Assembly: GCF_900156435.1 (NCBI RefSeq)
Contig: NZ_FTPQ01000003.1
Location: forward strand, 372,001-436,000
DNA: 64,000 nucleotides
Source: Microbacterium sp. RU1D
Lineage (GTDB): Bacteria; Actinomycetota; Actinomycetes; Actinomycetales; Microbacteriaceae
Direction: 5' to 3'
The notes below the pieces were generated by a model. It saw only the letters and a program-made list of their open reading frames with translations. It was not told the DNA's origin and searched no databases. The position numbers and the translations under genes are program-made. Positions 1-64,000 of the stretch are shown here, in pieces (the first letter of the stretch is position 1; each line of letters starts with the position of its first letter).

Positions 1-162
1 CAGGACGATAGCCACCGCGGCCGTCAACGCACCTAGCACGCCGGCGGCAGGGCCGAGGTTGGCCAGGGCGGTGAACGCGGTTGCCAACCCGAGTACCAAC
101 CCGGTGACCAGCCAGATAGTTGGCCACCGCAGCGGCTTCTTCGATTTGTGCCCCTCTGACAT
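1..162 (-). CDS. Small membrane protein, 3' end outside window
   Basis: The minus strand reads 54 open codons from an ATG at 162 to the window edge, so the carboxyl end is missing. A basic start (residues 5-12, KSKKPLRW) leads into one hydrophobic segment (about 15-34) and the start of a second (about 37-54), as in a small integral membrane protein. TATTGT lies six bases before the ATG, so the mRNA may be leaderless. Function is unknown. It diverges from the coiled-coil gene at 286 and may belong to the same accessory region. Confidence 0.55.
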   Translation of the reverse strand, partial: MSEGHKSKKPLRWPTIWLVTGLVLGLATAFTALANLGPAAGVLGALTAAVAIVL

Positions 163-244
163 CTCGCCACAATAGCGATGTTCGCAACGAGGCCACGCGC
201 CACGTCCGCCCTTCGCATCTCCGCTCGATGTCCGATGCCCTCCA

Positions 245-285
245 TACGATGAAGTGAGACGCAGACTCACTGGGGGAGAGTATTC
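245..285 (+). promoter_or_regulatory. Possible promoter, inverted repeat and RBS of the 582-residue gene
   Basis: TACGAT (245-250) resembles a -10 element. It is followed by the inverted repeat AGTGAG-N7-CTCACT (253-271), a purine-rich RBS GGGGGAGAG (272-280) and the ATG at 286. No convincing -35 was found. The inverted repeat is placed where a repressor could act, but that is inference. Confidence 0.35.
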
Positions 286-2034
286 ATGGCACTTGGCTAC
301 CGGACCATCCTGACGGCTGACCCCGTCGAGGAGAATCTCAGCGAGATGATTCGAGCTTTCCGCGGTTGGGTCACGGGAAAGAAGGGTTACGACGAGCTCC
401 CCTCGTCGGGCGTCGTAACTCATCCGAGCGGCGCCACGATCACTGCTTCCGCTTACACCAACAGCGACGGCAGTATCAGCGCCAAGCGTTGGCGAATCGT
501 AGAGGACTGGGCGCCGCCCAAGTGGTACGACAATCCGGATACCTCACGCACCGGCGTGACCAACGTGACCCTCGCCCTTGCCGAGAACAAGCTGTGGCTG
601 TGGGTAGACGTCGAGCCTCCAACACTTCTGTGGACTAACTCCAATGGTCGCGAAGTCGAAGAAGTCCAGATGAGTGGGCGCCCCACGTTCGTGCAGGACA
701 TTCTCAACGCTGTGAACATGAAAGACGGAGGCGCCGAGCCAGTTTCGGAGTTCCAAGTCATCGCGAGCGAGAGCCACGTGGAAGAGCTTGCGCGCGTCCT
801 CGTGGACTCAGCACGTATTGGCGCTGTGTTCGTCGCGGCCACTCCCGAAGGCGGAGACGCTACCGAGTGGGCTGAAAAAGTCACCAAACTCGCTGGACAA
901 ATCCAAGGTATGGGGATCGGGTACGCGCTCACTCCGGAAGCGCGAGCCCTCTTCAACCGCCGTTACGGCGGCGCCGGTCACTGGGTATCGCCAGGCGCCA
1001 TGCGCACCTTCCTCCCAGGAGCCGATCTCAGTGACCGGCAAGACGCCTTCAAACATCGCCTTCTTCACGCATCCACGCTGCGCGACTCCCCCGAAGCTCG
1101 CATTCGTCGCATTCTCCGCAACGCGCAGCTGAAGCGCCTCAGCGCTCTCCGCATCCCGGATGTTCTGCGGGAGGTCGATTACGAGTTCCTCCGCAACGAA
1201 CGCCTGCGGCCTTTCGCCGCTCTGCACCAGCCAGCCAGCGCCACGCAGATCGATGAGGACGAGGCCAGCGTATGGAGGGCCCTCGCCGAACTCGCGGAGA
1301 GCGAAGTGGCTAAAGGCCTCAATGAGAACAAGGCCCTCGCACAGCGTGCTTCGGCAGCCGAGGACTTCGTCGCTGAGTTGCAGGCCGAGAACGATGACCA
1401 ATACGCGCTTCTCACCAGGGTGCGAGAGGAAGCGGCCTCTCTCCTCCGCCAGGTCGATTACCTTCGACGCGCACTCACCAACCTCGGAGCGGAAGGCGCT
1501 GCGGCGGCGTGGTCGTTCGTTGACGAGGAGGGTCCCAGGGAGTACCCCGAGACCTTCGCGGAACTTCTTGATCGAGTGAAGGAGCTGACGGGGGTACGTT
1601 TCACCGGCGACATTGAAGACGCTCTCGAGCTGGACGAGCACACAGTTCTCGGTCAGGCCGCAGTCATGAAGACTTGGGACGCGCTTGTCACCTTCGACAC
1701 CTACTCACGCGCACGAAGCGACGCGAGTTTTGACCAGTCGCTGAGCCACTTCATCACCCACCAGAAGGATCACCCCCACCGCGTTCAGATCGGCAAGGTC
1801 GTCTGGTCAGAGGGCGAGACCGTGAAGTCCAACGAGAGGTTCCGAGCGCAGCGGACTCTGCCCGTGGACACGAAGGTTGATCCATCCGGGAAGGCCCTGA
1901 TGGTGGCCCACGTGAAGCTTTCGAACCTCACCGGAGTCGCGCCTCGGCTCTACTTCCTCGACACGTACTCCGCCGTCGGACATGTGACGGTGGGCTACCT
2001 CGGGTCCCACATGGACAACACCCTGACCAACTAG
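286..2034 (+). CDS. Unknown 582-residue coiled-coil protein of the accessory island
   Basis: I cannot name this family with confidence. The N-terminal part (1-150) is mixed alpha/beta. Residues about 155-265 contain a segment I recall from other uncharacterised actinobacterial proteins, including GAMRTFLPG. Residues about 322-395 are Glu/Ala/Leu-rich and look like a coiled coil. The last 80 residues form a separate domain ending in a strand-rich stretch (RLYFLDT then VTVGYLGSHMDN), a carboxyl-terminal pattern I have seen in other hypothetical proteins. There is no signal peptide or membrane segment, so it is probably cytosolic. The strong RBS GGGGGAGAG supports the ATG. GC is lower than in the flanking chromosome. 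It lies outside the repeat-bounded cassette that follows. Confidence 0.85.
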   Translation: MALGYRTILTADPVEENLSEMIRAFRGWVTGKKGYDELPSSGVVTHPSGATITASAYTNSDGSISAKRWRIVEDWAPPKWYDNPDTSRTGVTNVTLALAENKLWLWVDVEPPTLLWTNSNGREVEEVQMSGRPTFVQDILNAVNMKDGGAEPVSEFQVIASESHVEELARVLVDSARIGAVFVAATPEGGDATEWAEKVTKLAGQIQGMGIGYALTPEARALFNRRYGGAGHWVSPGAMRTFLPGADLSDRQDAFKHRLLHASTLRDSPEARIRRILRNAQLKRLSALRIPDVLREVDYEFLRNERLRPFAALHQPASATQIDEDEASVWRALAELAESEVAKGLNENKALAQRASAAEDFVAELQAENDDQYALLTRVREEAASLLRQVDYLRRALTNLGAEGAAAAWSFVDEEGPREYPETFAELLDRVKELTGVRFTGDIEDALELDEHTVLGQAAVMKTWDALVTFDTYSRARSDASFDQSLSHFITHQKDHPHRVQIGKVVWSEGETVKSNERFRAQRTLPVDTKVDPSGKALMVAHVKLSNLTGVAPRLYFLDTYSAVGHVTVGYLGSHMDNTLTN

Positions 2035-2046
2035 GTCAGGAGCGCG

Positions 2047-2206
2047 GGACGGGGCGCCGATACTTGCTATGACCATCCCCAGCCAGTTGGGTGTTGCTTA
2101 TAATACAAGGCTGGTCGAGTCGTTCGCGAAGTACGTCGCACCCTCGCTGGGCTGGGTACCGAACTGGGAAGGGCCCATCGCTAAGCGCGCGAACGTAACC
2201 AGCTGA
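2047..2206 (+). pseudogene. Left copy of a duplicated 3' gene end (attachment-site remnant)
   Basis: Immediately after the 582-residue gene, one frame reads DGAP, three residues, then a 29-residue stretch (2069-2155, starting MTIPSQLGV and ending VAPSLGW), a different 16-residue tail and TGA at 2204-2206. The 29 residues match 20 of 29 residues of the fragment at 6517-6603, without gaps. Neither copy has a gene body attached. I read this as the displaced 3' end of an unidentified host gene, duplicated when mobile DNA inserted. The parent gene is not recognised. Confidence 0.6.
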
Positions 2207-2296
2207 GGTCAGAGGACCTCCGCGACAGGACCGTCGGCTAACCGGTCCCGGACTGGGTGGGCGTCTAGAATCAGACAACGGTTCCGAGCGGGGGGG

Positions 2297-3196
2297 GTGT
2301 TTCGCGTGGGCACATCTGCCACTGGCGAGCTCGCCGCTCTCTCGCGACTATTCTCCCCCGCCGCCATACGCGAACTCAGCCAGAGCGGTCGTTCACCCCT
2401 TGTTGCTCGGTTACTACGAGACACTTCAATCCCGGCAGACCTTCCCGAAGGAGCGACGCTTCGGGATGCACTTGATCTCAGCTACTCCAAGCTGACAAAG
2501 ACCGGTAACAGGGACGACTACGTCTATCGGAGTTCGGTTGTTGAGAAGATTGCTCTTGGCCGACACAACCTTCGCACTGCGACCGTACTGAGCGAGGTGC
2601 GTGCGCGCGGGTCCAAGGCAGACCTCGTAATTCTTAACGGCACCGCCACGGCCTATGAGATCAAGTCAGAACGAGACTCGCTTAGTCGCCTACCTTCCCA
2701 GCTCAGCGACTACAGGTCTGTTTTCGCAAGCGTCACGGTAGTGACGAGCCTTCGTCAGAGGGATGCCGTCCTTCGGCTCGCTCCGGATGACGTCGGCGTG
2801 CTTGTGCTCTCTTCTCGTCTGCGACTCCAGGTCGTGCGCGAGACTCAGGACCTCCCCGGACGCATCGACCCAACGGCGCTCTTAGAGACTCTCCGCGCCA
2901 ACGAGGCAACACAAATACTTGAACGCATCGGAATCGAAACGCCGGACGTTCCCAACACTCGCCTTTGGGCGGAGCTGAGGAACCTCTACGCGACGCTTGA
3001 CCCAGCTGAGGTGCATCGGCACGCTGTGCAAGTGTTGAAGCAGAGCCGATCACGCGCAGCCCAGGAAGCGCACATGCGGACGCTTCCGCCCTCCATCAGG
3101 ACTGCGGCACTCTTCGGCGACCTGAACGGAAGCGCTCGCACGAACCTCTCCTCTGCTACCGGTACGTTGATGACGTCAGTGATGACCTGGAGTTAG
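2297..3196 (+). CDS. sce7726 family protein, PD-(D/E)XK nuclease-like
   Basis: The 299-residue protein matches the sce7726 family (named after a Sorangium cellulosum gene) in length and in the segments NRDDYVYRSS (71-80) and KIALGRH (84-90). Residues E100, D109, E121-x-K123 and Q135 (within ADLVILNG, YEIKSE and SQLSDYR) fit the D-Xn-E-X-K core of PD-(D/E)XK nucleases, so nucleic-acid cleavage is likely but not shown. The start is GTG at 2297 next to a run of seven G; GTG at 2306 is an alternative with better spacing. It is followed after 8 bp by the sce7725 gene, its usual partner. The reduced GC and missing integrase suggest cargo of a mobile element. Confidence 0.85.
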   Translation: MFRVGTSATGELAALSRLFSPAAIRELSQSGRSPLVARLLRDTSIPADLPEGATLRDALDLSYSKLTKTGNRDDYVYRSSVVEKIALGRHNLRTATVLSEVRARGSKADLVILNGTATAYEIKSERDSLSRLPSQLSDYRSVFASVTVVTSLRQRDAVLRLAPDDVGVLVLSSRLRLQVVRETQDLPGRIDPTALLETLRANEATQILERIGIETPDVPNTRLWAELRNLYATLDPAEVHRHAVQVLKQSRSRAAQEAHMRTLPPSIRTAALFGDLNGSARTNLSSATGTLMTSVMTWS

Positions 3197-3204
3197 GAAC
3201 GACG

Positions 3205-4137
3205 ATGTACTTTCCGTACTTTCGCGGCAAGCAGTTCGAGTTGATTGCGATCCGCGAGTGCGCGGCGGTCATCGCAGACGCCGGGTTCAATCCGATCATC
3301 GAGCCAGTTCGAGAGACCTTCAAGGGACTCCAGCGCACACTCGACGAGCTAATCCTCAAGGGTGCTAGCGCTGCGGTCATCGTGAACCCGCGACATGGCG
3401 ATCACAGAGACAGCAGCGAGATTCTGGCGCAGTACATGGCCGACAGCCACGGGGACAACGATGCAATCTCCCCGGCACTCCTCCTCACGAGCGACATGAC
3501 TGTGAACAATGTGCTCAGACTCGTCGAACCCTACGCTGAACGGCCACTCACCCTTGTGCATGGCGGATTCACCGACGGTAAAGCTCTCGCAGGCAATCTC
3601 CCGTCAGGTTCTGTCACACATGTCTTCCTCGATGCACGCAACACCCTTTACCGCCGTCCATTCAAGGGCGCACAGCGCATCCTGATCGAAGACGGGTTCG
3701 AACGTAAGAAGAACGCCGACTACGACTTCATCAACCGGTTCTCAGATCTCCACGTTACCTACGAAGAACTTGGCGGTGACGGTTACGGTGACTTCCTGAC
3801 TGTGGGTGACCACTACAGCGAGGGCGGCGGACCTGCGTACGCTGTCGCCATCCATTTGACATTCATCGACCCATCAAACGACGACGCAATGTTCGTTTAC
3901 CACTTCAAATCTGACTCGAACGACACCCCCGTCGACCCGGCCGGCAAGTTCGCACAGGCGCTCGCCAAACTCATTTCGGCGGTCGACGACCCAGCCTCAA
4001 AAATTCTCGCAACAACCGCTGTCGAAGAGTTCCGTGACCTGCACGAGCGCAAACACTTCCCAGGTCTCGGTTACGTCAAAAAGTTATCCATCAAGCATCA
4101 CATCGAGACCCTTGCCGACTACCACGCGAATGCCTGA
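3205..4137 (+). CDS. sce7725 family protein (Beta-protein-like)
   Basis: The 310-residue protein opens with MYFPYFRGKQFELIAIRE, the hallmark of sce7725 family proteins, which I recall as related to the Beta protein family. Alternating strands and helices with conserved short motifs (PIIEPV, VNPRHGD, FSDLHVTYEE, LTVGDHY) suggest a barrel-like fold, but no enzymatic activity is known to me. There is no signal peptide. AGGA six bases upstream supports the ATG. It is encoded 8 bp after the sce7726 nuclease and overlaps the RES-domain gene by 8 bp, so the three are almost certainly one operon and probably one functional unit. Confidence 0.85.
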   Translation: MYFPYFRGKQFELIAIRECAAVIADAGFNPIIEPVRETFKGLQRTLDELILKGASAAVIVNPRHGDHRDSSEILAQYMADSHGDNDAISPALLLTSDMTVNNVLRLVEPYAERPLTLVHGGFTDGKALAGNLPSGSVTHVFLDARNTLYRRPFKGAQRILIEDGFERKKNADYDFINRFSDLHVTYEELGGDGYGDFLTVGDHYSEGGGPAYAVAIHLTFIDPSNDDAMFVYHFKSDSNDTPVDPAGKFAQALAKLISAVDDPASKILATTAVEEFRDLHERKHFPGLGYVKKLSIKHHIETLADYHANA

Positions 4138-5173
4138 CCGACGCTGCTGCGCAACATGCTTCAATGATCGACACATCCGTGCTCAGCTGATCGACCAATG
4201 CGAACCGGTTATGCAGGATTGCGATTACTGCGGCATGGCAGGCGTGCTATGCGTAATCCCATCCAGACTGAGTCAATGGTTTGCCCCGCTCATCGCGACC
4301 TACAGCGAAGACCCTGACGGAGATTTCCTGGTCAGACACCTCATCAGCGAGTGGAGGATGTTCTCAAACGGAAGGCTGAGTGAAGCACAGGCAAAGGAGC
4401 TACTCGCGGACGTGCTGGACGATGGCGAAATTGTGCGCAGAAAGTTCACGCCCATCGCTCACCCGAGTGGTGGCAATCTTCACCGGTGGGAAGAGTTGCG
4501 CGACGAACTCATGCACAGCAACCGGTGGTTCCTTGAGGAACCCATGGACATGGATCGCTTGGCGGTCCTACTGGATCAACTCATCACCACACCCACCGCA
4601 CTTGAATTCAGCAACTGGTATCGTGCCCGCTTAATGACGAGCGACGATGCCTACCCGCTGACGGACATGGGCGCACCCCCGCGTCACAAAGCAGGTCACG
4701 GTCGAGCCAACCCCGCAGGCATCCCCTACCTTTACCTGGGATCAACTCAGGCAACCGCTGTCGCGGAGCTTCGCCCTCACACGGGCGAAAGGGCATGCGT
4801 CGCTCAGTTCGACCTCTCAGACGCAGACAACCTGAAGCTGGCTGACCTTCGAGACCCACGGTCCCTCATTTCGCCGCTGAGCGATGGCGATGAGACCCTG
4901 ATAATCGAACTTCGAGCTGACTTGCCGCTTCTGGAGCGCCTAGGCGAAGAGCTAACGCGCCCCGTTCAACCAAGCGGCGTCGCTTACGAATACGTTCCAA
5001 CGCAATACCTGTGCGAATACATCAAGAAAAAGGGTTTCGACGGGGTGTTGTACCGGAGTTCGGTTAGCAGCGATGACGGCGTAAATATCGCGCTATTCCA
5101 TCCAACCATCGCAACCGCGACCAAGCTCGACGTAGTGTCCGTCACACAGGTGACGGTGTCTATCGGTAGTTGA
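4130..5173 (+). CDS. HEPN/RES-domain protein, probable NAD+ phosphorylase
   Basis: The ATG at 4130 overlaps the sce7725 stop by eight bases and begins just before a zinc-ribbon-like pair (C7-x2-C10 and C31-x2-C34), the usual start of RES proteins with a HEPN/RES N-terminal domain. The frame stays open upstream, but that part is antisense in style and overlaps sce7725. The RES domain occupies about 185-345 and carries the name-giving residues in order: R192 (GRANPAG), E213 (AVAELRP) and S310 (LYRSS). Characterised RES toxins split NAD+ by phosphorolysis. In this cassette the protein could act as an NAD-depleting effector; that role is inferred. No antitoxin of the Xre type lies beside it. Confidence 0.85.
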   Translation: MPDRRCCATCFNDRHIRAQLIDQCEPVMQDCDYCGMAGVLCVIPSRLSQWFAPLIATYSEDPDGDFLVRHLISEWRMFSNGRLSEAQAKELLADVLDDGEIVRRKFTPIAHPSGGNLHRWEELRDELMHSNRWFLEEPMDMDRLAVLLDQLITTPTALEFSNWYRARLMTSDDAYPLTDMGAPPRHKAGHGRANPAGIPYLYLGSTQATAVAELRPHTGERACVAQFDLSDADNLKLADLRDPRSLISPLSDGDETLIIELRADLPLLERLGEELTRPVQPSGVAYEYVPTQYLCEYIKKKGFDGVLYRSSVSSDDGVNIALFHPTIATATKLDVVSVTQVTVSIGS

Positions 5174-5276
5174 GGCACGGGCTGGTGTGTCCACGGCCAA
5201 TCACCGCGGACGGAGTAACCTAGCGCTAGGGTCAACGGACCAGAGTCTCGGACGAAGACGGTTCAAGGGCGGGTTC

Positions 5277-6428
5277 ATGACCAGTGTCTCTACTACAGGA
5301 GTTGCGCGAGCCGGACGACCACCGGCCGCTCGCATAGGTGAGCCCACCGCGTACAACGGGCGCCCGATCGCTGCCGGAACTGGGTCGTTTAGGCATCCCG
5401 TCTCACCTCGTGCGTCGGTAGCCGACTTATGGTCGACAATGGAGATTGCGGCAGCAGCTGGCGAAACCGCTTTGCAGAAGGCCGGCGCGCCTTCCTTGGA
5501 TGTTGCCGCCAAACTGCGCCTCAGTGCTTACGTGCAGCAAGCCCGTCAGTATTACGAGGCGGCTATCCGGGCTGAGCCCATTGCTAAACCTCTTTTGGGC
5601 TACTACTTCGTCCTGAACGCAACTAAGGCGTATCTTACCCTCCTGAATCACCCGAATACGGCAACTCCGGGCATAAAACACGGGATCGGGCAAGATAATT
5701 CCCACCTTACGGGCCAGTATGAATTTTCGCAGGAATATCTGCAGATCCAAACAAGCGGCGTCTTTCACTTGCTCGCCGGAAATTCTGGTAGAGGTCACGT
5801 ATGGGGCGCAGGCGTAATGCAAGTATCGCGCCTCATTCCCTACCTGAACGAAAGCGTGGATCTATACGCTAGCGCCTTCAACAAGCGCCCTCTGCTTATA
5901 CCTATCGAGGACACGTTTATTCGCGCCAGTGGCAAGCGGCCGAACCGTTTTGCTTGGCTAGTTGTCGAAGTTTCTCGGTTAGCGTTACGTGAAGCTGACC
6001 TGTCGCCTAGGAAGTTGCTGGACGAAGCGGCGGCGTTCGCGGGTTCATTCGATCATGTTGAAAGCGACCGCGATGACGTGGTCCGGTACGAGTCAAAGGT
6101 TCCCGTGCCCTACTCAGCAATGCCGCTCGCGCTCCCGGGTCTGAGGCAGGCGTTCGATCGTTCTTTGATTTCACGTAACCGGACGCTCGCTCAGCCACGC
6201 GACAACATCGTCCGATCCCCGCACTTGGAACTGATTTCTGCGGAAGCGCTCACATTCGCAGTTATGCTCCACCTAAGCAACATGGTGCGCTACCGCCCTC
6301 ACCACGTCGAGCAACTCCGTGGGAGCAGCCAATGGTGGCTCTTTACAAGTTGGGTCGACAGAGCTTGCGAGAACTTTTTGCTCGCAATGTCATCACGTGT
6401 GTCGTTGGAAGAGCATCTTATTGAGTGA
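5277..6428 (+). CDS. YaaC-like protein
   Basis: The 383-residue protein resembles the YaaC family, mainly through the segment around ARQYYEAA, KPLLGYYFVLNATKAYL and GIKHGIG, helices typical of that family. Function is unknown; the helical, HEPN-like appearance of YaaC is my impression only. I chose ATG 5277, preceded by AGGGCGGG; GTG 5187 is an in-frame alternative that would add 30 residues of poor composition. The 103-bp gap to the RES gene is larger than within the rest of the operon, so it may have its own promoter. It is the last gene before the right-hand repeat copy and shares the lower GC of the cassette. Confidence 0.7.
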   Translation: MTSVSTTGVARAGRPPAARIGEPTAYNGRPIAAGTGSFRHPVSPRASVADLWSTMEIAAAAGETALQKAGAPSLDVAAKLRLSAYVQQARQYYEAAIRAEPIAKPLLGYYFVLNATKAYLTLLNHPNTATPGIKHGIGQDNSHLTGQYEFSQEYLQIQTSGVFHLLAGNSGRGHVWGAGVMQVSRLIPYLNESVDLYASAFNKRPLLIPIEDTFIRASGKRPNRFAWLVVEVSRLALREADLSPRKLLDEAAAFAGSFDHVESDRDDVVRYESKVPVPYSAMPLALPGLRQAFDRSLISRNRTLAQPRDNIVRSPHLELISAEALTFAVMLHLSNMVRYRPHHVEQLRGSSQWWLFTSWVDRACENFLLAMSSRVSLEEHLIE

Positions 6429-6480
6429 GATGTCGGAACGTGGCGAATCACAATCCCGGTCTCTGGCCTGGCCGCGTCGA

Positions 6481-6627
6481 GCTGCGAGACTTTCTCGACG
6501 GCGCCCCTTGCTTGCGATGGCGATCCCGAGCCAGATGGGCGTGGAGTTCAACCTCCGCCTCGTCGAGAACTTCGCGACGCACGTCGCCCCCGCGCTCGGC
6601 TGGCAGTCGACGCTCGCGACGGTCTGA
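6481..6627 (+). pseudogene. Right copy of the duplicated 3' gene end, frameshifted remnant
   Basis: After the YaaC gene the reading returns to high GC. One frame encodes VELRDFLDGAP and, after a one-base shift near 6505-6510, another continues MAIPSQMGV (from 6517) to VAPALGW (6603), ending at TGA 6625-6627. The 29-residue part matches the copy at 2069-2155 without gaps. A strong hairpin terminator follows, as expected for the native end of a chromosomal gene. The missing gene body should lie elsewhere, probably left of the window. I do not recognise the protein. Confidence 0.6.
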
Positions 6628-6639
6628 CCCGCTCCCCCT

Positions 6640-6683
6640 CGAACGGACCCGGATGACACCCCCTCGGCATCCGGGTCCGTTCG
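6640..6683 (+). terminator. 16-bp perfect hairpin after the gene remnant
   Basis: CGAACGGACCCGGATG (6640-6655) pairs perfectly with 6668-6683 around a 12-base loop. No T-run follows, as is common in high-GC actinobacteria. It marks the native end of the truncated gene and the right boundary of the accessory region. Confidence 0.7.
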
Positions 6684-6738
6684 TCGTCTCGCGCGAAGAC
6701 GTACGGTGAGGGGATGGCCGTCGAGCGGGCGATGCCGC

Positions 6739-7107
6739 TCAGCGCCAGGTCGTGATGCCGCGCGAGCGCGCGACCGTCTGCGACAGCAGGTATTCGCCCC
6801 AGGCCACCGCGTAGGCGCCGAGAGCGGCCCACACCCAGCCCGCGGGCAGTGCGCCGACCACACCCATCAGCCCCGCCACCGTGAGGGCGCTCACGACGAT
6901 CAGCACGGGGATGACGGCCCTGGATGCCGCGAGCGCGCTGTCGGAGCGCCAGATCACGAGCACGGCGCCGGCCGTGGCCAGCAGCAGGATGATCGGCGGC
7001 CACCACGACCCGAGTACCGCCATGGCGATCGACGATCCGACGCCCGCAATCCCGAGGGTCGCTGTGCGGAGGACGCGGATGCGTCGGGAACGGTCGACGG
7101 GTGACAC
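6739..7107 (-). CDS. Hypothetical four-helix membrane protein
   Basis: The 122-residue product starts at GTG 7107 with GGAGG five bases upstream; the frame is open further upstream but without an RBS. Hydrophobic segments at about 15-33, 36-52, 63-83 and 88-106 predict four transmembrane helices, with a short basic N terminus (DRSRRIRVLR). No family is recognised. It is the first intact chromosomal gene right of the island and diverges from the secreted glycosidase gene at 7334. Confidence 0.75.
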   Translation of the reverse strand: MSPVDRSRRIRVLRTATLGIAGVGSSIAMAVLGSWWPPIILLLATAGAVLVIWRSDSALAASRAVIPVLIVVSALTVAGLMGVVGALPAGWVWAALGAYAVAWGEYLLSQTVARSRGITTWR

Positions 7108-7333
7108 GGTGCCTCCAGAGGTGGGGGGATCCCAGCGTAACCGGGACGTTCGGGTGGGCCGGACGCCATGAGACCGTCCAGAGTCGCCGGAGATCGCGCC
7201 CGCCCCGCCGGGGACGCCCCGTAGCCTGGTAGCGACGGGGGCACGCGAGAGGCGGCCGCCTCCTCGGTCGACGTCGACACCGCGCAACGGGCGCATCGCC
7301 GCACGGCATCGGATCGAGAGGAGGCCGGTCGAA

Positions 7334-8761
7334 ATGGACGTCTCACGACGCGGGCTCCTCCTGGGCGGCCTCGGCGTGGTGGCCCTGGGCGCCGCGAGCG
7401 CCGCGGCGGCCACTGTGATCACCGCCGGCGCTTCCGACGAACCGGGCGCCGCACCCTCGGGCCGATCCTCCTCGGGAACCGCCTCACCGACTTCCACGGG
7501 TTCGGCGTCAGCCAGCCCGAACGCTCCCGAGGATCTCGATCTGCACGTGTGGGGCACCGTGCACCGCCCGCTCTCGAAGAACACGGACGCGACCCTGACC
7601 GTGATCGACGGCGCTCTTGCCGCCGGGCTGAGCATCACCGGTACAGCGCTCGCGGGCCGACTCACCGCCACCGGCGACTACGCCTTCACGATCGAGGTGC
7701 GCCGCGGCGACGATCGTCGGCGGCGTCGGTTCGCCGGCACCGTCGGCGCCATCACGCGCGATCTCAGCATCTCGCTGAGCCTCGACGACAAGACCCCGTT
7801 GTCGGTGACGGCGCGCGAACTCGACCGCATCGCGCGTCTCGGCGCCCACGCGACCCTCGTCGTGCTCTGCTACATCCCGGATGCCACCTCCACGACGTTC
7901 ACCCGGGTCTCCGACGACCGCATCCGCAAGGTCTTCGCGCTCGCGAAAGACCGGGGCGTGCGCATCACCCTGCTCAAGCCCCACATCGCCACCGAGCAGG
8001 ACGGCGACGGGTTCTACCGCGCGAATTACGCCCCGTCATCCGTCGACGGGTTCTTCTCGCGGTGGACCGAGCAGATGGTGCACTTCGCGGGCCTCTGCGC
8101 CGACAACGACATCGAGTACCTCTCGATCGCGTGCGAGCAGCCCGGTCAGACCGACGCCGCGCTCTACGCGAAGTGGGTAGACCTCGTCGAGACGGTGCGC
8201 TCGGTCGAACCCGCGGTGAACCTCACCGCCGCTTTCACCACCCTCGAGCTGTACCTGCTGCACACGTACTGGCTGCCCCAGGGCACCCCGCACATGGCGC
8301 AGCTTCTCGACGTGTTCGGCATCAACTCGTGGATCCGCCTGACCGACAAGGTCTACACCCCGTCGGCGCCGAACATCTCCGTCGACGAGCTCGCCGCCGG
8401 CTGGCGCGGGGCCGGCGGCCGCACCGACGACCACCTCGGCAAGCTGGAGGACGTGTGCCAGCGGCTGCAGATGCCCTTCCTGATCACCGAGGTCGGCGTG
8501 CAACCGCGTGTCGACGGTCTCGCGCAGCAGGAGGGCAGCGCACCCCCCACGGGGGCCGCGAACCACGACGTGCAGGCTCTGCTGTACCGCTCGATCCTGA
8601 AAGCGCCGCTGACGTCGTCCTGGTGCACCGGCGCGTCGATCTGGCACATGCGCGCCCCCTTCGCCTTCGGCGACGTCTACCACGACACCCTCTTCGCGGG
8701 CGAGAAGGTGCTGAAGGATGCCATCGCGAAGACCCCGTCGCTCGCGGCCCCGGCGACCTGA
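7334..8761 (+). CDS. Secreted clan GH-A-like glycoside hydrolase
   Basis: The 475-residue protein begins with a Tat-like signal (SRRGLLLGG, then an Ala-rich core) and a Ser/Thr/Gly linker (about 35-62), so it is exported. Residues about 68-145 look like a small beta domain. The rest resembles a TIM barrel of the GH113 or GH53 type, with segments such as LLKPHIATE and FGINSWIR. Two glutamates, E268 (SIACEQ) and E386 (LITEVG), sit where clan GH-A enzymes carry the acid/base and nucleophile. The substrate, perhaps a mannan-like polysaccharide, is not determinable here. GAGGAGG precedes the ATG. Confidence 0.7.
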   Translation: MDVSRRGLLLGGLGVVALGAASAAAATVITAGASDEPGAAPSGRSSSGTASPTSTGSASASPNAPEDLDLHVWGTVHRPLSKNTDATLTVIDGALAAGLSITGTALAGRLTATGDYAFTIEVRRGDDRRRRRFAGTVGAITRDLSISLSLDDKTPLSVTARELDRIARLGAHATLVVLCYIPDATSTTFTRVSDDRIRKVFALAKDRGVRITLLKPHIATEQDGDGFYRANYAPSSVDGFFSRWTEQMVHFAGLCADNDIEYLSIACEQPGQTDAALYAKWVDLVETVRSVEPAVNLTAAFTTLELYLLHTYWLPQGTPHMAQLLDVFGINSWIRLTDKVYTPSAPNISVDELAAGWRGAGGRTDDHLGKLEDVCQRLQMPFLITEVGVQPRVDGLAQQEGSAPPTGAANHDVQALLYRSILKAPLTSSWCTGASIWHMRAPFAFGDVYHDTLFAGEKVLKDAIAKTPSLAAPAT

Positions 8762-8778
8762 GCGCGTAACGTGGGCGG

Positions 8779-9144
8779 ATGCCGCACCACGCCCTCGCCC
8801 CTCCAGGTTCCGAGGTGACGCTGACGGGCGAGCTCCGCTGCGCCGACGCCGCGGAGCTCGACCGCGTCCTCACGCACCTGCCGGCGCACGTCGCCCTCAC
8901 CCGGGCCGAACCGGGATGCGTCTCCTTCGACGTCGATCCGACCGGTGACCCGTTGGTGTGGCGAGTCGAGGAACGGTTCGTCGACGAAGCGGCCTTCGAC
9001 GCCCACCAGCGTCGGGTCGCGGCGAGCACGTGGGGCGCCGAGACGGCCGGGATCGAGCGGCGTTACGAGATCCTCGGTCGGAGTCGGGATGCCGAGGCCC
9101 TCGACGCGGAGGCCGTGGCGGTCGAGACGGAGACCGCGCCCTGA
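8779..9144 (+). CDS. Antibiotic biosynthesis monooxygenase-like (ABM fold) protein
   Basis: The 121-residue protein has the dimeric alpha/beta-barrel pattern of small ABM or quinol monooxygenase-like proteins: EPGCVSFDV, then WRVEERFVDEAAFDAHQRR, then a helix ending ASTWG. The acidic tail after residue 100 is extra. A substrate cannot be assigned. TAACGT lies exactly six bases before the ATG and there is no good RBS, so translation from a leaderless mRNA is likely. It follows the glycosidase by 17 bp. Confidence 0.7.
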   Translation: MPHHALAPPGSEVTLTGELRCADAAELDRVLTHLPAHVALTRAEPGCVSFDVDPTGDPLVWRVEERFVDEAAFDAHQRRVAASTWGAETAGIERRYEILGRSRDAEALDAEAVAVETETAP

Positions 9145-9150
9145 GGCGAC

Positions 9151-9444
9151 TCAGCCGCCGACGGGCCGTTGCCTTCCGGCATCCCGCCCATGCGCCGCCT
9201 CGAACGCACGGATCGAGCGCCCCTCCCGCACCGCTCGACGCGCACTGAGAGCAACCACGACCCACCAGAATACGAGCCCGAACCAGCGCCACCAGGGCAC
9301 GTCACCGCCGTCGAGAACGACCTGGAGCGTCGTCCCCACCGCGAAGATCACGGACGCTGCCATCATCCACCTGCTCCACGCTCGAGCGCGTTCCAGGGTG
9401 AAGCGCTGCTGGATGAGCGAGGGAGCGCGTTCGACGGGGTGCAC
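9151..9444 (-). CDS. Hypothetical two-helix membrane protein
   Basis: I take GTG 9444, preceded by AAAGG, as the start of a 97-residue protein. After a basic N-terminal 30 residues come two hydrophobic segments (MMAASVIFAVGTTLQVVL and FGLVFWWVVVALSA) separated by GGDVPWWRW. No family is recognised. It is convergent with the ABM-like gene, only 6 bp away, and divergent from the epimerase-like gene. The frame is open much further upstream, but that part is antisense to the epimerase gene. Confidence 0.6.
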   Translation of the reverse strand: MHPVERAPSLIQQRFTLERARAWSRWMMAASVIFAVGTTLQVVLDGGDVPWWRWFGLVFWWVVVALSARRAVREGRSIRAFEAAHGRDAGRQRPVGG

Positions 9445-9543
9445 CCACCCTTTCTGCCAGCAAGCGGGGCGATCCGCGAGGGGTTGCGTCCGCCGAGCGC
9501 GAACCCGCTCGCCTCGCGGCAGTCGCGATGCTTGGCTGGCCGC

Positions 9544-10500
9544 ATGCGACGCATCCTCATCCTCGGCGGAACCGCGTGGCTCGGCCGCGCCATCGCGACG
9601 GCGGCGCTGGATGCCGGTGCCGACGTCACCTGCCTCGCCCGCGGGGAGTCCGGCGCCGTCGCGACGGGAGCGCAGCTCGTGCGCGCCGATCGCAGCGATC
9701 CCGACGCCTACGCGCGCCTCACGGGCGAGTGGGACGACGTCGTCGAGCTGTCGTGGGACCCGGGGTTCGTGGCATCCGGTCTCGAGGCCCTCGCCGATCG
9801 TGCGGCGCACTGGACCCTCGTGTCGAGCGTGTCGGTCTACGCCCGGTCCGACGCCCCGTTCGCCGGCGAGTCCGCCGCGCTCGTCGACCCCGCCGACCTC
9901 TCGCAGTACGCGGATGCCAAGGTGCACGCCGAGCGACTGAGCACGGCGGCCGTCGGCGATCGCGCGCTGCTGGCGCGTGCCGGACTCATCGTGGGCCCGG
10001 GCGATCCCACCGATCGCTTCGGCTACTGGCCGGCGCGCTTCGCGCGCGGGGGCCGCGTGGTCGTGCCCGAGACGGCGGGACGGCACGCGCAGGGCATCGA
10101 CGTCGACGACCTCGCGGAGTGGATCGTGCGGGCCGGTGCCGCGCGGACGGCCGGTCCCGTCAATGCCGTCGGGGAGGAGGTGCCCCTCGCCGCGATACTC
10201 GGCGCGGCCCGCGACGCGGCCGAGGCGAGCGTGGAGCCCGTCGTCCTCGACGACGACACCCTCCTCGCCCGCGGCGTGCAGTACTGGGCGGGCCCGCGGT
10301 CGCTCCCCCTGTGGCTGCCCGCGGAGGCCAGGGGCTTCTCCCGCCGCAGCGACACCGCCTTTCTGGCATCCGGCGGCACACGTCGCCCGCTGGCCGAGAC
10401 GATGCGTCGCGTGCTCGACGACGAACGCGCGCGCGGGCTCGACCGGCCGCGTCGCGCGGGACTCACCGCGGAGGAGGAGGCTCAGGTGCTGGCCGGGTGA
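9544..10500 (+). CDS. NAD-dependent epimerase/reductase-like SDR protein
   Basis: The 318-residue protein begins MRRILILGGTAWLG, an extended-SDR Rossmann fingerprint at the very N terminus, which fixes the ATG at 9544. SSVSVYA (serine of the triad) and Y122-xxx-K126 complete the catalytic set. It resembles actinobacterial NAD-dependent epimerase/dehydratase-like reductases annotated only in general terms. The substrate may be a nucleotide sugar or an isoflavone-like compound, and I cannot choose. It is convergent with rnhA and probably monocistronic. Confidence 0.8.
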   Translation: MRRILILGGTAWLGRAIATAALDAGADVTCLARGESGAVATGAQLVRADRSDPDAYARLTGEWDDVVELSWDPGFVASGLEALADRAAHWTLVSSVSVYARSDAPFAGESAALVDPADLSQYADAKVHAERLSTAAVGDRALLARAGLIVGPGDPTDRFGYWPARFARGGRVVVPETAGRHAQGIDVDDLAEWIVRAGAARTAGPVNAVGEEVPLAAILGAARDAAEASVEPVVLDDDTLLARGVQYWAGPRSLPLWLPAEARGFSRRSDTAFLASGGTRRPLAETMRRVLDDERARGLDRPRRAGLTAEEEAQVLAG

Positions 10501-10511
10501 GCCCGCGGCCG

Positions 10512-11075
10512 TCAGCGGCCGTTGCGGTCCGCTGCCGAGCGGGGCGGCGCCTTCTGCACCTCGAGGCGATCGAGGCCGCGCAGGGAGGTCCAGATGAGCT
10601 CCTCGCCCTTCGCCGCGTGCTGCGAGGCGCGGACCGCGCGCTCGTCGGCCCACGAGTTGAGCACGTGGCCGGAGTGGCCGCGCACGTGCTCGAGGACGAC
10701 ATCGGGCAGCCCCGCCTCACGACGCGCGTCGCGCGCGGCGATGAGCGCTTCGAGGATCCCCCGATTGGCCACCGGCTTCTTCGCGCTGGTGACCCATCCG
10801 CGTCGACGGTGGCCGTCCATCCACGACGAGTACGTGTCGATGGCGTATTTCGAGTCGGCCTGCACGACCAGCTCCCGCACATCGGCGTGATCGGTGATCG
10901 CGTGCAGCAGACCGAGCAGCTCGCCGATGTTGTTCGTGCCCGAGGGGATCGACCCCGCCGCCCAGTGGCCGTCTTCGCCGACCCAGGCCCAGCCCGCGGG
11001 GCCGGGGTTGCCCTTGCAGGCGCCGTCGGTGGCGACGACGTAACGGTCGGAGGGCGCGGATGCCGTACTGCTCAT
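10512..11075 (-). CDS. rnhA: Ribonuclease HI
   Basis: The 187-residue protein hydrolyses the RNA strand of RNA-DNA hybrids. All four catalytic acids are visible: D17 (ATDGACKGNPGPAGW), E52 (NNIGELLG), D74 (VQADSKYAI) and D144 (SWADERA), with H134 in VRGHSGH. The last 35 residues extend beyond the usual RNase HI end with basic and Ala-rich sequence. ATG 11075 is the first start before the fold. It acts in the cytosol on R-loops and lagging-strand primers. The gene stands alone. Confidence 0.95.
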   Translation of the reverse strand: MSSTASAPSDRYVVATDGACKGNPGPAGWAWVGEDGHWAAGSIPSGTNNIGELLGLLHAITDHADVRELVVQADSKYAIDTYSSWMDGHRRRGWVTSAKKPVANRGILEALIAARDARREAGLPDVVLEHVRGHSGHVLNSWADERAVRASQHAAKGEELIWTSLRGLDRLEVQKAPPRSAADRNGR

Positions 11076-11262
11076 CCCTCTAGTCTCCCTCGCCCGTCGG
11101 ACCCGGCAGAACGCAGGATGCCGAGCGGGCGACCGCCCGGGTGAACCTCGGACGATTCGTCGCGGGAGAGACGGTGATCGCGGAAGAGCGACGCCGCCGC
11201 GCATGCGAGTCTGACGCACCCGTCATCGCGTCGCCCGCGCCCGTCCCTCGAGAAAGCCCGCC

Positions 11263-11787
11263 ATGTCGTCCACGTCTCGCGCCCGCCTCCACCCCGTCGC
11301 CATCGTCTCGCTGGTCATCGGCGGGCTCATCATCCTCGGTGCCCTCGTCTTCCTCGCGGTGCTCCTGACCTCCGCGCAGACCTCGCCGAACCGTCAGGCC
11401 ACGCAGAAACTCGTGCAGTGGCAGGAGATCTTCGAGAAGTATCGGAGCGAGCACGGCGCTCTGCCCGACGTCCCCGCGGGCGGCTACTGCCTCGGCACGG
11501 GCTTCCCCGTCGGCACCGGCGGGACGGCCAATTGCCGCGATTACGACGCCCCGACCTTCTACAGCGAGACGGCGAGCGCCCCGCTCCTGGAAGCGTTGTC
11601 CTCCGTCGGCGAGCTCCCCCAGGGGATCTCCGCCGCCGTCCGAGGAACCGTCGGACCGTACGCCGTCTACGACGACGAGGGCGTGCGGCTGCTCACGGCC
11701 GAAGAGCAGACGTGCGAGGCCCCCGCCGTCGAGGTGTGGAACGACGGCGGGGGCCTCACGATCTGCCAGATCGCGCTGACGCGCTGA
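11263..11787 (+). CDS. Membrane-anchored pseudopilin-like hypothetical protein
   Basis: The 174-residue protein has one N-terminal transmembrane helix (about 13-37), followed by a long helix (ATQKLVQWQEIFEKYRSEHG) and GALPDVPAG, the layout of type II/IV pseudopilins in which a hydrophobic stem leads to a periplasmic head. Four cysteines in the head (CLGTGF, NCRDY, QTCEA, ICQ) could form two disulfides. A classical prepilin peptidase site is not evident. No pilus genes are nearby, so function is open. Confidence 0.7.
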   Translation: MSSTSRARLHPVAIVSLVIGGLIILGALVFLAVLLTSAQTSPNRQATQKLVQWQEIFEKYRSEHGALPDVPAGGYCLGTGFPVGTGGTANCRDYDAPTFYSETASAPLLEALSSVGELPQGISAAVRGTVGPYAVYDDEGVRLLTAEEQTCEAPAVEVWNDGGGLTICQIALTR

Positions 11788-11884
11788 CCCGTCAGCGCTG
11801 AACGTCTGGTGAGCCGGTCCGACAGAACGTCTGCGCCGGATCGGTCGCTCGCCACGTCCGCACGGTGACGCCGGCGCCCGCAGA

Positions 11885-12946
11885 TCAGTTCTTGCCGCTC
11901 TCGGCCTTCTTCTGACCCGCTTCCAGCACGTCTCCGGCGGGCAGCTCCTGATGACCGCCGAACTGCAGGCGCATCGCCGACAGCACCTGATTGGCGAAGT
12001 GGTCCTCGCCGCGCGAGGCGAAACGCTCGAACAGCGACGCGGCCAGCACCGGCACCGGCACTCCGGTGTCCACGGCGGCCTTGACGGTCCACCGCCCCTC
12101 GCCCGAGTCCGAGACACGGCCGGCGAGCCCGTCGAGCGTGGGGTTCTGCGCGAGAGCTGCGGCGGTCAGGTCGAGCAGCCACGACGAGATGACCGAGCCT
12201 CGACGCCAGAGCTCCGTCACGCGGGCGGTGTCGATGTCGAACTGGTAGAACTCCGGCTCTTCGAGAGGCGCGACCTCGGCGGAGTGCTCCCCCTGGTGCA
12301 GGCCCGCGTCGGCGTTGTTGAGCACGTTCAGGCCCTCGGCGAGCGCGGCCATGATGCCGTACTCGATGCCGTTGTGCACCATCTTCACGAAGTGCCCGGC
12401 GCCCGAGGGTCCGCAGTGCAGGTACCCGCGCTCCTCGGTCGTGTAATCGCCGGTGCGTCCGGGCGTGCGCTCGACCTCGCCCGGCCCGGGCGCGATGGTG
12501 CGCAGCACCGGCTCGAGGTGCGCGACGGCCTCGTCGTGACCGCCCACCATGAGGCAGTAGCCGCGCTCGAGACCGAACACGCCGCCGCTGGTCCCCACGT
12601 CGACGTAGTGGATGCCGGTGGCATCGAGCTTCGCGGCCCGACGCACGTCGTCGCGGTAGTTTGAGTTGCCGCCGTCGATGATGATGTCGCCCGGCTCGAG
12701 CACCTCGGCGACCTGGTCGACCACCGTGCCGGTGAGCCCGGCGGGGATCATGAGCCACACGGCGCGCGGCTTCTGCAGCTTCGAGGCCAGGTCGGCGATG
12801 CTCGTCGCCCCGGTCGCCCCCTCCTCGACGAGGGAGGCCACGGCATCCTGGTTCACGTCGAAGACGACGCAATCGTGTCCATCCCTCATGAGCCGGCGCA
12901 CGATGTTGGCGCCCATCCGTCCGAGTCCGACCATGGCGAGTTGCAT
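11885..12946 (-). CDS. gnd: 6-phosphogluconate dehydrogenase (decarboxylating), short form
   Basis: The enzyme oxidises and decarboxylates 6-phosphogluconate to ribulose 5-phosphate. The 353-residue length is that of the short NAD-preferring GndA/YqeC-like type rather than the roughly 470-residue classic form. The Rossmann motif VGLGRMG is at 6-12, the 6PGDH signature [11 protein letters not shown] follows, and the catalytic lysine is K188 in [14 protein letters not shown] final glycine-poor tail ([12 protein letters not shown]) is unremarkable. The start is ATG 12946 preceded by GGGG. The bifunctional nuclease gene upstream is 80 bp away, so separate transcription is likely. Confidence 0.95.
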
Positions 12947-13026
12947 TCGTACCCCGTTCGTCGTGGAACAGGCCGCGGCGCGCGGCCCCTCCGCGAGTCT
13001 AGGAGCGTCACGGGGGTGGCGGACCG

Positions 13027-13527
13027 TCAGCCCTGGAAGTCCTCGGGGTCGACGTCGTCGAGGAAACGGCGGAACTCCTCCACCCGTTCCTCCTCGGGCG
13101 ACGGGTCGAGCTCCACCGCGTCGTCGGGCACGCCCGCCTCGGCGAAGACGGCGTCGGCGACCCAGATCGGCGCGTCGACGCGGGCCCCCAGCGCGATCGC
13201 GTCGGAGGGGCGTGCATCGAACGAACGCTGTCCGCTCGGGGTGTCGACGACCAGGCGCGCGTGAAAGGTGCCCTCGTCGAGATGGGTGATCTCGACGCGG
13301 TCGACGCTCGCCGACAACTCCCCCAGCATGGTGGTCATCAGATCGTGCGCGAGCGGGCGGGGCGTCGCGGTCCCCTCGATCGCGACGAGGATCGACATGG
13401 CTTCCTGCGGGCCGATCCACACGGGGAGCACACGCTCCCCATCGGTGTCGGCGTCGACGGGCGAGAGCAGGATGACGTGCTGCTGGGCCGGGTCGAGGGC
13501 CACGCCGACCACTCGCACCCGGATCAT
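13027..13527 (-). CDS. Bifunctional nuclease family protein (DUF151)
   Basis: The 166-residue protein has the DUF151 domain: RVVGVALD, then [22 protein letters not shown] and [12 protein letters not shown], the last being the most conserved family motif. Plant and bacterial members show RNase/DNase activity; the physiological role is unclear. ATG 13527 and ATG 13536 are both possible. Both overlap the end of a decayed LuxR gene, so the gene was probably once translationally coupled to a response regulator. Confidence 0.9.
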
Positions 13528-13706
13528 GAGGCCCATCGTACGTCGTCGCCTGCGGGCCGGACAGGGAGGGTGGGGGGGATGCCGAGGGCCCGCGCCGACG
13601 AGACGGCGGCGGTGCGCGAGGTGACGCCGAGCGTGGAGAAGACGTGCGCGAGGTGCGACTTCACCGTCGCATCGGTGATGTGCAGGCGCGCGGCGACGTC
13701 GGATTC
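13524..13706 (-). pseudogene. Carboxyl-terminal remnant of a LuxR-family response regulator
   Basis: One minus-strand frame encodes [23 protein letters not shown] followed by a short tail and TGA at 13524. This is the recognition helix and end of a LuxR/GerE DNA-binding domain, with VKSHLA as hallmark. Upstream of about 13706 the frame loses all similarity, and the receiver domain and start are missing. It therefore cannot make a functional regulator. Confidence 0.8.
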
Positions 13707-13714
13707 GACGCGCC

Positions 13715-13975
13715 GCGCTCCACGATGCGCAGAGACGTCGCGATCCTGAAGGCGCTCGGGGCGAGCACACCCGCGCTCGTGCGCGACGCCGTCGGGCAGG
13801 CCCTCGTCGTGCTGCTCGTCGGCGTCGGCATCGGCCTGACCGCGATCCTCGGCGCGCTCGCCGACGGCGCGCTGCCGTCGTCCTCAGCCCCCTGACCACC
13901 CTCGCCCCGCGGTCGTCATGATCGCCCTGGGCGTGCTGAGAGCGGCCGTGTCGCTCCGCACCGTCACGAACTCAC
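13715..13975 (+). pseudogene. Carboxyl-terminal remnant of an FtsX-like ABC permease
   Basis: RRDVAILKALGAS (from about 13725) and the hydrophobic stretch VVLLVGVGIGLTAIL are typical of the last domain of FtsX/MacB permeases. After GALADGALPSS a frameshift is needed to continue into SPLTTLAP and VVMIALGVLRAAVSLRTVT, the final transmembrane helix. The amino-terminal part is absent. The fragment abuts the LuxR remnant directly, so a deletion fused the two. Confidence 0.75.
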
Positions 13976-13989
13976 GACCCACTGACCGC

Positions 13990-14117
13990 CACGGCTGACG
14001 CACGACCGCGACACCGCGACGCTGCTCGTCACGCACGACCTCGTGCACGCCGGCGCGCTCGATGAGACCGTCGAGGTGGTCGACGGGCGGGCGCTGCTGG
14101 TCTCGACGCCCGCGTGA
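13990..14117 (+). pseudogene. Carboxyl-terminal remnant of an ABC transporter ATPase
   Basis: The frame DTATLLVTHDLVHAGALDETVEVVDGRA ending at TGA 14115-14117 contains the H-loop (VTHD) and the closing region of an ABC ATPase. Walker A, signature and Walker B motifs are missing. It follows the FtsX remnant in the same orientation, so both derive from one lost MacB-type transporter operon. Confidence 0.75.
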
Positions 14118-14126
14118 CCGGGGTCG

Positions 14127-14489
14127 TCACCAGCCGAAGGCGTTGAACCACTCCCGCCGCCGGTCGGCCTCCTCGCGCGATTCGTCACCGCGCCAGGAGT
14201 CGTGCGGGGCGAGCGCGCCCTCCGTGGTCACCTCCACGAACGCCCAGCACACGGGGCAGACGGCCCGCCCATCGGGGAACCCGTCGTCCAGAGTCGGGGC
14301 CGGTTCAGCCGGGGATCCGGCGCCGGGGCATTCCGGCGCATCGGCCTGCAGCTCGCTCCAGAGCAGTCGCCCACCGGTGCGGTGGTGAAGGCCCCGGTGC
14401 CCGTCCTCACGAGTGCAGATCTCGCCGTTTCGTCGGCTGAGGCACAGCCTCCGGGCGGCGCCCGGAAGCGCTGCCAGTGTTCGCGTCAT
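14127..14489 (-). CDS. Hypothetical cysteine-containing protein
   Basis: The 120-residue protein has two cysteine/histidine clusters: C16, C25 with H31, H35 and H36 (CTREDGHRGLHH), and a CPVC pair later on. It could bind zinc, but no family is recognised. The tail is charged (DESREEADRRREW). The ATG at 14489 is preceded by GAAGG directly against it. It is convergent with the decayed ABC fragment and divergent from csoR. Confidence 0.55.
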   Translation of the reverse strand: MTRTLAALPGAARRLCLSRRNGEICTREDGHRGLHHRTGGRLLWSELQADAPECPGAGSPAEPAPTLDDGFPDGRAVCPVCWAFVEVTTEGALAPHDSWRGDESREEADRRREWFNAFGW

Positions 14490-14665
14490 CCTTCGATTCT
14501 CGCCGCTGCGAGCGCAACGGGGGCAGGTGCGGGATGCGCACGGGGCGGTGGGGTCCGGTGGGGAAAGGTTCGGTGGTCATCGCCGACCACCACCGGTCTG
14601 ACGAGAAAGCATGTCGACCTCCTATGCCCCGACCCTCCGCCACGCCAGGCGGTTCGCCGAGGGGG

Positions 14666-14709
14666 TTGACACCCCGGGAGACGGTGCTAGGCATACCCCA
14701 TGGGGGTAT
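14666..14709 (+). promoter_or_regulatory. csoR-copZ promoter with overlapping CsoR operator
   Basis: TTGACA (14666-14671) and TAGGCA (14688-14693, 16-bp spacer) form a promoter. The 17-bp sequence ATACCCCATGGGGGTAT (14693-14709) is a near-perfect palindrome with the C/G tracts that CsoR/RcnR-type repressors recognise, and it starts inside the -10 element. The repressor encoded just downstream would block its own promoter until copper is bound. Confidence 0.85.
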
Positions 14710-14718
14710 CATGGACGC

Positions 14719-15000
14719 ATGCACGGATACGAGGGTCACAAGGACGACCTCCTCAAGCGCCTGCGTCGCGCCGAGGGGCAGGTGCGCGGAATCGCGCGCA
14801 TGGTCGACGACGACCAATACTGCATCGACATCCTCACGCAGGTGTCGGCGGTGACGAAGGCGCTCGAGAACGTCGCCCTCTCGCTCCTCGACGATCATCT
14901 CTCGCACTGCGTCGCCGAGGCCGCCGCGCAGGGCGGGCCCGTCGCCGAAGAGAAGTTGAAAGAAGCCAACCAGGCCATCGCGCGTCTGGTCCGTTCCTGA
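14719..15000 (+). CDS. csoR: Copper-sensing repressor, CsoR family
   Basis: The 93-residue all-helical protein has the family core KRLRRAEGQVRGIARMV and the Cu(I) ligand set C35, H60 and C64 (YCIDIL and DDHLSHCV), the C-H-C triad of true copper sensors. E and Y residues of the outer shell are also present. It releases DNA on Cu(I) binding. I start at ATG 14719, which gives the usual N terminus (MHGYEGHKDDLLKRLR); an ATG at 14711 is out of frame. It sits 10 bp upstream of copZ in one operon and is probably autoregulated through the operator at 14693-14709. No CopA ATPase follows here. Confidence 0.93.
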   Translation: MHGYEGHKDDLLKRLRRAEGQVRGIARMVDDDQYCIDILTQVSAVTKALENVALSLLDDHLSHCVAEAAAQGGPVAEEKLKEANQAIARLVRS

Positions 15001-15010
15001 GGAGACCACC

Positions 15011-15343
15011 ATGTCGGAACAGCGCATCGAACTCGGCCTCACGGCCGCCACTCCTGCCGGTGGAGGCTGCGGCGACGGGTGCGGCTGCGGGCACAACGCC
15101 GCGGCATCCAACGCCCCCGCCGCCACCACCGGAAACGATGTCCTCTCCGTGGAGGGCATGACCTGCGAGCACTGCGTGCGCACGGTGACCGAGGAGCTCT
15201 CGGCTCTCGACGGCGTTGAGGTGCTCTCGGTGGACCTCCGCGTCGGCGACGCGTCGCTCGTGCGCATCGCACGTGCGGACGGGATCAGCGACGACGACAT
15301 CGCCGGGGCGATCGACGAAGCGGGCTACACGCTCGCGCGCTGA
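15011..15343 (+). CDS. copZ: CopZ-like copper chaperone with Cys-rich N terminus
   Basis: The 110-residue protein ends in a heavy-metal-associated domain (about 43-110) with the metal loop GMTCEHC (C52, C55). Such proteins carry Cu(I) in the cytosol to export ATPases or to CsoR. Before it lies a 40-residue extension with C20, C24, C26 and H28 (GGGCGDGCGCGHN), which looks like an extra metal site and is unusual for CopZ. GGAG precedes the ATG. It is co-transcribed with csoR; the partner P-type ATPase is not in the window. Confidence 0.9.
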   Translation: MSEQRIELGLTAATPAGGGCGDGCGCGHNAAASNAPAATTGNDVLSVEGMTCEHCVRTVTEELSALDGVEVLSVDLRVGDASLVRIARADGISDDDIAGAIDEAGYTLAR

Positions 15344-15380
15344 CCGCGCGGGCGGGCGCTCATCCCGCCGGGGAACGGCG

Positions 15381-15671
15381 TCAGAAGACGCGACGCACGA
15401 GCGCGTCGACGGCCGCGTGGAACGTCAGGTGCTGCGACACCTCGACCGCGCGGTCGTACCGTGCGCCGCCGAGAGCGACGAAGACGGCCCCGACGACCTC
15501 CACGTAACCGACGATGTAGCCGTCGCGAGCGACCTCGTACAGGTCCAGGTCGATCCGCGTCCACGGAATCTCGGTGAACGCCGGCGGGATGACGACGGCG
15601 TCGGCCTTCGCGGCGGAGCGAGCGGCGGCCTTCATCGACCCCGGGCGGCTGAGCGGTGCTTCCATGACCAT
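15381..15671 (-). CDS. Hypothetical protein, 96 residues
   Basis: AAGGAG seven bases before ATG 15671 and good codon use support a real gene. The product alternates strands and helices (IDLDLYEVARDGYIVGYVEVVGAVFVALGG) without a signal peptide or membrane helix. The N-terminal part is Ala/Lys-rich. I do not recognise the family. It is convergent with copZ and lies alone. Confidence 0.65.
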   Translation of the reverse strand: MVMEAPLSRPGSMKAAARSAAKADAVVIPPAFTEIPWTRIDLDLYEVARDGYIVGYVEVVGAVFVALGGARYDRAVEVSQHLTFHAAVDALVRRVF

Positions 15672-15812
15672 GTGAGAACTCCTTGGGTCGTCCGGGTGTT
15701 CTCAGCGTGCACGTCCTCCCGACGATGCGCCCGACCCTTGACGAAAGACCACGCGGGGGCTACGAGAGGCTTATACCGTAAACCGGGCGGCCGTCCGCGC
15801 CGTCGTCTCCCC

Positions 15813-15896
15813 GCGCACCCTCAGCGATCCGCACACCCACAGCATGAGAATCCCGGATGCCACTGAGCGTGCGCAGATCACCGAGCCTGCGCGAAC
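15813..15896. repeat. 84-bp dispersed intergenic repeat, copy A
   Basis: This stretch matches 36240-36323 at 66 of 84 positions with no gaps. The first 12 bases can pair with bases 51-62 of the unit. One pair is C-G here and A-T in the other copy, a compensatory change. Both copies lie in gaps between genes. Confidence 0.7.
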
Positions 15897-15944
15897 GGAT
15901 CACCGCTCGCAGATCAGGGAGCCGCAGCCGTCTCGCCGGTCGGG

Positions 15945-16496
15945 TCAGACCGCCGAGCGCGCGGGTCGCCCGCGCCGCGGCCGCTCGTCCGACAGGGCGA
16001 AGGGCTCGGCGAGGGCGGTGAGGCGCTCGACCTCGTCGAGCCAACGCAGGTCGGCCTCGAGCTTCGCGCGCCGGGCGGCGCGCACGATCGCCGCGGGCAC
16101 GGCATCCGCATCGTCGACATCGTCGTCGAGCTCTCCCAGGGCGCTGCGCACCGCTGCACGCTGCGCCGAGAGCACCGCGTCGACGTCGGCGCCCGGGAGG
16201 GTCACGGCGAGGGCGATCTTCAGTGCCACGTCGTCGCGGCCCTCCGCGAGCGACGCGGTCGTCAGCCAGGTGCGGGCTTCGACCCGGCCGGCGGCGGTGG
16301 GCTGCCACAGCACCCGCGCCTCGTCGTCGACGCCCGCGCCCTCGACGAGCCCGTCTCGCTCCAGACGCTCGAGGGTCGTGTAGACCTGGCCCACGTTGAC
16401 GGCGACGCCGGTGCGGCGCTCGTACTCCGCGCGCAGCTGCGATCCGTAGCACGCGCCGCGATCGAGGATCGCGAGCAGGCTCTGACGCACCGACAT
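15945..16496 (-). CDS. PadR-family transcriptional regulator
   Basis: The 183-residue protein opens with the PadR winged helix (about 3-75): SVRQSLLAILDRGACYGSQL, then VNVGQVYTTLERLERDGLVEG. A carboxyl-terminal helical region (about 85-165) for dimerisation follows, with a basic tail. PadR proteins are usually repressors that respond to small ligands. GGAGGT precedes the ATG. It diverges from cydABDC across a 155-bp gap, so control of cyd or of itself is plausible, though the operator there looks more like a GntR site. Confidence 0.88.
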   Translation of the reverse strand: MSVRQSLLAILDRGACYGSQLRAEYERRTGVAVNVGQVYTTLERLERDGLVEGAGVDDEARVLWQPTAAGRVEARTWLTTASLAEGRDDVALKIALAVTLPGADVDAVLSAQRAAVRSALGELDDDVDDADAVPAAIVRAARRAKLEADLRWLDEVERLTALAEPFALSDERPRRGRPARSAV

Positions 16497-16610
16497 GCGA
16501 CCTCCGCAGCGTTCGCGGGAAAAGACTTTCCCGGTAAGTCACAGCGTAGACCGGGGAGGTGATTCGACGCCGAATCATCGCCGGACGGAGCGTGACGGCG
16601 CGGCGTAGCA

Positions 16611-16625
16611 TGTGGTCTGACCACA
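16611..16625. promoter_or_regulatory. Perfect palindrome upstream of cydABDC
   Basis: TGTGGTC-T-GACCACA is a perfect 7-bp inverted repeat with a one-base centre, 27 bp before the cydA start. The core TGGTCTGACCA fits the TGGT-N-ACCA style of FadR/PdhR-type GntR operators. The regulator that binds it is unknown. Confidence 0.65.
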
Positions 16626-16651
16626 CAATCCGGTTCGATCGGAGGCTCCCG

Positions 16652-18091
16652 ATGGAGTGGCTCGACCCCCTGGCTCTCGCCCGCTGGCAGTTCGGGTTGA
16701 CGACCCTGTACCACTTCCTCTTCGTCCCGCTGACGCTGGGGATGTCGCTCATCGTGGCGGTCTTCCAGACCGTCTGGTATCGCACGGGCGACGTCCGATG
16801 GCTGCACCTCACGCGCTTCTTCGGGAAGATCTTCCTCATCAACTTCGCCATGGGCGTGGTAACCGGCATCGTGCAGGAGTTCCAGTTCGGCATGAACTGG
16901 TCGGCCTACTCCCGGTTCGTCGGCGACGTCTTCGGCGCCCCGCTCGCCTTCGAGGGCCTGCTCGCCTTCTTCCTCGAGGCGACGTTCATCGGCCTGTGGA
17001 TCTTCGGGTGGGACAAGCTCCCCCGCCTGGCGCACCTCGCGAGCATCTGGATGGCGAGCATCGGCGCCACCCTGTCGGCGTACTTCATCATCGCCGCGAA
17101 CGCCTTCATGCAGAACCCGGTCGGCTACCAGATGTCGGCGGAGGGGCACCGCGCCGAGCTCGTGGACTTCTGGGCCCTGCTCACGAACCCCGTGGCCCTC
17201 GCCGCCTTCCCGCACACGATCTTCGCGGGCTGGATGTTCGCCGCCATGGTCGTGGTCGCGGTCTCGGCCTGGCACATGGCCCGCGGGCGCAACACCGACA
17301 TGATGCGCAAGACCCTGCGATTCGGCCTGTGGGCCACCGTGGTGTCGTTCGTGCTCGTGGCGATCGTCGGCGACCAATTGAGCCTGGTCATGGTCGCGAC
17401 GCAGCCGATGAAGATGGCCGCCGCCGAGGCGACGTTCAACACGGTCTGCGGACAGGACGCGTCGTTCTCGATCTTCACCCTCGGCACCCCGGACGGGACG
17501 AGCGAGCTGTTCTCGATCCGCGTGCCGTTCCTGCTCAGCATCCTGTCGACGCACTCCCTCGACGGCTGCGTCGAGGGCATCAACGACTTGAACACGATGT
17601 ACAGCCAGGAGATGTTCCCCCAGTTCGCCGACCAGGTCGACGGCAACTTCGCCCCCGTGCTGTGGGTGACCTACTGGGCGTTCCGCTGGATGATCGCCCT
17701 CGGTGGGATCGCCGCCCTCGTCAGCGTCGTCGGTCTGTGGGTCACGCGCAAGAACGCCAAGCGCCCCGTCGCCGGGTGGATGTGGCGCGTGGCGATCTGG
17801 GCCGCTCCCCTGCCCATGCTCGCGAGCCTCGTGGGCTGGGTGTTCACCGAGATGGGCCGGCAGCCGTGGATCGTCTTCGGGCTCATGCTCACGCAGGACG
17901 GCGTCTCCCCCAGCGTCCCGGGATGGAGCGTGCTCGTCTCGCTCGTCGCCTTCACGCTCGTCTACCTCAGCCTCGCGATCGTCGAGTTCGGTCTCATCGT
18001 GAAGTTCGCGCAGAAGGGCCCCGAGCCCCTGCCCGACCCGGATGCCGAGCACGACGACTCGCTCGAGAACACGCCGACCACGGTCTACTGA
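16652..18091 (+). CDS. cydA: Cytochrome bd oxidase subunit I
   Basis: Subunit I of the cytochrome bd quinol oxidase, an integral membrane protein that oxidises quinol and reduces oxygen without pumping protons. ATG 16652 gives the usual start MEWLDPLALARWQFG and follows GGAGG by six bases; frames upstream are open but non-homologous. Haem ligands are visible: H21 (LYHFLFVPLTLG), H188 (FPHTIFAGWM) and M401 (TEMGRQPW). At 479 residues it has the short Q-loop typical of Gram-positive enzymes. First gene of cydABDC; a palindromic operator lies 27 bp upstream. Confidence 0.97.
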   Translation: MEWLDPLALARWQFGLTTLYHFLFVPLTLGMSLIVAVFQTVWYRTGDVRWLHLTRFFGKIFLINFAMGVVTGIVQEFQFGMNWSAYSRFVGDVFGAPLAFEGLLAFFLEATFIGLWIFGWDKLPRLAHLASIWMASIGATLSAYFIIAANAFMQNPVGYQMSAEGHRAELVDFWALLTNPVALAAFPHTIFAGWMFAAMVVVAVSAWHMARGRNTDMMRKTLRFGLWATVVSFVLVAIVGDQLSLVMVATQPMKMAAAEATFNTVCGQDASFSIFTLGTPDGTSELFSIRVPFLLSILSTHSLDGCVEGINDLNTMYSQEMFPQFADQVDGNFAPVLWVTYWAFRWMIALGGIAALVSVVGLWVTRKNAKRPVAGWMWRVAIWAAPLPMLASLVGWVFTEMGRQPWIVFGLMLTQDGVSPSVPGWSVLVSLVAFTLVYLSLAIVEFGLIVKFAQKGPEPLPDPDAEHDDSLENTPTTVY

Positions 18092-18108
18092 GAACGCAGG
18101 AGAACATC

Positions 18109-19134
18109 ATGGATCTCGCACACCTCTGGTTCTGGATCGTCGCCTTCCTCTTCGTCGGCTACTTCGTACTCGACGGGTTCGACTTCGGCGTCGGCATGTC
18201 GATCCCCTTCCTCGGCAAGGACGACATCGCCCGCCGACAGATCATCAACACCATCGGCCCCGTCTGGGATCTCAACGAGACGTGGGTGATCGTGGCCGGG
18301 GCGGCGCTGTTCGCGTCGTTCCCCGAGTGGTACGCCACCCTGTTCAGCGGGTTCTACCTGCCGCTGCTGGTCATCCTGCTCGCCCTCATCGCCCGCGGGG
18401 TGTCGTTCGAGTACCGCCATCAGCGCGACTCCCTCCGGTGGAAGCGCTCGTTCGACCGCATGATCGTCGCAGGGTCCGCCCTCCCCGCGTTCCTCTGGGG
18501 CGTCGCTTTCGCCAACATCGTGCAGGGCGTGCCCTTGGATGCCGACCACGAGTACGCCGGCACCGTGCTGACGCTGCTGAACCCGTACGGCATCCTGGGC
18601 GGGCTGACGACGCTGCTGCTGTTCTTCACGCACGGCGTGTACTTCGTCGCGCTCAAGACCGACGGACAGGTCCGCGCCGACGCGCGGCGCCTGGCGGGTC
18701 GGGCCGGTCTCCTCACCATCGCCCTCGCGGCCGTCTTCCTCGCATGGACGATCGCCCAGGCCGCCCAGGCCCCGTTGTTCCTCGGCGTCGTGGCGCTGTC
18801 GGGGGTCGCCGCGCTGGCCCTCATCGGCTCGTGGGTCGCGAACTCGCGCGATCGCGAGGGGACGGCGTTCACCCTCGGCGCCGTCACGATCGTGACGGCC
18901 GTGGCCGCGCTCTTCTTCGCGCTGTTCCCCAACGTGATGCCCTCGACCCTCGCCGGGGGTGCGAGCCTCACGATCGATAACGCCTCGAGCACCGACTACA
19001 CGCTCACGATCATGAGCTGGGCGGCGCTGATCTTCCTGCCGCTGATCCTCGCCTATCAGGGCTGGACCTACTGGGTGTTCCGCAAGCGCGTCACCCGCGC
19101 CCGCATCGAGAAGGCCGCGCTCGTCGCGCACTGA
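18109..19134 (+). CDS. cydB: Cytochrome bd oxidase subunit II
   Basis: The 341-residue membrane protein pairs with CydA. Its start MDLAHLWFWIVAFLFVGYFVLDGFDFGVG and the segment GPVWDLNETWVI are diagnostic of CydB. About eight to nine hydrophobic helices follow, ending in a basic cytosolic tail (FRKRVTRARIEK). GGAG precedes the ATG, 17 bp after the cydA stop. Loss of either subunit abolishes the oxidase in studied bacteria. Confidence 0.97.
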   Translation: MDLAHLWFWIVAFLFVGYFVLDGFDFGVGMSIPFLGKDDIARRQIINTIGPVWDLNETWVIVAGAALFASFPEWYATLFSGFYLPLLVILLALIARGVSFEYRHQRDSLRWKRSFDRMIVAGSALPAFLWGVAFANIVQGVPLDADHEYAGTVLTLLNPYGILGGLTTLLLFFTHGVYFVALKTDGQVRADARRLAGRAGLLTIALAAVFLAWTIAQAAQAPLFLGVVALSGVAALALIGSWVANSRDREGTAFTLGAVTIVTAVAALFFALFPNVMPSTLAGGASLTIDNASSTDYTLTIMSWAALIFLPLILAYQGWTYWVFRKRVTRARIEKAALVAH

Positions 19135-19138
19135 TCCC

Positions 19139-20836
19139 ATGAAACCCGTCGACCCCCGGCTGCTCCGCTACGCCACCGCCTCCCGCGGCTTCCTCGCCGT
19201 CACCGCGGCGATCGTGCTCGCGCAGGCGGGTGTGATCACGGGCTTCGCGTGGACGCTCACGAGCGCGCTGGTGGGGGCGATCCAGGGGCAGCCGCTCGGC
19301 GAGCTGTGGGGCTACGTGGGGGCGGCGGCATCCTTCGCCCTGCTCCGGGGGCTGCTGATCGCGGCGTCCGAGCGGACCTCGGCCCGCGGAGCGGCGGCGG
19401 CATCGGCGCAGCTGCGCGAGGCGCTCGTCGCGGCGGTGGCCCGTCTCGGGCCGAACTGGCTCGGCGGGCGCAACGCCGCCGCCCTCGCGGTGACCGCGGG
19501 ACACGGACTGGAGGCGCTCGACGCGTACTTCGGCCGCTACCTCCCGCAGCTCGTCGCGACGGCGATCACGATGCCGATCCTCATCGGCGCGATGACCCTG
19601 GCCGACCCGCTGTCGGGGCTGACGGTGGTGCTGACGATCCCGCTCATCCCGCTGTTCATGGTGCTGATCGGCCTGGCCACCCGCGGTGTGCAGCAGAAGC
19701 AGTACGGCACGCTCGGCCGTCTCGCGGCGCGCTTCGCCGACACCGTGGACGGACTGGGGACGCTGAAGGCCTTCGGGCGGCAGCACCGCGCCGCCGACTC
19801 GATCGAGGCGGTCACGCGCGACTACAAGCGCGAGACGATGACGGTGCTGCGCGTGTCGTTCCTCTCGGGCTTCGCGCTGGAGTTCCTGGCATCCATCTCG
19901 GTCGCCATCGTCGCCGTGACGATCGGCTTCCGCCTGCTCGCGGGCGACCTCTCGCTGCTGGTCGGGCTGTTCGTGCTGCTCCTCGCCCCCGAGGCCTACC
20001 TGCCGCTGCGGCAGGTGGGCGTGCAGTTCCATGCCGCGAGCGAGGGGGTGGCCGCGACGGAGGAGATCTTCGACGCGCTGGACGCTGCGCGCACGAGTCA
20101 GGGCCCGGATGCCGCCACCCCGGCGCGCGGATCGACGATCGCGCTCGAGCGGGTGCGGGTGCAGCGCGCGGAGCACGTGCTGCCGGAGGTGTCGCTGTCG
20201 GTCGGGCCCGGCCAGATCGTGCTGGTGACCGGGCCGAGCGGCGTGGGCAAGTCGTCGCTGGTCGCGGCACTGCTGGGCTTCGCGTCGTACGACGGCGCCG
20301 TGCGGATCGACGGCGCCGTCGTGGCGCACGCGCGTGCGTCGACGGCGTGGGCCGGACAGCGACCGGGACTGCTCGCGGGGACGGTCGCCGACAACGTGGC
20401 GCTGGGCTCGGTCGTCGACGCCGCGGCGATCGGCGCAGCCCTCTGCGACGCGGGCGCGGCCGACATCGACCCCGCCACGACGCTCGGCGCGGGCGGGGTG
20501 GGGCTCTCGGGCGGGGAGGCGCAGCGCGTCGCCGTCGCCCGCGCGCTGTATCGCGCCCGCGTCGCGGGGTCGCCGGTGCTCGTGCTCGACGAGCCCTCGA
20601 GCGCCCTGGATGCCACGACCGAGGCGCACCTGTGGGCGACCCTGCGCCGGGAGGCCGACGCCGGCCGCGGCGTGCTGCTGGTGTCGCACCGCCGCTCGGC
20701 TCGCGCGATCGCGGACCGCGTGGTCGCGCTGTCCCCCCTCTTCTCGCGTGAGGTGGCAAAAAGTGTCGCTTCGGAGGTCGCTCGGGCGACGATTTCTGTC
20801 GACTCACGCATTGTCGGCGCGGAGGTGCGGTCGTGA
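19139..20836 (+). CDS. cydD: Thiol reductant ABC exporter subunit CydD
   Basis: A half ABC exporter of 565 residues: an N-terminal six-helix membrane domain (about 1-300) and an ATPase with Walker A GPSGVGKSS at 365-373, signature LSGGE near 456 and Walker B LVLDEPSSALD. With CydC it exports cysteine or glutathione-type reductant (and may bind haem), needed for cytochrome bd assembly. It starts 4 bp after cydB. The last 33 residues (after VVALSPLF) are unusual for the family and may be added sequence. Confidence 0.93.
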   Translation: MKPVDPRLLRYATASRGFLAVTAAIVLAQAGVITGFAWTLTSALVGAIQGQPLGELWGYVGAAASFALLRGLLIAASERTSARGAAAASAQLREALVAAVARLGPNWLGGRNAAALAVTAGHGLEALDAYFGRYLPQLVATAITMPILIGAMTLADPLSGLTVVLTIPLIPLFMVLIGLATRGVQQKQYGTLGRLAARFADTVDGLGTLKAFGRQHRAADSIEAVTRDYKRETMTVLRVSFLSGFALEFLASISVAIVAVTIGFRLLAGDLSLLVGLFVLLLAPEAYLPLRQVGVQFHAASEGVAATEEIFDALDAARTSQGPDAATPARGSTIALERVRVQRAEHVLPEVSLSVGPGQIVLVTGPSGVGKSSLVAALLGFASYDGAVRIDGAVVAHARASTAWAGQRPGLLAGTVADNVALGSVVDAAAIGAALCDAGAADIDPATTLGAGGVGLSGGEAQRVAVARALYRARVAGSPVLVLDEPSSALDATTEAHLWATLRREADAGRGVLLVSHRRSARAIADRVVALSPLFSREVAKSVASEVARATISVDSRIVGAEVRS

Positions 20837-22518
20837 ACGGGCGGGTGCGCGGCATCCTGAGCGCGGCGATGCCGTCGCGGCGGCGGTTCGCCCCCGCGCT
20901 GCTCGCGGGCTTCGGCACGGCCGCCAGCGCCGTCGCCCTGCTCGCGGCGAGCGCGTGGCTCATCGCGCGCGCCGCGGAGCAGCCGCTGGTCATGTACCTG
21001 TCGGTCGCCGTCGTCGGGGTGCGCGCCTTCGCCCTGTCGCGCGGGGTGTTCCGGTACCTCGAACGCCTGAGCGGTCACGATGCCGCGCTGCATCAGCTCG
21101 CGGGGGTGCGCGCCGACCTGGTGCGCGACCTCGTGCCGCTCGCGCCCGACGGCCTCGGGCGTGCGCAGCGCGGCGGGCTGTTGTCGAGCGTCGTCGACGA
21201 CGTCGAGGAGCTGCAGAACCTGCCGCTGCGCGTCGTGCTACCGCTCGTGACGGCCGCCACGACCGCGCTGGCCGCCGTCGTCTTCACCGCGTTCGTGTCG
21301 TGGCCCGCCGCGCTCACGATGCTCGGATGCCTGCTCGCGGCCTTCGCCGCTGCCGTCGCGGTCGGCTGGGCCGCGGGCGCCCGCGCCGAGCGCTCGATCG
21401 CACCGCTGCGCGCCGCCGTCGCCGATGCGGTGCACGACCTTCTCACGAACCTCGACGTGCTGACCGCGTACGAGGCGGTGGATGCCGCACGCGACCGGGT
21501 GCGCCGGGCCGATGCGGCGCTGCGTCGGGCGATCGTGCGCCGCGGCGGGGCGCAGGGACTGACCTCGGGCGCGGTGTCGGTGCTCGCGGGCGTCGCCTCT
21601 CTCGCGGCTCTGCTCGTCGCCGCCCCGGCCGTGACCGGCGGCACCCTGTCCGGACCGGGACTCGCGGTCGTCGTGCTGCTGCCGATGGCCGTGTTCGAGG
21701 TGTTCGGTCCCGTCCCCCTCGCGCTCGCGTCGTGGCGGCAGGTGCGCGCCGCGGCGGAGCGGATCGCGGATGCCGTGCCCGAGCGCATCCCCGACGGCCT
21801 CCCCCGCGACGAGCCCGCGTCGACCGATCGCGCGCCCGCGCTGGGCGAGGGGATCGAGCTGCGCGGCCTCGGGGCTCACTGGCCCGCCCGGTCGGACTCC
21901 GACGGCGACGCGGGACGACTGGACGACGTCGACCTGCGCGTCGGACCCGGCGAGCGCGTTCTCGTGACCGGCCCGAGCGGTGCGGGAAAGACGACGCTGG
22001 CGCACGTGCTCGCGCGTTTCCTCGACTACTCCGGGTCGTTCCGCATCGGCGGGGTCGAGGCGCGCGACCTCTCGGGAGACGACCTGCGCCGCACGGTCGG
22101 CCTCATCGAGCAGTCGCCGTACCTGTTCGACGAGTCCATCCGCCAGAACCTGCTCTTCGCCCGCGACAGCGCCTCCGAGGCCGACCTGTGGGCCGTGCTG
22201 TCCCGCGTCGGCCTTTCCGACTGGGCTCACGAGCGCGGCGGTCTCGACGCGCGCGTGGGCGACCGCGGCGGACTCGTCTCGGGCGGGCAGGCCCAACGCC
22301 TCGCCCTCGCGCGGTCGCTGCTGCGCGGCTTTCCGGTGCTCGTACTCGACGAGCCGACCGCGGGCGTGGACCCCGCGGCATCCGACGCCCTGCTCGCCGA
22401 CCTGCTGGGCGCCGTCGGTCGCGACCAGGCCGTGGTGGTGGTGTCGCACGTCGACGTGCCCGCGGGGCTGGTCGACCGCGAGGTGCGGCTGGAGGGCGGG
22501 CGGGTCGTCACGGCGTGA
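20833..22518 (+). CDS. cydC: Thiol reductant ABC exporter subunit CydC
   Basis: The GTG at 20833 overlaps the cydD stop by four bases, indicating coupling. The 561-residue protein repeats the exporter layout: membrane domain, then ATPase with Walker A GPSGAGKTT near 380, signature VSGGQAQRLALARSLL and Walker B VLVLDEPTAGVDP. It forms the heterodimer with CydD in the cytoplasmic membrane. It ends the operon and is convergent with modC, 11 bp away. Confidence 0.94.
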   Translation: MNGRVRGILSAAMPSRRRFAPALLAGFGTAASAVALLAASAWLIARAAEQPLVMYLSVAVVGVRAFALSRGVFRYLERLSGHDAALHQLAGVRADLVRDLVPLAPDGLGRAQRGGLLSSVVDDVEELQNLPLRVVLPLVTAATTALAAVVFTAFVSWPAALTMLGCLLAAFAAAVAVGWAAGARAERSIAPLRAAVADAVHDLLTNLDVLTAYEAVDAARDRVRRADAALRRAIVRRGGAQGLTSGAVSVLAGVASLAALLVAAPAVTGGTLSGPGLAVVVLLPMAVFEVFGPVPLALASWRQVRAAAERIADAVPERIPDGLPRDEPASTDRAPALGEGIELRGLGAHWPARSDSDGDAGRLDDVDLRVGPGERVLVTGPSGAGKTTLAHVLARFLDYSGSFRIGGVEARDLSGDDLRRTVGLIEQSPYLFDESIRQNLLFARDSASEADLWAVLSRVGLSDWAHERGGLDARVGDRGGLVSGGQAQRLALARSLLRGFPVLVLDEPTAGVDPAASDALLADLLGAVGRDQAVVVVSHVDVPAGLVDREVRLEGGRVVTA

Positions 22519-22529
22519 GCCGCGCGGGA

Positions 22530-23690
22530 TCAGGATGCCGCGACGAAGCGCACGCGGGCGGGTGGGACGCTCCACCGCACGACGTCCCCGGGGCGGAGCG
22601 CCGCGGCCTCCCCGGGCGATACCTCGGCGACGCCGGAGTCGGTGACCACGCGCACGCCCGTCGGCGTCGGCTCCAGGTGCGACACCGTCGCCGGTGCCCC
22701 CGCGCCGAGGCGCACGTCGGCCGCGCGGTAGACCGCGGCGAGCGCACGCCCCTCCGTCGCCGCGAGGTTGAGGGAGGCGGCATCCGTCGACTCGAGCCGC
22801 ATGCCGTCGCGCACGAATCCCCCGCCCGCGGCGACACCGACGAGCCGCTCGAGGCCCGCGATCTTCGCCGCGACCTCGGTCGCCGGAGCGGCGAGCACCT
22901 CGCGCACGGGGCCGTCCTGCGTCGCCCGCCCCCGCTCGACGATCAGCAGGCGGTCGGCCAGGGCCGCGGCATCCACCGCATCGTGCGTCACGGCGATCGT
23001 CGTCACCCCGATCAGACGCTCGTTCAGCATCGAGCGGATCTCCGACGCCGTCACCGCGTCGAGCGCGACGAGCGGCTCATCGAGCAGCACCACCCGCGGC
23101 CGGGCGGCGAGGGCCCGGGCGACCGCGACCCGCTGCTGCTCCCCACCCGACAGGTGCGCGGGCCGGCGCTCCCCCGCGTCGGGCAGACCCACGCGCGCGA
23201 GCCACTGGTCCGCAGCGGACCGGGCGACGGATGCCGCAACCCCGGCCGACCGGGGGCCGAAGGCGACGTTCTCACGCGCGGTGAGGTGCGGGAACAGTCG
23301 CGCGTCCTGGCCGAGCAGCACGACGCCGCGGTGCATGGGGGCGGTGCGCAGGCGCGGTGCGCGGTCGAGCACGCGCTCATCGACCGTGATCTCGCCCTCG
23401 TCCAGCGGCGTGAGCCCGGCGAGCGCGGTGAGCAGCGTCGACTTCCCAGCGCCGCTGCGCCCCATCACGGCGACGGTCTCACCGGGGGCGACGTCGAGGG
23501 CGATGTCGACGGTGAAGTCGCGACGGCGCACGACGACCCGGGCATGGAGGGCGGCGGCCGCCGGCACTCCGCTCGGCGCGAGCGTCCCGGGGTGCGGCGC
23601 TCCCGCGCCCCCGGGGCGCGGCGTGGCGGCACCGGCCCCCGCAGCATCGCGCCGGCCGCGGCCGGGCGTCCCGGCATCCGCGGCGCTCAT
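22530..23690 (-). CDS. modC: Molybdate ABC transporter ATPase
   Basis: ATPase of the molybdate importer. Walker A GRSGAGKST, signature LSGGEQQRVAVARAL and Walker B VVLLDEPLVALD are present, and the carboxyl-terminal 120 residues form a TOBE-like domain that binds oxyanion in ModC proteins. I use ATG 23690, which overlaps modB by four bases; it gives a 45-residue Gly/Ala/Pro-rich extension before the ATPase core, so a later start is possible. Third gene of modABC. Confidence 0.9.
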   Translation of the reverse strand: MSAADAGTPGRGRRDAAGAGAATPRPGGAGAPHPGTLAPSGVPAAAALHARVVVRRRDFTVDIALDVAPGETVAVMGRSGAGKSTLLTALAGLTPLDEGEITVDERVLDRAPRLRTAPMHRGVVLLGQDARLFPHLTARENVAFGPRSAGVAASVARSAADQWLARVGLPDAGERRPAHLSGGEQQRVAVARALAARPRVVLLDEPLVALDAVTASEIRSMLNERLIGVTTIAVTHDAVDAAALADRLLIVERGRATQDGPVREVLAAPATEVAAKIAGLERLVGVAAGGGFVRDGMRLESTDAASLNLAATEGRALAAVYRAADVRLGAGAPATVSHLEPTPTGVRVVTDSGVAEVSPGEAAALRPGDVVRWSVPPARVRFVAAS

Positions 23691-24463
23691 CGGCCCACCC
23701 CCGGCCGCCACCCGCGCACGAGCAGCAGCACGGCGACGGCGGTCACCAGCAGCAGCAGCGACAGCGCGACCGCGGTGCCCTGCGAGACGCCCGCGCCGTT
23801 GAAGGCGGTGTAGATCGCGAGCGGCATGGTCTGCGTGACGCCGGGACGGTTGCCCGCGAACAGCGCCGTCGCACCGAACTCGCCGATCGCCCGCGCGAAG
23901 CACAGCACGACCCCCGCGACGAGGCCGGGGGCCGCGAGCGGCAGGGTGATCCGCCGCAGGATCATGGCGCGCGACGCCCCGAGTGAAGCGGCCGTGCGCT
24001 CGAACTCCACGCCGGTGCTGCGCAGCGCGCCCTCCACCGCGAGAACGAGGAAGGGCAGGGCCACGAACACCTGCGCCAGCACGACCGCCGCGGTGGTGAA
24101 CGGCAGGCCGAGCACCCCGAGCGCGCCGTTGCGCCCGAACAGGTAGAGCAGGGCGACACCGCCCACCATCGGGGGCAGCACGAGGGGCACGGTCACGAGC
24201 GCACGCAGCACGGCCGCGACCCGCGCGGGGCTGCGGGCGATCACGAGGGCGAGAGGGATGCCGACGATCGCGCACAGCACGGTCGCCACGGCCCCGGTCC
24301 CCAACGACAGGCCGAGGGCCGACAGCGCCGCGGGAGAGGTGACGTCGGACCACAGCGTCCCCCACTCCACGCGGGCGACGAGGGCAGTCAGCGGGACGAG
24401 CAGGAACAGCAGCCCGACGGCGGCCGGGATCGCGAGCCAGCGCGGGACGAAGCCACCCGTCAC
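23687..24463 (-). CDS. modB: Molybdate ABC transporter permease
   Basis: The 258-residue permease has about six hydrophobic helices and the EAA-type cytosolic loop (EFERTAASLGASRAMILRRITLPLAAPG) that docks to ModC; the C-terminal part contains FARAIGEFGATALFAGN, typical of ModB/CysT permeases. It overlaps modA and modC by four bases on each side, so the three genes are translated together. Confidence 0.95.
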   Translation of the reverse strand: MTGGFVPRWLAIPAAVGLLFLLVPLTALVARVEWGTLWSDVTSPAALSALGLSLGTGAVATVLCAIVGIPLALVIARSPARVAAVLRALVTVPLVLPPMVGGVALLYLFGRNGALGVLGLPFTTAAVVLAQVFVALPFLVLAVEGALRSTGVEFERTAASLGASRAMILRRITLPLAAPGLVAGVVLCFARAIGEFGATALFAGNRPGVTQTMPLAIYTAFNGAGVSQGTAVALSLLLLVTAVAVLLLVRGWRPGVGR

Positions 24464-25218
24464 GGCGCCCGGAAGCCCTGGTCGGCGAGGATCTGCTGCC
24501 CCGCGTCCGACAGCACGAACGCCACGAACGCGGCGGCGGCGTCGGGGTTCGGGGCCTCGGAGAGCGTCGCGATCGGATACCGGTTCACCACGGCATCCGC
24601 CCCCGCCGGCACGATCGCCTCGACGTCGTCGCGGCCGACCACGTCGGTGGCGTAGACGAGGCCCGCATCAGCTTCGCCCGCGGCGACCTTCGTGAGCACG
24701 GCCGTGACGTTCTGCTCGGCACTCGCGGGGGTCACGGCCACCCCGGCGTTCGACAACAGCGTCTGCGAGGCGGCACCGCAGGGCACCTCCGACGCGCACA
24801 GCACGGTCGTCACCCGCGTGAGGTCGTCGAGGCCGCGCACGTTCGCGGGGTTGTCCTTCGGCGCGGCGATGACGAGCGTGTTGCCCGCGAAGAGCTGCGG
24901 ATCCGGCGCCTGGGCCGCGACCTTCGCCATGTTCTTCTCGTCGGCCGAGGCGAAAACGTCGGCGGGCGCGCCCTCGGCGATCTGCGTCGCGAGAGTGCTC
25001 GAGCCGTCGTACACGGCACTGACCGTGGTGCCGGGGTTCTGCGCCTCGAACGCGCGCGCGATCTCGTCGAACGAGCGCTGCAGCGAGGCCGCGGCGTAGA
25101 CCTCCACCGTTCCGGACGGAGCGTCGGCGGATGCCGCGGGCGCGGGCGGGGTGCTCGCGCACCCGGCGAGGAGGGCGGCAGCAGCGGCGAGGGCGAGAAG
25201 ACGGAGCGAGCGGGACAT
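24460..25218 (-). CDS. modA: Molybdate-binding lipoprotein
   Basis: The 252-residue binding protein has a lipoprotein signal with lipobox LLAGC (C20), so it is anchored outside the membrane. VYAAASLQRSFDEIARAFE and YDGSSTLATQIAEGAPADVFASAD are the ModA fingerprints, with the serines that bind molybdate. AAAGGAT precedes ATG 25218. It leads the modABC operon. The 162-bp gap to the divergent MmyB-type regulator holds the promoters of both. Confidence 0.95.
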   Translation of the reverse strand: MSRSLRLLALAAAAALLAGCASTPPAPAASADAPSGTVEVYAAASLQRSFDEIARAFEAQNPGTTVSAVYDGSSTLATQIAEGAPADVFASADEKNMAKVAAQAPDPQLFAGNTLVIAAPKDNPANVRGLDDLTRVTTVLCASEVPCGAASQTLLSNAGVAVTPASAEQNVTAVLTKVAAGEADAGLVYATDVVGRDDVEAIVPAGADAVVNRYPIATLSEAPNPDAAAAFVAFVLSDAGQQILADQGFRAP

Positions 25219-25309
25219 GGCATCCTTTCGGCGACGCCGAGGGCCGCTCGTCTCAGTATTCCGTACGCGCGGACCCCCAGCGCCGATTCGGGTGCTTCTG
25301 CGGATAAAT

Positions 25310-25327
25310 CGAGGGGTGGATCGGCGA
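25310..25327. promoter_or_regulatory. 18-bp motif, copy 1, upstream of the MmyB-type regulator
   Basis: The 18-base word at 25310-25327 recurs at 26365-26382 with one difference (17 of 18 identical). This copy lies 53 bp before the regulator start, the other 75 bp before the dehydrogenase gene. A shared operator for the regulator is the simplest reading. Confidence 0.55.
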
Positions 25328-25380
25328 GTCCTGGTGTGATCCAGACGCACCGGGTAGGAACGGGGGGTGCGAGGAACGAC

Positions 25381-26220
25381 GTGAGCGACCTGACCAGCCT
25401 GGGCGATTTCCTGCAGCGCCGACGCGAAGCCCTCCAGCCGGAAGACGTGGGGCTCGCCCGCGGCGTGCGCCGCCGCACGGCGGGCCTGCGGCGCGAAGAA
25501 GTCGCCCTGCTCAGCCACATGTCGACCGACTACTACGCCCGCCTCGAGAGGGGCACGGGCCCCACGCCGTCGGAGCAGATGCTGACGGCTCTCGCCCAGG
25601 GACTGCACCTGAGCCTCGCCGAGCGCGATCACCTGTTCCACCTCGCAGGCCACCGGCCTCCCCTGCGCCACGCAGGCACCGAGCACATCAGTCCCGGAAT
25701 GCTCCGCATCCTGGACCGCCTCGACGACACCCCCGCCGAGATCGTCACGGAACTGGGCGAGACCCTGCGCCAGAGCCGCCTGGGCATCGCCCTGCTGGGC
25801 GACGCCCGCCTGCGCTCCGGCCCCGCGCGCAGCATCGGGTACCGCTGGTTCACCGACCCGTCGACCCGCGCCGCCTACCCGCCCGATGAACAGGCCACGC
25901 TCTCGCGGGTCTACACGGCGGGGCTCCGCGAGCTGGTCGCGGCGCGCGGCCCCGACTCGCGGGTCGCCGCGCTGGCCGACGACCTTCGCGCGCGCAGCGA
26001 CGAATTCGCCGCCCTTTGGCTCGCCCACGAGGTCGGCGCGCGGCCGCCCGCGGTCAAGCGATTCCTGCACCCCGAGGTCGGTCAGCTCGACCTGTCGTGC
26101 CAGACCCTGGTCGACCCCGACCATGCGCACCGCCTGCTCGTCTACACCGCCCAGCCGGGCAGCGAGAGCGCCGAGAAGCTCCGCCTGCTCGCGGTGATCG
26201 GCACGACCGCCGGACGGTGA
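25381..26220 (+). CDS. MmyB-like XRE-family transcriptional regulator
   Basis: The 279-residue protein has an N-terminal helix-turn-helix (about 5-75) with the typical RTAGLRREEVALLSHMSTDYYARLERG and a carboxyl MmyB-like ligand-binding domain (about 105-270, PAS-like) with RYAP-equivalent segment GYRWFTDP. Such regulators are often neighbours of short-chain dehydrogenase genes in actinobacteria, as here. I choose GTG 25381 after GAGGA. It sits inside the molybdenum gene block but probably controls the SDR gene at 26458, not molybdate uptake. Confidence 0.88.
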   Translation: MSDLTSLGDFLQRRREALQPEDVGLARGVRRRTAGLRREEVALLSHMSTDYYARLERGTGPTPSEQMLTALAQGLHLSLAERDHLFHLAGHRPPLRHAGTEHISPGMLRILDRLDDTPAEIVTELGETLRQSRLGIALLGDARLRSGPARSIGYRWFTDPSTRAAYPPDEQATLSRVYTAGLRELVAARGPDSRVAALADDLRARSDEFAALWLAHEVGARPPAVKRFLHPEVGQLDLSCQTLVDPDHAHRLLVYTAQPGSESAEKLRLLAVIGTTAGR

Positions 26221-26364
26221 GGCGCGGACCGCCACCCGCCCGGGCGCGGACCGCCCGACCAGCGGCCGCGCGCGTTCCCGGCGCTCGGGCCCCGCGCCGA
26301 GCCGGCGCGGATCGCGCGCTCATCGGGCTCCCGCGCGACCGGCGCCGACGGGGTCGCCGCACAC

Positions 26365-26382
26365 CGAGGGGTGGATCGCCGA
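26365..26382. promoter_or_regulatory. 18-bp motif, copy 2, upstream of the SDR gene
   Basis: Second copy of the motif at 25310-25327, differing at one base. It lies in the 237-bp gap before the dehydrogenase gene and is the likely site through which the MmyB-type regulator acts. Confidence 0.55.
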
Positions 26383-26457
26383 TCAGCGGCTGAGCGGGCA
26401 CTGGTCCCTCCGCACCCACGGCGGGAGCATCGAGGCATCCCGACGAAAGGACCGCCC

Positions 26458-27372
26458 ATGTCCCCCGACTCCCCCCGCCCCCTGCGCGGCCGCCTGGCCG
26501 TCGTCACCGGCGCCAGTGACGGCATCGGCACCGTCATCGCGACGCGTCTCGCCGGACTCGGCGCCGAGGTGGTGCTGCCCGTCCGCTCCCCCGAGAAGGG
26601 CCGTCGCGCTCTCGACGCCCTGCGCCGGGAGGTCCCGGATGCCGTCGCCTCGACGCGCGCGCTGGATCTCGCGAGCCTCGACTCGGTCGCCGCTCTGTCC
26701 GGCACCCTCCGCGAGGAGGGGCGCCCGGTGCACCTGCTGGTCAACAACGCGGGGGTCATGACCCCTCCGCGGAGGCAGGAGAGCGCCGACGGCTTCGAGC
26801 TGCAGTGGGGCACCAACCACCTCGGGCACGCGGCGCTCACCCTCGGTCTGCTCCCGGTGCTGCGCGCGGGGCACGCCCGCGTGGTGCACCAGACGAGCAT
26901 CGCCGCCCGGCGCGGCCGGTTCGACGAGGCGGTCGTCGCCGCCACCCCCTACGACGCGATGGCGTCGTACGTGCAGTCGAAGATCGCGATCGGGCTCTTC
27001 GCCCGCGAGCTGCAGGAACGCAGCCGCGCCGAGGGCTGGGGCCTCACCAGCACCCTCGCACACCCCGGCGTCTCACCGACCAACCTGCTCGCCGCGCAGC
27101 CGGGCGTGGGCCGCGACCGCGAACTCGGAGCGCGCCGCGTCATCCGGCTGCTGTCCCGCCTGCGCATCACCGGCACCGTGGCATCCGCCGCCGAGCCCGC
27201 CGTGCTCGCCGCGACGTCCCCGGTCGCGGACGGCACGTTCTTCGGCCCGTCGCGCCTCATCGGCGGTCCCGCCCGCGCGATCGAGCTCTGGGAGCCCTTC
27301 CGCCCGGCCGACGACGCCCGCCGCCTCTGGAACCTCACGCTCGACGCGGTCGGGTCGCGCTTCACGGTGTGA
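26458..27372 (+). CDS. Short-chain dehydrogenase/reductase
   Basis: Classical SDR of 304 residues: TGASDGIG (17-24) binds the cofactor, NNAGVM follows, and Y171-xxx-K175 (YVQSKIA) is the catalytic pair. The middle part (ELQWGTNHLGHAAL) resembles retinol dehydrogenase/light-dependent-protochlorophyllide-reductase-like SDRs often found next to MmyB-type regulators. The substrate is unknown. AAAGG precedes the ATG. It shares an upstream motif with the regulator gene and is convergent with the TOBE protein gene. Confidence 0.9.
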   Translation: MSPDSPRPLRGRLAVVTGASDGIGTVIATRLAGLGAEVVLPVRSPEKGRRALDALRREVPDAVASTRALDLASLDSVAALSGTLREEGRPVHLLVNNAGVMTPPRRQESADGFELQWGTNHLGHAALTLGLLPVLRAGHARVVHQTSIAARRGRFDEAVVAATPYDAMASYVQSKIAIGLFARELQERSRAEGWGLTSTLAHPGVSPTNLLAAQPGVGRDRELGARRVIRLLSRLRITGTVASAAEPAVLAATSPVADGTFFGPSRLIGGPARAIELWEPFRPADDARRLWNLTLDAVGSRFTV

Positions 27373-27397
27373 CGCCCGAGCCCCCGCCGGCGCGGCC

Positions 27398-27793
27398 TCA
27401 CCCGCGGGGCGCCTCCACCGTCACGACCGTCGCCTTGACCGAGGCGACCGCGAGCGAACCCGGCTCCAGCGCGAGCTCTCGCGCCGCCTCGGCCGACATG
27501 AGCGAGACCACGCGGTGCGGGCCGCATTGCAGGTCGACCTGGGCCATCACGCCGTCGACCTGCACGCGCGTGACGATCCCGGTGAACCGGTTCCGCGCGC
27601 TCGAGGCGATCCCGGTCGGGTCGTCGGGTTCATCGGCGAGAGCGACCGCGCGATCGGCGAGGGCGGCGCCGGGGATCTCGACCGGCGAAGCCCCCGTCGT
27701 GGGCAGCAGCCCCTGGTCGATCCACCGCCGCACCGTGTCGTCGCTGACCCCGAGCAGACGGGCGGCCGTGGCGATGCGGAAGGTGTTCGGCAT
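27398..27793 (-). CDS. HTH-TOBE molybdate-binding protein (ModE/molbindin-like)
   Basis: The 131-residue protein joins an excisionase/MerR-like helix-turn-helix (about 5-32, RIATAARLLGVSDDTVRRWIDQGLLP) to a single TOBE/Mop domain (about 66-131, SARNRFTGIVTRVQVDGVMAQVDL). TOBE domains bind molybdate, so it is probably the molybdate-responsive regulator of this locus. It diverges from moaA. TAGCGT six bases before ATG 27793 suggests a leaderless mRNA. Confidence 0.88.
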   Translation of the reverse strand: MPNTFRIATAARLLGVSDDTVRRWIDQGLLPTTGASPVEIPGAALADRAVALADEPDDPTGIASSARNRFTGIVTRVQVDGVMAQVDLQCGPHRVVSLMSAEAARELALEPGSLAVASVKATVVTVEAPRG

Positions 27794-27981
27794 CCCCCGA
27801 CGCTACTCCGGCTCGGCACCCGCGGCCCGCGCGCGGAGCGGGATCGCGCGGACCGATCGCCGGCATCCGCCAGCCGAGATGCCAGCCGCGCGCCGACTCG
27901 CGGCCGACCGCGCTCGCCGCATCGACCCCGACCCGCGCCGCCGGCACCCGGCCGACCGCCCTCGCCCCCCGCGCGCTCGCC

Positions 27982-27996
27982 TAGGCTCGACCCATG
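27982..27996 (+). promoter_or_regulatory. Leaderless promoter -10 element of moaA
   Basis: TAGGCT (27982-27987) is followed by six bases and then the ATG at 27994, with no RBS. This spacing places the transcription start at or next to the start codon and supports the long annotated N terminus of MoaA. No clear -35 was seen. Confidence 0.55.
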
Positions 27997-29193
27997 GATG
28001 CCGAGCACGCGAGCGCGACGCGACGGCCGGTCGTCGTGCCGCTCGGCGCGACCGTGACCGCCTCGGGCGCCACAGCGCTCCCCGCGACCGGCGCCCCGGC
28101 ACCGGCGCGCCCGGGGTCGACGGGTGGCACGTCCGGCGCGACGGCGCTCCCCGCCTCGGGCGCCCCGCGAGAGGGCGGTCTGCTCGACCGGTTCGGCCGC
28201 ACCGCCACCGACCTCCGCGTCTCGGTGGTCGACAAGTGCAACCTGCGCTGCACCTACTGCATGCCGGCTGACGGGATGCCGTGGCTGCCGCAATCGCAGT
28301 TGATGTCGACCGACGAGATCCGCCGCATCGTGCGGGTCGCGGTCCAGTCGCTCGGCGCGGAGGAACTGCGCCTGACCGGCGGCGAGCCCCTCGTCCGCAA
28401 GGACCTCGAGTTCATCATCGCCGGCATCCGCGCCGACAATCCCGACCTCCCGATCTCGATGACCACCAACGCCGTCGGCCTCGACCGCCGCGCGCAGGCA
28501 CTGAAGGACGCCGGCCTCACGCGCCTGAACGTCTCGCTCGACACCCTGCACCCCGAGACCTTCGCCGAGCTCACCCGGCGCCCCCACCTCGATAAGGTGC
28601 TCGCGGGCCTGCAGGCGGCGCGCGCCGCGGGACTCGGTCCGATCAAGATCAACGCGGTGCTGCTGCGCGGCATCAACGACACCGAGGTCGTCCCGCTGGT
28701 CGACTGGGCGGTGTCGAACGGCTTCGAGATGCGCTTCATCGAGGACATGCCCCTCGACGGCGACCGCTCGTGGTCGGCGACGAACGTCATCCCCGCGCGC
28801 GACATCCGCGCGGCGATCGAGGAGGCCTTCGACCTCGCCCCCGACCCGCGCGGTCGCGGCGCCGCCCCCGCCGAGCGGTGGGAGGTGCGACGGCGCGGAG
28901 AGACCGCCGTGGCCGGACACGTGGGCATCATCTCCTCCGTCACCGAGCCGTTCTGCGCCGCGTGCACGCGCACGCGCGTGACCGCCGACGGCAAGGTGCG
29001 CTCGTGCCTGTTCTCGCACGAGGAGACCGACCTGCTCGCGGCCCTCCGCGACGGCTCCGACGACGAGGGCATCGCCCAGATCTGGCGCGAGGCCATGTGG
29101 GCCAAGCCCCGCGCGCACGGATCCGACCGTGTCGGACTGGAACGGGCCGACTTCGTGCAGCCCGCGCGCACGATGAGCGCGATCGGCGGATGA
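27994..29193 (+). CDS. moaA: GTP 3',8-cyclase MoaA
   Basis: Radical-SAM enzyme that starts molybdenum cofactor synthesis by cyclising GTP. C82-x3-C86-x2-C89 (DKCNLRCTYC) holds the SAM cluster; C321, C324 and C338 (FCAACTRTR ... RSC) hold the second cluster; the tail ends in the conserved Gly-Gly. About 60 residues of Ala/Pro/Gly-rich sequence precede the normal start of MoaA; the leaderless-type TAGGCT-N6-ATG supports the long form. First of five overlapping or closely spaced moa/moe genes. Confidence 0.96.
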   Translation: MDAEHASATRRPVVVPLGATVTASGATALPATGAPAPARPGSTGGTSGATALPASGAPREGGLLDRFGRTATDLRVSVVDKCNLRCTYCMPADGMPWLPQSQLMSTDEIRRIVRVAVQSLGAEELRLTGGEPLVRKDLEFIIAGIRADNPDLPISMTTNAVGLDRRAQALKDAGLTRLNVSLDTLHPETFAELTRRPHLDKVLAGLQAARAAGLGPIKINAVLLRGINDTEVVPLVDWAVSNGFEMRFIEDMPLDGDRSWSATNVIPARDIRAAIEEAFDLAPDPRGRGAAPAERWEVRRRGETAVAGHVGIISSVTEPFCAACTRTRVTADGKVRSCLFSHEETDLLAALRDGSDDEGIAQIWREAMWAKPRAHGSDRVGLERADFVQPARTMSAIGG

Positions 29194-29960
29194 GGCCGCT
29201 CGTCCAACCGGTGGCATCCCTCGCCCCGGAGGAGCTCATCCGCACCGCCCGCCACGCGGTGCTCGCGGCCATCGGCGAGGAGGGGCAGCGCCGCATCGCC
29301 GCCGCCCGCATCGCCGTGGTGGGCGCGGGCGGCTTGGGCTCGCCCGTGCTGCTCGCCCTCGCGGCCGCCGGCGTCGGCGAGCTCGTGATCATCGACGACG
29401 ACACCGTCGAGCGCACCAACCTGCAGCGCCAGCTCGCGCATCGCGTCGACGACATCGGCACCGCCAAGACCGCGTCCGCCGCCCGCGCGGTGCGCGATCT
29501 CTCGCCGCTCACCGTCGTGCACGAGCGGAACGTCCGGCTCACCGCCGACAACGCGCGCGAGCTGTTCGACGGGGCCCACCTCGTGATCGACGGCAGCGAC
29601 ACCTTCGACACGCGCGAGGCCGTCGCCGCGGCCGCCGAAGACCTCGGCATCCCCCTCGTCTGGGGAGCGGTGCAGGAGTGGGCGGCGCAGGTGACGGTGT
29701 TCTGGTCGGCCCCGCCCGAGGGGCACGCCCCCGTCGTGCTCGGCGACCTCTTCCCCCCGGGATCGGTCGGAGAGCCCCCGACTTGCGCCCAGGTCGGCGT
29801 GCTGGGGTCGCTGTGCGTCCAGGTCGGCGGCATGCTGGCGACCGAGGCGCTCAAGCTCGTGACCGGCGCCGGCGAACCGCTTCTCGGTCGTCTCGTCGTG
29901 ATCGACGCGCTGCGCGCCCGCCACGACGTCATCCCGCTCGTCCCCGTGTCCCGTCCCTGA
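29190..29960 (+). CDS. moeB: ThiF/MoeB-family adenylyltransferase
   Basis: Activates the carboxyl-terminal glycine of MoaD by adenylation. The 256-residue E1-like fold has GAGGLGSPVLLALAAAGVG (nucleotide loop), IDDDTVERTNLQRQ and ADNARELF, with DGSDTFDTR. There is no C-terminal rhodanese domain, and the zinc-binding CxxC pairs of many MoeB proteins are not evident, only single cysteines near PPTCAQVG. ATG overlaps the moaA stop (ATGA-type). Confidence 0.92.
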   Translation: MRPLVQPVASLAPEELIRTARHAVLAAIGEEGQRRIAAARIAVVGAGGLGSPVLLALAAAGVGELVIIDDDTVERTNLQRQLAHRVDDIGTAKTASAARAVRDLSPLTVVHERNVRLTADNARELFDGAHLVIDGSDTFDTREAVAAAAEDLGIPLVWGAVQEWAAQVTVFWSAPPEGHAPVVLGDLFPPGSVGEPPTCAQVGVLGSLCVQVGGMLATEALKLVTGAGEPLLGRLVVIDALRARHDVIPLVPVSRP

Positions 29961-29974
29961 CCCCGGAGGCCCCG

Positions 29975-31198
29975 ATGACCTCGCTGCTCACCGTGGAGGA
30001 GCACCGCGCCCGCGTGCTCGCCGCCGTCACGCTGCTGCCCGCCGAATCGGTGCCGCTCGCCGACGCCACCGGACGCACCCTCGCCGAACCCGTCCTCGCC
30101 GCGCACGACCTGCCCGGCTTCGACAATTCGTCGATGGACGGCTTCGCGGTGCGCTTCTCCGACGTCGAGGGCGCGGATGCCGATCACCCGGCGACCCTGC
30201 GCGTGATCGCCGACCTGCCCGCCGGCACCACCGACGACCCCGCGATCGCCCCCGGGGAGGCGGCGCGCATCATGACGGGCGCCGCCGTGCCCGCCGATGC
30301 CGACGCGATCGTGCCGTTCGAAGACACCGCCGGCGGCCTCGCCGACTCCCTCGGCGCCGTGGAGGTGCGCCGGGCGCCGGCCGCGCCGGGCGCCTTCATC
30401 CGTCGCCGCGGCGGCGACACCCGCTCAGGCGACACCGTGCTGTCGGCCGGCGAGCGCCTCGGCCCCTTCGCCCTGGCCGCCGCGGCCGCCGCGGGCGTGG
30501 ATTCTGTGAGCGTCGCCCGTCGCCCGCGCGTGGCCGTGGTCTCCACCGGCAGCGAACTGGTGGCGCCGGGCACCGCCCCCACCAGAGGGCAAACCCCCGA
30601 CTCCAACGCCACCCTCCTCGCCGCACTGGTGGCGGGAGCCGACGCCGACCTCGAGCTCGCCGACCGCGTCGGAGACGACCCCGCCGGCATCGAGACCGTG
30701 CTCGAGCGCGCGCGCCGCGCCGACGTCGTCGTATTCACCGGAGGGGTGAGCGCCGGCGCCTACGAACCGGTGCGCCTCGCGCTGAGCGACCGCATCGCGT
30801 TCGAGAAGGTGTCGATGCAGCCCGGTAAGCCGCAGGCGTTCGGCGTCCTCGACGACGGCCGGCTCGTCTTCGGCCTCCCGGGCAACCCGGTCAGCGTCGC
30901 GGTCTCGTTCGAGGTGTTCGTGCGTCCGGCGTTGCTGGCGCTCCAGGGCCGTGCGGTGCTCGACCGGCGCATCGCCCGGCTCACGGCATCCGAGGCCTGG
31001 ACGACGCCGCCGGGGCGCCGGCAGTACCTCCCCGCCGCCGTCGACCTCGTCGCCGGCACCGTCCGCCCCGCCACCGCCGGCGGCTCCGGATCGCACCTGG
31101 CCGCCTCCCTCGCGCGCGCCGAGGCCTTCGCGATCGTGCCCGCAGAGGTGTCCACCGTGTCGGTGGGCGACGCTCTCGATGTCATGCTGATCCCATGA
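29975..31198 (+). CDS. moeA: Molybdopterin molybdotransferase MoeA
   Basis: Inserts molybdate into adenylated molybdopterin. The 407-residue protein has the four-domain MoeA layout: [16 protein letters not shown] and [10 protein letters not shown] at the N terminus, RIMTGAAVP, the MoCF-like domain with STGSELV and FTGGVSAG, and GLPGNPVS followed by the small C-terminal barrel. GGAGG precedes the ATG. It overlaps moaC by four bases. Confidence 0.96.
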
Positions 31199-31689
31199 CC
31201 TTCACCCACCTGGATGCCGCGGGCCACGCCCGCATGGTCGACGTCACCGCGAAGCAGCCCACCGTCCGCACCGCGACGGCGCGTGGGTTCGTGCGCTGCG
31301 CCCCCGAGGTCGTCGCGGCCCTGCGCGACGGCACCGCCCCCAAGGGCGATGTGCTGGCCGTGGCGCGGATCTCCGGGATCCAGGCCGCCAAGTCCACTCC
31401 CGCCCTGCTGCCGCTCGCGCACGTCATCGGCGTGCACCGCGCCTCGGTCGACCTCGAGATCACCGACGCCGGCGTCGAGATCGAGGCCACGGTCGGCACC
31501 GCGGATCGCACGGGGGTCGAGATGGAGGCCTTGACGAGCGTTTCGGTCGCGGCATTGGCGATCGTCGACATGGTGAAGGGCATGGACAAGGGCACGTTCA
31601 TCGAGAACGTGCGCATCGTGTCGAAGACCGGCGGGAAGTCGGGCGACTGGTCGCGACCGGGCGAGCCCGATGCGGGGGTGACCGCGTGA
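31195..31689 (+). CDS. moaC: Cyclic pyranopterin monophosphate synthase MoaC
   Basis: Converts the MoaA product to cyclic pyranopterin monophosphate. The 164-residue length and motifs are standard: [42 protein letters not shown]-like PLAHVIG, and the catalytic segment DMVKGMDKG. Start ATG overlaps the moeA stop (ATGA) and its own stop overlaps moaD, so expression is tightly coupled. Confidence 0.96.
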
Positions 31690-31922
31690 GCGTGCGGGTG
31701 CGGTACTTCGCCGCCGCCGCGGAGGCCGCCGGCACGGATGGCGAGGACCGTTCGGAGCAGACCCTCGCCACGCTGCGCGCCGGGATCGTCACCGACCACC
31801 CCGAACTCGGCGGCATCCTCGACCGCTGCGCCGTGCTCGTCGACGGCACCCGTCACGACGACGACGCGGCGCTCGACGGCGTCATCCACGTCGACGTGCT
31901 GCCGCCGTTCGCCGGGGGCTGA
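31686..31922 (+). CDS. moaD: Molybdopterin synthase sulfur carrier subunit MoaD
   Basis: The 78-residue ubiquitin-like protein ends in the required Gly-Gly (PPFAGG), which is adenylated by MoeB and thiocarboxylated before sulfur transfer in the MoaD-MoaE complex. [12 protein letters not shown] and the closing DVLPPFAGG are typical. GTG 31686 overlaps the moaC stop by four bases. Its partner moaE is on the opposite strand, convergent, 57 bp away. Confidence 0.95.
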
Positions 31923-31979
31923 GCCCGCCCGGTTCACAGCAGCTCGAGGTGCGCGGTCAGAGACGGCGCAGATCGTTCT

Positions 31980-32408
31980 CTAGCCGCCCAGGCCCTTCCA
32001 CTCCGTCGTACCGTCGGCCTCGACCTGACGCTTCCACACGGGCAGGTCGGTCTTGATCGTCTCGATGATCGTGCGGCACACCTCGAACGCCGCCGCCCGG
32101 TGACCGGATGCCACGGCGATCACGACCGCCGCCTCCCCCACGTCGAGCCGGCCCACGCGGTGGCTGACGGCGACGATCGCGTCGGTGTCCGCGGCGGCGT
32201 CGGCGGCGATGCGGTGCAGGGTCTGTTCGGCGTCGGGGTGCGCGCTGTACTCCAGCGCCACGACGGCGTCCGATGCATCGGGGTCGGTGTCGCGCACCCG
32301 CCCGACGAAGGTGGTCACGGCGCCCGACGAGGAGTCCTCGACGGCATCGAGGTGCACGTCGAGGTCGAGGGGCTGCTCCGACAGGCGGGCGATGCGGACG
32401 GCGCTCAT
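31980..32408 (-). CDS. moaE: Molybdopterin synthase catalytic subunit MoaE
   Basis: Transfers two sulfurs from MoaD to cyclic pyranopterin monophosphate. The 142-residue protein contains GAVTTFVGRVRD, LEYSAHPDAE, VSHRVGRLDVGEAAVVIAV, and the catalytic C-terminal DLPVWKRQVEADGTTEWKGL with the active lysine in PVWKRQ. ATG 32408 overlaps mog by four bases, so moaE and mog form an operon on the minus strand. Confidence 0.96.
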   Translation of the reverse strand: MSAVRIARLSEQPLDLDVHLDAVEDSSSGAVTTFVGRVRDTDPDASDAVVALEYSAHPDAEQTLHRIAADAAADTDAIVAVSHRVGRLDVGEAAVVIAVASGHRAAAFEVCRTIIETIKTDLPVWKRQVEADGTTEWKGLGG

Positions 32409-32887
32409 GAGTGGTCTCCTCCGGCGAGCTGGTCGAGGACGTGCGGGGCGATCTCGGCGATCACGGCGATTCCGGATGCCACGGCGCGCGTCGATCCGGG
32501 CAGGTTGACGACGAGGGTGCCGGGGTCGACGATCCCGGCCAGTCCGCGCGAGATCACCGACAGGGGGGTGTCGGAGAGACCTCGGCGGCGCAGCTCTTCG
32601 GCGATCCCGGGGAGCTCCCGGTCCAACACGCGGGCGGTGCCCTCGGGGGTGCGGTCGGTCGGGGCGATGCCCGTGCCGCCGGTCGTGACGAGGAGACCGG
32701 GGCCCTCGGCCGCGAGCGCGCGCAGGGCGCGCTCGACGCTGTCGGCGCCGTCCGGAACGACCCGCGCGTCGGCGCACGTGAAGCCCGCCTCACGCAGCAG
32801 GGAGACCGCGAGCGGACCGCCGCGGTCTTCGCGCAGGCCCGCTGCCGAGCGGTCGGAGACGGTCAGGACTCGGGCGACGTGGGGCAC
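32405..32887 (-). CDS. mog: Molybdopterin adenylyltransferase, MogA/MoaB family
   Basis: Adenylates molybdopterin ahead of MoeA. The 160-residue MoCF-domain protein has VLTVSDRSAAG, VTTGGTGIAPTDRTPE (the MPT-binding TGGTG) and LVVNLPGS. Start GTG 32887 lacks an RBS, but TAGGCT lies seven bases upstream and overlaps the stop of the upstream gene, so mog may have its own leaderless promoter. No mobA is in the window. Confidence 0.93.
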   Translation of the reverse strand: MPHVARVLTVSDRSAAGLREDRGGPLAVSLLREAGFTCADARVVPDGADSVERALRALAAEGPGLLVTTGGTGIAPTDRTPEGTARVLDRELPGIAEELRRRGLSDTPLSVISRGLAGIVDPGTLVVNLPGSTRAVASGIAVIAEIAPHVLDQLAGGDHS

Positions 32888-32892
32888 GCGAT

Positions 32893-34524
32893 TCAGCCTA
32901 GGCGGTGCGTTCTAGGCCGAGGGGCGGCGGTGGTCTCGACCTCGGCAATCGCGGGGGCGATGCGCCCCGCCTTCGCCTTCGGCTCGAGGTCTTCGCGCTG
33001 CACGTGCTCGGCGGCCGCCGTGATGCGGCGCGCCATCCCGCTGAAGATGAGGCCGTGGAACGGCAGCACCGACAGCCAGTACAGGCGACCGGCAAGGCCC
33101 GTGGGGAAGAACAGCGCGCGCTGGTCGAAGCGCGCGCCCTCTCCTTCCGGCGTCGCCCGCAGCTCGAGCCACGCCCCACCCGGCACCTTCATCTCGGCGC
33201 GCAGGCGCAGCAGGTGCCCCGGCTCGATGGCCTCGACCCGCCAGAAGTCGAGGGCGTCGCCGACGGTGACGACCGAGCGGCTGCGCCGGCCGCGCGCGAG
33301 GCCGACTCCGCCGACCAGCCGGTCCATCCAGCCGCGGATGGCCCACAGCAGCGGGGAGGAGTACCAGCCGTTCTCGCCGCCGATGCCCTCGATCACCGAC
33401 CACAGCTGAGCGGCATTGGCCTTCGTGGTCATGGTGCGGATGTCGGTGTAGACCAGTCGGCCCGCCCACTCGGGGTCGCTCGGCAGCGGGTCGCTCGGAG
33501 CGCCCGACACCTCGGCATCCTGCCAGCTGGTCTCGATCGCGTCGTCGTTCACGCGACCGAGAGCCCGGCGGACGGCCTCGCGATAGGGCATGAGACCCCC
33601 TTCGGGCCGCGGGACGAGGTCGTCGATCGCGCGGTCCTTGACGACGCAGTCGTTCTGCAGCGACTCCACCAGCGGACGCGCGATCGACTTGGGGATGGGG
33701 GTGACGAGGTTGACCCAGTGCGATGCGAGGCGCGGGGTGAGCACGGGCAGCGATGCGATGGCCCGCTGCGGCAGGCCCGCCTCCATGGCGTAGCCGTTCA
33801 TCATCTGGCCGTAGCGGAGCACGTCGGGACCGCCGATGTCGACGGCGCGATTGACGTTCGGGGCGACCCGCGCGGCCCCCAGCAGGTAATGCAGCACGTC
33901 GCGAACGGCGATGGGCTGGATGTGGTTGCGCACCCACTTGGGCGCGGGCATGTACGGCAGCACGTCGGTGAGGTGGCGCACCATCTCGAACGACGCCGAG
34001 CCCGACCCGATCACGACGCCGGCCTGGAGCACGAGCGTGGGCACGCCGCTGTGCAGGAGGATCTCGCCCACCTCGACGCGGGAGCGGAGGTGCGCCGACA
34101 GCGTGGCGTCGTCGGGGTGCAGACCGCCGAGGTAGACGATGCGCGAGACGGATGCCGCGGCGGCGGCGTCGGCGACGGTCTGGGCGGCGACGCGGTCGGT
34201 GGCCTCGAAATCGCGCGCGCTCCCCATCGAGTGGATGAGGTAGTACAGCACATTGACGCCCTCGACGGCGGCGCGCACCGCCTCGGCGTCGGTGGCGTCG
34301 CCGGTCGCGACCTCGACGTCGTCGCCCCAGGGGAACGCACCGACCCGGCGCGGGTCGCGCGCGAGCACCCGCACGCGATAGCCCGCCGCACGCAGGCGCG
34401 GGACGAGCCGACCGCCGAGGTAGCCGGTCGCCCCCAGAACGAGGGCGCGCGGCGCCGACCCGTCAGGACGGGGCTGCGCGACGAGGGCGGGTTCGCGGCC
34501 GGTGGGGGCGGAGAGCTCGGTCAT
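32893..34524 (-). CDS. SDR-family NAD(P)-binding protein with DUF2867 domain
   Basis: The 543-residue protein joins an atypical SDR domain (about 24-310; LVLGATGYLGGRLVPRL binds NAD(P)) to a carboxyl-terminal DUF2867/SRPBCC-like domain (about 360-505; WWxVEAIEPGHLLRLRAEMKVPG-like). Proteins of this pair occur widely in actinobacteria without a known substrate; roles in membrane lipid or quinone handling have been guessed. A possible membrane-proximal helix lies near LYWLSVLPFHGLIFSGM. Start ATG 34524 has TACCGT seven bases upstream, a leaderless pattern. Confidence 0.88.
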   Translation of the reverse strand: MTELSAPTGREPALVAQPRPDGSAPRALVLGATGYLGGRLVPRLRAAGYRVRVLARDPRRVGAFPWGDDVEVATGDATDAEAVRAAVEGVNVLYYLIHSMGSARDFEATDRVAAQTVADAAAAASVSRIVYLGGLHPDDATLSAHLRSRVEVGEILLHSGVPTLVLQAGVVIGSGSASFEMVRHLTDVLPYMPAPKWVRNHIQPIAVRDVLHYLLGAARVAPNVNRAVDIGGPDVLRYGQMMNGYAMEAGLPQRAIASLPVLTPRLASHWVNLVTPIPKSIARPLVESLQNDCVVKDRAIDDLVPRPEGGLMPYREAVRRALGRVNDDAIETSWQDAEVSGAPSDPLPSDPEWAGRLVYTDIRTMTTKANAAQLWSVIEGIGGENGWYSSPLLWAIRGWMDRLVGGVGLARGRRSRSVVTVGDALDFWRVEAIEPGHLLRLRAEMKVPGGAWLELRATPEGEGARFDQRALFFPTGLAGRLYWLSVLPFHGLIFSGMARRITAAAEHVQREDLEPKAKAGRIAPAIAEVETTAAPRPRTHRLG

Positions 34525-34666
34525 GCCCGACACGGTACGCCGGGCCGCCGACATCCCCGGGGGCTTGACGTGAGGCGCTCGATCGTCGGCGGTCGCCCCG
34601 GTAGCACGCCCCTTCGCGCAGCGCCTGGACTGGAAACGCGACGCGGATCGGGGTAACGCTAGAAGC

Positions 34667-36136
34667 ATGAACGAGAAATCCCCCTCGGCATCCGGAGCAC
34701 CCCGGCTCGAGGTCGACGACGTCATCGTCGTCGACAAGAAGCGCGTGCGCACCGCGATCGGCGGCACCGTCGTCGGCAATTTCATGGAGTGGTTCGACTT
34801 CGGCATCTACGGCTACCTCGCCGTCACGCTCACCGTCGTCTTCGCTTCCGACGTCCCCGAACCCTGGGGCCTGCTGGTCACGCTCCTCGGTTTCGCGATC
34901 TCCTTCCTCGTCCGCCCCTTCGGCGGGTTCGTCCTCGGTCCCCTCGGCGACCGCATCGGCCGGCAGAAGGTGCTGTTCCTGACGATGGCGATGATGGCCA
35001 CGGCCACCGCGCTCATCGGCATCCTGCCCACTTCCGCGCAGATCGGGCTGTGGGCGATCATCCCGCTCTACCTGCTGAAGATGGTGCAGGGGTTCTCCAC
35101 CGGCGGCGAGTACGCGGGAGCGACGACCTACGTGTCGGAGTTCTCACCCGACAAGCGCCGCGGGTTCTGGTCGTCGTGGCTCGACGTCGGCTCCTACGTG
35201 GGCTTCGCCGCGGGCGCCTCGGCCGTCGCGATCACCACGGCGATCACCACCTCGATCTCGGGCGAGAACGCGATGGTGGAGTACGGCTGGCGCATCCCGT
35301 TCCTCCTCGCCGTCCCGCTCGGCATCGTCGCGATCTACTTCCGCCTGCGCATCCCCGAGACCCCCGCCTTCGAGCAGACCGGCGCGGTCGAGGCCGACGC
35401 CGACGACCCCATGGCGCGTCAGGGACTGTTCGGCATCGTGCGCCACCACTGGAAGCCGCTGCTGATCGGCATCGCCCTGGTGTCCGCCACCAACACCGCC
35501 GGCTACGCCCTGACAAGCTACATGCCGACCTACCTCGAGGAGGAGGTCGGCGTCTCCAACCTGTCGGCGGCGATCGCGACGGTGCCCGTGCTGCTGGTCA
35601 TGTCGGCGACCCTGCCTCTGATCGGCCGACTCAGCGACCGCATCGGCCGCAAGCCCGTCTACGCCATCGCGGCGGGGTCGGCTCTCGTGCTGCTCGTGCC
35701 CGCGTTCCTCATCATGCAGATCGGCGAGCTGTGGGCCGTGATGATCGCGCTGTTCATGGCGGCGGTGCCGGTGGCGTTCTACGTCGCGATCTCGGCATCC
35801 GCCCTCCCCGCGCTCTTCCCGAAGGCGTCGCGCTTCGGCGCGATGGCAGTGGCGTACAACGTCGCCGTGTCGCTGTTCGGCGGCACGACACCGCTGTTCA
35901 GCCAGGCGCTCATCAACGCCACCGGAAACACCCTCATGCCCGCCTTCTACATCATGTTCTTCGCGGCCCTTGGTCTCATCGCCCTCCTCGCGATGCGCGA
36001 GTCGGCGAAGCGCCCGTTGCTCGGCTCCGTGCCGACGGTCGAGACGCCCGCCGAGGCCGAGGCCCTGGTCGAGCGTCAGGACCGCGACCCGCTCATCGAC
36101 ACCTCGACGATGCCGCTGGCGATCCGCCGGTCCTGA
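34667..36136 (+). CDS. MFS transporter of the metabolite:H+ symporter (ProP-like) type
   Basis: The 489-residue protein has twelve hydrophobic helices and the MHS-family signatures GNFMEWFDFGIYGYLA, RPFGGFVLGPLGDRIGRQKVL and QGFSTGGEYAGATTYVSEFSP. Relatives import proline, betaine, citrate, alpha-ketoglutarate or shikimate; the sequence alone does not say which. The C-terminal tail is not the long coiled coil of osmosensing ProP, which argues against osmosensing. A strong terminator follows. Confidence 0.93.
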   Translation: MNEKSPSASGAPRLEVDDVIVVDKKRVRTAIGGTVVGNFMEWFDFGIYGYLAVTLTVVFASDVPEPWGLLVTLLGFAISFLVRPFGGFVLGPLGDRIGRQKVLFLTMAMMATATALIGILPTSAQIGLWAIIPLYLLKMVQGFSTGGEYAGATTYVSEFSPDKRRGFWSSWLDVGSYVGFAAGASAVAITTAITTSISGENAMVEYGWRIPFLLAVPLGIVAIYFRLRIPETPAFEQTGAVEADADDPMARQGLFGIVRHHWKPLLIGIALVSATNTAGYALTSYMPTYLEEEVGVSNLSAAIATVPVLLVMSATLPLIGRLSDRIGRKPVYAIAAGSALVLLVPAFLIMQIGELWAVMIALFMAAVPVAFYVAISASALPALFPKASRFGAMAVAYNVAVSLFGGTTPLFSQALINATGNTLMPAFYIMFFAALGLIALLAMRESAKRPLLGSVPTVETPAEAEALVERQDRDPLIDTSTMPLAIRRS

Positions 36137-36147
36137 CGCGACGCGAA

Positions 36148-36182
36148 GGGGGCGGATGCCAGGACTCCCGGCATCCGCCCCC
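36148..36182 (+). terminator. 13-bp perfect hairpin after the MHS transporter gene
   Basis: GGGGGCGGATGCC (36148-36160) pairs with 36170-36182 around a nine-base loop, 11 bp after the stop. It contains the inverted word GGATGCC/GGCATCC seen in other terminators here. Confidence 0.8.
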
Positions 36183-36239
36183 TCCACGTTTCGTGCGCCT
36201 CCGCTCCCCGCTCCCGCTCGCGTGACCCCGCGGGCCGTC

Positions 36240-36323
36240 GCGCAACCTCAGCGATTCACCCAACCTCAGCCCGACACCCCCGGATGCCACCGAGGTTGCG
36301 CAGATCCCCGACCTCGCGCGAAC
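36240..36323. repeat. 84-bp dispersed intergenic repeat, copy B
   Basis: Second copy of the element at 15813-15896 (66 of 84 identical, no gaps). GCGCAACCTC at the left end pairs perfectly with GAGGTTGCGC 41 bases further on. It lies between the transporter terminator and the end of the HerA-like gene. Confidence 0.7.
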
Positions 36324-36382
36324 CCCGCGCCGCCGCGCACCCCCGACGCCACCGCGCACCCCGACGCCGCCGCGCGCCCCGC

Positions 36383-38341
36383 TCAGCGCCGACGGCTGTT
36401 GCCGAACAAGCCGCGGATGACGCCGTTCACGATGCTCTTCGTCGCCCCGCGCCCGAGCAGCCCGTCGAGGCCCGCGGTGGGCGCGCTCGAGCGGCTGCGG
36501 GGAGCAGCGGTGCTCTTGAGGATCCGTTCGTACTCGCGCTGCGCCTTCTTCTGCGCCTCGGCGTTCGCCTTGTCGATCGCCGCCTTCTGCTTCGCGTACT
36601 CGGCGGCGTCCGCCGCGGCCTTCTTCGCGCGCTCGTCGGCCTCGCGCGCGTCGGTGGCCGCCTGCATGCGGGCGCCGAGGATCTCGCGCGCCGACTCGCG
36701 GTCGATCGGCGTCGCGTACATCGGGAACAGGGGGGATGCCGACACGGCCGATGCCATGGCATCCGCGGTGATCGGCGACATCGAGGCGCGCGGCGCGAAC
36801 AGGCGCGTCCACGCGACCGGGGTCGGAGCGCCGCGCTCGCTCATGACGGTGATGATGGCCTCGCCCGTGCCGAGCTCCTGCAGTACGCGTTCGAGGTCGT
36901 AGCCGGAGTCGGGGTAGGTGCGCACCGACGCCCGGAGGGCCTTCGCGTCGTCGGGGGTGAAGGCGCGCAGCGCGTGCTGCACACGCGAGCCGAGCTGGGC
37001 CAGCACGTCGCCGGGCACGTCCTTCGGCGTCTGAGTGACGAAGAACACGCCGACGCCCTTGGAGCGGATGAGGCGCACGGTCTGCGTGATGGCCTCGAGG
37101 AAGGCCTTCGAGGCGTCGCGGAAGAGCAGGTGCGCCTCGTCGAAGAAGAACACCAGCTTGGGCTTGTCCAGGTCGCCCACTTCCGGCAGGACCTCGTACA
37201 GCTCGGCGAGCAGGTACATGAGGAACGTGGAGTACAGCTCCGGACGCGCGGCGACGTTCGGCACCTCGAGCAGGCTCACGATGCCGGCGCCGGCGGCATC
37301 CGTGCGGAGGAAGACCGAGACGTCGAGCTCGGGCTCGCCGAAGAAGGTATCGGCGCCCGCGGCCGAGAACGCCACGAGTTCGCGCAGGATCACGCCGGCG
37401 GTCGCGGCCGACAACCCGCCGATGCCCTTGAGCTCGGCCTTGCCCTCGTCGCCCGTGAGGGAGGTCAGCACCGCCCGCAGGTCGGCGAGGTCCACCAGTG
37501 CCAGCCCCTTCTCGTCGGCGTAGTGGAACACCAGGCCCAGGCTCGACTCCTGCGTGGCGTTCAGCCCCAGCACGCGGCTCAGCAGCAGCGGACCGAAGCC
37601 CGACACGGTCGCGCGCACCGGGATGCCGGATCCCACATCGTCCCCGAGCGCGTAGAACTCGGTCGGGAAAGCCCGCGCCGCCCAGTCCTGCCCGAGGGCG
37701 GCGGTGCGAGCGGCGAGCTTCTCGCTCGCCGCGCCCGCGGCCGCCAGGCCCGACAGGTCGCCCTTGATGTCGGCGGCGAACACGGGAACGCCGTTCTCCG
37801 ACAGCTGCTCTGCCAGCAGCTGCAGCGTGCGCGTCTTGCCCGTCCCCGTGGCGCCCGCGACGAGCCCGTGCCGGTTGGTCATCGCCAGCGGGATCCGCAC
37901 GGGGACGGAGGCCACCGGCCCGCCGTTCATCAGGACGCCGAGGTCGAGCGCCGCCCCGTCGGCCGTGTACCCGGCGGCGATCGTCGCGACCTGCGCGTCG
38001 GTGAGCGGCGCGTCCGGCAGCGCGGGGACACCGGATGCCGGGGAGCTCGGTGTCGACAAGGATGCCGCGGCCGGCTCCGACGCGGATGCCACCGGTGCGG
38101 CCGGCATCTTCGCGGCCGGGTCGGCGACCAGCGCCGGAGCACCGCCCTCCGCTGCCGGCGCCGGTCCGCCCCCTGCCGCGCGAGCGCGCGCCGCCGCCGC
38201 CGCGGCCTCCGCCGCCGCGAGGTCGGCACGCGCGCGGGCGAGTCGCAGCTCGGCTTCGGCCGCCTCGGCCTCCGCTCTCAGTCGCGCGACCTCGGCATCA
38301 GCCGCGGAGGGAACGGAGGGCGCGTCGCCGGGCTCGCTCAT
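36383..38341 (-). CDS. HerA-like ATPase (DUF853 family)
   Basis: The 652-residue protein has an Ala/Glu-rich coiled-coil-like N terminus (about 16-60), then a HerA/FtsK-type ATPase: Walker A GATGTGKTR (163-171), ADIKGDLSGL, Walker B LVFFFDEAH with D401-E402, and FVTQTPKDVP (sensor region). A charged coiled coil follows (about 560-615). DUF853 proteins resemble bipolar helicase HerA; their role in actinobacteria is not established. TAGGCT lies seven bases before ATG 38341 and overlaps the upstream PAP2 stop, so a leaderless start is possible. Confidence 0.9.
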   Translation of the reverse strand: MSEPGDAPSVPSAADAEVARLRAEAEAAEAELRLARARADLAAAEAAAAAARARAAGGGPAPAAEGGAPALVADPAAKMPAAPVASASEPAAASLSTPSSPASGVPALPDAPLTDAQVATIAAGYTADGAALDLGVLMNGGPVASVPVRIPLAMTNRHGLVAGATGTGKTRTLQLLAEQLSENGVPVFAADIKGDLSGLAAAGAASEKLAARTAALGQDWAARAFPTEFYALGDDVGSGIPVRATVSGFGPLLLSRVLGLNATQESSLGLVFHYADEKGLALVDLADLRAVLTSLTGDEGKAELKGIGGLSAATAGVILRELVAFSAAGADTFFGEPELDVSVFLRTDAAGAGIVSLLEVPNVAARPELYSTFLMYLLAELYEVLPEVGDLDKPKLVFFFDEAHLLFRDASKAFLEAITQTVRLIRSKGVGVFFVTQTPKDVPGDVLAQLGSRVQHALRAFTPDDAKALRASVRTYPDSGYDLERVLQELGTGEAIITVMSERGAPTPVAWTRLFAPRASMSPITADAMASAVSASPLFPMYATPIDRESAREILGARMQAATDAREADERAKKAAADAAEYAKQKAAIDKANAEAQKKAQREYERILKSTAAPRSRSSAPTAGLDGLLGRGATKSIVNGVIRGLFGNSRRR

Positions 38342-38351
38342 GCGCGTCAGC

Positions 38352-39050
38352 CTACGACGAGACCGCCGGCCCGGCATCCGTCTTGCCCCGGCGGCGGATC
38401 GTCAGGCGATCCTCGTCGCGGGCGCGCAGGCGCGAGAACGCCGCGGCGAGGACGAACGCCGCGCCGGCTCCCACGAGGGCCCCACCGGCGGTGTCGGAGA
38501 GCCAGTGCGCGTGAAGGTACGTGCGGCTGAAGGCCATCAGCACGATCCACGCGACGCCCACGACGCGCACCCACGCGCGGGGGAACAGCACCGCCGCCAC
38601 CACGGCGATCGTCGCGGCGTTCGCTGTATGACCCGAGGGGAAGGAGCCGTAGTCGCTCAGGATCAGGATGTCCTCGGGGCGTGCGCGTCCGAACGTGTGC
38701 TTGAGCACCTGCACGAGCAGCGCGCTGCCCACCGACGCGGCGAGGAAGTACAGCGCCGACCATCGTCGCCGCGAGAGGAACAAGGCGAGGGCCCCCAGCA
38801 CCGGCACGATCAGGACCGCCGTCAGATGGCCGCCGACGGTGTCCATGACCAGCGCGAAGACGTACACCGGCTCCGACGGGGCGGCGGCGAAAAGCTGGTT
38901 CCACCACACGTCGACGGTGAAGGGACTCGGCCCCCGGAAGAAGACCCACGCCCCCAATCCGCACGCCAGCGCGATGAGCACCACGCCGACGACGGCGCGG
39001 AAACGCTGCGGACGGGTGTCGAGCACGTCGTCGATCGCGGTGGCATCCAT
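38352..39050 (-). CDS. PAP2-family membrane phosphatase
   Basis: The 232-residue membrane protein shows all three acid-phosphatase motifs: K117-x6-R124-P125 (KHTFGRARP), P138-S-G-H141 (SFPSGHT) and S175-R176-x5-H182-x3-D186 (SRTYLHAHWLSD). About six hydrophobic helices place the active site on the outer face. Such enzymes dephosphorylate undecaprenyl pyrophosphate or phosphatidate; which one is unclear. GAGG precedes the ATG. The HerA-like gene follows after 10 bp. Confidence 0.92.
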   Translation of the reverse strand: MDATAIDDVLDTRPQRFRAVVGVVLIALACGLGAWVFFRGPSPFTVDVWWNQLFAAAPSEPVYVFALVMDTVGGHLTAVLIVPVLGALALFLSRRRWSALYFLAASVGSALLVQVLKHTFGRARPEDILILSDYGSFPSGHTANAATIAVVAAVLFPRAWVRVVGVAWIVLMAFSRTYLHAHWLSDTAGGALVGAGAAFVLAAAFSRLRARDEDRLTIRRRGKTDAGPAVSS

Positions 39051-39160
39051 CGCCTCATGATGCCGCGTCGCGGGCGCGGGCGGAACGGTCGATGCGCGGA
39101 CCGTCCGCCCTGCTACTCTTCGCGACTTCGCGCCGCGCTCGAGCAGCCGCCCGACGGAGG

Positions 39161-40522
39161 TCAGGGAGCGAGGCGCTCCACCGTGCGCGGGCGCACGAGC
39201 AGCCACAACGACAGCACCCCGATCGCCGCGCACCCGACCATGACCACGGCCATGGTCGTGGCGGTGATGCCCGAGCCCGTCGCGAGCAGCCCGACGACGG
39301 GCGAGATAATCCCCGCCACGCCGAAGTTGGCGGCGCCGATGATCGACTGCGCGGTCCCGGCGGCCTTGCCGTGCCGGTCGAGCGCGAGCACCTGCGCGCA
39401 CGGGAACGTGAAGCCGCACGCGGTCATGAAGAAGAACAGCGGGACGACGGTGCCCCACAGGCCCAGGCCCAGCTGATCGGTTAGCACGATGGCCCCACCC
39501 GCGAGCACGAGCACCGCGGTCGACACCGCCAGCACCCACTGCGGGCCGAAGCGGGCGGCGAGGCGCGAGGCGATCTGCACGCCGACGACGACACCGACGG
39601 AGTTGACCGCGAACAGCACGCCGTACTGCTGCGGGTTGAAGCCGTAGGTCACCTGGAACAGGAACGAGGATGCCGACAGGTACGAGAACAGACCGCTGAA
39701 GGCCATTGCGCCGATGATGAGCACGCCGATGAACACGCGATCGCGGAAGACGCTGCCGTAGCGCTGCCACACGGTCGTGGCGCCCGGGCCGCCGCGTCGG
39801 GCGGGAGGCAGCGTTTCGGGCACGAAGAGGATCGCCGAGACGAGCATGACGGCGCCGTAGACGGCGAGCACGACGAAGATGCCGCGCCAGTTCATCACCA
39901 GCAGCAGGGCCGATCCCGCGAGCGGGGCGAGCACGGGCGCGACCCCCGACACCATCGCCATGCGCGAGAGCATGACCACGAGCCGCTTGCCGCCGAACAG
40001 GTCGCGGATGATCGCGGCCGCCACGACGCCGCCCGCGGCGGCGCCCGCCCCCATGAGCACGCGCGCGACGGAGAGCGTCCCCAGCGTCGGGGCGAGGGCG
40101 GCGAAGATGCTCGCGGCCACGTGCAGCGCCGTCACCGACAGCAGCGGGATGCGGCGACCCACCTTGTCGCTCAGGGGGCCGACGATCAGCTGCCCCAGGG
40201 CGAAGCCGATCATCGTGCCGGTCAGGGTGAGCTGGATGGCGGCGGCGGTCGTCTGGAAATCGGCCTCGAGCACCGGGAAAGCGGGAAGGTAGAGGTCGAT
40301 CGTGAAGGGACCGAGGGCCGTCAGCGCGCCGAGGACGATGATGTACAGCACCCGGCGCGAGGCGGGGATGGAGTCACCGGGGTGCAGCACGATCGGCGCG
40401 GTCGCGGGGTTCTTGCCGAGGGCGCGGATGGCGCCGGTGGTCGTCGGCACGGAGCGGGACGACGTCGGGATGACGGGGTGGGAGGCAGTATCGAGCACGC
40501 GTCTGGTTTCGTTTCGCAACAC
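39161..40522 (-). CDS. Bcr/CflA-family MFS drug efflux transporter
   Basis: The 453-residue protein has twelve hydrophobic helices after a 55-residue polar N terminus. LTALGPFTIDLYLPAFP, FALGQLIVGPLSDKVGRRIPLL and RVLMGAGAAAGGVVAAAIIRDLF are Bcr/CflA fingerprints. It is expected to export drugs such as bicyclomycin or chloramphenicol by H+ antiport. The start is uncertain: GTG 40522 is used, but an internal start nearer the first helix would fit the family better. A hairpin (AGCCCGGC / GCCGGGCT) lies just upstream of the GTG. Confidence 0.9.
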   Translation of the reverse strand: MLRNETRRVLDTASHPVIPTSSRSVPTTTGAIRALGKNPATAPIVLHPGDSIPASRRVLYIIVLGALTALGPFTIDLYLPAFPVLEADFQTTAAAIQLTLTGTMIGFALGQLIVGPLSDKVGRRIPLLSVTALHVAASIFAALAPTLGTLSVARVLMGAGAAAGGVVAAAIIRDLFGGKRLVVMLSRMAMVSGVAPVLAPLAGSALLLVMNWRGIFVVLAVYGAVMLVSAILFVPETLPPARRGGPGATTVWQRYGSVFRDRVFIGVLIIGAMAFSGLFSYLSASSFLFQVTYGFNPQQYGVLFAVNSVGVVVGVQIASRLAARFGPQWVLAVSTAVLVLAGGAIVLTDQLGLGLWGTVVPLFFFMTACGFTFPCAQVLALDRHGKAAGTAQSIIGAANFGVAGIISPVVGLLATGSGITATTMAVVMVGCAAIGVLSLWLLVRPRTVERLAP

Positions 40523-40730
40523 GGACAGCCCGGCGCGAGCCGGGCTGAGAAAAAAGGGGGGATCGTCGAACCTCGAATCGATTCGACATCGTCATACTAC
40601 CGTGACTCCCCCGCCGGCCACCATCCCGGCTCGGGGTTTCCTCCCAGGCCAGCGGCCCATTCATCCGAATAGTCTGGACAGGTCGGCGGATGCCGATGTG
40701 TCCCGCCCGAAGAGAGACTGAACACAGCGC

Positions 40731-41438
40731 ATGACCTCCCCCTCCGACAAGCGTGCGAGCGGAAACCCCGCGAAGCAGGCCCAGATCGACCTGACCGTCA
40801 AGCAGCAGCGCGAGCAGAAGCGCCAGGAGAAGCTCGCGGAATACCAGAAGCAGGTCGCGAAGCGTAAGCGCGGCAGGCTCGTGTGGTGGGTCGTGGGCTC
40901 CACGGCCGCCCTCGCGGTGGTCGGCCTGGTGGTGGCATCCTTCGCCTTCGCCCCGGCACCCCCCACCAGCTACCAGGCCGGCAACAGCACCGGGCGCGAG
41001 ATCGACGGCGTGCAGACGTTCGAGAACCGCTCCGACCACGTGCAGGGCGCCGTCACGTACGAGCAGACGCCCCCGGCCGGCGGTCCCCACAACCCGTACT
41101 GGCTGAACTGCGGTGTCTACACCGAGCCTCAGCAGAACGAGAACGCGGTGCACTCGCTCGAGCACGGCGCCATCTGGATCACCTACAACCCCGACGAGGT
41201 CGACGAGGCCGGCATCGACGCCCTCAAGGCCGTCATGCCCTCCAGCTACGCGCTTCTCTCGCCCTACCCGGGCCTCGACACGCCCGTCGCGGTGAGCGCA
41301 TGGAACCACCAGCTCAAGGTCGACGACCCGAGCGACCCGCGCATCTCCGAGTTCTTCACCGAGTACTGGCGCAGCCAGAACGCTCCCGAGCCGAACGCGT
41401 CGTGCTCCGGGGCGATCGACGGACCGGGCAAGGCCTGA
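40731..41438 (+). CDS. DUF3105 membrane-anchored protein
   Basis: The 235-residue protein has a lysine/glutamine-rich cytosolic N terminus (about 20-48), one transmembrane helix (about 50-72) and an extracytoplasmic DUF3105 domain (about 95-225) with TPPAGGPHNPYWLNCGVY and HSLEHGAIWITY; the His residues and paired cysteines could bind metal. The function of DUF3105 is not established. It is followed by the DUF305 gene after one base, a recurrent actinobacterial pair. Confidence 0.92.
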   Translation: MTSPSDKRASGNPAKQAQIDLTVKQQREQKRQEKLAEYQKQVAKRKRGRLVWWVVGSTAALAVVGLVVASFAFAPAPPTSYQAGNSTGREIDGVQTFENRSDHVQGAVTYEQTPPAGGPHNPYWLNCGVYTEPQQNENAVHSLEHGAIWITYNPDEVDEAGIDALKAVMPSSYALLSPYPGLDTPVAVSAWNHQLKVDDPSDPRISEFFTEYWRSQNAPEPNASCSGAIDGPGKA

Positions 41439-41439
41439 C

Positions 41440-42111
41440 GTGAGCGACGACACCCCGGTCGCGCGTCCCGCGGTCCGGTGGGCCGTCGTCGCCCTCGTCG
41501 CCGTCGCCGTGATGGCCGTCGCCTTCGCGATCGGACGCTTCACGGCGTTCGGCGCGACGGCGGCGCCCGCCCACCCCTCCGACACCTCGGCCGAGGCCGG
41601 CTTCGCGCGCGACATGCAGGTGCACCACACGCAGGCGGTGCTCATGGCGATGGAGATCTACCGCAAGACCTCCGATGACGAGCTGCGCACCCTCTCGTAC
41701 GACATCGCCACGACGCAGTCGGGTCAGCGCGGCGAGATGTTCGGATGGCTGGTCGAGTGGGGGCTTCCCCAGGCGTCGAGCCGGCCGCTCATGACGTGGA
41801 TGGAGAAGTCGGACGCCCACAGCCACGGCGACACCGCGGGAAAGTCCCAGGAGGAGTTGCTGTCCGAGATGGGGATGGCCACCGACGCCCAGCTCGACGA
41901 GCTGCGCAGCGCGCAGGGCCAGCCCGCCGACTGCCTGTTCCTCGACCTGATGATCCGCCACCACGAGGGCGCGATCCCCATGGCCGAGGCCGTGATCGAG
42001 CTCGGCGACGACGCGCGCGTCAAGGAGGTCGCCGGCGCGATCGTCACCGGACAGTCGGCCGAGCTCGACGCCATGCGCGACATCCAGTCGCGCCTCGGCT
42101 GCACCGCCTGA
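41440..42111 (+). CDS. DUF305 membrane-anchored protein
   Basis: GTG 41440 follows the DUF3105 stop after one base, so the two are co-translated. The 223-residue protein has one N-terminal transmembrane helix (about 14-33) and two ferritin-like DUF305 repeats with the family motifs FARDMQVHHTQAVLMA and LMIRHHEGAIPMA; these His/Met-rich helices suggest metal, perhaps copper, handling outside the membrane. That role is inferred. It is the last gene before the C-run. Confidence 0.93.
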   Translation: MSDDTPVARPAVRWAVVALVAVAVMAVAFAIGRFTAFGATAAPAHPSDTSAEAGFARDMQVHHTQAVLMAMEIYRKTSDDELRTLSYDIATTQSGQRGEMFGWLVEWGLPQASSRPLMTWMEKSDAHSHGDTAGKSQEELLSEMGMATDAQLDELRSAQGQPADCLFLDLMIRHHEGAIPMAEAVIELGDDARVKEVAGAIVTGQSAELDAMRDIQSRLGCTA

Positions 42112-42166
42112 CCGGCCACCGCCTGACCGGCCTCCGCCGCTCTCTGCGCCCGCCTCGCCGCCCAAC

Positions 42167-42221
<55 letters not shown>

Positions 42222-42230
42222 CATCCCGAT

Positions 42231-42289
42231 AAACGGCATTCGTCGCGAGACACACGGCAGCACGACGTGTCTCGCGACGAATGCCGTTT
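42231..42289. repeat. 59-bp palindromic element, copy 1
   Basis: A perfect 23-bp inverted repeat (42231-42253 with 42267-42289) around a 13-base loop; with one mismatch the arms reach 27 bp (42227-42293). It matches 42445-42503 at 47 of 59 positions without gaps. REP-like element; no transposase nearby. Confidence 0.85.
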
Positions 42290-42323
42290 CTCGACCCCGT
42301 CACACGGCCATGCCCCGCGCCAC

Positions 42324-42370
42324 CGGCATCTGTCCCGCACAGCGGCATCCGTCCCGCACAGCGGCATCCG
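42324..42370. repeat. Two and a half tandem copies of a 19-bp unit
   Basis: CGGCATCTGTCCCGCACAG (42324-42342) repeats at 42343-42361 with one change, followed by a partial third copy. The unit contains the word GGCATC. No coding frame or CRISPR-like spacing is seen. Confidence 0.7.
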
Positions 42371-42444
42371 CCCGCGAATCCCTCGTGCCACGCGGTGCCC
42401 CTGCGCCGTCCTCGGCGACGGCGCGGCCCCCTCCCAACCGCGAT

Positions 42445-42503
42445 AAACGCCATTCGTCACCAGACACGCATCCGCACCGCGTGTCTCGGCACGGATGCCG
42501 TTT
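42445..42503. repeat. 59-bp palindromic element, copy 2
   Basis: Diverged second copy of the element at 42231-42289, in the same orientation, with the same flanks (CGAT before, CTCG after). Its arms are imperfect, with several mismatches. Confidence 0.75.
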
Positions 42504-42552
42504 CTCGCCGCCACGTGACAGCGCGCGGCCGACCTCAGCTCCCCGGCACGAG

Positions 42553-42590
42553 GAAGGGGCGCGACACCCTCGCGGATGCCACGCCCCTTC
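42553..42590 (-). terminator. Hairpin at the end of the sugar ABC operon
   Basis: GAAGGGGCG (42553-42561) pairs with CGCCCCTTC (42582-42590) around a 20-base loop, 16 bp beyond the stop of the last permease gene on the minus strand. Confidence 0.65.
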
Positions 42591-42605
42591 GACGTCAGAT
42601 CGGAC

Positions 42606-43583
42606 TCAGCCCTTCGTGGCTCCCGCCAGCAGGCCGCGCACGAAGAAGCGCTGCAGCAGGAAGAACACGATCAGCGGCACCAGGATCGAGATGAAGGTAC
42701 CGGCCGACTGCAGGAACCACTGGTCGCCCCAGGTGCCCGACAGCGAGTTCAACGATTGCGTCAGTGGCAACGATGACGACGGGGCGAAGATCGTCGCCAC
42801 GAGCAGGTCGTTCCACACCCAGATGAACTCCAGCACCGCGAAGGATGCCAGGGCGGGGGCCGCAAGCGGCAGGATCAGGCGGAAGAAGATCTGCCCGTGG
42901 CCGGCGCCGTCCACGCGCGCGGCCTCGATCACCTCGGCCGGGATCTCGGCGATGAAGTTGTGCAGGAGAAAGACCGCCAGCGGCATCGCGAAGATCACGT
43001 GCGCGATCCACACGGTGGCGAAGCTGTGCTCCACTCCGCGCAGGTCGAAGCCCGGGAAGATCGTCACCTCGTTGATCGTCAGTCCGCGCGAGAACAGGCT
43101 CAGCAGGGGCACGAGGGCCATCTGCAGCGGCACGATCTGCAGCGCGAAGATGAAGATGAAGAAGAAGTTGCGGCCCTTGAAGTCGATCCAGGCGAACGCG
43201 TAGGCGATGAGCGAGGCGATCGCCAGCGCGAACAGCACCACCGGGATGGTGATGGCGAGCGAGTTCAGGAACGATTGCGCGAGCGTCAGGGCGGTGCCGC
43301 CCGACGTCAGCGCGAGCCGGTAGTTCTCCAGGGTGAACGACGGGTCGGTGAAGACGGTCCACCATCCGGTCGACTGGGTGTCGGATCCCGGCCGGAACGA
43401 GGTGATGAAAAGGCCGAAGGTGGGGATCGTCCAGAAGAACGCGATGACGATCGCCGCGATCGTCGCCCCCTTCGAGGTCAGACGCTTTCGTGCCATCGCC
43501 TCGTGCTTGCGGGTGTCACGGGCGACCTGACGGGCCGAGCGCGTGTCGGTGGTGGGCTCGAGCACCACGGTGGAGGTGGTCAT
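42606..43583 (-). CDS. Sugar ABC transporter permease, MalG type
   Basis: The 325-residue permease has six hydrophobic helices and the EAA loop EVIEAARVDGAGHGQIFFRLILPLAAP, as in MalG-type components of carbohydrate importers (CUT1 family). A 35-residue charged N terminus precedes the first helix. ATG 43583 overlaps the MalF-type gene by four bases. Works in the cytoplasmic membrane with the MalF-type partner and a shared ATPase not encoded here. Confidence 0.93.
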   Translation of the reverse strand: MTTSTVVLEPTTDTRSARQVARDTRKHEAMARKRLTSKGATIAAIVIAFFWTIPTFGLFITSFRPGSDTQSTGWWTVFTDPSFTLENYRLALTSGGTALTLAQSFLNSLAITIPVVLFALAIASLIAYAFAWIDFKGRNFFFIFIFALQIVPLQMALVPLLSLFSRGLTINEVTIFPGFDLRGVEHSFATVWIAHVIFAMPLAVFLLHNFIAEIPAEVIEAARVDGAGHGQIFFRLILPLAAPALASFAVLEFIWVWNDLLVATIFAPSSSLPLTQSLNSLSGTWGDQWFLQSAGTFISILVPLIVFFLLQRFFVRGLLAGATKG

Positions 43584-44932
43584 CGCACTTCCCTCTGCTT
43601 CCGGATCTGGCGCACGTTGAAGATGATCAGCGGCAGCACGAAGACGAACAGCACCACGGCCAGCGCTGCGGAGTGCCCGTAGCTCTGGAACCGCTGCTGC
43701 TGGTTGACCATCTCGAACGCGAGCACGGTCGAGTCGTTTCGGCCACCGGTCATCACGGCGACGATGTCGTAGATCTTCAGGGCGCCGATGGCGATGGTGG
43801 TCAGCACCACGATGAGCGACGAGCGGATGCCGGGGACGGTCACGTTGATGAACCGCTCCCAGGCGCTCGCGCCGTCGAGCTCGGCCGCCTCGTTCTGCTC
43901 CGGCGGGACCGCCTTGATGGCGGCCGAGAGAATGACCATCGCCAGACCCGTCTGGCTCCAGATGAAGACCACGACGAGCAGCAGGGTGTTGATCAGGGGC
44001 GACGCCGACAGCCACGAGATCGGCTGCCCGCCGAAGGCGGTCACGATCGCATTCAGGATGCCGAGCTGGTCTCCCTGGCGGAAGTCGTAGACGAACTTCC
44101 AGATGATGCCCGCGCCCACGAACGAGATGGCGAAAGGCATGAAGATGAGCACCTTGAGGTACTTCTCGCCCGCCGCCCGGTCGATGAAGACGGCGTAGGC
44201 GAGGCCGATGGCCGTGGCGATGGTCGGGGCGAGCAGCACCCAGATGAGGGTGTTGATGACCGACCAGAAGCCCTCGGGGTTCGTGAACGTCCAGATGTAG
44301 TTCTCGAAGCCGACGAAGTTCTCACCGGTCTTGTCGAAGAACGACTGGAAGAAGGTCGTGATGGCCGGGTAGACGAGGCCGATGAGCAGCAGGATCGCCG
44401 CCGGCGCGGCGAACAGGATGAGCTGGAACAGGTAACCCGCGCCCTGGCGGGACCGGTAGTCGGCGTAGAAGAGGATCGCACCGAGAATGATCGCGATGCC
44501 GAGGACGTAGATGACCGCGTTCTGGTACGGGCGCAGCAGCATGAAGGCGAGGATCGGGATGGCGAAGCACGCGGCCAGGCGCAGCCAGAAGTAGCCCTTG
44601 CCGGAGCGGGGAGCGTACTCGATGAGCAGCAGGAGGAGCCCCACGACCGCGCCGAACACGACGAGCACGAGCGGGATCTGCACGATCGAGCTGAGTCCGC
44701 CGAGCCAGATGAAGAAGCTGTTGAGCGAGAAGCCGAGCGTGGTCGGCTTGGTGTCGGCGGGGGCGCGCGTCACCATGAAGAGGAAGAGCGCCACCACGAG
44801 GATGAGCCCCACCACCACCACGAGCAACGTGGTGCGGTTCGCGGCCGCGGAGCCGCGCGACGCGGGCTTGCCCCGGCCGGCCGGCGGGGGCGACGCCGCC
44901 GGCGTCGTCTCCGCGTTCTTGATATCGGTCAT
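43580..44932 (-). CDS. Sugar ABC transporter permease, MalF type, with extended N terminus
   Basis: The permease core (about 160-450) has the EAA loop NEAAELDGASAWERFINVTVPG and matches MalF-type CUT1 permeases. Before it, about 150 residues contain a polar tail and three to four additional hydrophobic segments (about 40-60, 78-107, 113-150), making the protein 450 residues, longer than typical 300-residue versions. GGGAGGG eight bases before ATG 44932 fixes the start over ATG 44950. It is 128 bp from the binding-protein gene, with a strong hairpin in the gap. Confidence 0.92.
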   Translation of the reverse strand: MTDIKNAETTPAASPPPAGRGKPASRGSAAANRTTLLVVVVGLILVVALFLFMVTRAPADTKPTTLGFSLNSFFIWLGGLSSIVQIPLVLVVFGAVVGLLLLLIEYAPRSGKGYFWLRLAACFAIPILAFMLLRPYQNAVIYVLGIAIILGAILFYADYRSRQGAGYLFQLILFAAPAAILLLIGLVYPAITTFFQSFFDKTGENFVGFENYIWTFTNPEGFWSVINTLIWVLLAPTIATAIGLAYAVFIDRAAGEKYLKVLIFMPFAISFVGAGIIWKFVYDFRQGDQLGILNAIVTAFGGQPISWLSASPLINTLLLVVVFIWSQTGLAMVILSAAIKAVPPEQNEAAELDGASAWERFINVTVPGIRSSLIVVLTTIAIGALKIYDIVAVMTGGRNDSTVLAFEMVNQQQRFQSYGHSAALAVVLFVFVLPLIIFNVRQIRKQREVR

Positions 44933-45010
44933 GACGTCCCTCCCGAACACGCCTTCGTGCTCATCGATGAGTGCCCGTGTGGAGCTGGGGGCGGATTATG
45001 AGTATGGACC

Positions 45011-45043
45011 GGATGGGCCGCCCGCGTCGCGGGCGGCCCATCC
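45011..45043 (-). terminator. Intercistronic 16-bp hairpin between binding-protein and permease genes
   Basis: GGATGGGCCGCCCGCG (45011-45026) and 45028-45043 are perfect inverted repeats with one base between. On the minus-strand transcript it lies 18 bp after the binding-protein stop. It probably stabilises the upstream message or partly terminates transcription, giving more binding protein than permease. Confidence 0.75.
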
Positions 45044-45060
45044 TTTCTCGATCGGCTCGA

Positions 45061-46392
45061 TCAGTTGTCGTAACCGGCCTGGATGTCGCTGAGCACCTGA
45101 TCGGTCGGGGTGCCGTCGATCCAGCTGACCATGCCCTTCCAGAACGAACCCGCACCGACGGTGGCCGGCATCAGGTCGGACGCGTCGAAGCGCAGGGTGG
45201 TCTTCGGGTCCTGCAGCGTCTTCATCGCCTCGGTGAGGAACTCGCTCGAGGCGAGGGAGGGGTCCGCGCCCTTGTTGGCGGAAATGACGCCGCCGAGCTT
45301 CACACGGGCGTCGGCGAACTCGGGCGTCGACATGAATTCGACGACCTTCTGCACGCTCTCGTCGTCCGAGAAAGCCGCGACGAACTCGCCGCCACCCTCG
45401 ACCGCGAGCTCGCCCTCGGTCACGCCGGGGGTCAGGAACGCGTACACGTCGCCGTCCGGGGCGATCGTGGGGGTCTCACCCGCTGCGTTGGTGACCGTGA
45501 GGAAGTTGGCCGAGAGGAACGACGCCTGGTGCGTCATCGGGCAGCTGCCGTCGGCGACCTTGGCAGCCACGTCGGCGAAGGCGGTCGAGTTGATGCTGCT
45601 GACGTCGCCGAAGCCGGCGTTGACGTACGAGGGGTTGAGGAGGATCTCGCCCACCGCGTCGAAGGCCGCCTTGATCTGCGGGTCGGTGAACTTGACCTCG
45701 TTGGCCACCCACTGGTCGTAGACGTCGGGGCCCGACAGGCGCAGGACCATGTCCTCGACCCAGTCGGTTCCGGGCCACCCCGAAGCGGCGTCCGAGGCGA
45801 AGCCGGCGCACCACGGGGCCGCGCCGGTCTTCTGCTGGATGGTCGCGGTGAGCGTCATCAGCTCGTCGAGCGTCTTGGGAACCTCGACGCCCCACTCCTT
45901 GAACTTCGCCGGCGAGTACCAGACGTAGCCCTTGAGGTTGGCGAGCATCGGTGCGGCGTAGAATGTGCCGTCCTCGGTGCCGTACGACTTCCAGTCCTCG
46001 CCCCAGTACTCGTCGACGTTCGACGAGACGGCGTCGGAGGCTTCCTGCACCTCGCCGGTGCCGATGAGCGTCTTGAGCAGACCCGGCTGGGGGACGATCG
46101 CGATGTCGGGGGCGTCACCACCGGACACCTTCGTCACGATGTTGCCCTCGAAGCTCTTGTCGCCGGTGTAGACGACCTTGATGCCGGTGTCCTGGGTGAA
46201 CTGCTCGAAGCTCTGGTTCAGCGCGTCGGCCTCCGTACCGGTGATGCCGCCGGCGATGCGCACGGTCGTCTCTCCGCTACCCGATCCGCCCGATCCGCTG
46301 CTGTCACCTTCGGCGCAGCCCGCGAGAGCGATCGCTCCGACCGCCAGCAGTCCGACGGGAGCCAGCAGGCGATACCGCTGTGACATACCCAT
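45061..46392 (-). CDS. Extracellular sugar-binding lipoprotein of a CUT1 ABC importer
   Basis: The 443-residue protein has a lipoprotein signal with lipobox LAGC (C26) and a Gly/Ser linker, then a family 1 solute-binding fold: FEQFTQDTGIKVVYTGD, KVSGGDAPDIAIVPQPG, and late MVSWIDGTPTDQVLSDIQAGY. Close relatives include binding proteins for alpha-glucosides, but the sugar is not certain. AGAGGAG precedes ATG 46392. It leads the operon and is controlled by the LacI regulator at 46633 through operator sites in the shared gap. Confidence 0.94.
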   Translation of the reverse strand: MGMSQRYRLLAPVGLLAVGAIALAGCAEGDSSGSGGSGSGETTVRIAGGITGTEADALNQSFEQFTQDTGIKVVYTGDKSFEGNIVTKVSGGDAPDIAIVPQPGLLKTLIGTGEVQEASDAVSSNVDEYWGEDWKSYGTEDGTFYAAPMLANLKGYVWYSPAKFKEWGVEVPKTLDELMTLTATIQQKTGAAPWCAGFASDAASGWPGTDWVEDMVLRLSGPDVYDQWVANEVKFTDPQIKAAFDAVGEILLNPSYVNAGFGDVSSINSTAFADVAAKVADGSCPMTHQASFLSANFLTVTNAAGETPTIAPDGDVYAFLTPGVTEGELAVEGGGEFVAAFSDDESVQKVVEFMSTPEFADARVKLGGVISANKGADPSLASSEFLTEAMKTLQDPKTTLRFDASDLMPATVGAGSFWKGMVSWIDGTPTDQVLSDIQAGYDN

Positions 46393-46436
46393 GTGGTCTC
46401 TCCTCTTTGAGTTCAGTGGTGCATCGGACCCTGTCG

Positions 46437-46482
46437 GGAACCGATTCCAGGCAACCGTAGAGGGAATCCACAACAGTTGCAA
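46437..46482 (-). promoter_or_regulatory. Promoter and LacI-type operator of the sugar importer
   Basis: On the minus strand, TTGCAA (46482-46477), a 17-base spacer and TACGGT (46459-46454) form a good promoter. Immediately downstream lies GGAATCGGTTCC (46448-46437), a LacI-family palindrome with a central CG. A repressor bound there would block transcription start. Confidence 0.75.
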
Positions 46483-46546
46483 CCGGCGTCAGGTCACGAA
46501 CGGATAACACGCGAAATGACGCGGCTCGATCACGATTCACCCTGCC

Positions 46547-46558
46547 GGAACCGGTTCC
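46547..46558. promoter_or_regulatory. Second LacI-type operator, upstream of the regulator gene
   Basis: GGAACCGGTTCC is a perfect 12-bp palindrome, 110 bp from the related site at 46437-46448 and 75 bp before the lacI-type gene. It could mediate autoregulation or looping. Confidence 0.7.
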
Positions 46559-46632
46559 ACTTTCCCCCGATGTCGGATACTCTTCTTCGACGTCGACACG
46601 GACGTCGACGCATCTCGAGGAAGACCCTGCGC

Positions 46633-47643
46633 ATGAGCGGAATCGCCGACGTGGCTCGTCTGGCCGGCGTGTCCAAATCGACGGCCAGCCGCGCTCTCAC
46701 GGGCGGCGGCTACGTCTCCGACGGCACACGGCGGCGCGTCGCCGACGCCGCGGCGTCCCTGGGATACGTGCCCTCCACGAGCGCGGTCAGCCTGGCCACG
46801 GGACGCACGCGCACGATCGCGCTCATCGTGCCGAAGGTCAACCGCTGGTACTTCGGATCAATCGTCGAGGGGGTCGAGCGTACGCTGATCCCGCTCGGGT
46901 ACGACGTCACGCTGTACGTCGCCGAACCCGGGTCGCGTGACCGCGAGAGCCTCTACTCCACCTACCTCGCACGCAAACGGTTCGACGGTGTCATCGCCGT
47001 GGCGCTCGAGCCCGACGACGCCGATCTGGAGCGCCTGGCCAACATCGGCAAGCCCGTCGTCAGCATCGGCAACGCGCTCTCCGGCGTCCCCACCCTGGGT
47101 CTCGACAACATCGCCATCACGCGCATCATCACGCAGCACCTGATCGCGCTCGGGCACACCGACATCGCCTTCGTCGGGAGCACGCCGCGTACCGACGCCC
47201 CCGCGAAAGACGTCGACGAGCGATCGATCGGCTACCGCAACGCCATGAACGACAACGGCCTGGCCGTGCGCATCCGCAACGTGCCGTCGACCCTGACGAT
47301 CACGGATGCCTACGCCGCGGCCGCGTCGTTCCTGGCCGACGCCGCATCGCGTCCGACGGGTGTGGTCGCCGCGTGCGACGAGGTCGCGATCGGCGTCATC
47401 ATCGCCGCGCGACGCATGGGCATCTCCGTTCCGACCGAGCTCAGCGTGGTCGGCATCGACGGTCACGACTACGCCGAGATGTTCTCGCTCACCACGATCG
47501 AGCAGTTCCCCCAGGCGCAGGGCATCGAGGCCACGCGCATGCTGGTGCGGATGATCGAGGGGACCGGAGAGGTGCCCCGGCGCACCGAGGCGGACACCCG
47601 TCTCGTGGTGCGCTCCTCGACCGCTCCCCCGCGCACCGCCTGA
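46633..47643 (+). CDS. LacI-family transcriptional repressor
   Basis: The 336-residue protein starts with the LacI helix-turn-helix and hinge (about 3-50; IADVARLAGVSKSTASRAL), followed by a periplasmic-binding-protein-like ligand domain (about 60-330; VPKVNRWYFGSIVEGVERTL, DGVIAVAL, SVVGIDGHDYAEMFSLTTIEQ). ATG 46633 is chosen because the DNA-binding domain begins right there. It diverges from the sugar importer and presumably represses it until a sugar ligand binds. Confidence 0.94.
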   Translation: MSGIADVARLAGVSKSTASRALTGGGYVSDGTRRRVADAAASLGYVPSTSAVSLATGRTRTIALIVPKVNRWYFGSIVEGVERTLIPLGYDVTLYVAEPGSRDRESLYSTYLARKRFDGVIAVALEPDDADLERLANIGKPVVSIGNALSGVPTLGLDNIAITRIITQHLIALGHTDIAFVGSTPRTDAPAKDVDERSIGYRNAMNDNGLAVRIRNVPSTLTITDAYAAAASFLADAASRPTGVVAACDEVAIGVIIAARRMGISVPTELSVVGIDGHDYAEMFSLTTIEQFPQAQGIEATRMLVRMIEGTGEVPRRTEADTRLVVRSSTAPPRTA

Positions 47644-47692
47644 ACGACGAAGACCCCGGATGCCAGGTGGTGGCATCCGGGGTCTTCGTCGT
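47644..47692. terminator. 22-bp perfect hairpin, bidirectional
   Basis: Bases 47644-47665 pair perfectly with 47671-47692 around the loop GGTGG. It lies between the convergent lacI-type gene and the wall-anchored nuclease gene and can serve both. The stem includes CCGGATGCC/GGCATCCGG. Confidence 0.9.
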
Positions 47693-47701
47693 CGTCCCGG
47701 G

Positions 47702-50700
47702 TCAGTCGCTCTGGCGGGCCGCCCGTCGACGCGCGACCACGCCGAGGCCGAGCAGTCCGAGAGCCGCGAGCACGCCCGCACCCATCCAGCCCGTGTCGGA
47801 CCCGGTGACGGGGAGAGCCCCGCCCCGGCCCGCGTCTCCACCCTCATCCGAGCCCGAGCCCGAGCCCGAGCCGTCGTCGCCCGCAGCCGCGCCGACCTGG
47901 AACGGAACCATCACGTCGGTCCCGCTCGGTTCGGCGACGATCTGCAGCGCGACCGCGCCGGACGCGTCGGCCGGGACGGCCAGGCTCACCCGCGCGGCAC
48001 CATCGGCGACGGCGAACGCGGTCGACGGCGCCCCGACCTGCGTCGACCACGACGCCGAGACCGAAGCGTTGGCCGGAGCGCCGAGCGAGGTCAGGTCGAG
48101 GTCCGAGAAGACGACGGTGATGTCGTCGCCCGCCGCGACGTCCGCGGGTGCGCCGGCGAGCTGAACCGCACGGGCCGTGAAGTCGGGCTCGAGACCGGGA
48201 TGGGCCTTCAAGTAGGCGATCCACCCGTCGCGGTCGATGAGGCCCGAGTCGCGCGTGTCCGCCCCCTCGCCGAGAGCGGCGAAGGCGTCGCCGCCCTGCA
48301 GGAGGAAGCTGAACGAGCCGACGCGGTACGACGCCGCGGGGTCGACGGCGGCGCCGTCGATCCAGATGCCGGTGATGCGCTGCCCCGGCCCACGCGACGC
48401 GTCGTACGTCACACGCACGTTGTCGGAGACGCCCAGGGCCAGATCGCGGTCGCGGCCGGCCGTGTCCCCCCACTGCTGCTCGAGCGCGAGCCGCAGCTGG
48501 TCGCCGGTCAGCGTGGTGGTCCACAGGTTGTTCACGAACGGCAGCACCGCATTCGCCTCGGCCAGCGTGATGACGCCGTCCTCGCCGTAGAACAGCTCGG
48601 CGCGCAGACCACCCGCGTTCACCAGGGCGATCTCGGCTCCGCCGCGGGCGGGATCGGCGAGCGTCTCGCGCAGCGCGTCGGCGACGAGACCGCCCAGCGC
48701 GGACTGCTTCGACCGATCGTCGCGCTGCCCACCGGCATAGACGCCGTCGACGTACGAGCCGCCGCGGAAGGCGGTGGTGATGTCGGCCGTCACCGAGCCC
48801 ACGGGCTGTGCGCCGACGCGGTCCGCCTCGGCGCGCGCGAGCGTCACGATACGGTCGACCTCGGCCACGCGCGGGTACCTCGCGATCAGCTCAGCGTCCA
48901 GGGCGGCGCTGTTCGCTTCGGTCTGCTCCGGCTTTTCCGGAACGGTCTCCGCCGCGAGGCGGGCGACGTTGCGCGCCGAAGAATCGATGACCTCGCCGCT
49001 GTCACGGTCGACCGTCAGCACGATCTCGCCGATGTTCTCGCCGTAGCTGCCGGTCTGCACGATCGGGCGCGTGCCCTCTTCGCCGGGGATCGGAGCATTC
49101 CACGCGTACTTCTGGTGGGTGTGACCGGTCAAGATCGCATCGACCGCGGCATCCGTCTCGTTCACGATCTTCGCGAACGCGCCGCCGGCGGCGACGGCCT
49201 CCTCGAGGGTCTCGCCCGTCGAATCCCCCTCCGCGGCGCCCTCGTGGTACTGGGCGACGATGACGTCGACCTGGTCCTCGATCTCGGCCGCGACGCGGTT
49301 CACCTCGGCGACGGGCTCGCGGAACTCGATGCCCTCGATGCCGCCGGGCGAGACCAGCTGCGCCGTCTCCTGCGTGACGGCGCCGATCACGCCCACGCGC
49401 ACTCCGTCGACCTCGAAGATCGCGTACTCGTCGAGCAGAGGCTGCCCGTCCTCGTACACGTTGGCCGCCAGGTAGGGGAAGTCGGCCGCGTCGGAGACGC
49501 GACCCGTCAGGTCGGCGGCGCCCTTGTCGAACTCGTGGTTGCCCGCGGCGGATGCCGCGAGCTCGAGCGCGTTCAAGACCTCGATGGTCGGCTCGTCATC
49601 GAAGTACGCCGAGGCGAACAGCGAGGCCCCGATGTTGTCGCCGTTGGAGAGGAAGAGCGTGTTGTCCTCGCCGGCTTCCGCCCGCAGCTGCTCGACGGTC
49701 CCCGCGAACTTCACCGTGTTCGCATCGATCCGACCGTGGAAGTCGTTGATGCCGAGCAGGGTGAGATCGGTCGTCGACGACAGGTCGAGGCCCACGACGA
49801 CGGGATCGTGATCGCTCGACCGGTAAGGCGTCGCCTCGTAGAAGTTCAGCGCGTTGTCGTTGTACCGGCTGTACTCCAGCGCGAGCGCCTCGACGGCGTT
49901 GATGTTCCAGATGTCGACGCCGGTCACGAGCTCGCGAGCCGAGGGCGAGGCGAGCACGTGATCGAGCGAGCCCGACTGCCCGCTGAACGAGTACGAGTAC
50001 TTGCCCGTGCCCGCCTCGAGCGGCTCGAACCCGAACGAGCGCAGCGTCTGGATCGGGTCCTCCTGCGTGTAGGCGTTGAAGTCGCCGAGCAGGAAGACGT
50101 CGTCGGTTCCGACGGCCGCCGACCTCTCCGCCGCGAACGCGCCGAGGGCCTGGGCCTGTCGCACCCGATCACCGTTGAAGGCGCCTTGGATGCCGTTGGC
50201 GTTGTCACCCGTCGCCGCGGGGCGGCTATCGCCCTTCGACTTGAAGTGGTTCACGATCGCGAGGATCTTGGCATCCGCGTCATCGATGGGGGCGAAGGCC
50301 TGCGCCAGCGGCTGACGGGCGTTCGAGAACGCCGGGTCGTCCAGGATCACGCTGTCACCGACCGGCGCGACGACGGCCTTCTTGTAGATGAAGGCGGTGC
50401 GGATGACGTCCTCCGACGCCGGGAGCTCCGCCGGTGAGGGCACGAAGATCCACTCGTCGGCATCCAGGGCCGCATTGAGGGCGTCGACGAGCGTGGAGAG
50501 GGCGTCGTCGCGGTCCTTGCCGAAGACGGCCGAGTTCTCGATCTCCTCGAGCGAGACGACGTCGGCACCGAGGCCGTTGACGGCGGCGACGATCTTCGCC
50601 TGCTGGCGCTCCAGGTTGGCCGCGTCGGCCGCCCCGCGGGGGCCGGGGGCGGGGCAGGTGTCGGCCGTGACGGGGTTGCCCTCGCGGTCGTCGTAGGTCG

Positions 50701-52315
50701 ACGTGCACCCGACGCTTTCGGCCGTGGTGGTGAAGTAGTTGAGCACGTTGAAGCTCGAGATCTTCACCGAGCCGCCGACCGGCTCCGGGGCCGCGGTGCG
50801 GGTGTTCGCGAAGCTCGCGGGCTGCACCGTGTCGGCGTTGTCGACGGTCAGCTGCGCGGTCGGCTGGAACTTCCACGCGTTGTTGCGGTAGTCGAGGATG
50901 ACCGGTCCGGTGAAAGTCACGGCGGCACCGACGCGAACCGGGTCGGTGAGCGAGACGTACGGGAGCGGGACGTCCTGCGCCGAACGGAGGAAGTCCAGCG
51001 ATGCGCCGTCGTCGAGCACCACGGCGCGGGCCTTGTTGTCGGCGACGGCCGCGACGTATTCGGGCGTGTCCGGACGCGCGACATCGGTGGGCGTGCGCAG
51101 GGGCGTCGTGCCGGCCGCGAGTCCCACCTCGGCGTACTGGTTGGTGGAGTACGTGTTCGTGACGGTGAAGTCGCCCTGCGGCGCCAGCAGCATCCCCTCG
51201 AAGCGTTCGCGCTCCTCGTCGGTCTTCGGCCACGTGATCTCGGCGGGCGCGACCTCAGCGGCGGGCTCGGTGAGGATGCGCACGCTCGCGGCGTCGGCGG
51301 TGAGCTGCGTCTGTCCGTCGTACTCCCCCGCGGTTCCGGTCACCTCGACGTGGTCGCCGATGGAGACGGATGCCGCGGCGGCGGAGCCGTAGACGAAGAT
51401 CGCGTCGGAGGCGGTGTGGGCTGCGACGTCGATCGCGCCCCCGGTGCCCTCCGCCTGAAGGAAGAAGCCGTTGTAGCCGCCGGTCGGATACGCGGCGGTC
51501 ACGACGCCGCGGGTGGTCACCACGGTGTCGGCGAGCGGCGTCGTCGCGCCGGAGCCCTGGATGTCGCGGATCGGGGTGATCCCGCCGGGCGCCGGCGCCG
51601 GCGTGGAGGGCCCGGGCGTGGGGGTGCCGGTCGGCTCCGGCTGAGGCGATGCGCTCCCGGACCCCTGCGGCGTCACGGTCGTGGCGTTGGTGAAGTCCGC
51701 GGAATTGTCGTCGGTGTCGACGAAGTCGGTGCGCACCAGCGAATTCGGCGTGCCGTTGGGCCCGTCGACGACGGCCGGCGCCGTCTCGAAGCTCGCGCCG
51801 GTGCCGTAGCCGAGGAAGTCGACGACGCGGTCGTCGTCGACCGGACCCGCCGGTAGAGCGAGGGGGTCGGTGACATTCGCGAGGAAGAGCTGGCCGTCCG
51901 TGCCGGACGGGTTGAGCCCCGTGCTCGTGGCATCCGCGGCGGGGAGCGCCTCGCCGTTGTCACCGTTGCTCGGGAGCGCGATGAGGTAGTGACCGCCCGC
52001 GGCGATGGACCCGGTGAGCGCCTGCGTGTTGGCACCGTTCGGCGCGTCGACGCTCGACGCGGCGCGGTACTGGAGCGACCATCCGCTCAGGTCCTGCGCG
52101 GTGTCGCCGGCGTTGTAGAGCTCGACGAACTTCTGCGTGTAGGGGGCACCGGCGCTTCCGCCCTCGAGGTAGGCCTCGTTGATCACCACCTTGGCGCCGT
52201 CGGCCGCGAAGGCGGGCAGGGGGGCGAGGGCCGAACCGAGCAGAGCGGCGCCGAGGGCGGCGCTGAGGGCGGTCGTGAAACGGCGCGCGGGCACGCCGGA
52301 TGCAGCGATGGGCAT
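47702..52315 (-). CDS. Wall-anchored ExeM/NucH-type nuclease fused to 5'-nucleotidase
   Basis: This 1537-residue exoprotein has a signal peptide (1-37, ending AFA), a lamin-tail-like domain (about 38-165), an OB-fold region as in ExeM/YhcR (about 235-500), an endonuclease/exonuclease/phosphatase domain (about 520-830; ISSFNVLNYF, IVNHFKSKGD, SSDHDPVV), a metallophosphatase 5'-nucleotidase domain (about 850-1110; LLGINDFHGRID, GNHEFDKG, GHTHQKY), a 5'-nucleotidase C-terminal domain (about 1150-1360) and sortase motif LPVTG (1501-1505) with membrane helix and basic tail. It should degrade extracellular DNA to nucleosides and phosphate at the cell wall. GGAG precedes the ATG. Confidence 0.93.
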   Translation of the reverse strand: MPIAASGVPARRFTTALSAALGAALLGSALAPLPAFAADGAKVVINEAYLEGGSAGAPYTQKFVELYNAGDTAQDLSGWSLQYRAASSVDAPNGANTQALTGSIAAGGHYLIALPSNGDNGEALPAADATSTGLNPSGTDGQLFLANVTDPLALPAGPVDDDRVVDFLGYGTGASFETAPAVVDGPNGTPNSLVRTDFVDTDDNSADFTNATTVTPQGSGSASPQPEPTGTPTPGPSTPAPAPGGITPIRDIQGSGATTPLADTVVTTRGVVTAAYPTGGYNGFFLQAEGTGGAIDVAAHTASDAIFVYGSAAAASVSIGDHVEVTGTAGEYDGQTQLTADAASVRILTEPAAEVAPAEITWPKTDEERERFEGMLLAPQGDFTVTNTYSTNQYAEVGLAAGTTPLRTPTDVARPDTPEYVAAVADNKARAVVLDDGASLDFLRSAQDVPLPYVSLTDPVRVGAAVTFTGPVILDYRNNAWKFQPTAQLTVDNADTVQPASFANTRTAAPEPVGGSVKISSFNVLNYFTTTAESVGCTSTYDDREGNPVTADTCPAPGPRGAADAANLERQQAKIVAAVNGLGADVVSLEEIENSAVFGKDRDDALSTLVDALNAALDADEWIFVPSPAELPASEDVIRTAFIYKKAVVAPVGDSVILDDPAFSNARQPLAQAFAPIDDADAKILAIVNHFKSKGDSRPAATGDNANGIQGAFNGDRVRQAQALGAFAAERSAAVGTDDVFLLGDFNAYTQEDPIQTLRSFGFEPLEAGTGKYSYSFSGQSGSLDHVLASPSARELVTGVDIWNINAVEALALEYSRYNDNALNFYEATPYRSSDHDPVVVGLDLSSTTDLTLLGINDFHGRIDANTVKFAGTVEQLRAEAGEDNTLFLSNGDNIGASLFASAYFDDEPTIEVLNALELAASAAGNHEFDKGAADLTGRVSDAADFPYLAANVYEDGQPLLDEYAIFEVDGVRVGVIGAVTQETAQLVSPGGIEGIEFREPVAEVNRVAAEIEDQVDVIVAQYHEGAAEGDSTGETLEEAVAAGGAFAKIVNETDAAVDAILTGHTHQKYAWNAPIPGEEGTRPIVQTGSYGENIGEIVLTVDRDSGEVIDSSARNVARLAAETVPEKPEQTEANSAALDAELIARYPRVAEVDRIVTLARAEADRVGAQPVGSVTADITTAFRGGSYVDGVYAGGQRDDRSKQSALGGLVADALRETLADPARGGAEIALVNAGGLRAELFYGEDGVITLAEANAVLPFVNNLWTTTLTGDQLRLALEQQWGDTAGRDRDLALGVSDNVRVTYDASRGPGQRITGIWIDGAAVDPAASYRVGSFSFLLQGGDAFAALGEGADTRDSGLIDRDGWIAYLKAHPGLEPDFTARAVQLAGAPADVAAGDDITVVFSDLDLTSLGAPANASVSASWSTQVGAPSTAFAVADGAARVSLAVPADASGAVALQIVAEPSGTDVMVPFQVGAAAGDDGSGSGSGSDEGGDAGRGGALPVTGSDTGWMGAGVLAALGLLGLGVVARRRAARQSD

Positions 52316-52536
52316 GGGTCTCCAGTTACCGACGCACGCACGAACGTGTGAACGAGAACGACGTCGGATGGGGGGATCGACGGGGGGATGTTCTCAACGA
52401 CCGTAAACGATGCCCATACGGTTTTCCCAGACTTTTTCGTTTCGTTCCGGTGAATTCCGGTTCCGCGCAGCATGAAACCCGGTGCCGGTGCGGGGCTCGC
52501 TGGGGACTTCGCCGGTGCACGCGGCGGGAGGAACGA

Positions 52537-52572
52537 CAGAACCCCGGATGCCGATCGGCATCCGGGGTTCTG
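52537..52572 (-). terminator. Terminator of the rplJ-rplL operon
   Basis: Bases 52537-52552 pair perfectly with 52557-52572 (16 bp, four-base loop GATC), 31 bp after the rplL stop on the minus strand. It again contains CCGGATGCC/GGCATCCGG. Confidence 0.85.
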
Positions 52573-52602
52573 GGTGTCGCGAAAGCGACGGTGTTGCTGA
52601 AA

Positions 52603-52989
52603 TTACTTCAGGGTCACCGTGGCGCCGGCGCCCTCGAGGGCCTCCTTGGCCTTCTCGGCGGTCTCCTTGTTCGCGCCCTCGAGCACGGCCTTGGGGGCAC
52701 CGTCGACGACGGCCTTGGCCTCGCCGAGGCCGAGCGAGGTGAGCTCGCGGACGACCTTGATGACCTGGATCTTCTTGTCACCGGCGGCCTCGAGGACGAC
52801 GTCGAACGAGTCCTTCTCCTCGACCTCTTCGGCGGGGGCGGCGCCACCGGCGGCGGGGCCGGCCACGGCCACGGGGGCGGCAGCGGTGACGTCGAAGGTC
52901 TCCTCGAACGCCTTGACGAACTCGGACAGCTCGATGAGCGTGAGCTCCTTGAACGCGTCGAGCAGCTCTTCGGTGCTGAGCTTAGCCAT
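52603..52989 (-). CDS. rplL: 50S ribosomal protein L7/L12
   Basis: The 128-residue stalk protein recruits translation factors. N-terminal dimer helix ([31 protein letters not shown]), Ala/Gly/Pro hinge (about 35-52) and the globular C-terminal domain with [31 protein letters not shown] are complete. GGAG precedes the ATG. It is 38 bp downstream of rplJ in the standard L10-L7/L12 operon; rplK and rplA are not adjacent. Confidence 0.98.
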
Positions 52990-53027
52990 GTTGTATCTCC
53001 TTGATCGGGTTAATCATCCGGGCCGGG

Positions 53028-53543
53028 TCAGGCCGCGGTGTCCTGCTTCTCGCGCAGCGCGTCGACCGTGCGAACGGCCTTCGACGGAAGCGCCTGGAAG
53101 ACGTATGCCGCCTTGGTCATCGTCGCCTTCATCGCACCGGCGAGCTTCGCCAGCAGGACTTCACGGCTCTCGAGATCGGCGAGCTTGTTGACCTCATCCG
53201 CGGTCAGGGGGGCGCCATCGAAGTAGCCGCCCTTCACCACGAGCTGAGGGTTAGCCTTGGCGAAGGCACGCAGGCTCTTCGCGACGGCGACGGGGTCGCC
53301 GTGCACGAACGCGATGGCGGACGGGCCCTTGAGCTCGTCATCCAGTCCCGTGACCCCCGCGTTGGACGCGGCGATCTTGGTCAGCGTGTTCTTCACCACG
53401 GCGTAATCCGCGTCCTGACGGATGTCGTTGCGCAGCTGCTTGAGCTGGGCAACCGTCAGACCGCGGTACTCGGTCAGCAGAACGGCGGTCGAGTTCTCGA
53501 AGTTCTTCGTGAGCTCGGCGACCGATGCATCCTTCTGCGCCAT
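53028..53543 (-). CDS. rplJ: 50S ribosomal protein L10
   Basis: The 171-residue stalk base protein anchors L7/L12 to 23S r[41 protein letters not shown] is the canonical N terminus, and the C-terminal helix that binds L7/L12 dimers is present. AAGGAG precedes ATG 53543. L10 (with L7/L12) normally represses its own message through the leader, which here also carries an intrinsic terminator. Confidence 0.98.
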
Positions 53544-53720
53544 GGCCACTCCTTGTGTGTACGAGGCGCTCCGCGGAGGCGGGGCGCCGGCCGAAGACAC
53601 CGGGGTCCGGACAAAAAGAAGAGCTCCGGCGCAGGCGCACGGAGCTCGAAGGAGTTCGTTTACCTGCGTAGGTCCCCTGCTTCTCAGCAGACGCTTCGAT
53701 CGGAATGCGAGCACTCCGAT
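53544..53720 (-). ncRNA. Ribosomal protein L10 (rplJ) leader with attenuator
   Basis: The 5' region of the rplJ transcript contains segments that I recall from L10 leaders (ACCTACGCAGGTAAAC and GTGCGCCTGCGCC) and a hairpin GAGCTCCG/CGGAGCTC (53647-53640 with 53628-53621) followed by TTCTTTTTGT (to 53611). Binding of L10 would decide between termination and read-through. Exact limits are approximate. Confidence 0.7.
53613..53647 (-). terminator. Intrinsic terminator inside the rplJ leader
   Basis: An eight-base stem (GAGCTCCG with CGGAGCTC) and an eleven-base loop are followed on the minus strand by TTCTTTTT, the only classical U-rich intrinsic terminator seen in the window. It lies 70 bp before rplJ, as expected for an attenuator. 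Confidence 0.8.
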
Positions 53721-53746
53721 GACCGACGGTCTTTGGCTTGGGGTCT

Positions 53747-53931
53747 ACTGTACCCGACCGTCGCTCCTCCCGCCAATCCGCCGTCCCGTCGGCCCCGTCG
53801 CGCCCGCGCCCCCGCGCCGCGCCCCGCGCCTCGCGCCCCGCGCCCCGCCGGCCCGCCGCCCGCCCCGCCGCGACCGTGGACCGCGTCGCCTCCCCGACCC
53901 CCGACCCCCACCGCCGGCCCGGCCGCCCGCC
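53747..53931. other. rplJ promoter region and C-rich low-complexity gap
   Basis: TACAGT on the minus strand (53752-53747) is a plausible -10 for rplJ-rplL; no clear -35 is seen. The rest, about 53760-53931, is almost only C and G with irregular CCCGCG-type repeats, and I see no gene there. It separates rplJ from the SIP-domain gene. Confidence 0.4.
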
Positions 53932-54333
53932 TTACGACACCCGCGGCTCGGGCAGCAGCGCCTGGGTCATCCGCACGATGCGCGCTGGCGTGCGCGCGCC
54001 GAGCCAGACGGTGCAGACCGCGTCGTCGCCGCACGCCCACTCGGCGCACCACGCGTGGATGGCCTGCGCCAGACGCTCGCCGCGCGGACGCAGTTCGCCC
54101 TCGAGCGAACGGTCGAGCCAGCTCACGCGCCCCTCCCCCGCGTCGATCAGGCCGACCTGCTCCGATCCGCACACCTCGACCACGACGGTGACGTGCGCGG
54201 CGGGCGAGAGAGCGGCGGCGATCCGGCGCATCTCGGGGATGTTCCGCGCGTCTCCCCCGAGCAGCACCGCGCCCTCCAGGTCGCGCCAGAGGCCGCCGTC
54301 GGGGCGCCGCAGGGGCTCGGGGTTCGTGCTCAT
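53932..54333 (-). CDS. Stand-alone SIP (siderophore-interacting) domain protein
   Basis: The 133-residue protein resembles only the NAD(P)H-binding C-terminal half of siderophore-interacting ferric reductases: LLGGDARNIPEMRRIAAAL, VTVVVEV, VSWLDRS and WLGARTPARIVRM. The FAD-binding half is missing. It may form part of iron release from siderophores with another protein. ATG 54333 is preceded by TAAGTT six bases upstream (leaderless type), and an iron-box-like sequence overlaps that element, so it is probably expressed when iron is low. Confidence 0.82.
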   Translation of the reverse strand: MSTNPEPLRRPDGGLWRDLEGAVLLGGDARNIPEMRRIAAALSPAAHVTVVVEVCGSEQVGLIDAGEGRVSWLDRSLEGELRPRGERLAQAIHAWCAEWACGDDAVCTVWLGARTPARIVRMTQALLPEPRVS

Positions 54334-54339
54334 GCGAAC

Positions 54340-54361
54340 AACTTAGGTCACCCTTACCTTG
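54340..54361 (-). promoter_or_regulatory. IdeR/DtxR iron box overlapping a leaderless -10
   Basis: TTAGGTCACCCTTACCTTG (54343-54361) agrees with the 19-bp DtxR/IdeR consensus (TTAGGTTAGCCTAACCTAA) at 14 of 19 positions, with both AGGT/ACCT cores intact. The -10 candidate TAAGTT (54345-54340 on the minus strand) overlaps it, so iron-loaded repressor would block the SIP-domain gene. Confidence 0.75.
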
Positions 54362-54434
54362 CGGACAAGGCCTGGATGCCGACGCGCCGCGGCTCGCATG
54401 CACTCCACGGGCGGACGGGGTTAGGGTCGAACGC

Positions 54435-55115
54435 ATGTCCCCCGAGCTCGTCGCCTCCCGAAGCGCCGACCTCGACGCTCGGATCGTCGCCGACTCGCGC
54501 GATCGGGTCGCGTGGATCCGCGCCCGCTCGCGCGGCATCACCGCGACCGACGTCGCAGCACTCACGAGCGCCAACGCGATCTTCCGAGCGGCGGATGCCA
54601 AGCTCCTGGGCTCCAGCTTCTCGGGTAACGCCTTCACGGCGCACGGTCGTCGCCGTGAGCCCGAGATCGCGGCCTGGGTGGCAGCGACGCACGGCATCCG
54701 TCCCTCGTCGGCGCTGTACCACGCGGTCGTCGAGAAGAGGCACCTGGCGACGCCCGACGGCGTGGTCGTCGACGGCGAAGGCCGCGTGATCCTCGCCGAG
54801 ATCAAGACCACGAACAAGGCGTGGCGCTCTATCCCCAAGACCTACATGCGCCAGATCTGGTGGCAGCAGCACGTGCTCGGCGCCGAGCGCACGCTCGTGG
54901 CGTGGGAGCAGCACGACGGCTTCGTGCCCCTGCACGACGAACCGCGCTGCCAGTGGATCGAGCGCGACGAGCGGGAGATCGCCAAGCTCGTGGGCCTGGC
55001 CACCTCGCTCATCGACGAGCTCTACCGCCGCACGATGCAGGCGCGCCAGCCGCGTCCGGAGCCGGTGCGACCGGAACCCTCGGAGAGGTACCGCGCTCTC
55101 GCGCTCCTCGATTAA
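54435..55115 (+). CDS. YqaJ-like PD-(D/E)XK nuclease domain protein
   Basis: The 226-residue protein matches the YqaJ/lambda-exonuclease-like family: ITATDVAALTSAN, GRRREPEIAAW (E75), TPDGVVVD (D108) and LAEIKTT (E122, K124), the nuclease core, followed by MRQIWWQQHVLGAE. Family members degrade double-stranded DNA in recombination. No partner recombinase or phage genes adjoin; it appears to be a chromosomal stand-alone copy. TAGGGT seven bases before the ATG suggests a leaderless mRNA. Confidence 0.88.
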   Translation: MSPELVASRSADLDARIVADSRDRVAWIRARSRGITATDVAALTSANAIFRAADAKLLGSSFSGNAFTAHGRRREPEIAAWVAATHGIRPSSALYHAVVEKRHLATPDGVVVDGEGRVILAEIKTTNKAWRSIPKTYMRQIWWQQHVLGAERTLVAWEQHDGFVPLHDEPRCQWIERDEREIAKLVGLATSLIDELYRRTMQARQPRPEPVRPEPSERYRALALLD

Positions 55116-55118
55116 TAG

Positions 55119-55163
55119 TTGACGCAAGTCAAGCAATGGGCGTATCGTTGACATCAGTCAACT
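55119..55163 (+). promoter_or_regulatory. Promoter with two MarR-type operators
   Basis: TTGACG (55120-55125) and TATCGT (55144-55149, 18-bp spacer) form a promoter for the MDR transporter gene. GTTGAC-GCAA-GTCAAG (55119-55134) covers the -35, and the perfect palindrome GTTGAC-ATCA-GTCAAC (55148-55163) follows the -10; centres are 29 bp apart. The MarR regulator at the end of this operon is the likely ligand-released repressor. Confidence 0.82.
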
Positions 55164-55213
55164 AATCGCGCCAGTGTCGTCGCGGCATCCATCCCCCGTT
55201 CGTGGAGTTCCGC

Positions 55214-56908
55214 ATGACCACTGCTTCCCCCGAGACCGCCGCGCCGCGGCGCGTGCTCCCGGCCCTCATCGGGCTGCTGCTCGGCACGTTCGTGTCGATG
55301 CTCGCCTCGACCGTCGTCTCGACGTCACTGCCCGTCATCGTGCATGACCTGTCGGGCGATCAGAACGCCTACACCTGGGTCATCACCGCGACCCTGCTCA
55401 CCACCGCGATCTCGACCCCCATCTGGGGCAAGCTCGCCGACCTGTTCAACCGCAAGGTGCTCATCCAGGTCGCGATCGCGATCTTCGTGCTCGCCACCGC
55501 CGCTGCCGGCTTCTCGCAGAACACCGAGATGCTGATCGCCTTCCGCGCGGTCCAGGGGCTCGGCGCCGGCGGCCTGGCCGCCCTCAGCCAGGTGATCATG
55601 GCCGACATCATCAGCCCGCGCGAGCGTGGCCGCTACATGGGCCTCTTCGGCGCGGTCATGGCCGTCGCGACCGTGGGCGGGCCCCTGCTGGGCGGTGTCA
55701 TCACCGACGCCTTCGGCTGGCGCTGGAACTTCTTCGTCGCCCTGCCTTTCGCCGTCGCCGCCCTGCTCATCCAGCAGCGCACGCTGCACCTGCCGGTGCG
55801 CGCGAAGCGGAAGGTGAAGATCGACTACGTCGGCATCGTGCTGCTGTCGACCGCCGTCTCGCTGCTGCTGATCTGGGTCACCAACGCCGGGAACTCGTTC
55901 GACTGGGCGAGCACCGAGACGCTGCTCATGGTCGGCGGGGCCGTCCTGGCCGCGATCCTGTTCGTGATCGTCGAGCTTCGCTCCTCCGAGCCGCTCGTGC
56001 CGCTGACCCTTTTCCGCGACGCCACCTTCACGCTCGCCACGATCGCCTCCATCGCGACGGGCCTGGCGATGTTCGGCACGTCGGTGTTCCTCAGCCAGTA
56101 CATGCAGATGGCCCGCGGCGCGACCCCGACCGAGGCCGGTGTCATGACGATCCCCATGATCGGCGGCCTGCTGGTGTCGTCGATCGTCGTCGGCGCGCTC
56201 ATCTCACGCTTCGGGCACTGGAAGCCGTTCCTCATCACGGGTGGCGTGCTGCTGATCGCGGGCTCGTTCCTGCTGTCGACCATCCACTACGACACCAATT
56301 TCGCCCTCGTGTCGCTCTACATGGCCCTGCTGGGCGCCGGCGTCGGCATGACGATGCAGAACCTCGTGCTGGTCGTGCAGAACACGGCCGACCCCACGCA
56401 GATGGGTGCGGCGAGCTCGGGCGTAACGTTCTTCCGGAGCCTCGGCGGCACCATCGGCGTCTCGGTCATGGGCGCGGCGCTGGCCAGCATGGCCACCAGC
56501 CTGTTCACCGACCGCGCCGACGACCTCATGGCCGCGATCATGGGCCTGGGTGCGAACGGCGCCGCGGTGGCCGAGACCCTGCAGTCCGGAATCATCCCGC
56601 AGGTCTCGACGCTCCCCGAGAGCGTGCGCACGATCGTCGAGGACATCTACGCTCAGTCGATCGCCCACTCGTTCCTGATCGCGGTGCCCGTGGCCGTGGT
56701 CAGCCTCATCGCGATCCTGTTCCTGCCGAACCGTCCGCTGACCCGCATGACGACCACGGAGCGGGTCGCCGCGAGCGAGGCCGACTTCGCCACGGTCTCA
56801 GTCCCCGAGGGCATGGCCACGCTCGCCGCGACCGGGACCGTGCCGACCCAGGATGCCGCGTCCTCGCGCCGTGCGCATCGAGACGCCGGGATGGGAGAGG
56901 ATGTCTGA
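55214..56908 (+). CDS. MDR-type MFS transporter (DHA2, 14 helices)
   Basis: The 564-residue protein has fourteen hydrophobic helices and the DHA2/EmrB-QacA motifs: LLGTFVSMLASTVVSTSLPVI, WGKLADLFNRKVLIQ, FRAVQGLGAGGLAALSQVIMADI and GPLLGGVITDAFGWRWNFF. It probably exports toxic organic compounds by H+ antiport. I choose ATG 55214 after GTGGAG rather than GTG 55202. It overlaps or abuts the MarR gene, forming an autoregulated pump-regulator operon. Confidence 0.93.
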   Translation: MTTASPETAAPRRVLPALIGLLLGTFVSMLASTVVSTSLPVIVHDLSGDQNAYTWVITATLLTTAISTPIWGKLADLFNRKVLIQVAIAIFVLATAAAGFSQNTEMLIAFRAVQGLGAGGLAALSQVIMADIISPRERGRYMGLFGAVMAVATVGGPLLGGVITDAFGWRWNFFVALPFAVAALLIQQRTLHLPVRAKRKVKIDYVGIVLLSTAVSLLLIWVTNAGNSFDWASTETLLMVGGAVLAAILFVIVELRSSEPLVPLTLFRDATFTLATIASIATGLAMFGTSVFLSQYMQMARGATPTEAGVMTIPMIGGLLVSSIVVGALISRFGHWKPFLITGGVLLIAGSFLLSTIHYDTNFALVSLYMALLGAGVGMTMQNLVLVVQNTADPTQMGAASSGVTFFRSLGGTIGVSVMGAALASMATSLFTDRADDLMAAIMGLGANGAAVAETLQSGIIPQVSTLPESVRTIVEDIYAQSIAHSFLIAVPVAVVSLIAILFLPNRPLTRMTTTERVAASEADFATVSVPEGMATLAATGTVPTQDAASSRRAHRDAGMGEDV

Positions 56909-56909
56909 C

Positions 56910-57374
56910 GTGATGAGCGACGTGGACGACGACCGCCGTGAGGCCGTGCAGGCCCTGGAGTCGTCGTTCTCGGAGCTCATGACCGTGTTCCGCCGCTTCG
57001 TCTCCGAGGCGGCGGAACGGGTCAGCCCCGGGATGCTGCCGGCCACGTTCAAGGCCCTCTCGGTCGTCAGCCGGTTCGGGCCGCTCACCCTCTCCGCGCT
57101 CGCGGAACGGCTCGGCGCCGACAAGGGCTTCCTCAGCCGGTCGATCACCGAGCTCGAAGAGCTGGGGCTCGTGACCCGCACGCCCGATCCCAACGACCGC
57201 CGCTCCCGCCTGATCGCCGTGACCGAGCTCGGCCACAGCCGTCTCGCCGACGCGCGGGCTCCCCACGAGAGCCGGCTCTTCGACGCCATCGCCGATTGGT
57301 CGCTCGACGACATCCGCCACCTCTCGACGCTGCTGCACGCTCTCGCCGTCGGCGAGGTCCCCGCGCGCGACTGA
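56910..57374 (+). CDS. MarR-family transcriptional repressor
   Basis: The protein (about 154 residues) has a winged helix-turn-helix (LTLSALAERLGADKGFLSRSITELEELGLVTRTPDPNDRRSRLIAVTELG) flanked by dimerisation helices. The start is uncertain: ATG 56901, GTG 56910 or ATG 56913; GTG 56910 has the best spacing to GGGAGAGG. It lies directly at the end of the transporter gene and likely binds the two GTTGAC-N4-GTCAAC sites before it. Confidence 0.92.
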   Translation: MMSDVDDDRREAVQALESSFSELMTVFRRFVSEAAERVSPGMLPATFKALSVVSRFGPLTLSALAERLGADKGFLSRSITELEELGLVTRTPDPNDRRSRLIAVTELGHSRLADARAPHESRLFDAIADWSLDDIRHLSTLLHALAVGEVPARD

Positions 57375-57697
57375 GGTCGAGGCGCGGACAAGGTGCCGCA
57401 CGCCTGCGGTGCGAGGCGTCGGCACCGGCACGCGCGCCTGAGGGCGAGGCGTCGGCGACGCCCCCGCGAGGCGACGCGCCCGCCCGGAGTTCGCCGCGCT
57501 TCCCGGCCGAGGCGCCGCACACGTGCTGCTCCCGCGACGGACCAGGCCTCCAGACCCTCACTGCTCGCCGCCGACGGGAGACACCGGCTTCGCGACACGG
57601 TGACCGAGGTGTAACACCGTCGAGACAATGGCGCGCTTGACTGTGGGAACCGCGGCGGAGCCGCCGCGACACCGCCGCACGCGAGAGAGAGCGCCCG
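57375..57697. other. 323-bp gap without a gene
   Basis: I see no credible gene here. The left 230 bp are GC-rich with irregular GAGGCG repeats. GGTGT-A-ACACC (57608-57618) is a small palindrome that could be an operator for the oxidoreductase gene at 57698; no clear promoter hexamers accompany it. Confidence 0.4.
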
Positions 57698-58717
57698 ATG
57701 AGATTCCGATCGACGCGTCCCGAGACCGCCCTCCAGCCCGCGCCCGCGGTGCCGGAGACGATGGATGCCGTGGTCCTCGACGCTCCGGGGCCGGCATCCG
57801 CTCTTCACGTCGAGGAAGTGGCCGTGCCGACACCCGTACTGAGCGAGGTGCTGGTGCGTGTCGTCGCCGCGGGCGTCAACCCGATCGACGCGGCGACGCG
57901 AGCGGGACGCGGGATGTCGTCGGCGATCCCGTCGTGGCCGTCCGTGCTCGGCCTGGACGTCAGCGGGGTCGTCGTGCGCGCTCCCTTCGACGCTCACCCG
58001 TTCCCCGTCGGTACCGAGGTCTATGGCATGGTGGCGGTGCCGCGCACCCCCGGTGCATACGCGGAGTACGCCGTCGTGCCCACCCTCTCGCTCGCCCGCA
58101 AGCCCGCGTCGCTCTCCCACGTCGAGGCCGCGGGCGTCCCGCTGGCTGCCCTCACCGCGTGGGGCCTGGTCGTCGAGACGGCCCTGGCGCACCAGGGCCA
58201 GCGCATCCTCATCCACGCCGGCAGCGGAGGCGTGGGCCACTTCGCGGTGCAGTTCGCCGCCTACTTCGGCGCCCACGTCATCGCCACGGCGTCGCCCCGC
58301 AACCTCGGATGGCTGCGGGAGCTGGGGGCCGCCGAGGTCGTCGATCACACCTCCACCCGATTCGAGGACGCCGTCGACACCGTCGACGTCGTGATCGACC
58401 TGATCGGCAACGTGTCGGATGACACGGGCACCCGGTCGCTCGAGGTGCTGCGCCCCGGCGGCCTGCTGATCGAGGTCCCGACGGGCGCTTGGCCCGGATT
58501 CCGGGAAGCGGCGGCGGCGCGCGGCATCCGTTCCACCGACTACAAGACCATCCCCGACGGCGGGGCCCTCGCCACGATCGGGCGACTGCTCGATTCCGGA
58601 GCCGTCCGGGTGTACATCGAGCGCGTGTTCGAGCTCGCCGAGGCCGGGGAGGCGCACGCGATGATCGAGGGCGGGCACACGCGGGGCAAGGTCGTCCTGC
58701 GCGTGAGCGACGACTGA
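57698..58717 (+). CDS. NADP-dependent quinone oxidoreductase-like MDR protein
   Basis: The 339-residue medium-chain dehydrogenase/reductase lacks the catalytic zinc ligands and resembles quinone oxidoreductases: VRVVAAGVNPIDAATR, VLGLDVSGVVV, and the nucleotide loop HAGSGGVGHFAVQFAAYFGAHVIATAS. It probably reduces quinones or enals with NADPH. GAGAGAG precedes the ATG. It is convergent with the LysG-type gene, one base apart. Confidence 0.9.
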   Translation: MRFRSTRPETALQPAPAVPETMDAVVLDAPGPASALHVEEVAVPTPVLSEVLVRVVAAGVNPIDAATRAGRGMSSAIPSWPSVLGLDVSGVVVRAPFDAHPFPVGTEVYGMVAVPRTPGAYAEYAVVPTLSLARKPASLSHVEAAGVPLAALTAWGLVVETALAHQGQRILIHAGSGGVGHFAVQFAAYFGAHVIATASPRNLGWLRELGAAEVVDHTSTRFEDAVDTVDVVIDLIGNVSDDTGTRSLEVLRPGGLLIEVPTGAWPGFREAAAARGIRSTDYKTIPDGGALATIGRLLDSGAVRVYIERVFELAEAGEAHAMIEGGHTRGKVVLRVSDD

Positions 58718-58718
58718 G

Positions 58719-59606
58719 TCAGACGCCAGCGAGACGGCGCCGCCCCTCCGCCACCACCTCGTCGGCGACGAGATCGAGCAGGGGCGAGGTGAGGTTCCAC
58801 TGCTGCCAGTACAGCGGCACGTCGATCGCGTCGTCGGCCAGCCGCACGAGGGCGCCGTCCGAGAGGCCGTCGGCGGATTGGAAACCGGGCAGCAGCCCCC
58901 ACCCGAGCCCGAGCTCGATCGCTGTCGCGAAGTCCTGCGACGCGGGGACGCGGTGCCGCGGCGGATCGCCCGCGGCCACACCCCGGCGCGCGAGCCATTG
59001 CGTCTGCAGATCGTCGCGGCGGTCGAAGTCCACGAGGGGAGCGCGAGAGAGGGCCTCGGCGTCCGCTCCGCGCGGGAACCAGCGCGTTGCGAACTCCGCC
59101 GTCGCCACGGGTTCGTAGCGCAGGATGCCGAGGGGTCGCACGCGGCATCCCGCCACCGGCGCCTCGCGAGAGGTCACCGCCGCCATCACGGTGCCCGATT
59201 CGAGCAGGCCGGCGGTGAAGTCCTGGTCATCGCGGTGCAGGTCGAACACGACCGCGTGCCGCGCCGCGACCCGGGCCAGGGGCGGGAGGAACCACGTCGC
59301 GAGCGAATCGGCGTTCACCGCGAGGGACAGGGAGGCGGCGGCTCCGTCGTCCGCGCCGATCGCGGCGAGGGCGTCGTGCTCGAGAAGGGCCAGCTGGCGC
59401 GCCAACCGCACGATCGCGTCCCCCGCCTCGGTCGTGCGGACGGGTTTCGACCGCACCAGCACGACGCGACCCACCCGGTCCTCGAGTGCCCGTACGCGCT
59501 GGCTGACCGCCGAGGGGGTGATGTGCAGGCGGCGGGCCGCGGCATCCAGGGTCCCTTCCTCCACCACGGCGGCGAGGGTGCGGGCGAGATCGAGCGGGAT
59601 CGACAT
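58719..59606 (-). CDS. lysG: LysR-family regulator of the ArgP/LysG (IciA) type
   Basis: The 295-residue protein has an N-terminal LysR helix-turn-helix (about 2-60; LARTLAAVVEEGTLDAAARRLHITPSAVSQRVRALE) and a substrate-binding domain. LVRSKPVRTTEAGDAIVRLARQ is characteristic of ArgP/LysG. In Corynebacterium the homologue activates lysE when lysine or arginine accumulates. It diverges from lysE across 69 bp. TAGCAT lies six bases before ATG 59606 without an RBS, a leaderless pattern. Confidence 0.94.
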   Translation of the reverse strand: MSIPLDLARTLAAVVEEGTLDAAARRLHITPSAVSQRVRALEDRVGRVVLVRSKPVRTTEAGDAIVRLARQLALLEHDALAAIGADDGAAASLSLAVNADSLATWFLPPLARVAARHAVVFDLHRDDQDFTAGLLESGTVMAAVTSREAPVAGCRVRPLGILRYEPVATAEFATRWFPRGADAEALSRAPLVDFDRRDDLQTQWLARRGVAAGDPPRHRVPASQDFATAIELGLGWGLLPGFQSADGLSDGALVRLADDAIDVPLYWQQWNLTSPLLDLVADEVVAEGRRRLAGV

Positions 59607-59612
59607 GAAGCG

Positions 59613-59669
59613 ATGCTAATGGTGCTGCACAATCATGAGCTGGTGTTGTCGTGACGCGGCGCTTAGCGT
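59613..59669. promoter_or_regulatory. Divergent leaderless promoters of lysG and lysE
   Basis: TAGCAT (minus, 59618-59613) lies six bases before the lysG ATG, and TAGCGT (plus, 59664-59669) lies six bases before the lysE GTG. The 45 bp between them must hold the LysG binding site and both -35 regions; I do not see good -35 hexamers. Confidence 0.6.
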
Positions 59670-59675
59670 CGAGCC

Positions 59676-60332
59676 GTGCTCCCCTCCTTGCTCGCCGGAC
59701 TCGGCCTCGGCTTCTCGCTCATCATCGCCATCGGCGCGCAGAACCTCTTCGTGCTGCGGCAGGGCGTGCGGCGGGAGCACCTGCTCCCGGTCGTGGCCGT
59801 GTGCGCGGCCTCAGACGCCGTGCTGATCCTCCTGGGAGTGTCGGGCATCGGGCTCGTGCTGCAGGCTGTGCCCTGGCTGATCGTCGTGGTGCGGTGGGCG
59901 GGGGCGGCCTTCCTCCTCGGGTACGCCGTGCTCGCGGCCCGCCGCGCGCTGCGACCGAGCGGCGAGACGCTGCGCGTCGACCCCACGGCATCCGCATCCA
60001 CCGGGGTTCCGGATGCCGACGGCACGGCGCTGCGCACGCGGACGACCCTCGCGGCGACCGTCGTGACGTGTCTCGCCCTCACGTGGCTCAACCCGCACGT
60101 CTATCTCGACACCGTGTTCCTGCTCGGTTCGGTCGCCTCGACCCACGGCGACGGACGCTGGGCGTTCGCCGTCGGCGCATGCCTGGCGAGCCTGGTGTGG
60201 TTCACCGCCCTCGGGTTCGGTGCGCGCTACCTGGGCCGCTGGCTCGACACGCCGCGGGCATGGCGCATCCTCGACGCGCTGATCGCGGTGGTCATGGTGG
60301 CGATCGCGATCTCGCTCGTGCTGCCGCACTGA
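59676..60332 (+). CDS. lysE: LysE/ArgO-family amino-acid exporter
   Basis: The 218-residue protein has five to six hydrophobic helices and the LysE signature GLGFSLIIAIGAQNLFVLRQG plus LTWLNPHVYLDTVFLLG. It exports basic amino acids (lysine, arginine). A charged loop (about 88-125) separates the two halves. GTG 59676 follows TAGCGT by six bases, so the mRNA is likely leaderless. Adjacent divergent lysG strongly supports the assignment. Confidence 0.95.
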   Translation: MLPSLLAGLGLGFSLIIAIGAQNLFVLRQGVRREHLLPVVAVCAASDAVLILLGVSGIGLVLQAVPWLIVVVRWAGAAFLLGYAVLAARRALRPSGETLRVDPTASASTGVPDADGTALRTRTTLAATVVTCLALTWLNPHVYLDTVFLLGSVASTHGDGRWAFAVGACLASLVWFTALGFGARYLGRWLDTPRAWRILDALIAVVMVAIAISLVLPH

Positions 60333-60516
60333 TCGGGGCTGCAGCGGCGTCGCCCGCAGGTGCGCTCCGGCCCGGTGAGGTGTCGCCCCGTCGGACGGCC
60401 CCGTGCCACCACTTTTCGCGGCGCGATCGTGCGATCGGGGCATGGGTCGAACGCCCCGGCCGCGGAGGAAACGCCCCGGACCCCCGCCCCGGCCACGAGG
60501 CGACGAGAATGAAGGG

Positions 60517-60798
60517 ATGCGAACCGTGACGATCACCGTGACCGGCCGCGTGCAGGGCGTCGGCTTCCGCTACGCCCTGCGCGCCGAGGCGCAGCGCCTG
60601 GGAACACGGGGATGGGTGCGCAATCGTCGCGACGGCGCGGTGGAGGCCGTCGTCGCGGGCGACGCCGACGCCGTCGAGACCGTCATCGCCTGGGCGCACG
60701 ACGGACCGCCGTCCGCTCGGGTCGACGACGTCGACGTGGTGGAGAACGGTGCGGCCGAGGCGTCCCCCGCCGGCTTCGAGATCCGCGAAACCGCGTAG
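60517..60798 (+). CDS. acyP: Acylphosphatase
   Basis: The 93-residue enzyme hydrolyses carboxyl-phosphate bonds. [10 protein letters not shown] contains the catalytic arginine R18, and N36 in [14 protein letters not shown] is the second catalytic residue. Size and fold order are standard. GAAGG precedes ATG 60517; the longer frame upstream is not homologous. It stands alone between lysE and the nitronate monooxygenase gene. Confidence 0.95.
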
Positions 60799-60894
60799 GC
60801 GACGTCCGGCCCGCAGCCCTCGACTCGGCTCGAGACCGCCTCCTCCGGCAGCTCGGCCCGCAACCCGCGGCGGGTTCGCGATCCGCCGATCCGC

Positions 60895-61938
60895 CTAGAG
60901 CGGCAGCCCCGCCCGCAGCTCCGCGAGCACGTCGCCGGCGTCGTCGAAGCGGCTGAGGCCCGCGGCCTGCCCGGCCCACAGCGACAGCAGCTCCGCGTCT
61001 CCCGCGGCGGTCGCCGCCGCCCGGAAGACACCGGTGAGCCAGTTCTGCCCCGGGAACGGCGCGATCATGCCCGACGTCTCGAGCTCACGCATGGCCCGGT
61101 TCGGGATGCCGCGCGCCAGGCGGCCGCTCATCACCCGTGTCAGCCGCGTGTCGGTGTCGGCCGCCGCGGCGATCGCCGCCCGGTGCCCGTCCGTCGCCGC
61201 CGACTGCCGCGTGCGCAGGAACGCGGTCCCCACCTGCACCCCTTCCGCACCGAGTGCGAAGGCCGCCGCCACACCGCGGCGGTCCGCGATGCCACCCGCG
61301 GCGATGACCGGCACGGAGACGGCGTCGACCACCTGCGGCACCAGCGCGAACGTCCCGACGAGGGACGCGGCCGGATCCTCGAGGAACGACACGCGGTGCC
61401 CTCCCGCCTCGGCGCCCGTCGCGACGATCGCGTCGACTCCCGACGCCTCCAGAGCTCGCGCCTCGGCGACGGAGGTCGCGGTTCCGATCAGGGCGATCCC
61501 CCGGTCGTGCGCACGCTCCCGCAGCTCGGCATCCGGAACGCCGAAGACGACGCTGAGCGCATCAGGCCGCGCGTCGAGCACCGCGTCGATCTGCGCGCCC
61601 ACCGGCGGGAGGAACGCCTCGGGCGGCGTCGGCACGGCCACCCCGGCCGCGTCGAACAGCGGTCGCGCGGCATCCAGGAAGGGCTGCAATTCCACGTCGT
61701 CCGGGGTGATCTCGTCGCCCCGTGGCATCCACAGGTTCACCGCGAAGGGGCGGCGCGTCGCCGCGCGCAGCAGGGCGATCGTCTCGTGGATGCGGGCGGG
61801 CGTGTAGCCGTAGAGCCCGAACGAGCCGAACCCTCCCCCCTCGCTCACCGCCGCCGTCAGGGCGATCGACGACAGTCCGCCGAAGGGGCCGAGGACGATC
61901 GGCACGTCGATACCGAGCAGACGCTGCAGGCGGTTCAT
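60895..61938 (-). CDS. Nitronate monooxygenase-family flavoprotein
   Basis: The 347-residue FMN-dependent TIM-barrel protein belongs to the NMO/2-nitropropane dioxygenase family: PIVLGPFGGLSSIALTAAVSEGGGFGSFG, GVDAIVATGAEAGGHR (with the catalytic-position histidine in GGH), and VPVIAAGGIADRRGVAAAFALGAEGVQVGTAFL. It detoxifies nitronates such as propionate-3-nitronate or acts on related substrates. GGGAGG precedes the ATG. Confidence 0.94.
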   Translation of the reverse strand: MNRLQRLLGIDVPIVLGPFGGLSSIALTAAVSEGGGFGSFGLYGYTPARIHETIALLRAATRRPFAVNLWMPRGDEITPDDVELQPFLDAARPLFDAAGVAVPTPPEAFLPPVGAQIDAVLDARPDALSVVFGVPDAELRERAHDRGIALIGTATSVAEARALEASGVDAIVATGAEAGGHRVSFLEDPAASLVGTFALVPQVVDAVSVPVIAAGGIADRRGVAAAFALGAEGVQVGTAFLRTRQSAATDGHRAAIAAAADTDTRLTRVMSGRLARGIPNRAMRELETSGMIAPFPGQNWLTGVFRAAATAAGDAELLSLWAGQAAGLSRFDDAGDVLAELRAGLPL

Positions 61939-61995
61939 CCTCCCAGGGTGCCACGTTCGAAGCGGCAGCTGCCCAAGGATGTGGATGCCGCGGGG

Positions 61996-62787
61996 TCAGG
62001 CCGGATCGGGTCCGTCGAGCGGTCGGAGGAGGCGGTCGAGGAATCGCCGCGTGCGCTCCTTCTCGGGTTGGGTGAACAGCGTCGCGGGCGCACCGCGCTC
62101 GACGATCACCCCCTCGTCGAAGAAGAGCACCTCGTCGGCGACCTCGCGCGCGAAACCGAGCTCGTGGGTGACGATGACCATCGTCCACCCCTCGTTCGCG
62201 AGCTCGCGCAGCACCTTCAGCACCTCGCCGACCAGCTCGGGGTCGAGGGCGCTGGTGGGCTCGTCGAAGAGCAGCAGATCGGGCTCCAGGGCGAGGGCGC
62301 GGACGATCCCGACGCGCTGCTGCTGGCCGCCCGACAGCTCCGCCGGATACGCGTCCCGCTTCTCGGCGAGGCCGACACGCGCGAGCAGTCGCTCGGCGTT
62401 CGCGACGGCTTCCGCTTTCGATACCCCGTGCGCCTGAACGGGCCCCTCGATGACGTTCTGGATGACGGTGAGGTGCGGGAAGAGGTTGTGGTGCTGGAAC
62501 ACCATCGCCGAACGGTCACGCAGAGCGGCACGGTCGGTCTTGGCGGCCTTGCCGGCGAAGTCGACCCGCGGTCCGCCGTCGAACGCGACGACACCGCCGT
62601 CGGGTGTCTCGAGACCGTTCAGGCAGCGCAACACCGTCGTCTTGCCCGAGCCGGACGGGCCGATCAGCACGAGCACGTCGCCACGGCGCACCTCGAGGTC
62701 GACGCCGTCGAGCACGCGATTCGTGCCGAAGCTCTTCGTCAGCCCCGTGACCGACAGCAACGGGGCGGTGGGGTCAGTGGGCGACAT
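61996..62787 (-). CDS. Polar amino-acid ABC transporter ATPase
   Basis: The 263-residue ATPase has Walker A GPSGSGKT (43-50), [18 protein letters not shown], signature [15 protein letters not shown] and [20 protein letters not shown], the pattern of GlnQ/TcyN-type ATPases. It overlaps the permease gene by 14 bases. Last gene of a three-gene importer operon with the permease and the binding protein; cystine or another polar amino acid is likely. Confidence 0.93.
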
Positions 62788-63439
62788 GACGGTCCAGCCT
62801 CTTCTCGAGGGCGTTCTGCCCGAACGACAGCACCAGGCAGAACAGCCAGTAGATGAGGGCCGCCTCGAGGTAGACGGCCATGAATTCGTACGAGAACGCC
62901 GCGATGTTCTGCGCCTGCCGGAACAGCTCCGACACCAGGATGAGGGATGCCAGCGAGCTGTCCTTCACGAGCGAGATGAACGTGTTCGACAGCGGCGGCA
63001 CCGACACCCGCGCGGCCTGCGGCAGGATGATGCGCGTCAGCGTCTTGCGGGGTGACAGACCGACCGTGTGTGCGGCCTCCCACTGCCCGCGCGGGACGGA
63101 GAGGATCGCGGCGCGGATGACCTCGGCCGCGTACCCGCCGACGTTCAGCGAGAACGCGATCACGGCGGCGGGGAACGGGTCGATCACCACGCCCACGGCG
63201 GGCAGGCCGTAGAAGATGACGAACAGCTGCACGAGCAGCGGCGTCCCCCGGATGATCGAGATGTAGAACCGCGCGAAGCCCGACAGCACGACGTTCGGCG
63301 ACAGCCGCAGCAGCGCCATGAGCAACGCGATGACGAGACCGATCGCGAAGGAGGCGAGCGACAGCGGGATCGTGCCCGTGAGTCCGGCCAGCAGCATCGG
63401 CCAGAACGAGTCGAGCAGCAACGTCCACAGGTCGTTCAT
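62774..63439 (-). CDS. Polar amino-acid ABC transporter permease
   Basis: The 221-residue permease has five hydrophobic helices and the HisM-type motifs [24 protein letters not shown] and [40 protein letters not shown], with [14 protein letters not shown] near the end, close to TcyL/TcyB cystine permeases. GGAGG precedes the ATG. It is separated from the binding-protein gene by 123 bp that contain a hairpin. Confidence 0.94.
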
Positions 63440-63483
63440 GAGCCTCCTTCTTCTTCCAGGGTGCGTGCGCGTCTCACGCGAGA

Positions 63484-63531
63484 GCGGACCATCCGCCTCT
63501 CACGCTAGGGGGTCCGAGGCGGATGATCCGC
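63484..63531 (-). terminator. Intercistronic hairpin between binding protein and permease genes
   Basis: GCGGA-CC-ATCCGCCTC (63484-63499) pairs with GAGGCGGAT-GA-TCCGC (63516-63531), a nine-plus-five bp stem with a two-by-two internal loop. It has the same position relative to a binding-protein gene as the hairpin at 45011-45043 and probably sets higher binding-protein output. Confidence 0.65.
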
Positions 63532-63562
63532 GGGGTTTACAGCGCGCGATCGCGCCGCGGGG

Positions 63563-64000
63563 TCACTGGGTGACGTCGGCGCCGAAGTACTTCTCGCTGA
63601 TCTGGGCCAGTGTGCCGTCGGCGCGCAGTTCCTCGAGCGCGGTGTCGACGGCCTGTGCCAGCGCGTCCTGGCCCTTCTTGAAGGCGAAGGCGCTCTCGGA
63701 GGTGTCCTCTGTCTCGGCGGCGACCTTGAGACCCGTGGGGCTGTTGGTCTTCTCGTAGTCGAGGTAGGTGAGCTGGTCGTTGATCGTGGCATCCACGCGG
63801 CCCTGCTTGAGGAGGGCGACGGCCTGGGCCCAACCCTCGACGGCCTCGACCTGCGCACCGCTGGAGGTGGCGAGCTCGTACCAGTTGCTCGTGAGCGACT
63901 GCGCCGTGGTCTTGCCGGACAGGTCGGCGAAGCTCGAGATCGCGTTGTCGTCCTCGGTGGTCACGATGACGCCGCGCGAGACGGTGTAGGGCGCGCTGAA
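63563..64000 (-). CDS. Polar amino-acid-binding protein, 5' end outside window
   Basis: Only the carboxyl-terminal 145 residues are present; the frame is open to the window edge. FSAPYTVSRGVIVTTED, LSGKTTAQSLTSNWYELA, GWAQAVALLKQGRVDATINDQLTYLDY and the ending LAQISEKYFGADVTQ are typical of family 3 solute-binding proteins of the cystine/polar amino-acid group. It is the first gene of the importer operon with the permease and ATPase downstream. Confidence 0.93.
   Translation of the reverse strand, partial: FSAPYTVSRGVIVTTEDDNAISSFADLSGKTTAQSLTSNWYELATSSGAQVEAVEGWAQAVALLKQGRVDATINDQLTYLDYEKTNSPTGLKVAAETEDTSESAFAFKKGQDALAQAVDTALEELRADGTLAQISEKYFGADVTQ

Follow-up and report, generated by a model that had tools for sequence, protein, structure and literature searches.

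Abortive-infection systems based on SIR2 or TIR domains couple NAD+ consumption to infection; the three-gene cassette described here would resemble them in working only, its predicted NAD-consuming fold being a different one. TIR and SIR2 are what known NAD-targeting immunity uses, and as of 2024 no role in immunity had been attributed to any RES toxin-antitoxin system, according to the passages cited here of a study of NatT (PMC11535050). NatT is a RES toxin with a 'flap'; the same passages describe it as harmless and degraded without its antitoxin, with no phage phenotype over more than 50 phages. The RES-Xre modules (NatRT, MbcTA, ParST) have the RES domain and conserved active-site residues in common with our cassette. 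Unlike them, the cassette RES protein carries a Cys cluster and a HEPN/RES-NTD1-like region, and has two unrelated partners. We rejected membership in the RES-Xre group: the protein scores 15.3 bits with the RES/Xre-toxin model NF049844 (cut-off 110), and no antitoxin gene was recognised. In our locus the neighbours of the RES gene are sce7725 and YaaC, not an Xre gene, and the position just upstream of RES is occupied by sce7725 in 80/80 loci (the best 80 of 426 relatives).

A closer match in architecture is found among the HEPN/RES-NTD1 proteins of PMC3710099, which in the portions considered here have the identical layout of Zn ribbon, HEPN/RES-NTD1 and RES, and are placed among conflict-system proteins. 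The names sce7725 and sce7726 have zero occurrences in that paper by full-text search, and its table entries on HEPN/RES-NTD1 do not mention a fixed link to these genes. NCBIfam families NF033832 and NF033831 accommodate both partner proteins far above their cut-offs; the descriptions returned for them name no function and omit RES. An 8-gene integrative element of P. aeruginosa PA_HN002 lists RES, sce7725 and sce7726 (PMC9394441, gene list), and the figure legend of a Delftia TR1180 island gives RES, an 'ATP-binding protein', which is perhaps sce7725, and sce7726 (PMC8248536); no function is proposed for these genes in the relevant parts of either paper. As far as such excerpts reach, sce7725 and sce7726 appear in the open-access literature only in lists, in the element and the island legend just mentioned and in a proteomics study, although a report of their function may exist in a subscription journal or on bioRxiv. 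RES enzymes are widespread, yet the part of the 2024 NatT study cited above ties none of the RES toxin-antitoxin systems to immunity (PMC11535050); a fixed operon of RES, nuclease and barrel genes among defence genes would allow a direct test of a RES role in immunity.

The window, by which we mean the whole 64,000-nucleotide stretch of Microbacterium sp. RU1D DNA analysed, contains such an operon at 2297-5173. We regard it as a mobile three-gene cassette whose role is, on balance, probably anti-phage, with an abortive-infection arm. Four ORFs occupy 2297-6428, all on the + strand and where the first-pass annotation had placed them (Table 1). The coordinates also agree with its description of the first three genes as overlapping or 8 bp apart: the gap from sce7726 to sce7725 is 8 bp and the RES start (ATG 4130) overlaps the sce7725 stop. 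YaaC follows RES by 13 bp if read from GTG 5187, or by 103 bp from the first in-frame ATG, 5277. No sigma-70-like promoter was recognised in 2000-6700, where terminator-like matches are at chance level only, and Rfam gave zero matches in positions 1-9000.

Table 1. Features of the cassette and the adjoining DNA, in window coordinates
Feature	Position	Strand	Evidence or remark
HEC-07-like protein	286..2034	+	PDLC04161 3.3e-20 (PADLOC candidate-defence model)
LLM-oxidoreductase gene tail, middle copy	2048..2155	+	junction of two tandem inserts
sce7726-family protein	2297..3196	+	NF033832 2.2e-48 (164.6 bits, curated cut-off 70; aa 72-251); predicted PD-(D/E)XK nuclease core
sce7725-family protein	3205..4137	+	NF033831 1.9e-97 (326.7 bits, curated cut-off 60; aa 2-306); modelled TIM-barrel fold
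RES-domain protein, 347 aa	4130..5173	+	PF08808 9e-21 (75 bits, gathering cut-off 23.2; aa 174-331)
YaaC-like protein	5277..6428 (ORF open from GTG 5187)	+	PF14175 2.5e-24 (86.7 bits, cut-off 27); passenger
LLM gene tail, right copy	6497..6627	+	end of inserted DNA; taken as ancestral chromosomal 3' end

The same annotation had called this DNA low in GC and bounded by repeats. The former is true for this genome only, the 1-kb bins over 2-6 kb having 56.5-60.4% GC, against 61-63% at 1-2 kb and 65-77% beyond 6 kb. The repeats are real, at 2048-2155 and 6497-6603, and are 71% identical to each other over 108 nt; both reproduce, imperfectly, the 3' end of an LLM-class (luciferase-like) oxidoreductase gene, the present end of which lies 0.74 kb ahead of the window start. 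The middle copy is 87% identical to that present 3' end over 94 nt. The tail peptide of the right copy shares 65% identity with the gene's present end, 84-92% with the LLM genes of six congeners and 62-81% with those of 23 others, and in two congeners the DNA that follows the right copy comes immediately after the LLM stop. Two inserts lie in tandem at the 3' end of this gene; one holds the cassette, and the HEC-07-like gene, which is outside the cassette, is cargo of the other. No integrase was recognised among the scanned ORFs of the 7.4-kb insert (short ORFs fell outside the scan); a 355-aa minus-strand protein of the insert gave sub-threshold DUF matches only.

Relatives of the locus were collected by a genome scan seeded with an sce7725 alignment derived mostly from trios, keeping the best 80 of 426. 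Among these 80, sce7726 lies upstream and RES downstream of sce7725 on the same strand in every case, bearing out the expected co-occurrence of the first three genes, with identical order and strand throughout. Spacing could be measured in 71 loci: the sce7726-sce7725 gap is 7 bp in 37, and RES overlaps sce7725 or begins at most 9 bp after it in 66. The distance matrices of the three proteins over the same 71 loci are correlated pairwise at r = 0.88 (permuted maximum 0.21). These observations support a conserved, co-inherited three-gene unit of sce7726, sce7725 and RES, with records in Actinomycetota, Pseudomonadota, Acidobacteriota and Nitrospinota, some of them metagenome bins. In a broader sample of the host's family, its own genome aside, RES is present in 9/13 genomes and the other four have sce7726-sce7725 alone; two samples of the phylum added RES in 4/4 new genomes, with one locus cut by a contig end. 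The two-gene form also occurs on many prophage contigs, which together with the four family genomes shows that RES is unnecessary in the wider family; NAD depletion therefore cannot be the whole story there. On an Enterococcus plasmid sce7725 is present but the profile detects no sce7726, and by annotation S. aureus and Mycobacterium plasmids have sce7726 without sce7725. A link to NADAR, prompted by the Delftia island, was discarded: NADAR is found in 4/36 trio genomes, close to the trio in two of them, and these two trios, being near-identical, are treated as one lineage.

YaaC does not belong to this unit. The first-pass annotation had proposed a four-gene set, which counts in related loci and family genomes do not support: YaaC is found in 0/80 related loci (the best 80 of 426), 45 of which extend at least 20 kb, and in none of 13 other family genomes within 19-20 kb of the locus. 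Of 299 family genomes searched, it was found in only 2, the host's own and one with a weak match (6e-4). It is absent beside a close relative of our locus in another genome, and a search of plasmids gave zero matches. We consider YaaC a local passenger.

The nuclease core of sce7726 spans approximately residues 70-190, between helical N- and C-terminal parts. The residues earlier singled out as nuclease-like (E100, D109, E121 and K123) proved invariant in an alignment of 58 sequences, and all four (E100, D109, E121-x-K123) are kept in 18/19 rows of a more diverse set, the exception being a solo Mycobacterium copy lacking the first. The AlphaFold model (pLDDT 96.5) aligns with 3dnx (Z 9.2, rmsd 4.6 over 142 residues), PaqCI 8em1 (Z 8.6, rmsd 3.7 over 134), XisH 2okf (Z 6.9, rmsd 2.9 over 104) and NucS 2vld (Z 6.5, rmsd 3.3 over 96), of which we take 3dnx and XisH to be PD-(D/E)XK folds; plain Foldseek with the model returned zero matches at E <= 0.001. 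Motif and modelled core fold place sce7726 with the PD-(D/E)XK proteins, and nuclease activity is predicted. A sequence search of solved structures matched two CagY chains to the helical tail at E about 8e-4, which we took as chance. sce7726 also matches the PADLOC model 'cll' (PDLC02989) at 2.3e-21, so that its relatives may already be among the defence candidates of the PADLOC authors.

For sce7725 the AlphaFold model (pLDDT 93.3) predicts a TIM barrel. Barrel proteins from many families align with it at Z about 11-12 (for 3wfl, Z 12.1 and rmsd 3.5 over 209 residues), and because dozens of unrelated PDB TIM barrels tie in score, no enzyme family can be named from the fold; a sequence search of solved structures gave chance-level matches only (E 0.4-0.6). 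Nine residues (E33, N61, D163, D196, H217, H233, S236, K248, K292) are invariant in 65 sequences and present in 17/17 rows of a set that includes two-gene forms. Weak matches to Beta_protein (PF14350) occur in 4/65 relatives, and among viral models it matches that of an uncharacterised protein from Gordonia phage Powerball, at E 1.4e-8 and TM 0.63.

The RES protein combines an N-terminal, Zn-ribbon-like Cys cluster (C7/C10/C31/C34), a HEPN/RES-NTD1-like middle and the C-terminal RES domain. The window protein is unmatched by HEPN/RES-NTD1 (PF18870) at E <= 1; 28 of 53 aligned relatives match it, at best with 3.5e-5, and all 53 contain the PF08808 domain. R192, E213 and S310, described earlier as intact, are invariant in these 53 sequences and, together with Y202, in 91/91 rows of a larger set of nearly complete copies (a few genomes repeated, broken copies excluded). 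From its family the protein is a predicted NAD+ phosphorylase; a sequence search of solved structures returned zero matches. Of the three genes RES is broken most often, in 4/80 loci compared with one each for sce7726 and sce7725 (the best 80 of 426), and one further E. coli copy is annotated as frameshifted, suggesting that RES may be dispensable or costly. Conversely, RES residues are intact in two loci where sce7725 is broken, beside IS6100 in one (L021) and by a stop in the other (L104). Because intact RES persists in these two natural mutants, it does not seem to be a constitutively active toxin kept in check by its partners. The nine plasmid RES relatives closest in sequence (at least 50% identity) all adjoin sce7725 by position, one of them a remnant; RES proteins related at 26-31% identity occur on plasmids without sce7725.

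The anti-phage role put forward in the first-pass annotation finds support in the neighbourhood of the cassette. The 125 proteins flanking 25 loci most closely give hits to 182 PADLOC models (E <= 1e-10), against 2 for 121 control proteins located 65-90 kb off on the same contigs; these are counts of models, many of them redundant, and not of proteins. Control positions were fixed before their content was known, and the gene caller was crude. The starting set was 37 loci on long contigs, for which 36 genomes were obtained; controls were drawn for 30, with six excluded, mostly at contig ends, and 25 of the 30 loci were scanned within a limit of 50,000 residues (L026, L099, L027, L086 and L063 were left out). 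Among the flanking matches listed (25 of 182) are GajA, GajB, KwaB, AriA, PtuA, AbiLi, type II/III RM and others, where the AAA-type matches (two members each of GajA, PtuA, AriA and AbiLi) may trace to a single set of proteins counted repeatedly. In five E. coli loci opened, the cassette sits within the same kind of mobilizable element with neighbours that differ between strains: KwaB-like (Kiwa-type) genes, caspase/TIR/cyclase genes with RT or a Pycsar effector, SIR2 and, close by in some, BREX, AbiE or type I RM genes. Plasmids, integrative elements, islands and phage-like contigs all carry the cassette; on one phage-like contig (L217) the trio lies between a tail-fibre gene and a transposase gene, and on another (L229) the two-gene form lies beside an integrase. 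The cassette thus resides in defence-rich or phage-cargo loci, and a candidate defence role is well supported by context.

How such a defence might work can be outlined. As the sce7726-sce7725 pair also exists alone, it would be the core, responsible for recognising infection and for cleaving nucleic acid, with sce7725 either sensing a phage-specific feature or using its conserved pocket to process a ligand. The Zn-ribbon/HEPN-NTD/RES protein would remain idle until triggered by the core, whereupon RES would cleave NAD+ with phosphate and stop the infected cell; YaaC, as a neighbour, would have no part. A bolder form of this proposal, which we offer tentatively and would sooner expect to fail than to hold, is that the cassette represents the first case of immunity in which a RES NAD+ phosphorylase acts as the effector. 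The nuclease/TIM-barrel core would sense nucleic acid of the phage, or else a modified nucleotide, and switch on the Zn-ribbon RES protein, so that a single signal of infection would lead both to DNA cutting and to exhaustion of NAD+. RES would then be a later addition to an ancestral, nuclease-only system represented by the two-gene form.

Genomic company by itself cannot tell phage defence apart from action against plasmids or from upkeep of the carrier element, and other readings of the trio must be weighed. It could be a toxin-antitoxin or addiction module, with RES as toxin and sce7725/sce7726 as antidote, that stabilises the plasmids and integrative elements carrying it. RES domains are indeed best known as toxins of RES-Xre pairs in the passages cited of PMC11535050, and since NatT can be harmless and degraded once its antitoxin is lost, the two sce7725 mutants are compatible with an antitoxin model. 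That model nevertheless seems unlikely to us, considering that no Xre gene is recognised beside RES in our locus or just upstream of it in the 80 loci (and NF049844 scores far below cut-off), that the putative antidote pair occurs without RES, and that RES keeps its active-site residues in the two loci that have lost a functional sce7725 gene.

We find it still less probable that two separate defence functions are merely packed together, an sce7726-sce7725 nuclease system and an independent RES gene. The pair does stand alone in actinobacteria and prophage contigs, and distant plasmid RES proteins lack sce7725, but order and strand are constant in 80/80 loci (the best 80 of 426) with tight spacing in the 71 measured, the three proteins have one common history by their distance matrices, and the closest plasmid RES relatives all keep sce7725 or its remnant alongside. 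Least credence is given to element upkeep or exclusion between elements, directed at incoming plasmids or competing integrative elements and leaving phages unaffected: PD-(D/E)XK nucleases are able to attack plasmids too, and the cassette is carried by integrative elements, plasmids and islands, but it is cargo of phage-like contigs as well, and its E. coli neighbours are phage-defence genes that vary by strain.

The anti-phage reading is open to direct trial, as E. coli copies exist (18/5426 genomes, strain MS 115-1 being one example) and make the cassette testable in a standard phage host; confirmed defence would give a role to two families that now bear locus-tag names only. In the same species, the part of a proteomics study cited here reports an sce7725 protein, unlinked to known genes, as more abundant in aminoglycoside-resistant isolates (PMC8203672).

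Three genes, encoding sce7726-family, sce7725-family and RES-domain proteins, recur together as a cassette. Species genomes were scanned with a seed alignment of 12 sce7725 proteins, mostly from loci with all three genes (trios), giving 538 matching stretches, 426 of them relatives; the best 80 loci of the 426 were kept and searched with profiles of the window genes plus four relatives each (YaaC by the window sequence alone). In all 80 of these best loci sce7726 lies upstream and RES downstream of sce7725 on the same strand, and YaaC was detected in none, so that of the four-family association put forward in the first-pass annotation the trio stands and YaaC drops out. Just 45 of these loci are at least 20 kb, and two (L055, L056) come from one strain. 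Near-full-length matches number 78 for sce7726, 79 for sce7725 and 73 for RES; contig ends truncate three of the seven short RES genes (L032, L042, L101), and the other four appear broken (L039, L057, L072, L084). Of the two short sce7726 genes, that of L076 is cut and that of L084 broken, and sce7725 of L104 has an in-frame stop.

Because the sce7725-seeded scan favours relatives of the trio, broader samples were added. sce7725 occurs in 14/398 genomes of the host's family, where 9 of the 13 carriers besides the host itself have the trio and 4 have sce7726-sce7725 alone (L013, L014, L015 and L016/L017; in the last, sce7725 is broken). Carriers number 3 among 396 genomes of the host phylum and 4 among 398 from the phylum to which a Burkholderia genome belongs; two in each sample were new, and each of these four carries the trio, which a contig end truncates in one. 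Among E. coli genomes, 18/5426 are carriers. Thirteen plasmid records contain sce7725, and the seven inspected comprise four trios, one sce7725 cut by IS3 with RES absent, one RES gene with just a remnant of sce7725 beside IS6100, and an Enterococcus plasmid where sce7725 stands without RES or any detectable sce7726.

The tight spacing noted in the first-pass annotation is present in the window, where sce7726 and sce7725 are 8 bp apart and the RES start codon overlaps the sce7725 stop; YaaC may start at an in-frame ATG (5277) instead of GTG 5187. Across the 71 loci with all three proteins near full length, sce7726 and sce7725 are separated by 7 bp in 37, and RES begins within sce7725 or at most 9 bp after it in 66 (starts being profile starts). 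Pairwise distance matrices of the three proteins are strongly correlated (r = 0.883, 0.875 and 0.885; maximum 0.21 in 500 permutations). A tree of the joined proteins, built by a quick method and including some metagenome bins, groups the 15 actinobacterial rows together; alpha-, beta- and gammaproteobacteria are interspersed, and one Nitrospinota and four Acidobacteriota rows fall with proteobacteria, as would be expected from transfer of the whole unit.

The low G+C and repeat boundaries reported for this DNA are likewise borne out: G+C is 56.5-60.4% at 2-6 kb and 65-77% past 6 kb, and the last 30-40 codons of an upstream LLM-class (luciferase-like) oxidoreductase gene recur twice in the window. 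In peptide identity the right tail copy reaches 84-92% against six congeners' LLM tails and 62-81% against those of 23 others, but 65% against the present tail of its own LLM gene; in two congeners (L131, L132) the LLM stop is followed at once by DNA matching that after window 6636 (68-69% over ~400 bases). Sequence comparison thus indicates that ~7.4 kb was inserted at the LLM 3' end as two tandem units, one with the HEC-07-like gene and the 355-aa protein, the other with the cassette and YaaC. An LLM gene immediately precedes the same cassette in another genus (G329, locus L161); there the DNA shares 80% identity with window 2265-5176, YaaC is absent, and a weak LLM-tail match (43%, E 3e-4) follows the cassette. 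In G050, on the same contig as Plantibacter locus L027, the cassette is instead just upstream of an LLM gene; the cassette alone is therefore the unit that moved. No integrase was found among the scanned ORFs of the two inserts, and the LLM 3' end is possibly an integrase-less defence hotspot in the host's family. In one congener (G416, L175) a second LLM tail, at 9231-9323, lies ~0.5 kb past the LLM gene and looks like the scar of a lost insert.

Features at and beside the cassette (window coordinates unless prefixed G000, the host genome; the window spans G000:C4:372001-436000)
Feature	Position	Strand	Basis or remark
LLM-class oxidoreductase gene	ends at G000 371265		upstream of window
355-aa protein	423 to before window start	-	no clear family; beside HEC-07-like gene
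HEC-07-like gene	286-2034		PADLOC candidate-defence model, 3.3e-20; cargo of first insert
LLM tail copy, middle	2048-2155		
sce7726-family protein	first of four ORFs in 2297-6428	+	family profile
sce7725-family protein	second of four ORFs in 2297-6428	+	family profile
RES-domain protein	third of four ORFs in 2297-6428	+	domain profile
YaaC-like protein	fourth of four ORFs in 2297-6428	+	domain profile
LLM tail copy, right	6497-6627		
Two tandem inserts	G000:C4:371265-378627 (to window 6627)		each ends in an LLM tail copy

The predicted enrichment near defence genes was recovered at 25 loci, where five genes per locus, the three closest on the upstream side and the two closest downstream (125 proteins in all), match 182 PADLOC models at E <= 1e-10, versus 2 for 121 control proteins taken from 10-kb stretches of the same contigs at a distance of 65-90 kb, counts that refer to redundant models, not proteins. 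Among the matches listed (25 of 182) are GajA, GajB, KwaB, AriA, PtuA, AbiLi, type II and III restriction endonucleases, a type II methyltransferase, PDC-M01A and PDC-M11A; the control models are mad2 (2 proteins; 3 in the flanking set) and a GlgB-type (1). The sce7726-family protein itself matches the candidate-defence model 'cll' (2.3e-21). Pfam matches among the same flanking proteins include GMP synthase (3 proteins) and IMP dehydrogenase (2), which suggests guaA/guaB as a recurrent insertion site.

The five E. coli loci inspected (of 18) share one type of mobilizable element, which encodes a relaxase and tyrosine recombinases and in two cases lies near fim genes. Neighbouring cargo comprises caspase/TIR/cyclase genes with a reverse transcriptase in one locus; KwaB-like genes in two, with BREX and AbiE near one of them; KwaB-like plus caspase/TIR/Pycsar effector genes in a fourth; and SIR2 with phospholipase D in the fifth, type I restriction-modification genes being near the last two. 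A Salmonella copy is in an integrative conjugative element with a caspase-like gene nearby. On viral contigs, the sce7725 scan returned 11 loci, seven with RES (in pieces in L126), three two-gene forms and one of fragments. The sce7726 scan added ten equal-scoring trio contigs (nine of 73-82 kb, one of 33 kb), most of the remainder being two-gene forms. In L217, the one inspected of these ten, a tail-fibre gene and a transposase flank the trio, suggesting a Mu-like phage; in L229, a two-gene form with major head protein and primase genes, the pair adjoins an integrase.

The nuclease motif proposed for sce7726 (E100, D109, E121, K123) is invariant in 58 sequences and complete in 18/19 diverse rows, two-gene forms included; the remaining row, a solo gene from a Mycobacterium plasmid, is missing E100. 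Its predicted model (pLDDT 96.5) matches 3dnx (Z 9.2, rmsd 4.6 over 142 residues), PaqCI (Z 8.6, rmsd 3.7 over 134), XisH proteins (Z 6.9 and 6.8) and NucS (Z 6.5, rmsd 3.3 over 96); plain Foldseek at 0.001 gave no match. sce7725 is predicted to be a TIM barrel without a preferred relative (pLDDT 93.3), and the Beta_protein family PF14350 matches 4/65 relatives weakly. It has 26 invariant columns in 65 sequences; E33, N61, D163, D196, H217, H233, S236, K248 and K292 are kept in 17/17 rows of a wider set, in which R7 is Y in four two-gene forms. Because predicted strand order places E33, N61, D163 and D196 after strand ends, they would lie at the usual barrel active-site face. The RES protein runs from C7, C10, C31 and C34 through a HEPN/RES-NTD1-like region to the RES domain, a layout described in 2013 among conflict-system proteins in the portion of PMC3710099 consulted. 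PF18870 matches 28 of 53 RES relatives, the window protein itself giving no match at E <= 1. R192, E213 and S310, previously called intact, are identical in 91 rows, as are Y202 and R215; C34 differs in two.

In the excerpts available, RES, sce7725 and sce7726 are noted together in a P. aeruginosa integrative element (PMC9394441), RES and sce7726 are shown in a Delftia island (PMC8248536), and other papers offer lists or an abundance correlation; the excerpts returned by full-text searches on sce7725 and sce7726 give no function for either. Neither name was found by full-text search in an E. coli pangenome selection study (PMC9519451), which in the part consulted describes three-gene PD-T4-9 as a toxin-antitoxin-chaperone system, and PMC11535050 states that no RES toxin-antitoxin system had been implicated in immunity. 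As far as these searches reach, the cassette is a candidate defence operon whose effector class has so far had no tie to immunity.

Because the pair can exist alone, we regard sce7726-sce7725 as the core, in which a nuclease is paired with a barrel protein that would recognise infection or a nucleotide ligand; RES would be an added arm. From the genes, residues, linkage and context observed, and the folds predicted, we infer sensing, cutting of phage DNA, NAD+ loss and cell arrest; in the favoured reading, infection would lead the core to activate RES. RES could instead be a plain toxin held by its partners, in which case its persistence intact after sce7725 loss in two natural mutants (a Glutamicibacter plasmid and Billgrantia L104) would be unexpected. 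This argues only mildly against a held toxin, since the RES toxin NatT without its antitoxin is likewise harmless and degraded, according to the sections of PMC11535050 consulted.

Several observations lie beside these. Two near-identical loci (G470:C1:670742 and G466:C47:5773) have a NADAR gene no more than ~3 kb past the cassette, an arrangement also seen in the Delftia island. NADAR proteins have ADP-ribose-type compounds as substrates. On E. coli plasmid pSTEC1024_3 (L111, 6004-7639), a prophage-like region contains a small sce7726 gene and, converging with it, a 'beta family protein' gene; the two may be a two-gene form that has diverged and whose genes are oppositely oriented. Distant RES relatives (~26% identity over 93%) occur on enterobacterial plasmids (L114 and many of 294 plasmid records), and on the one inspected the gene is flanked by partition and umuDC-type genes, without sce7725.
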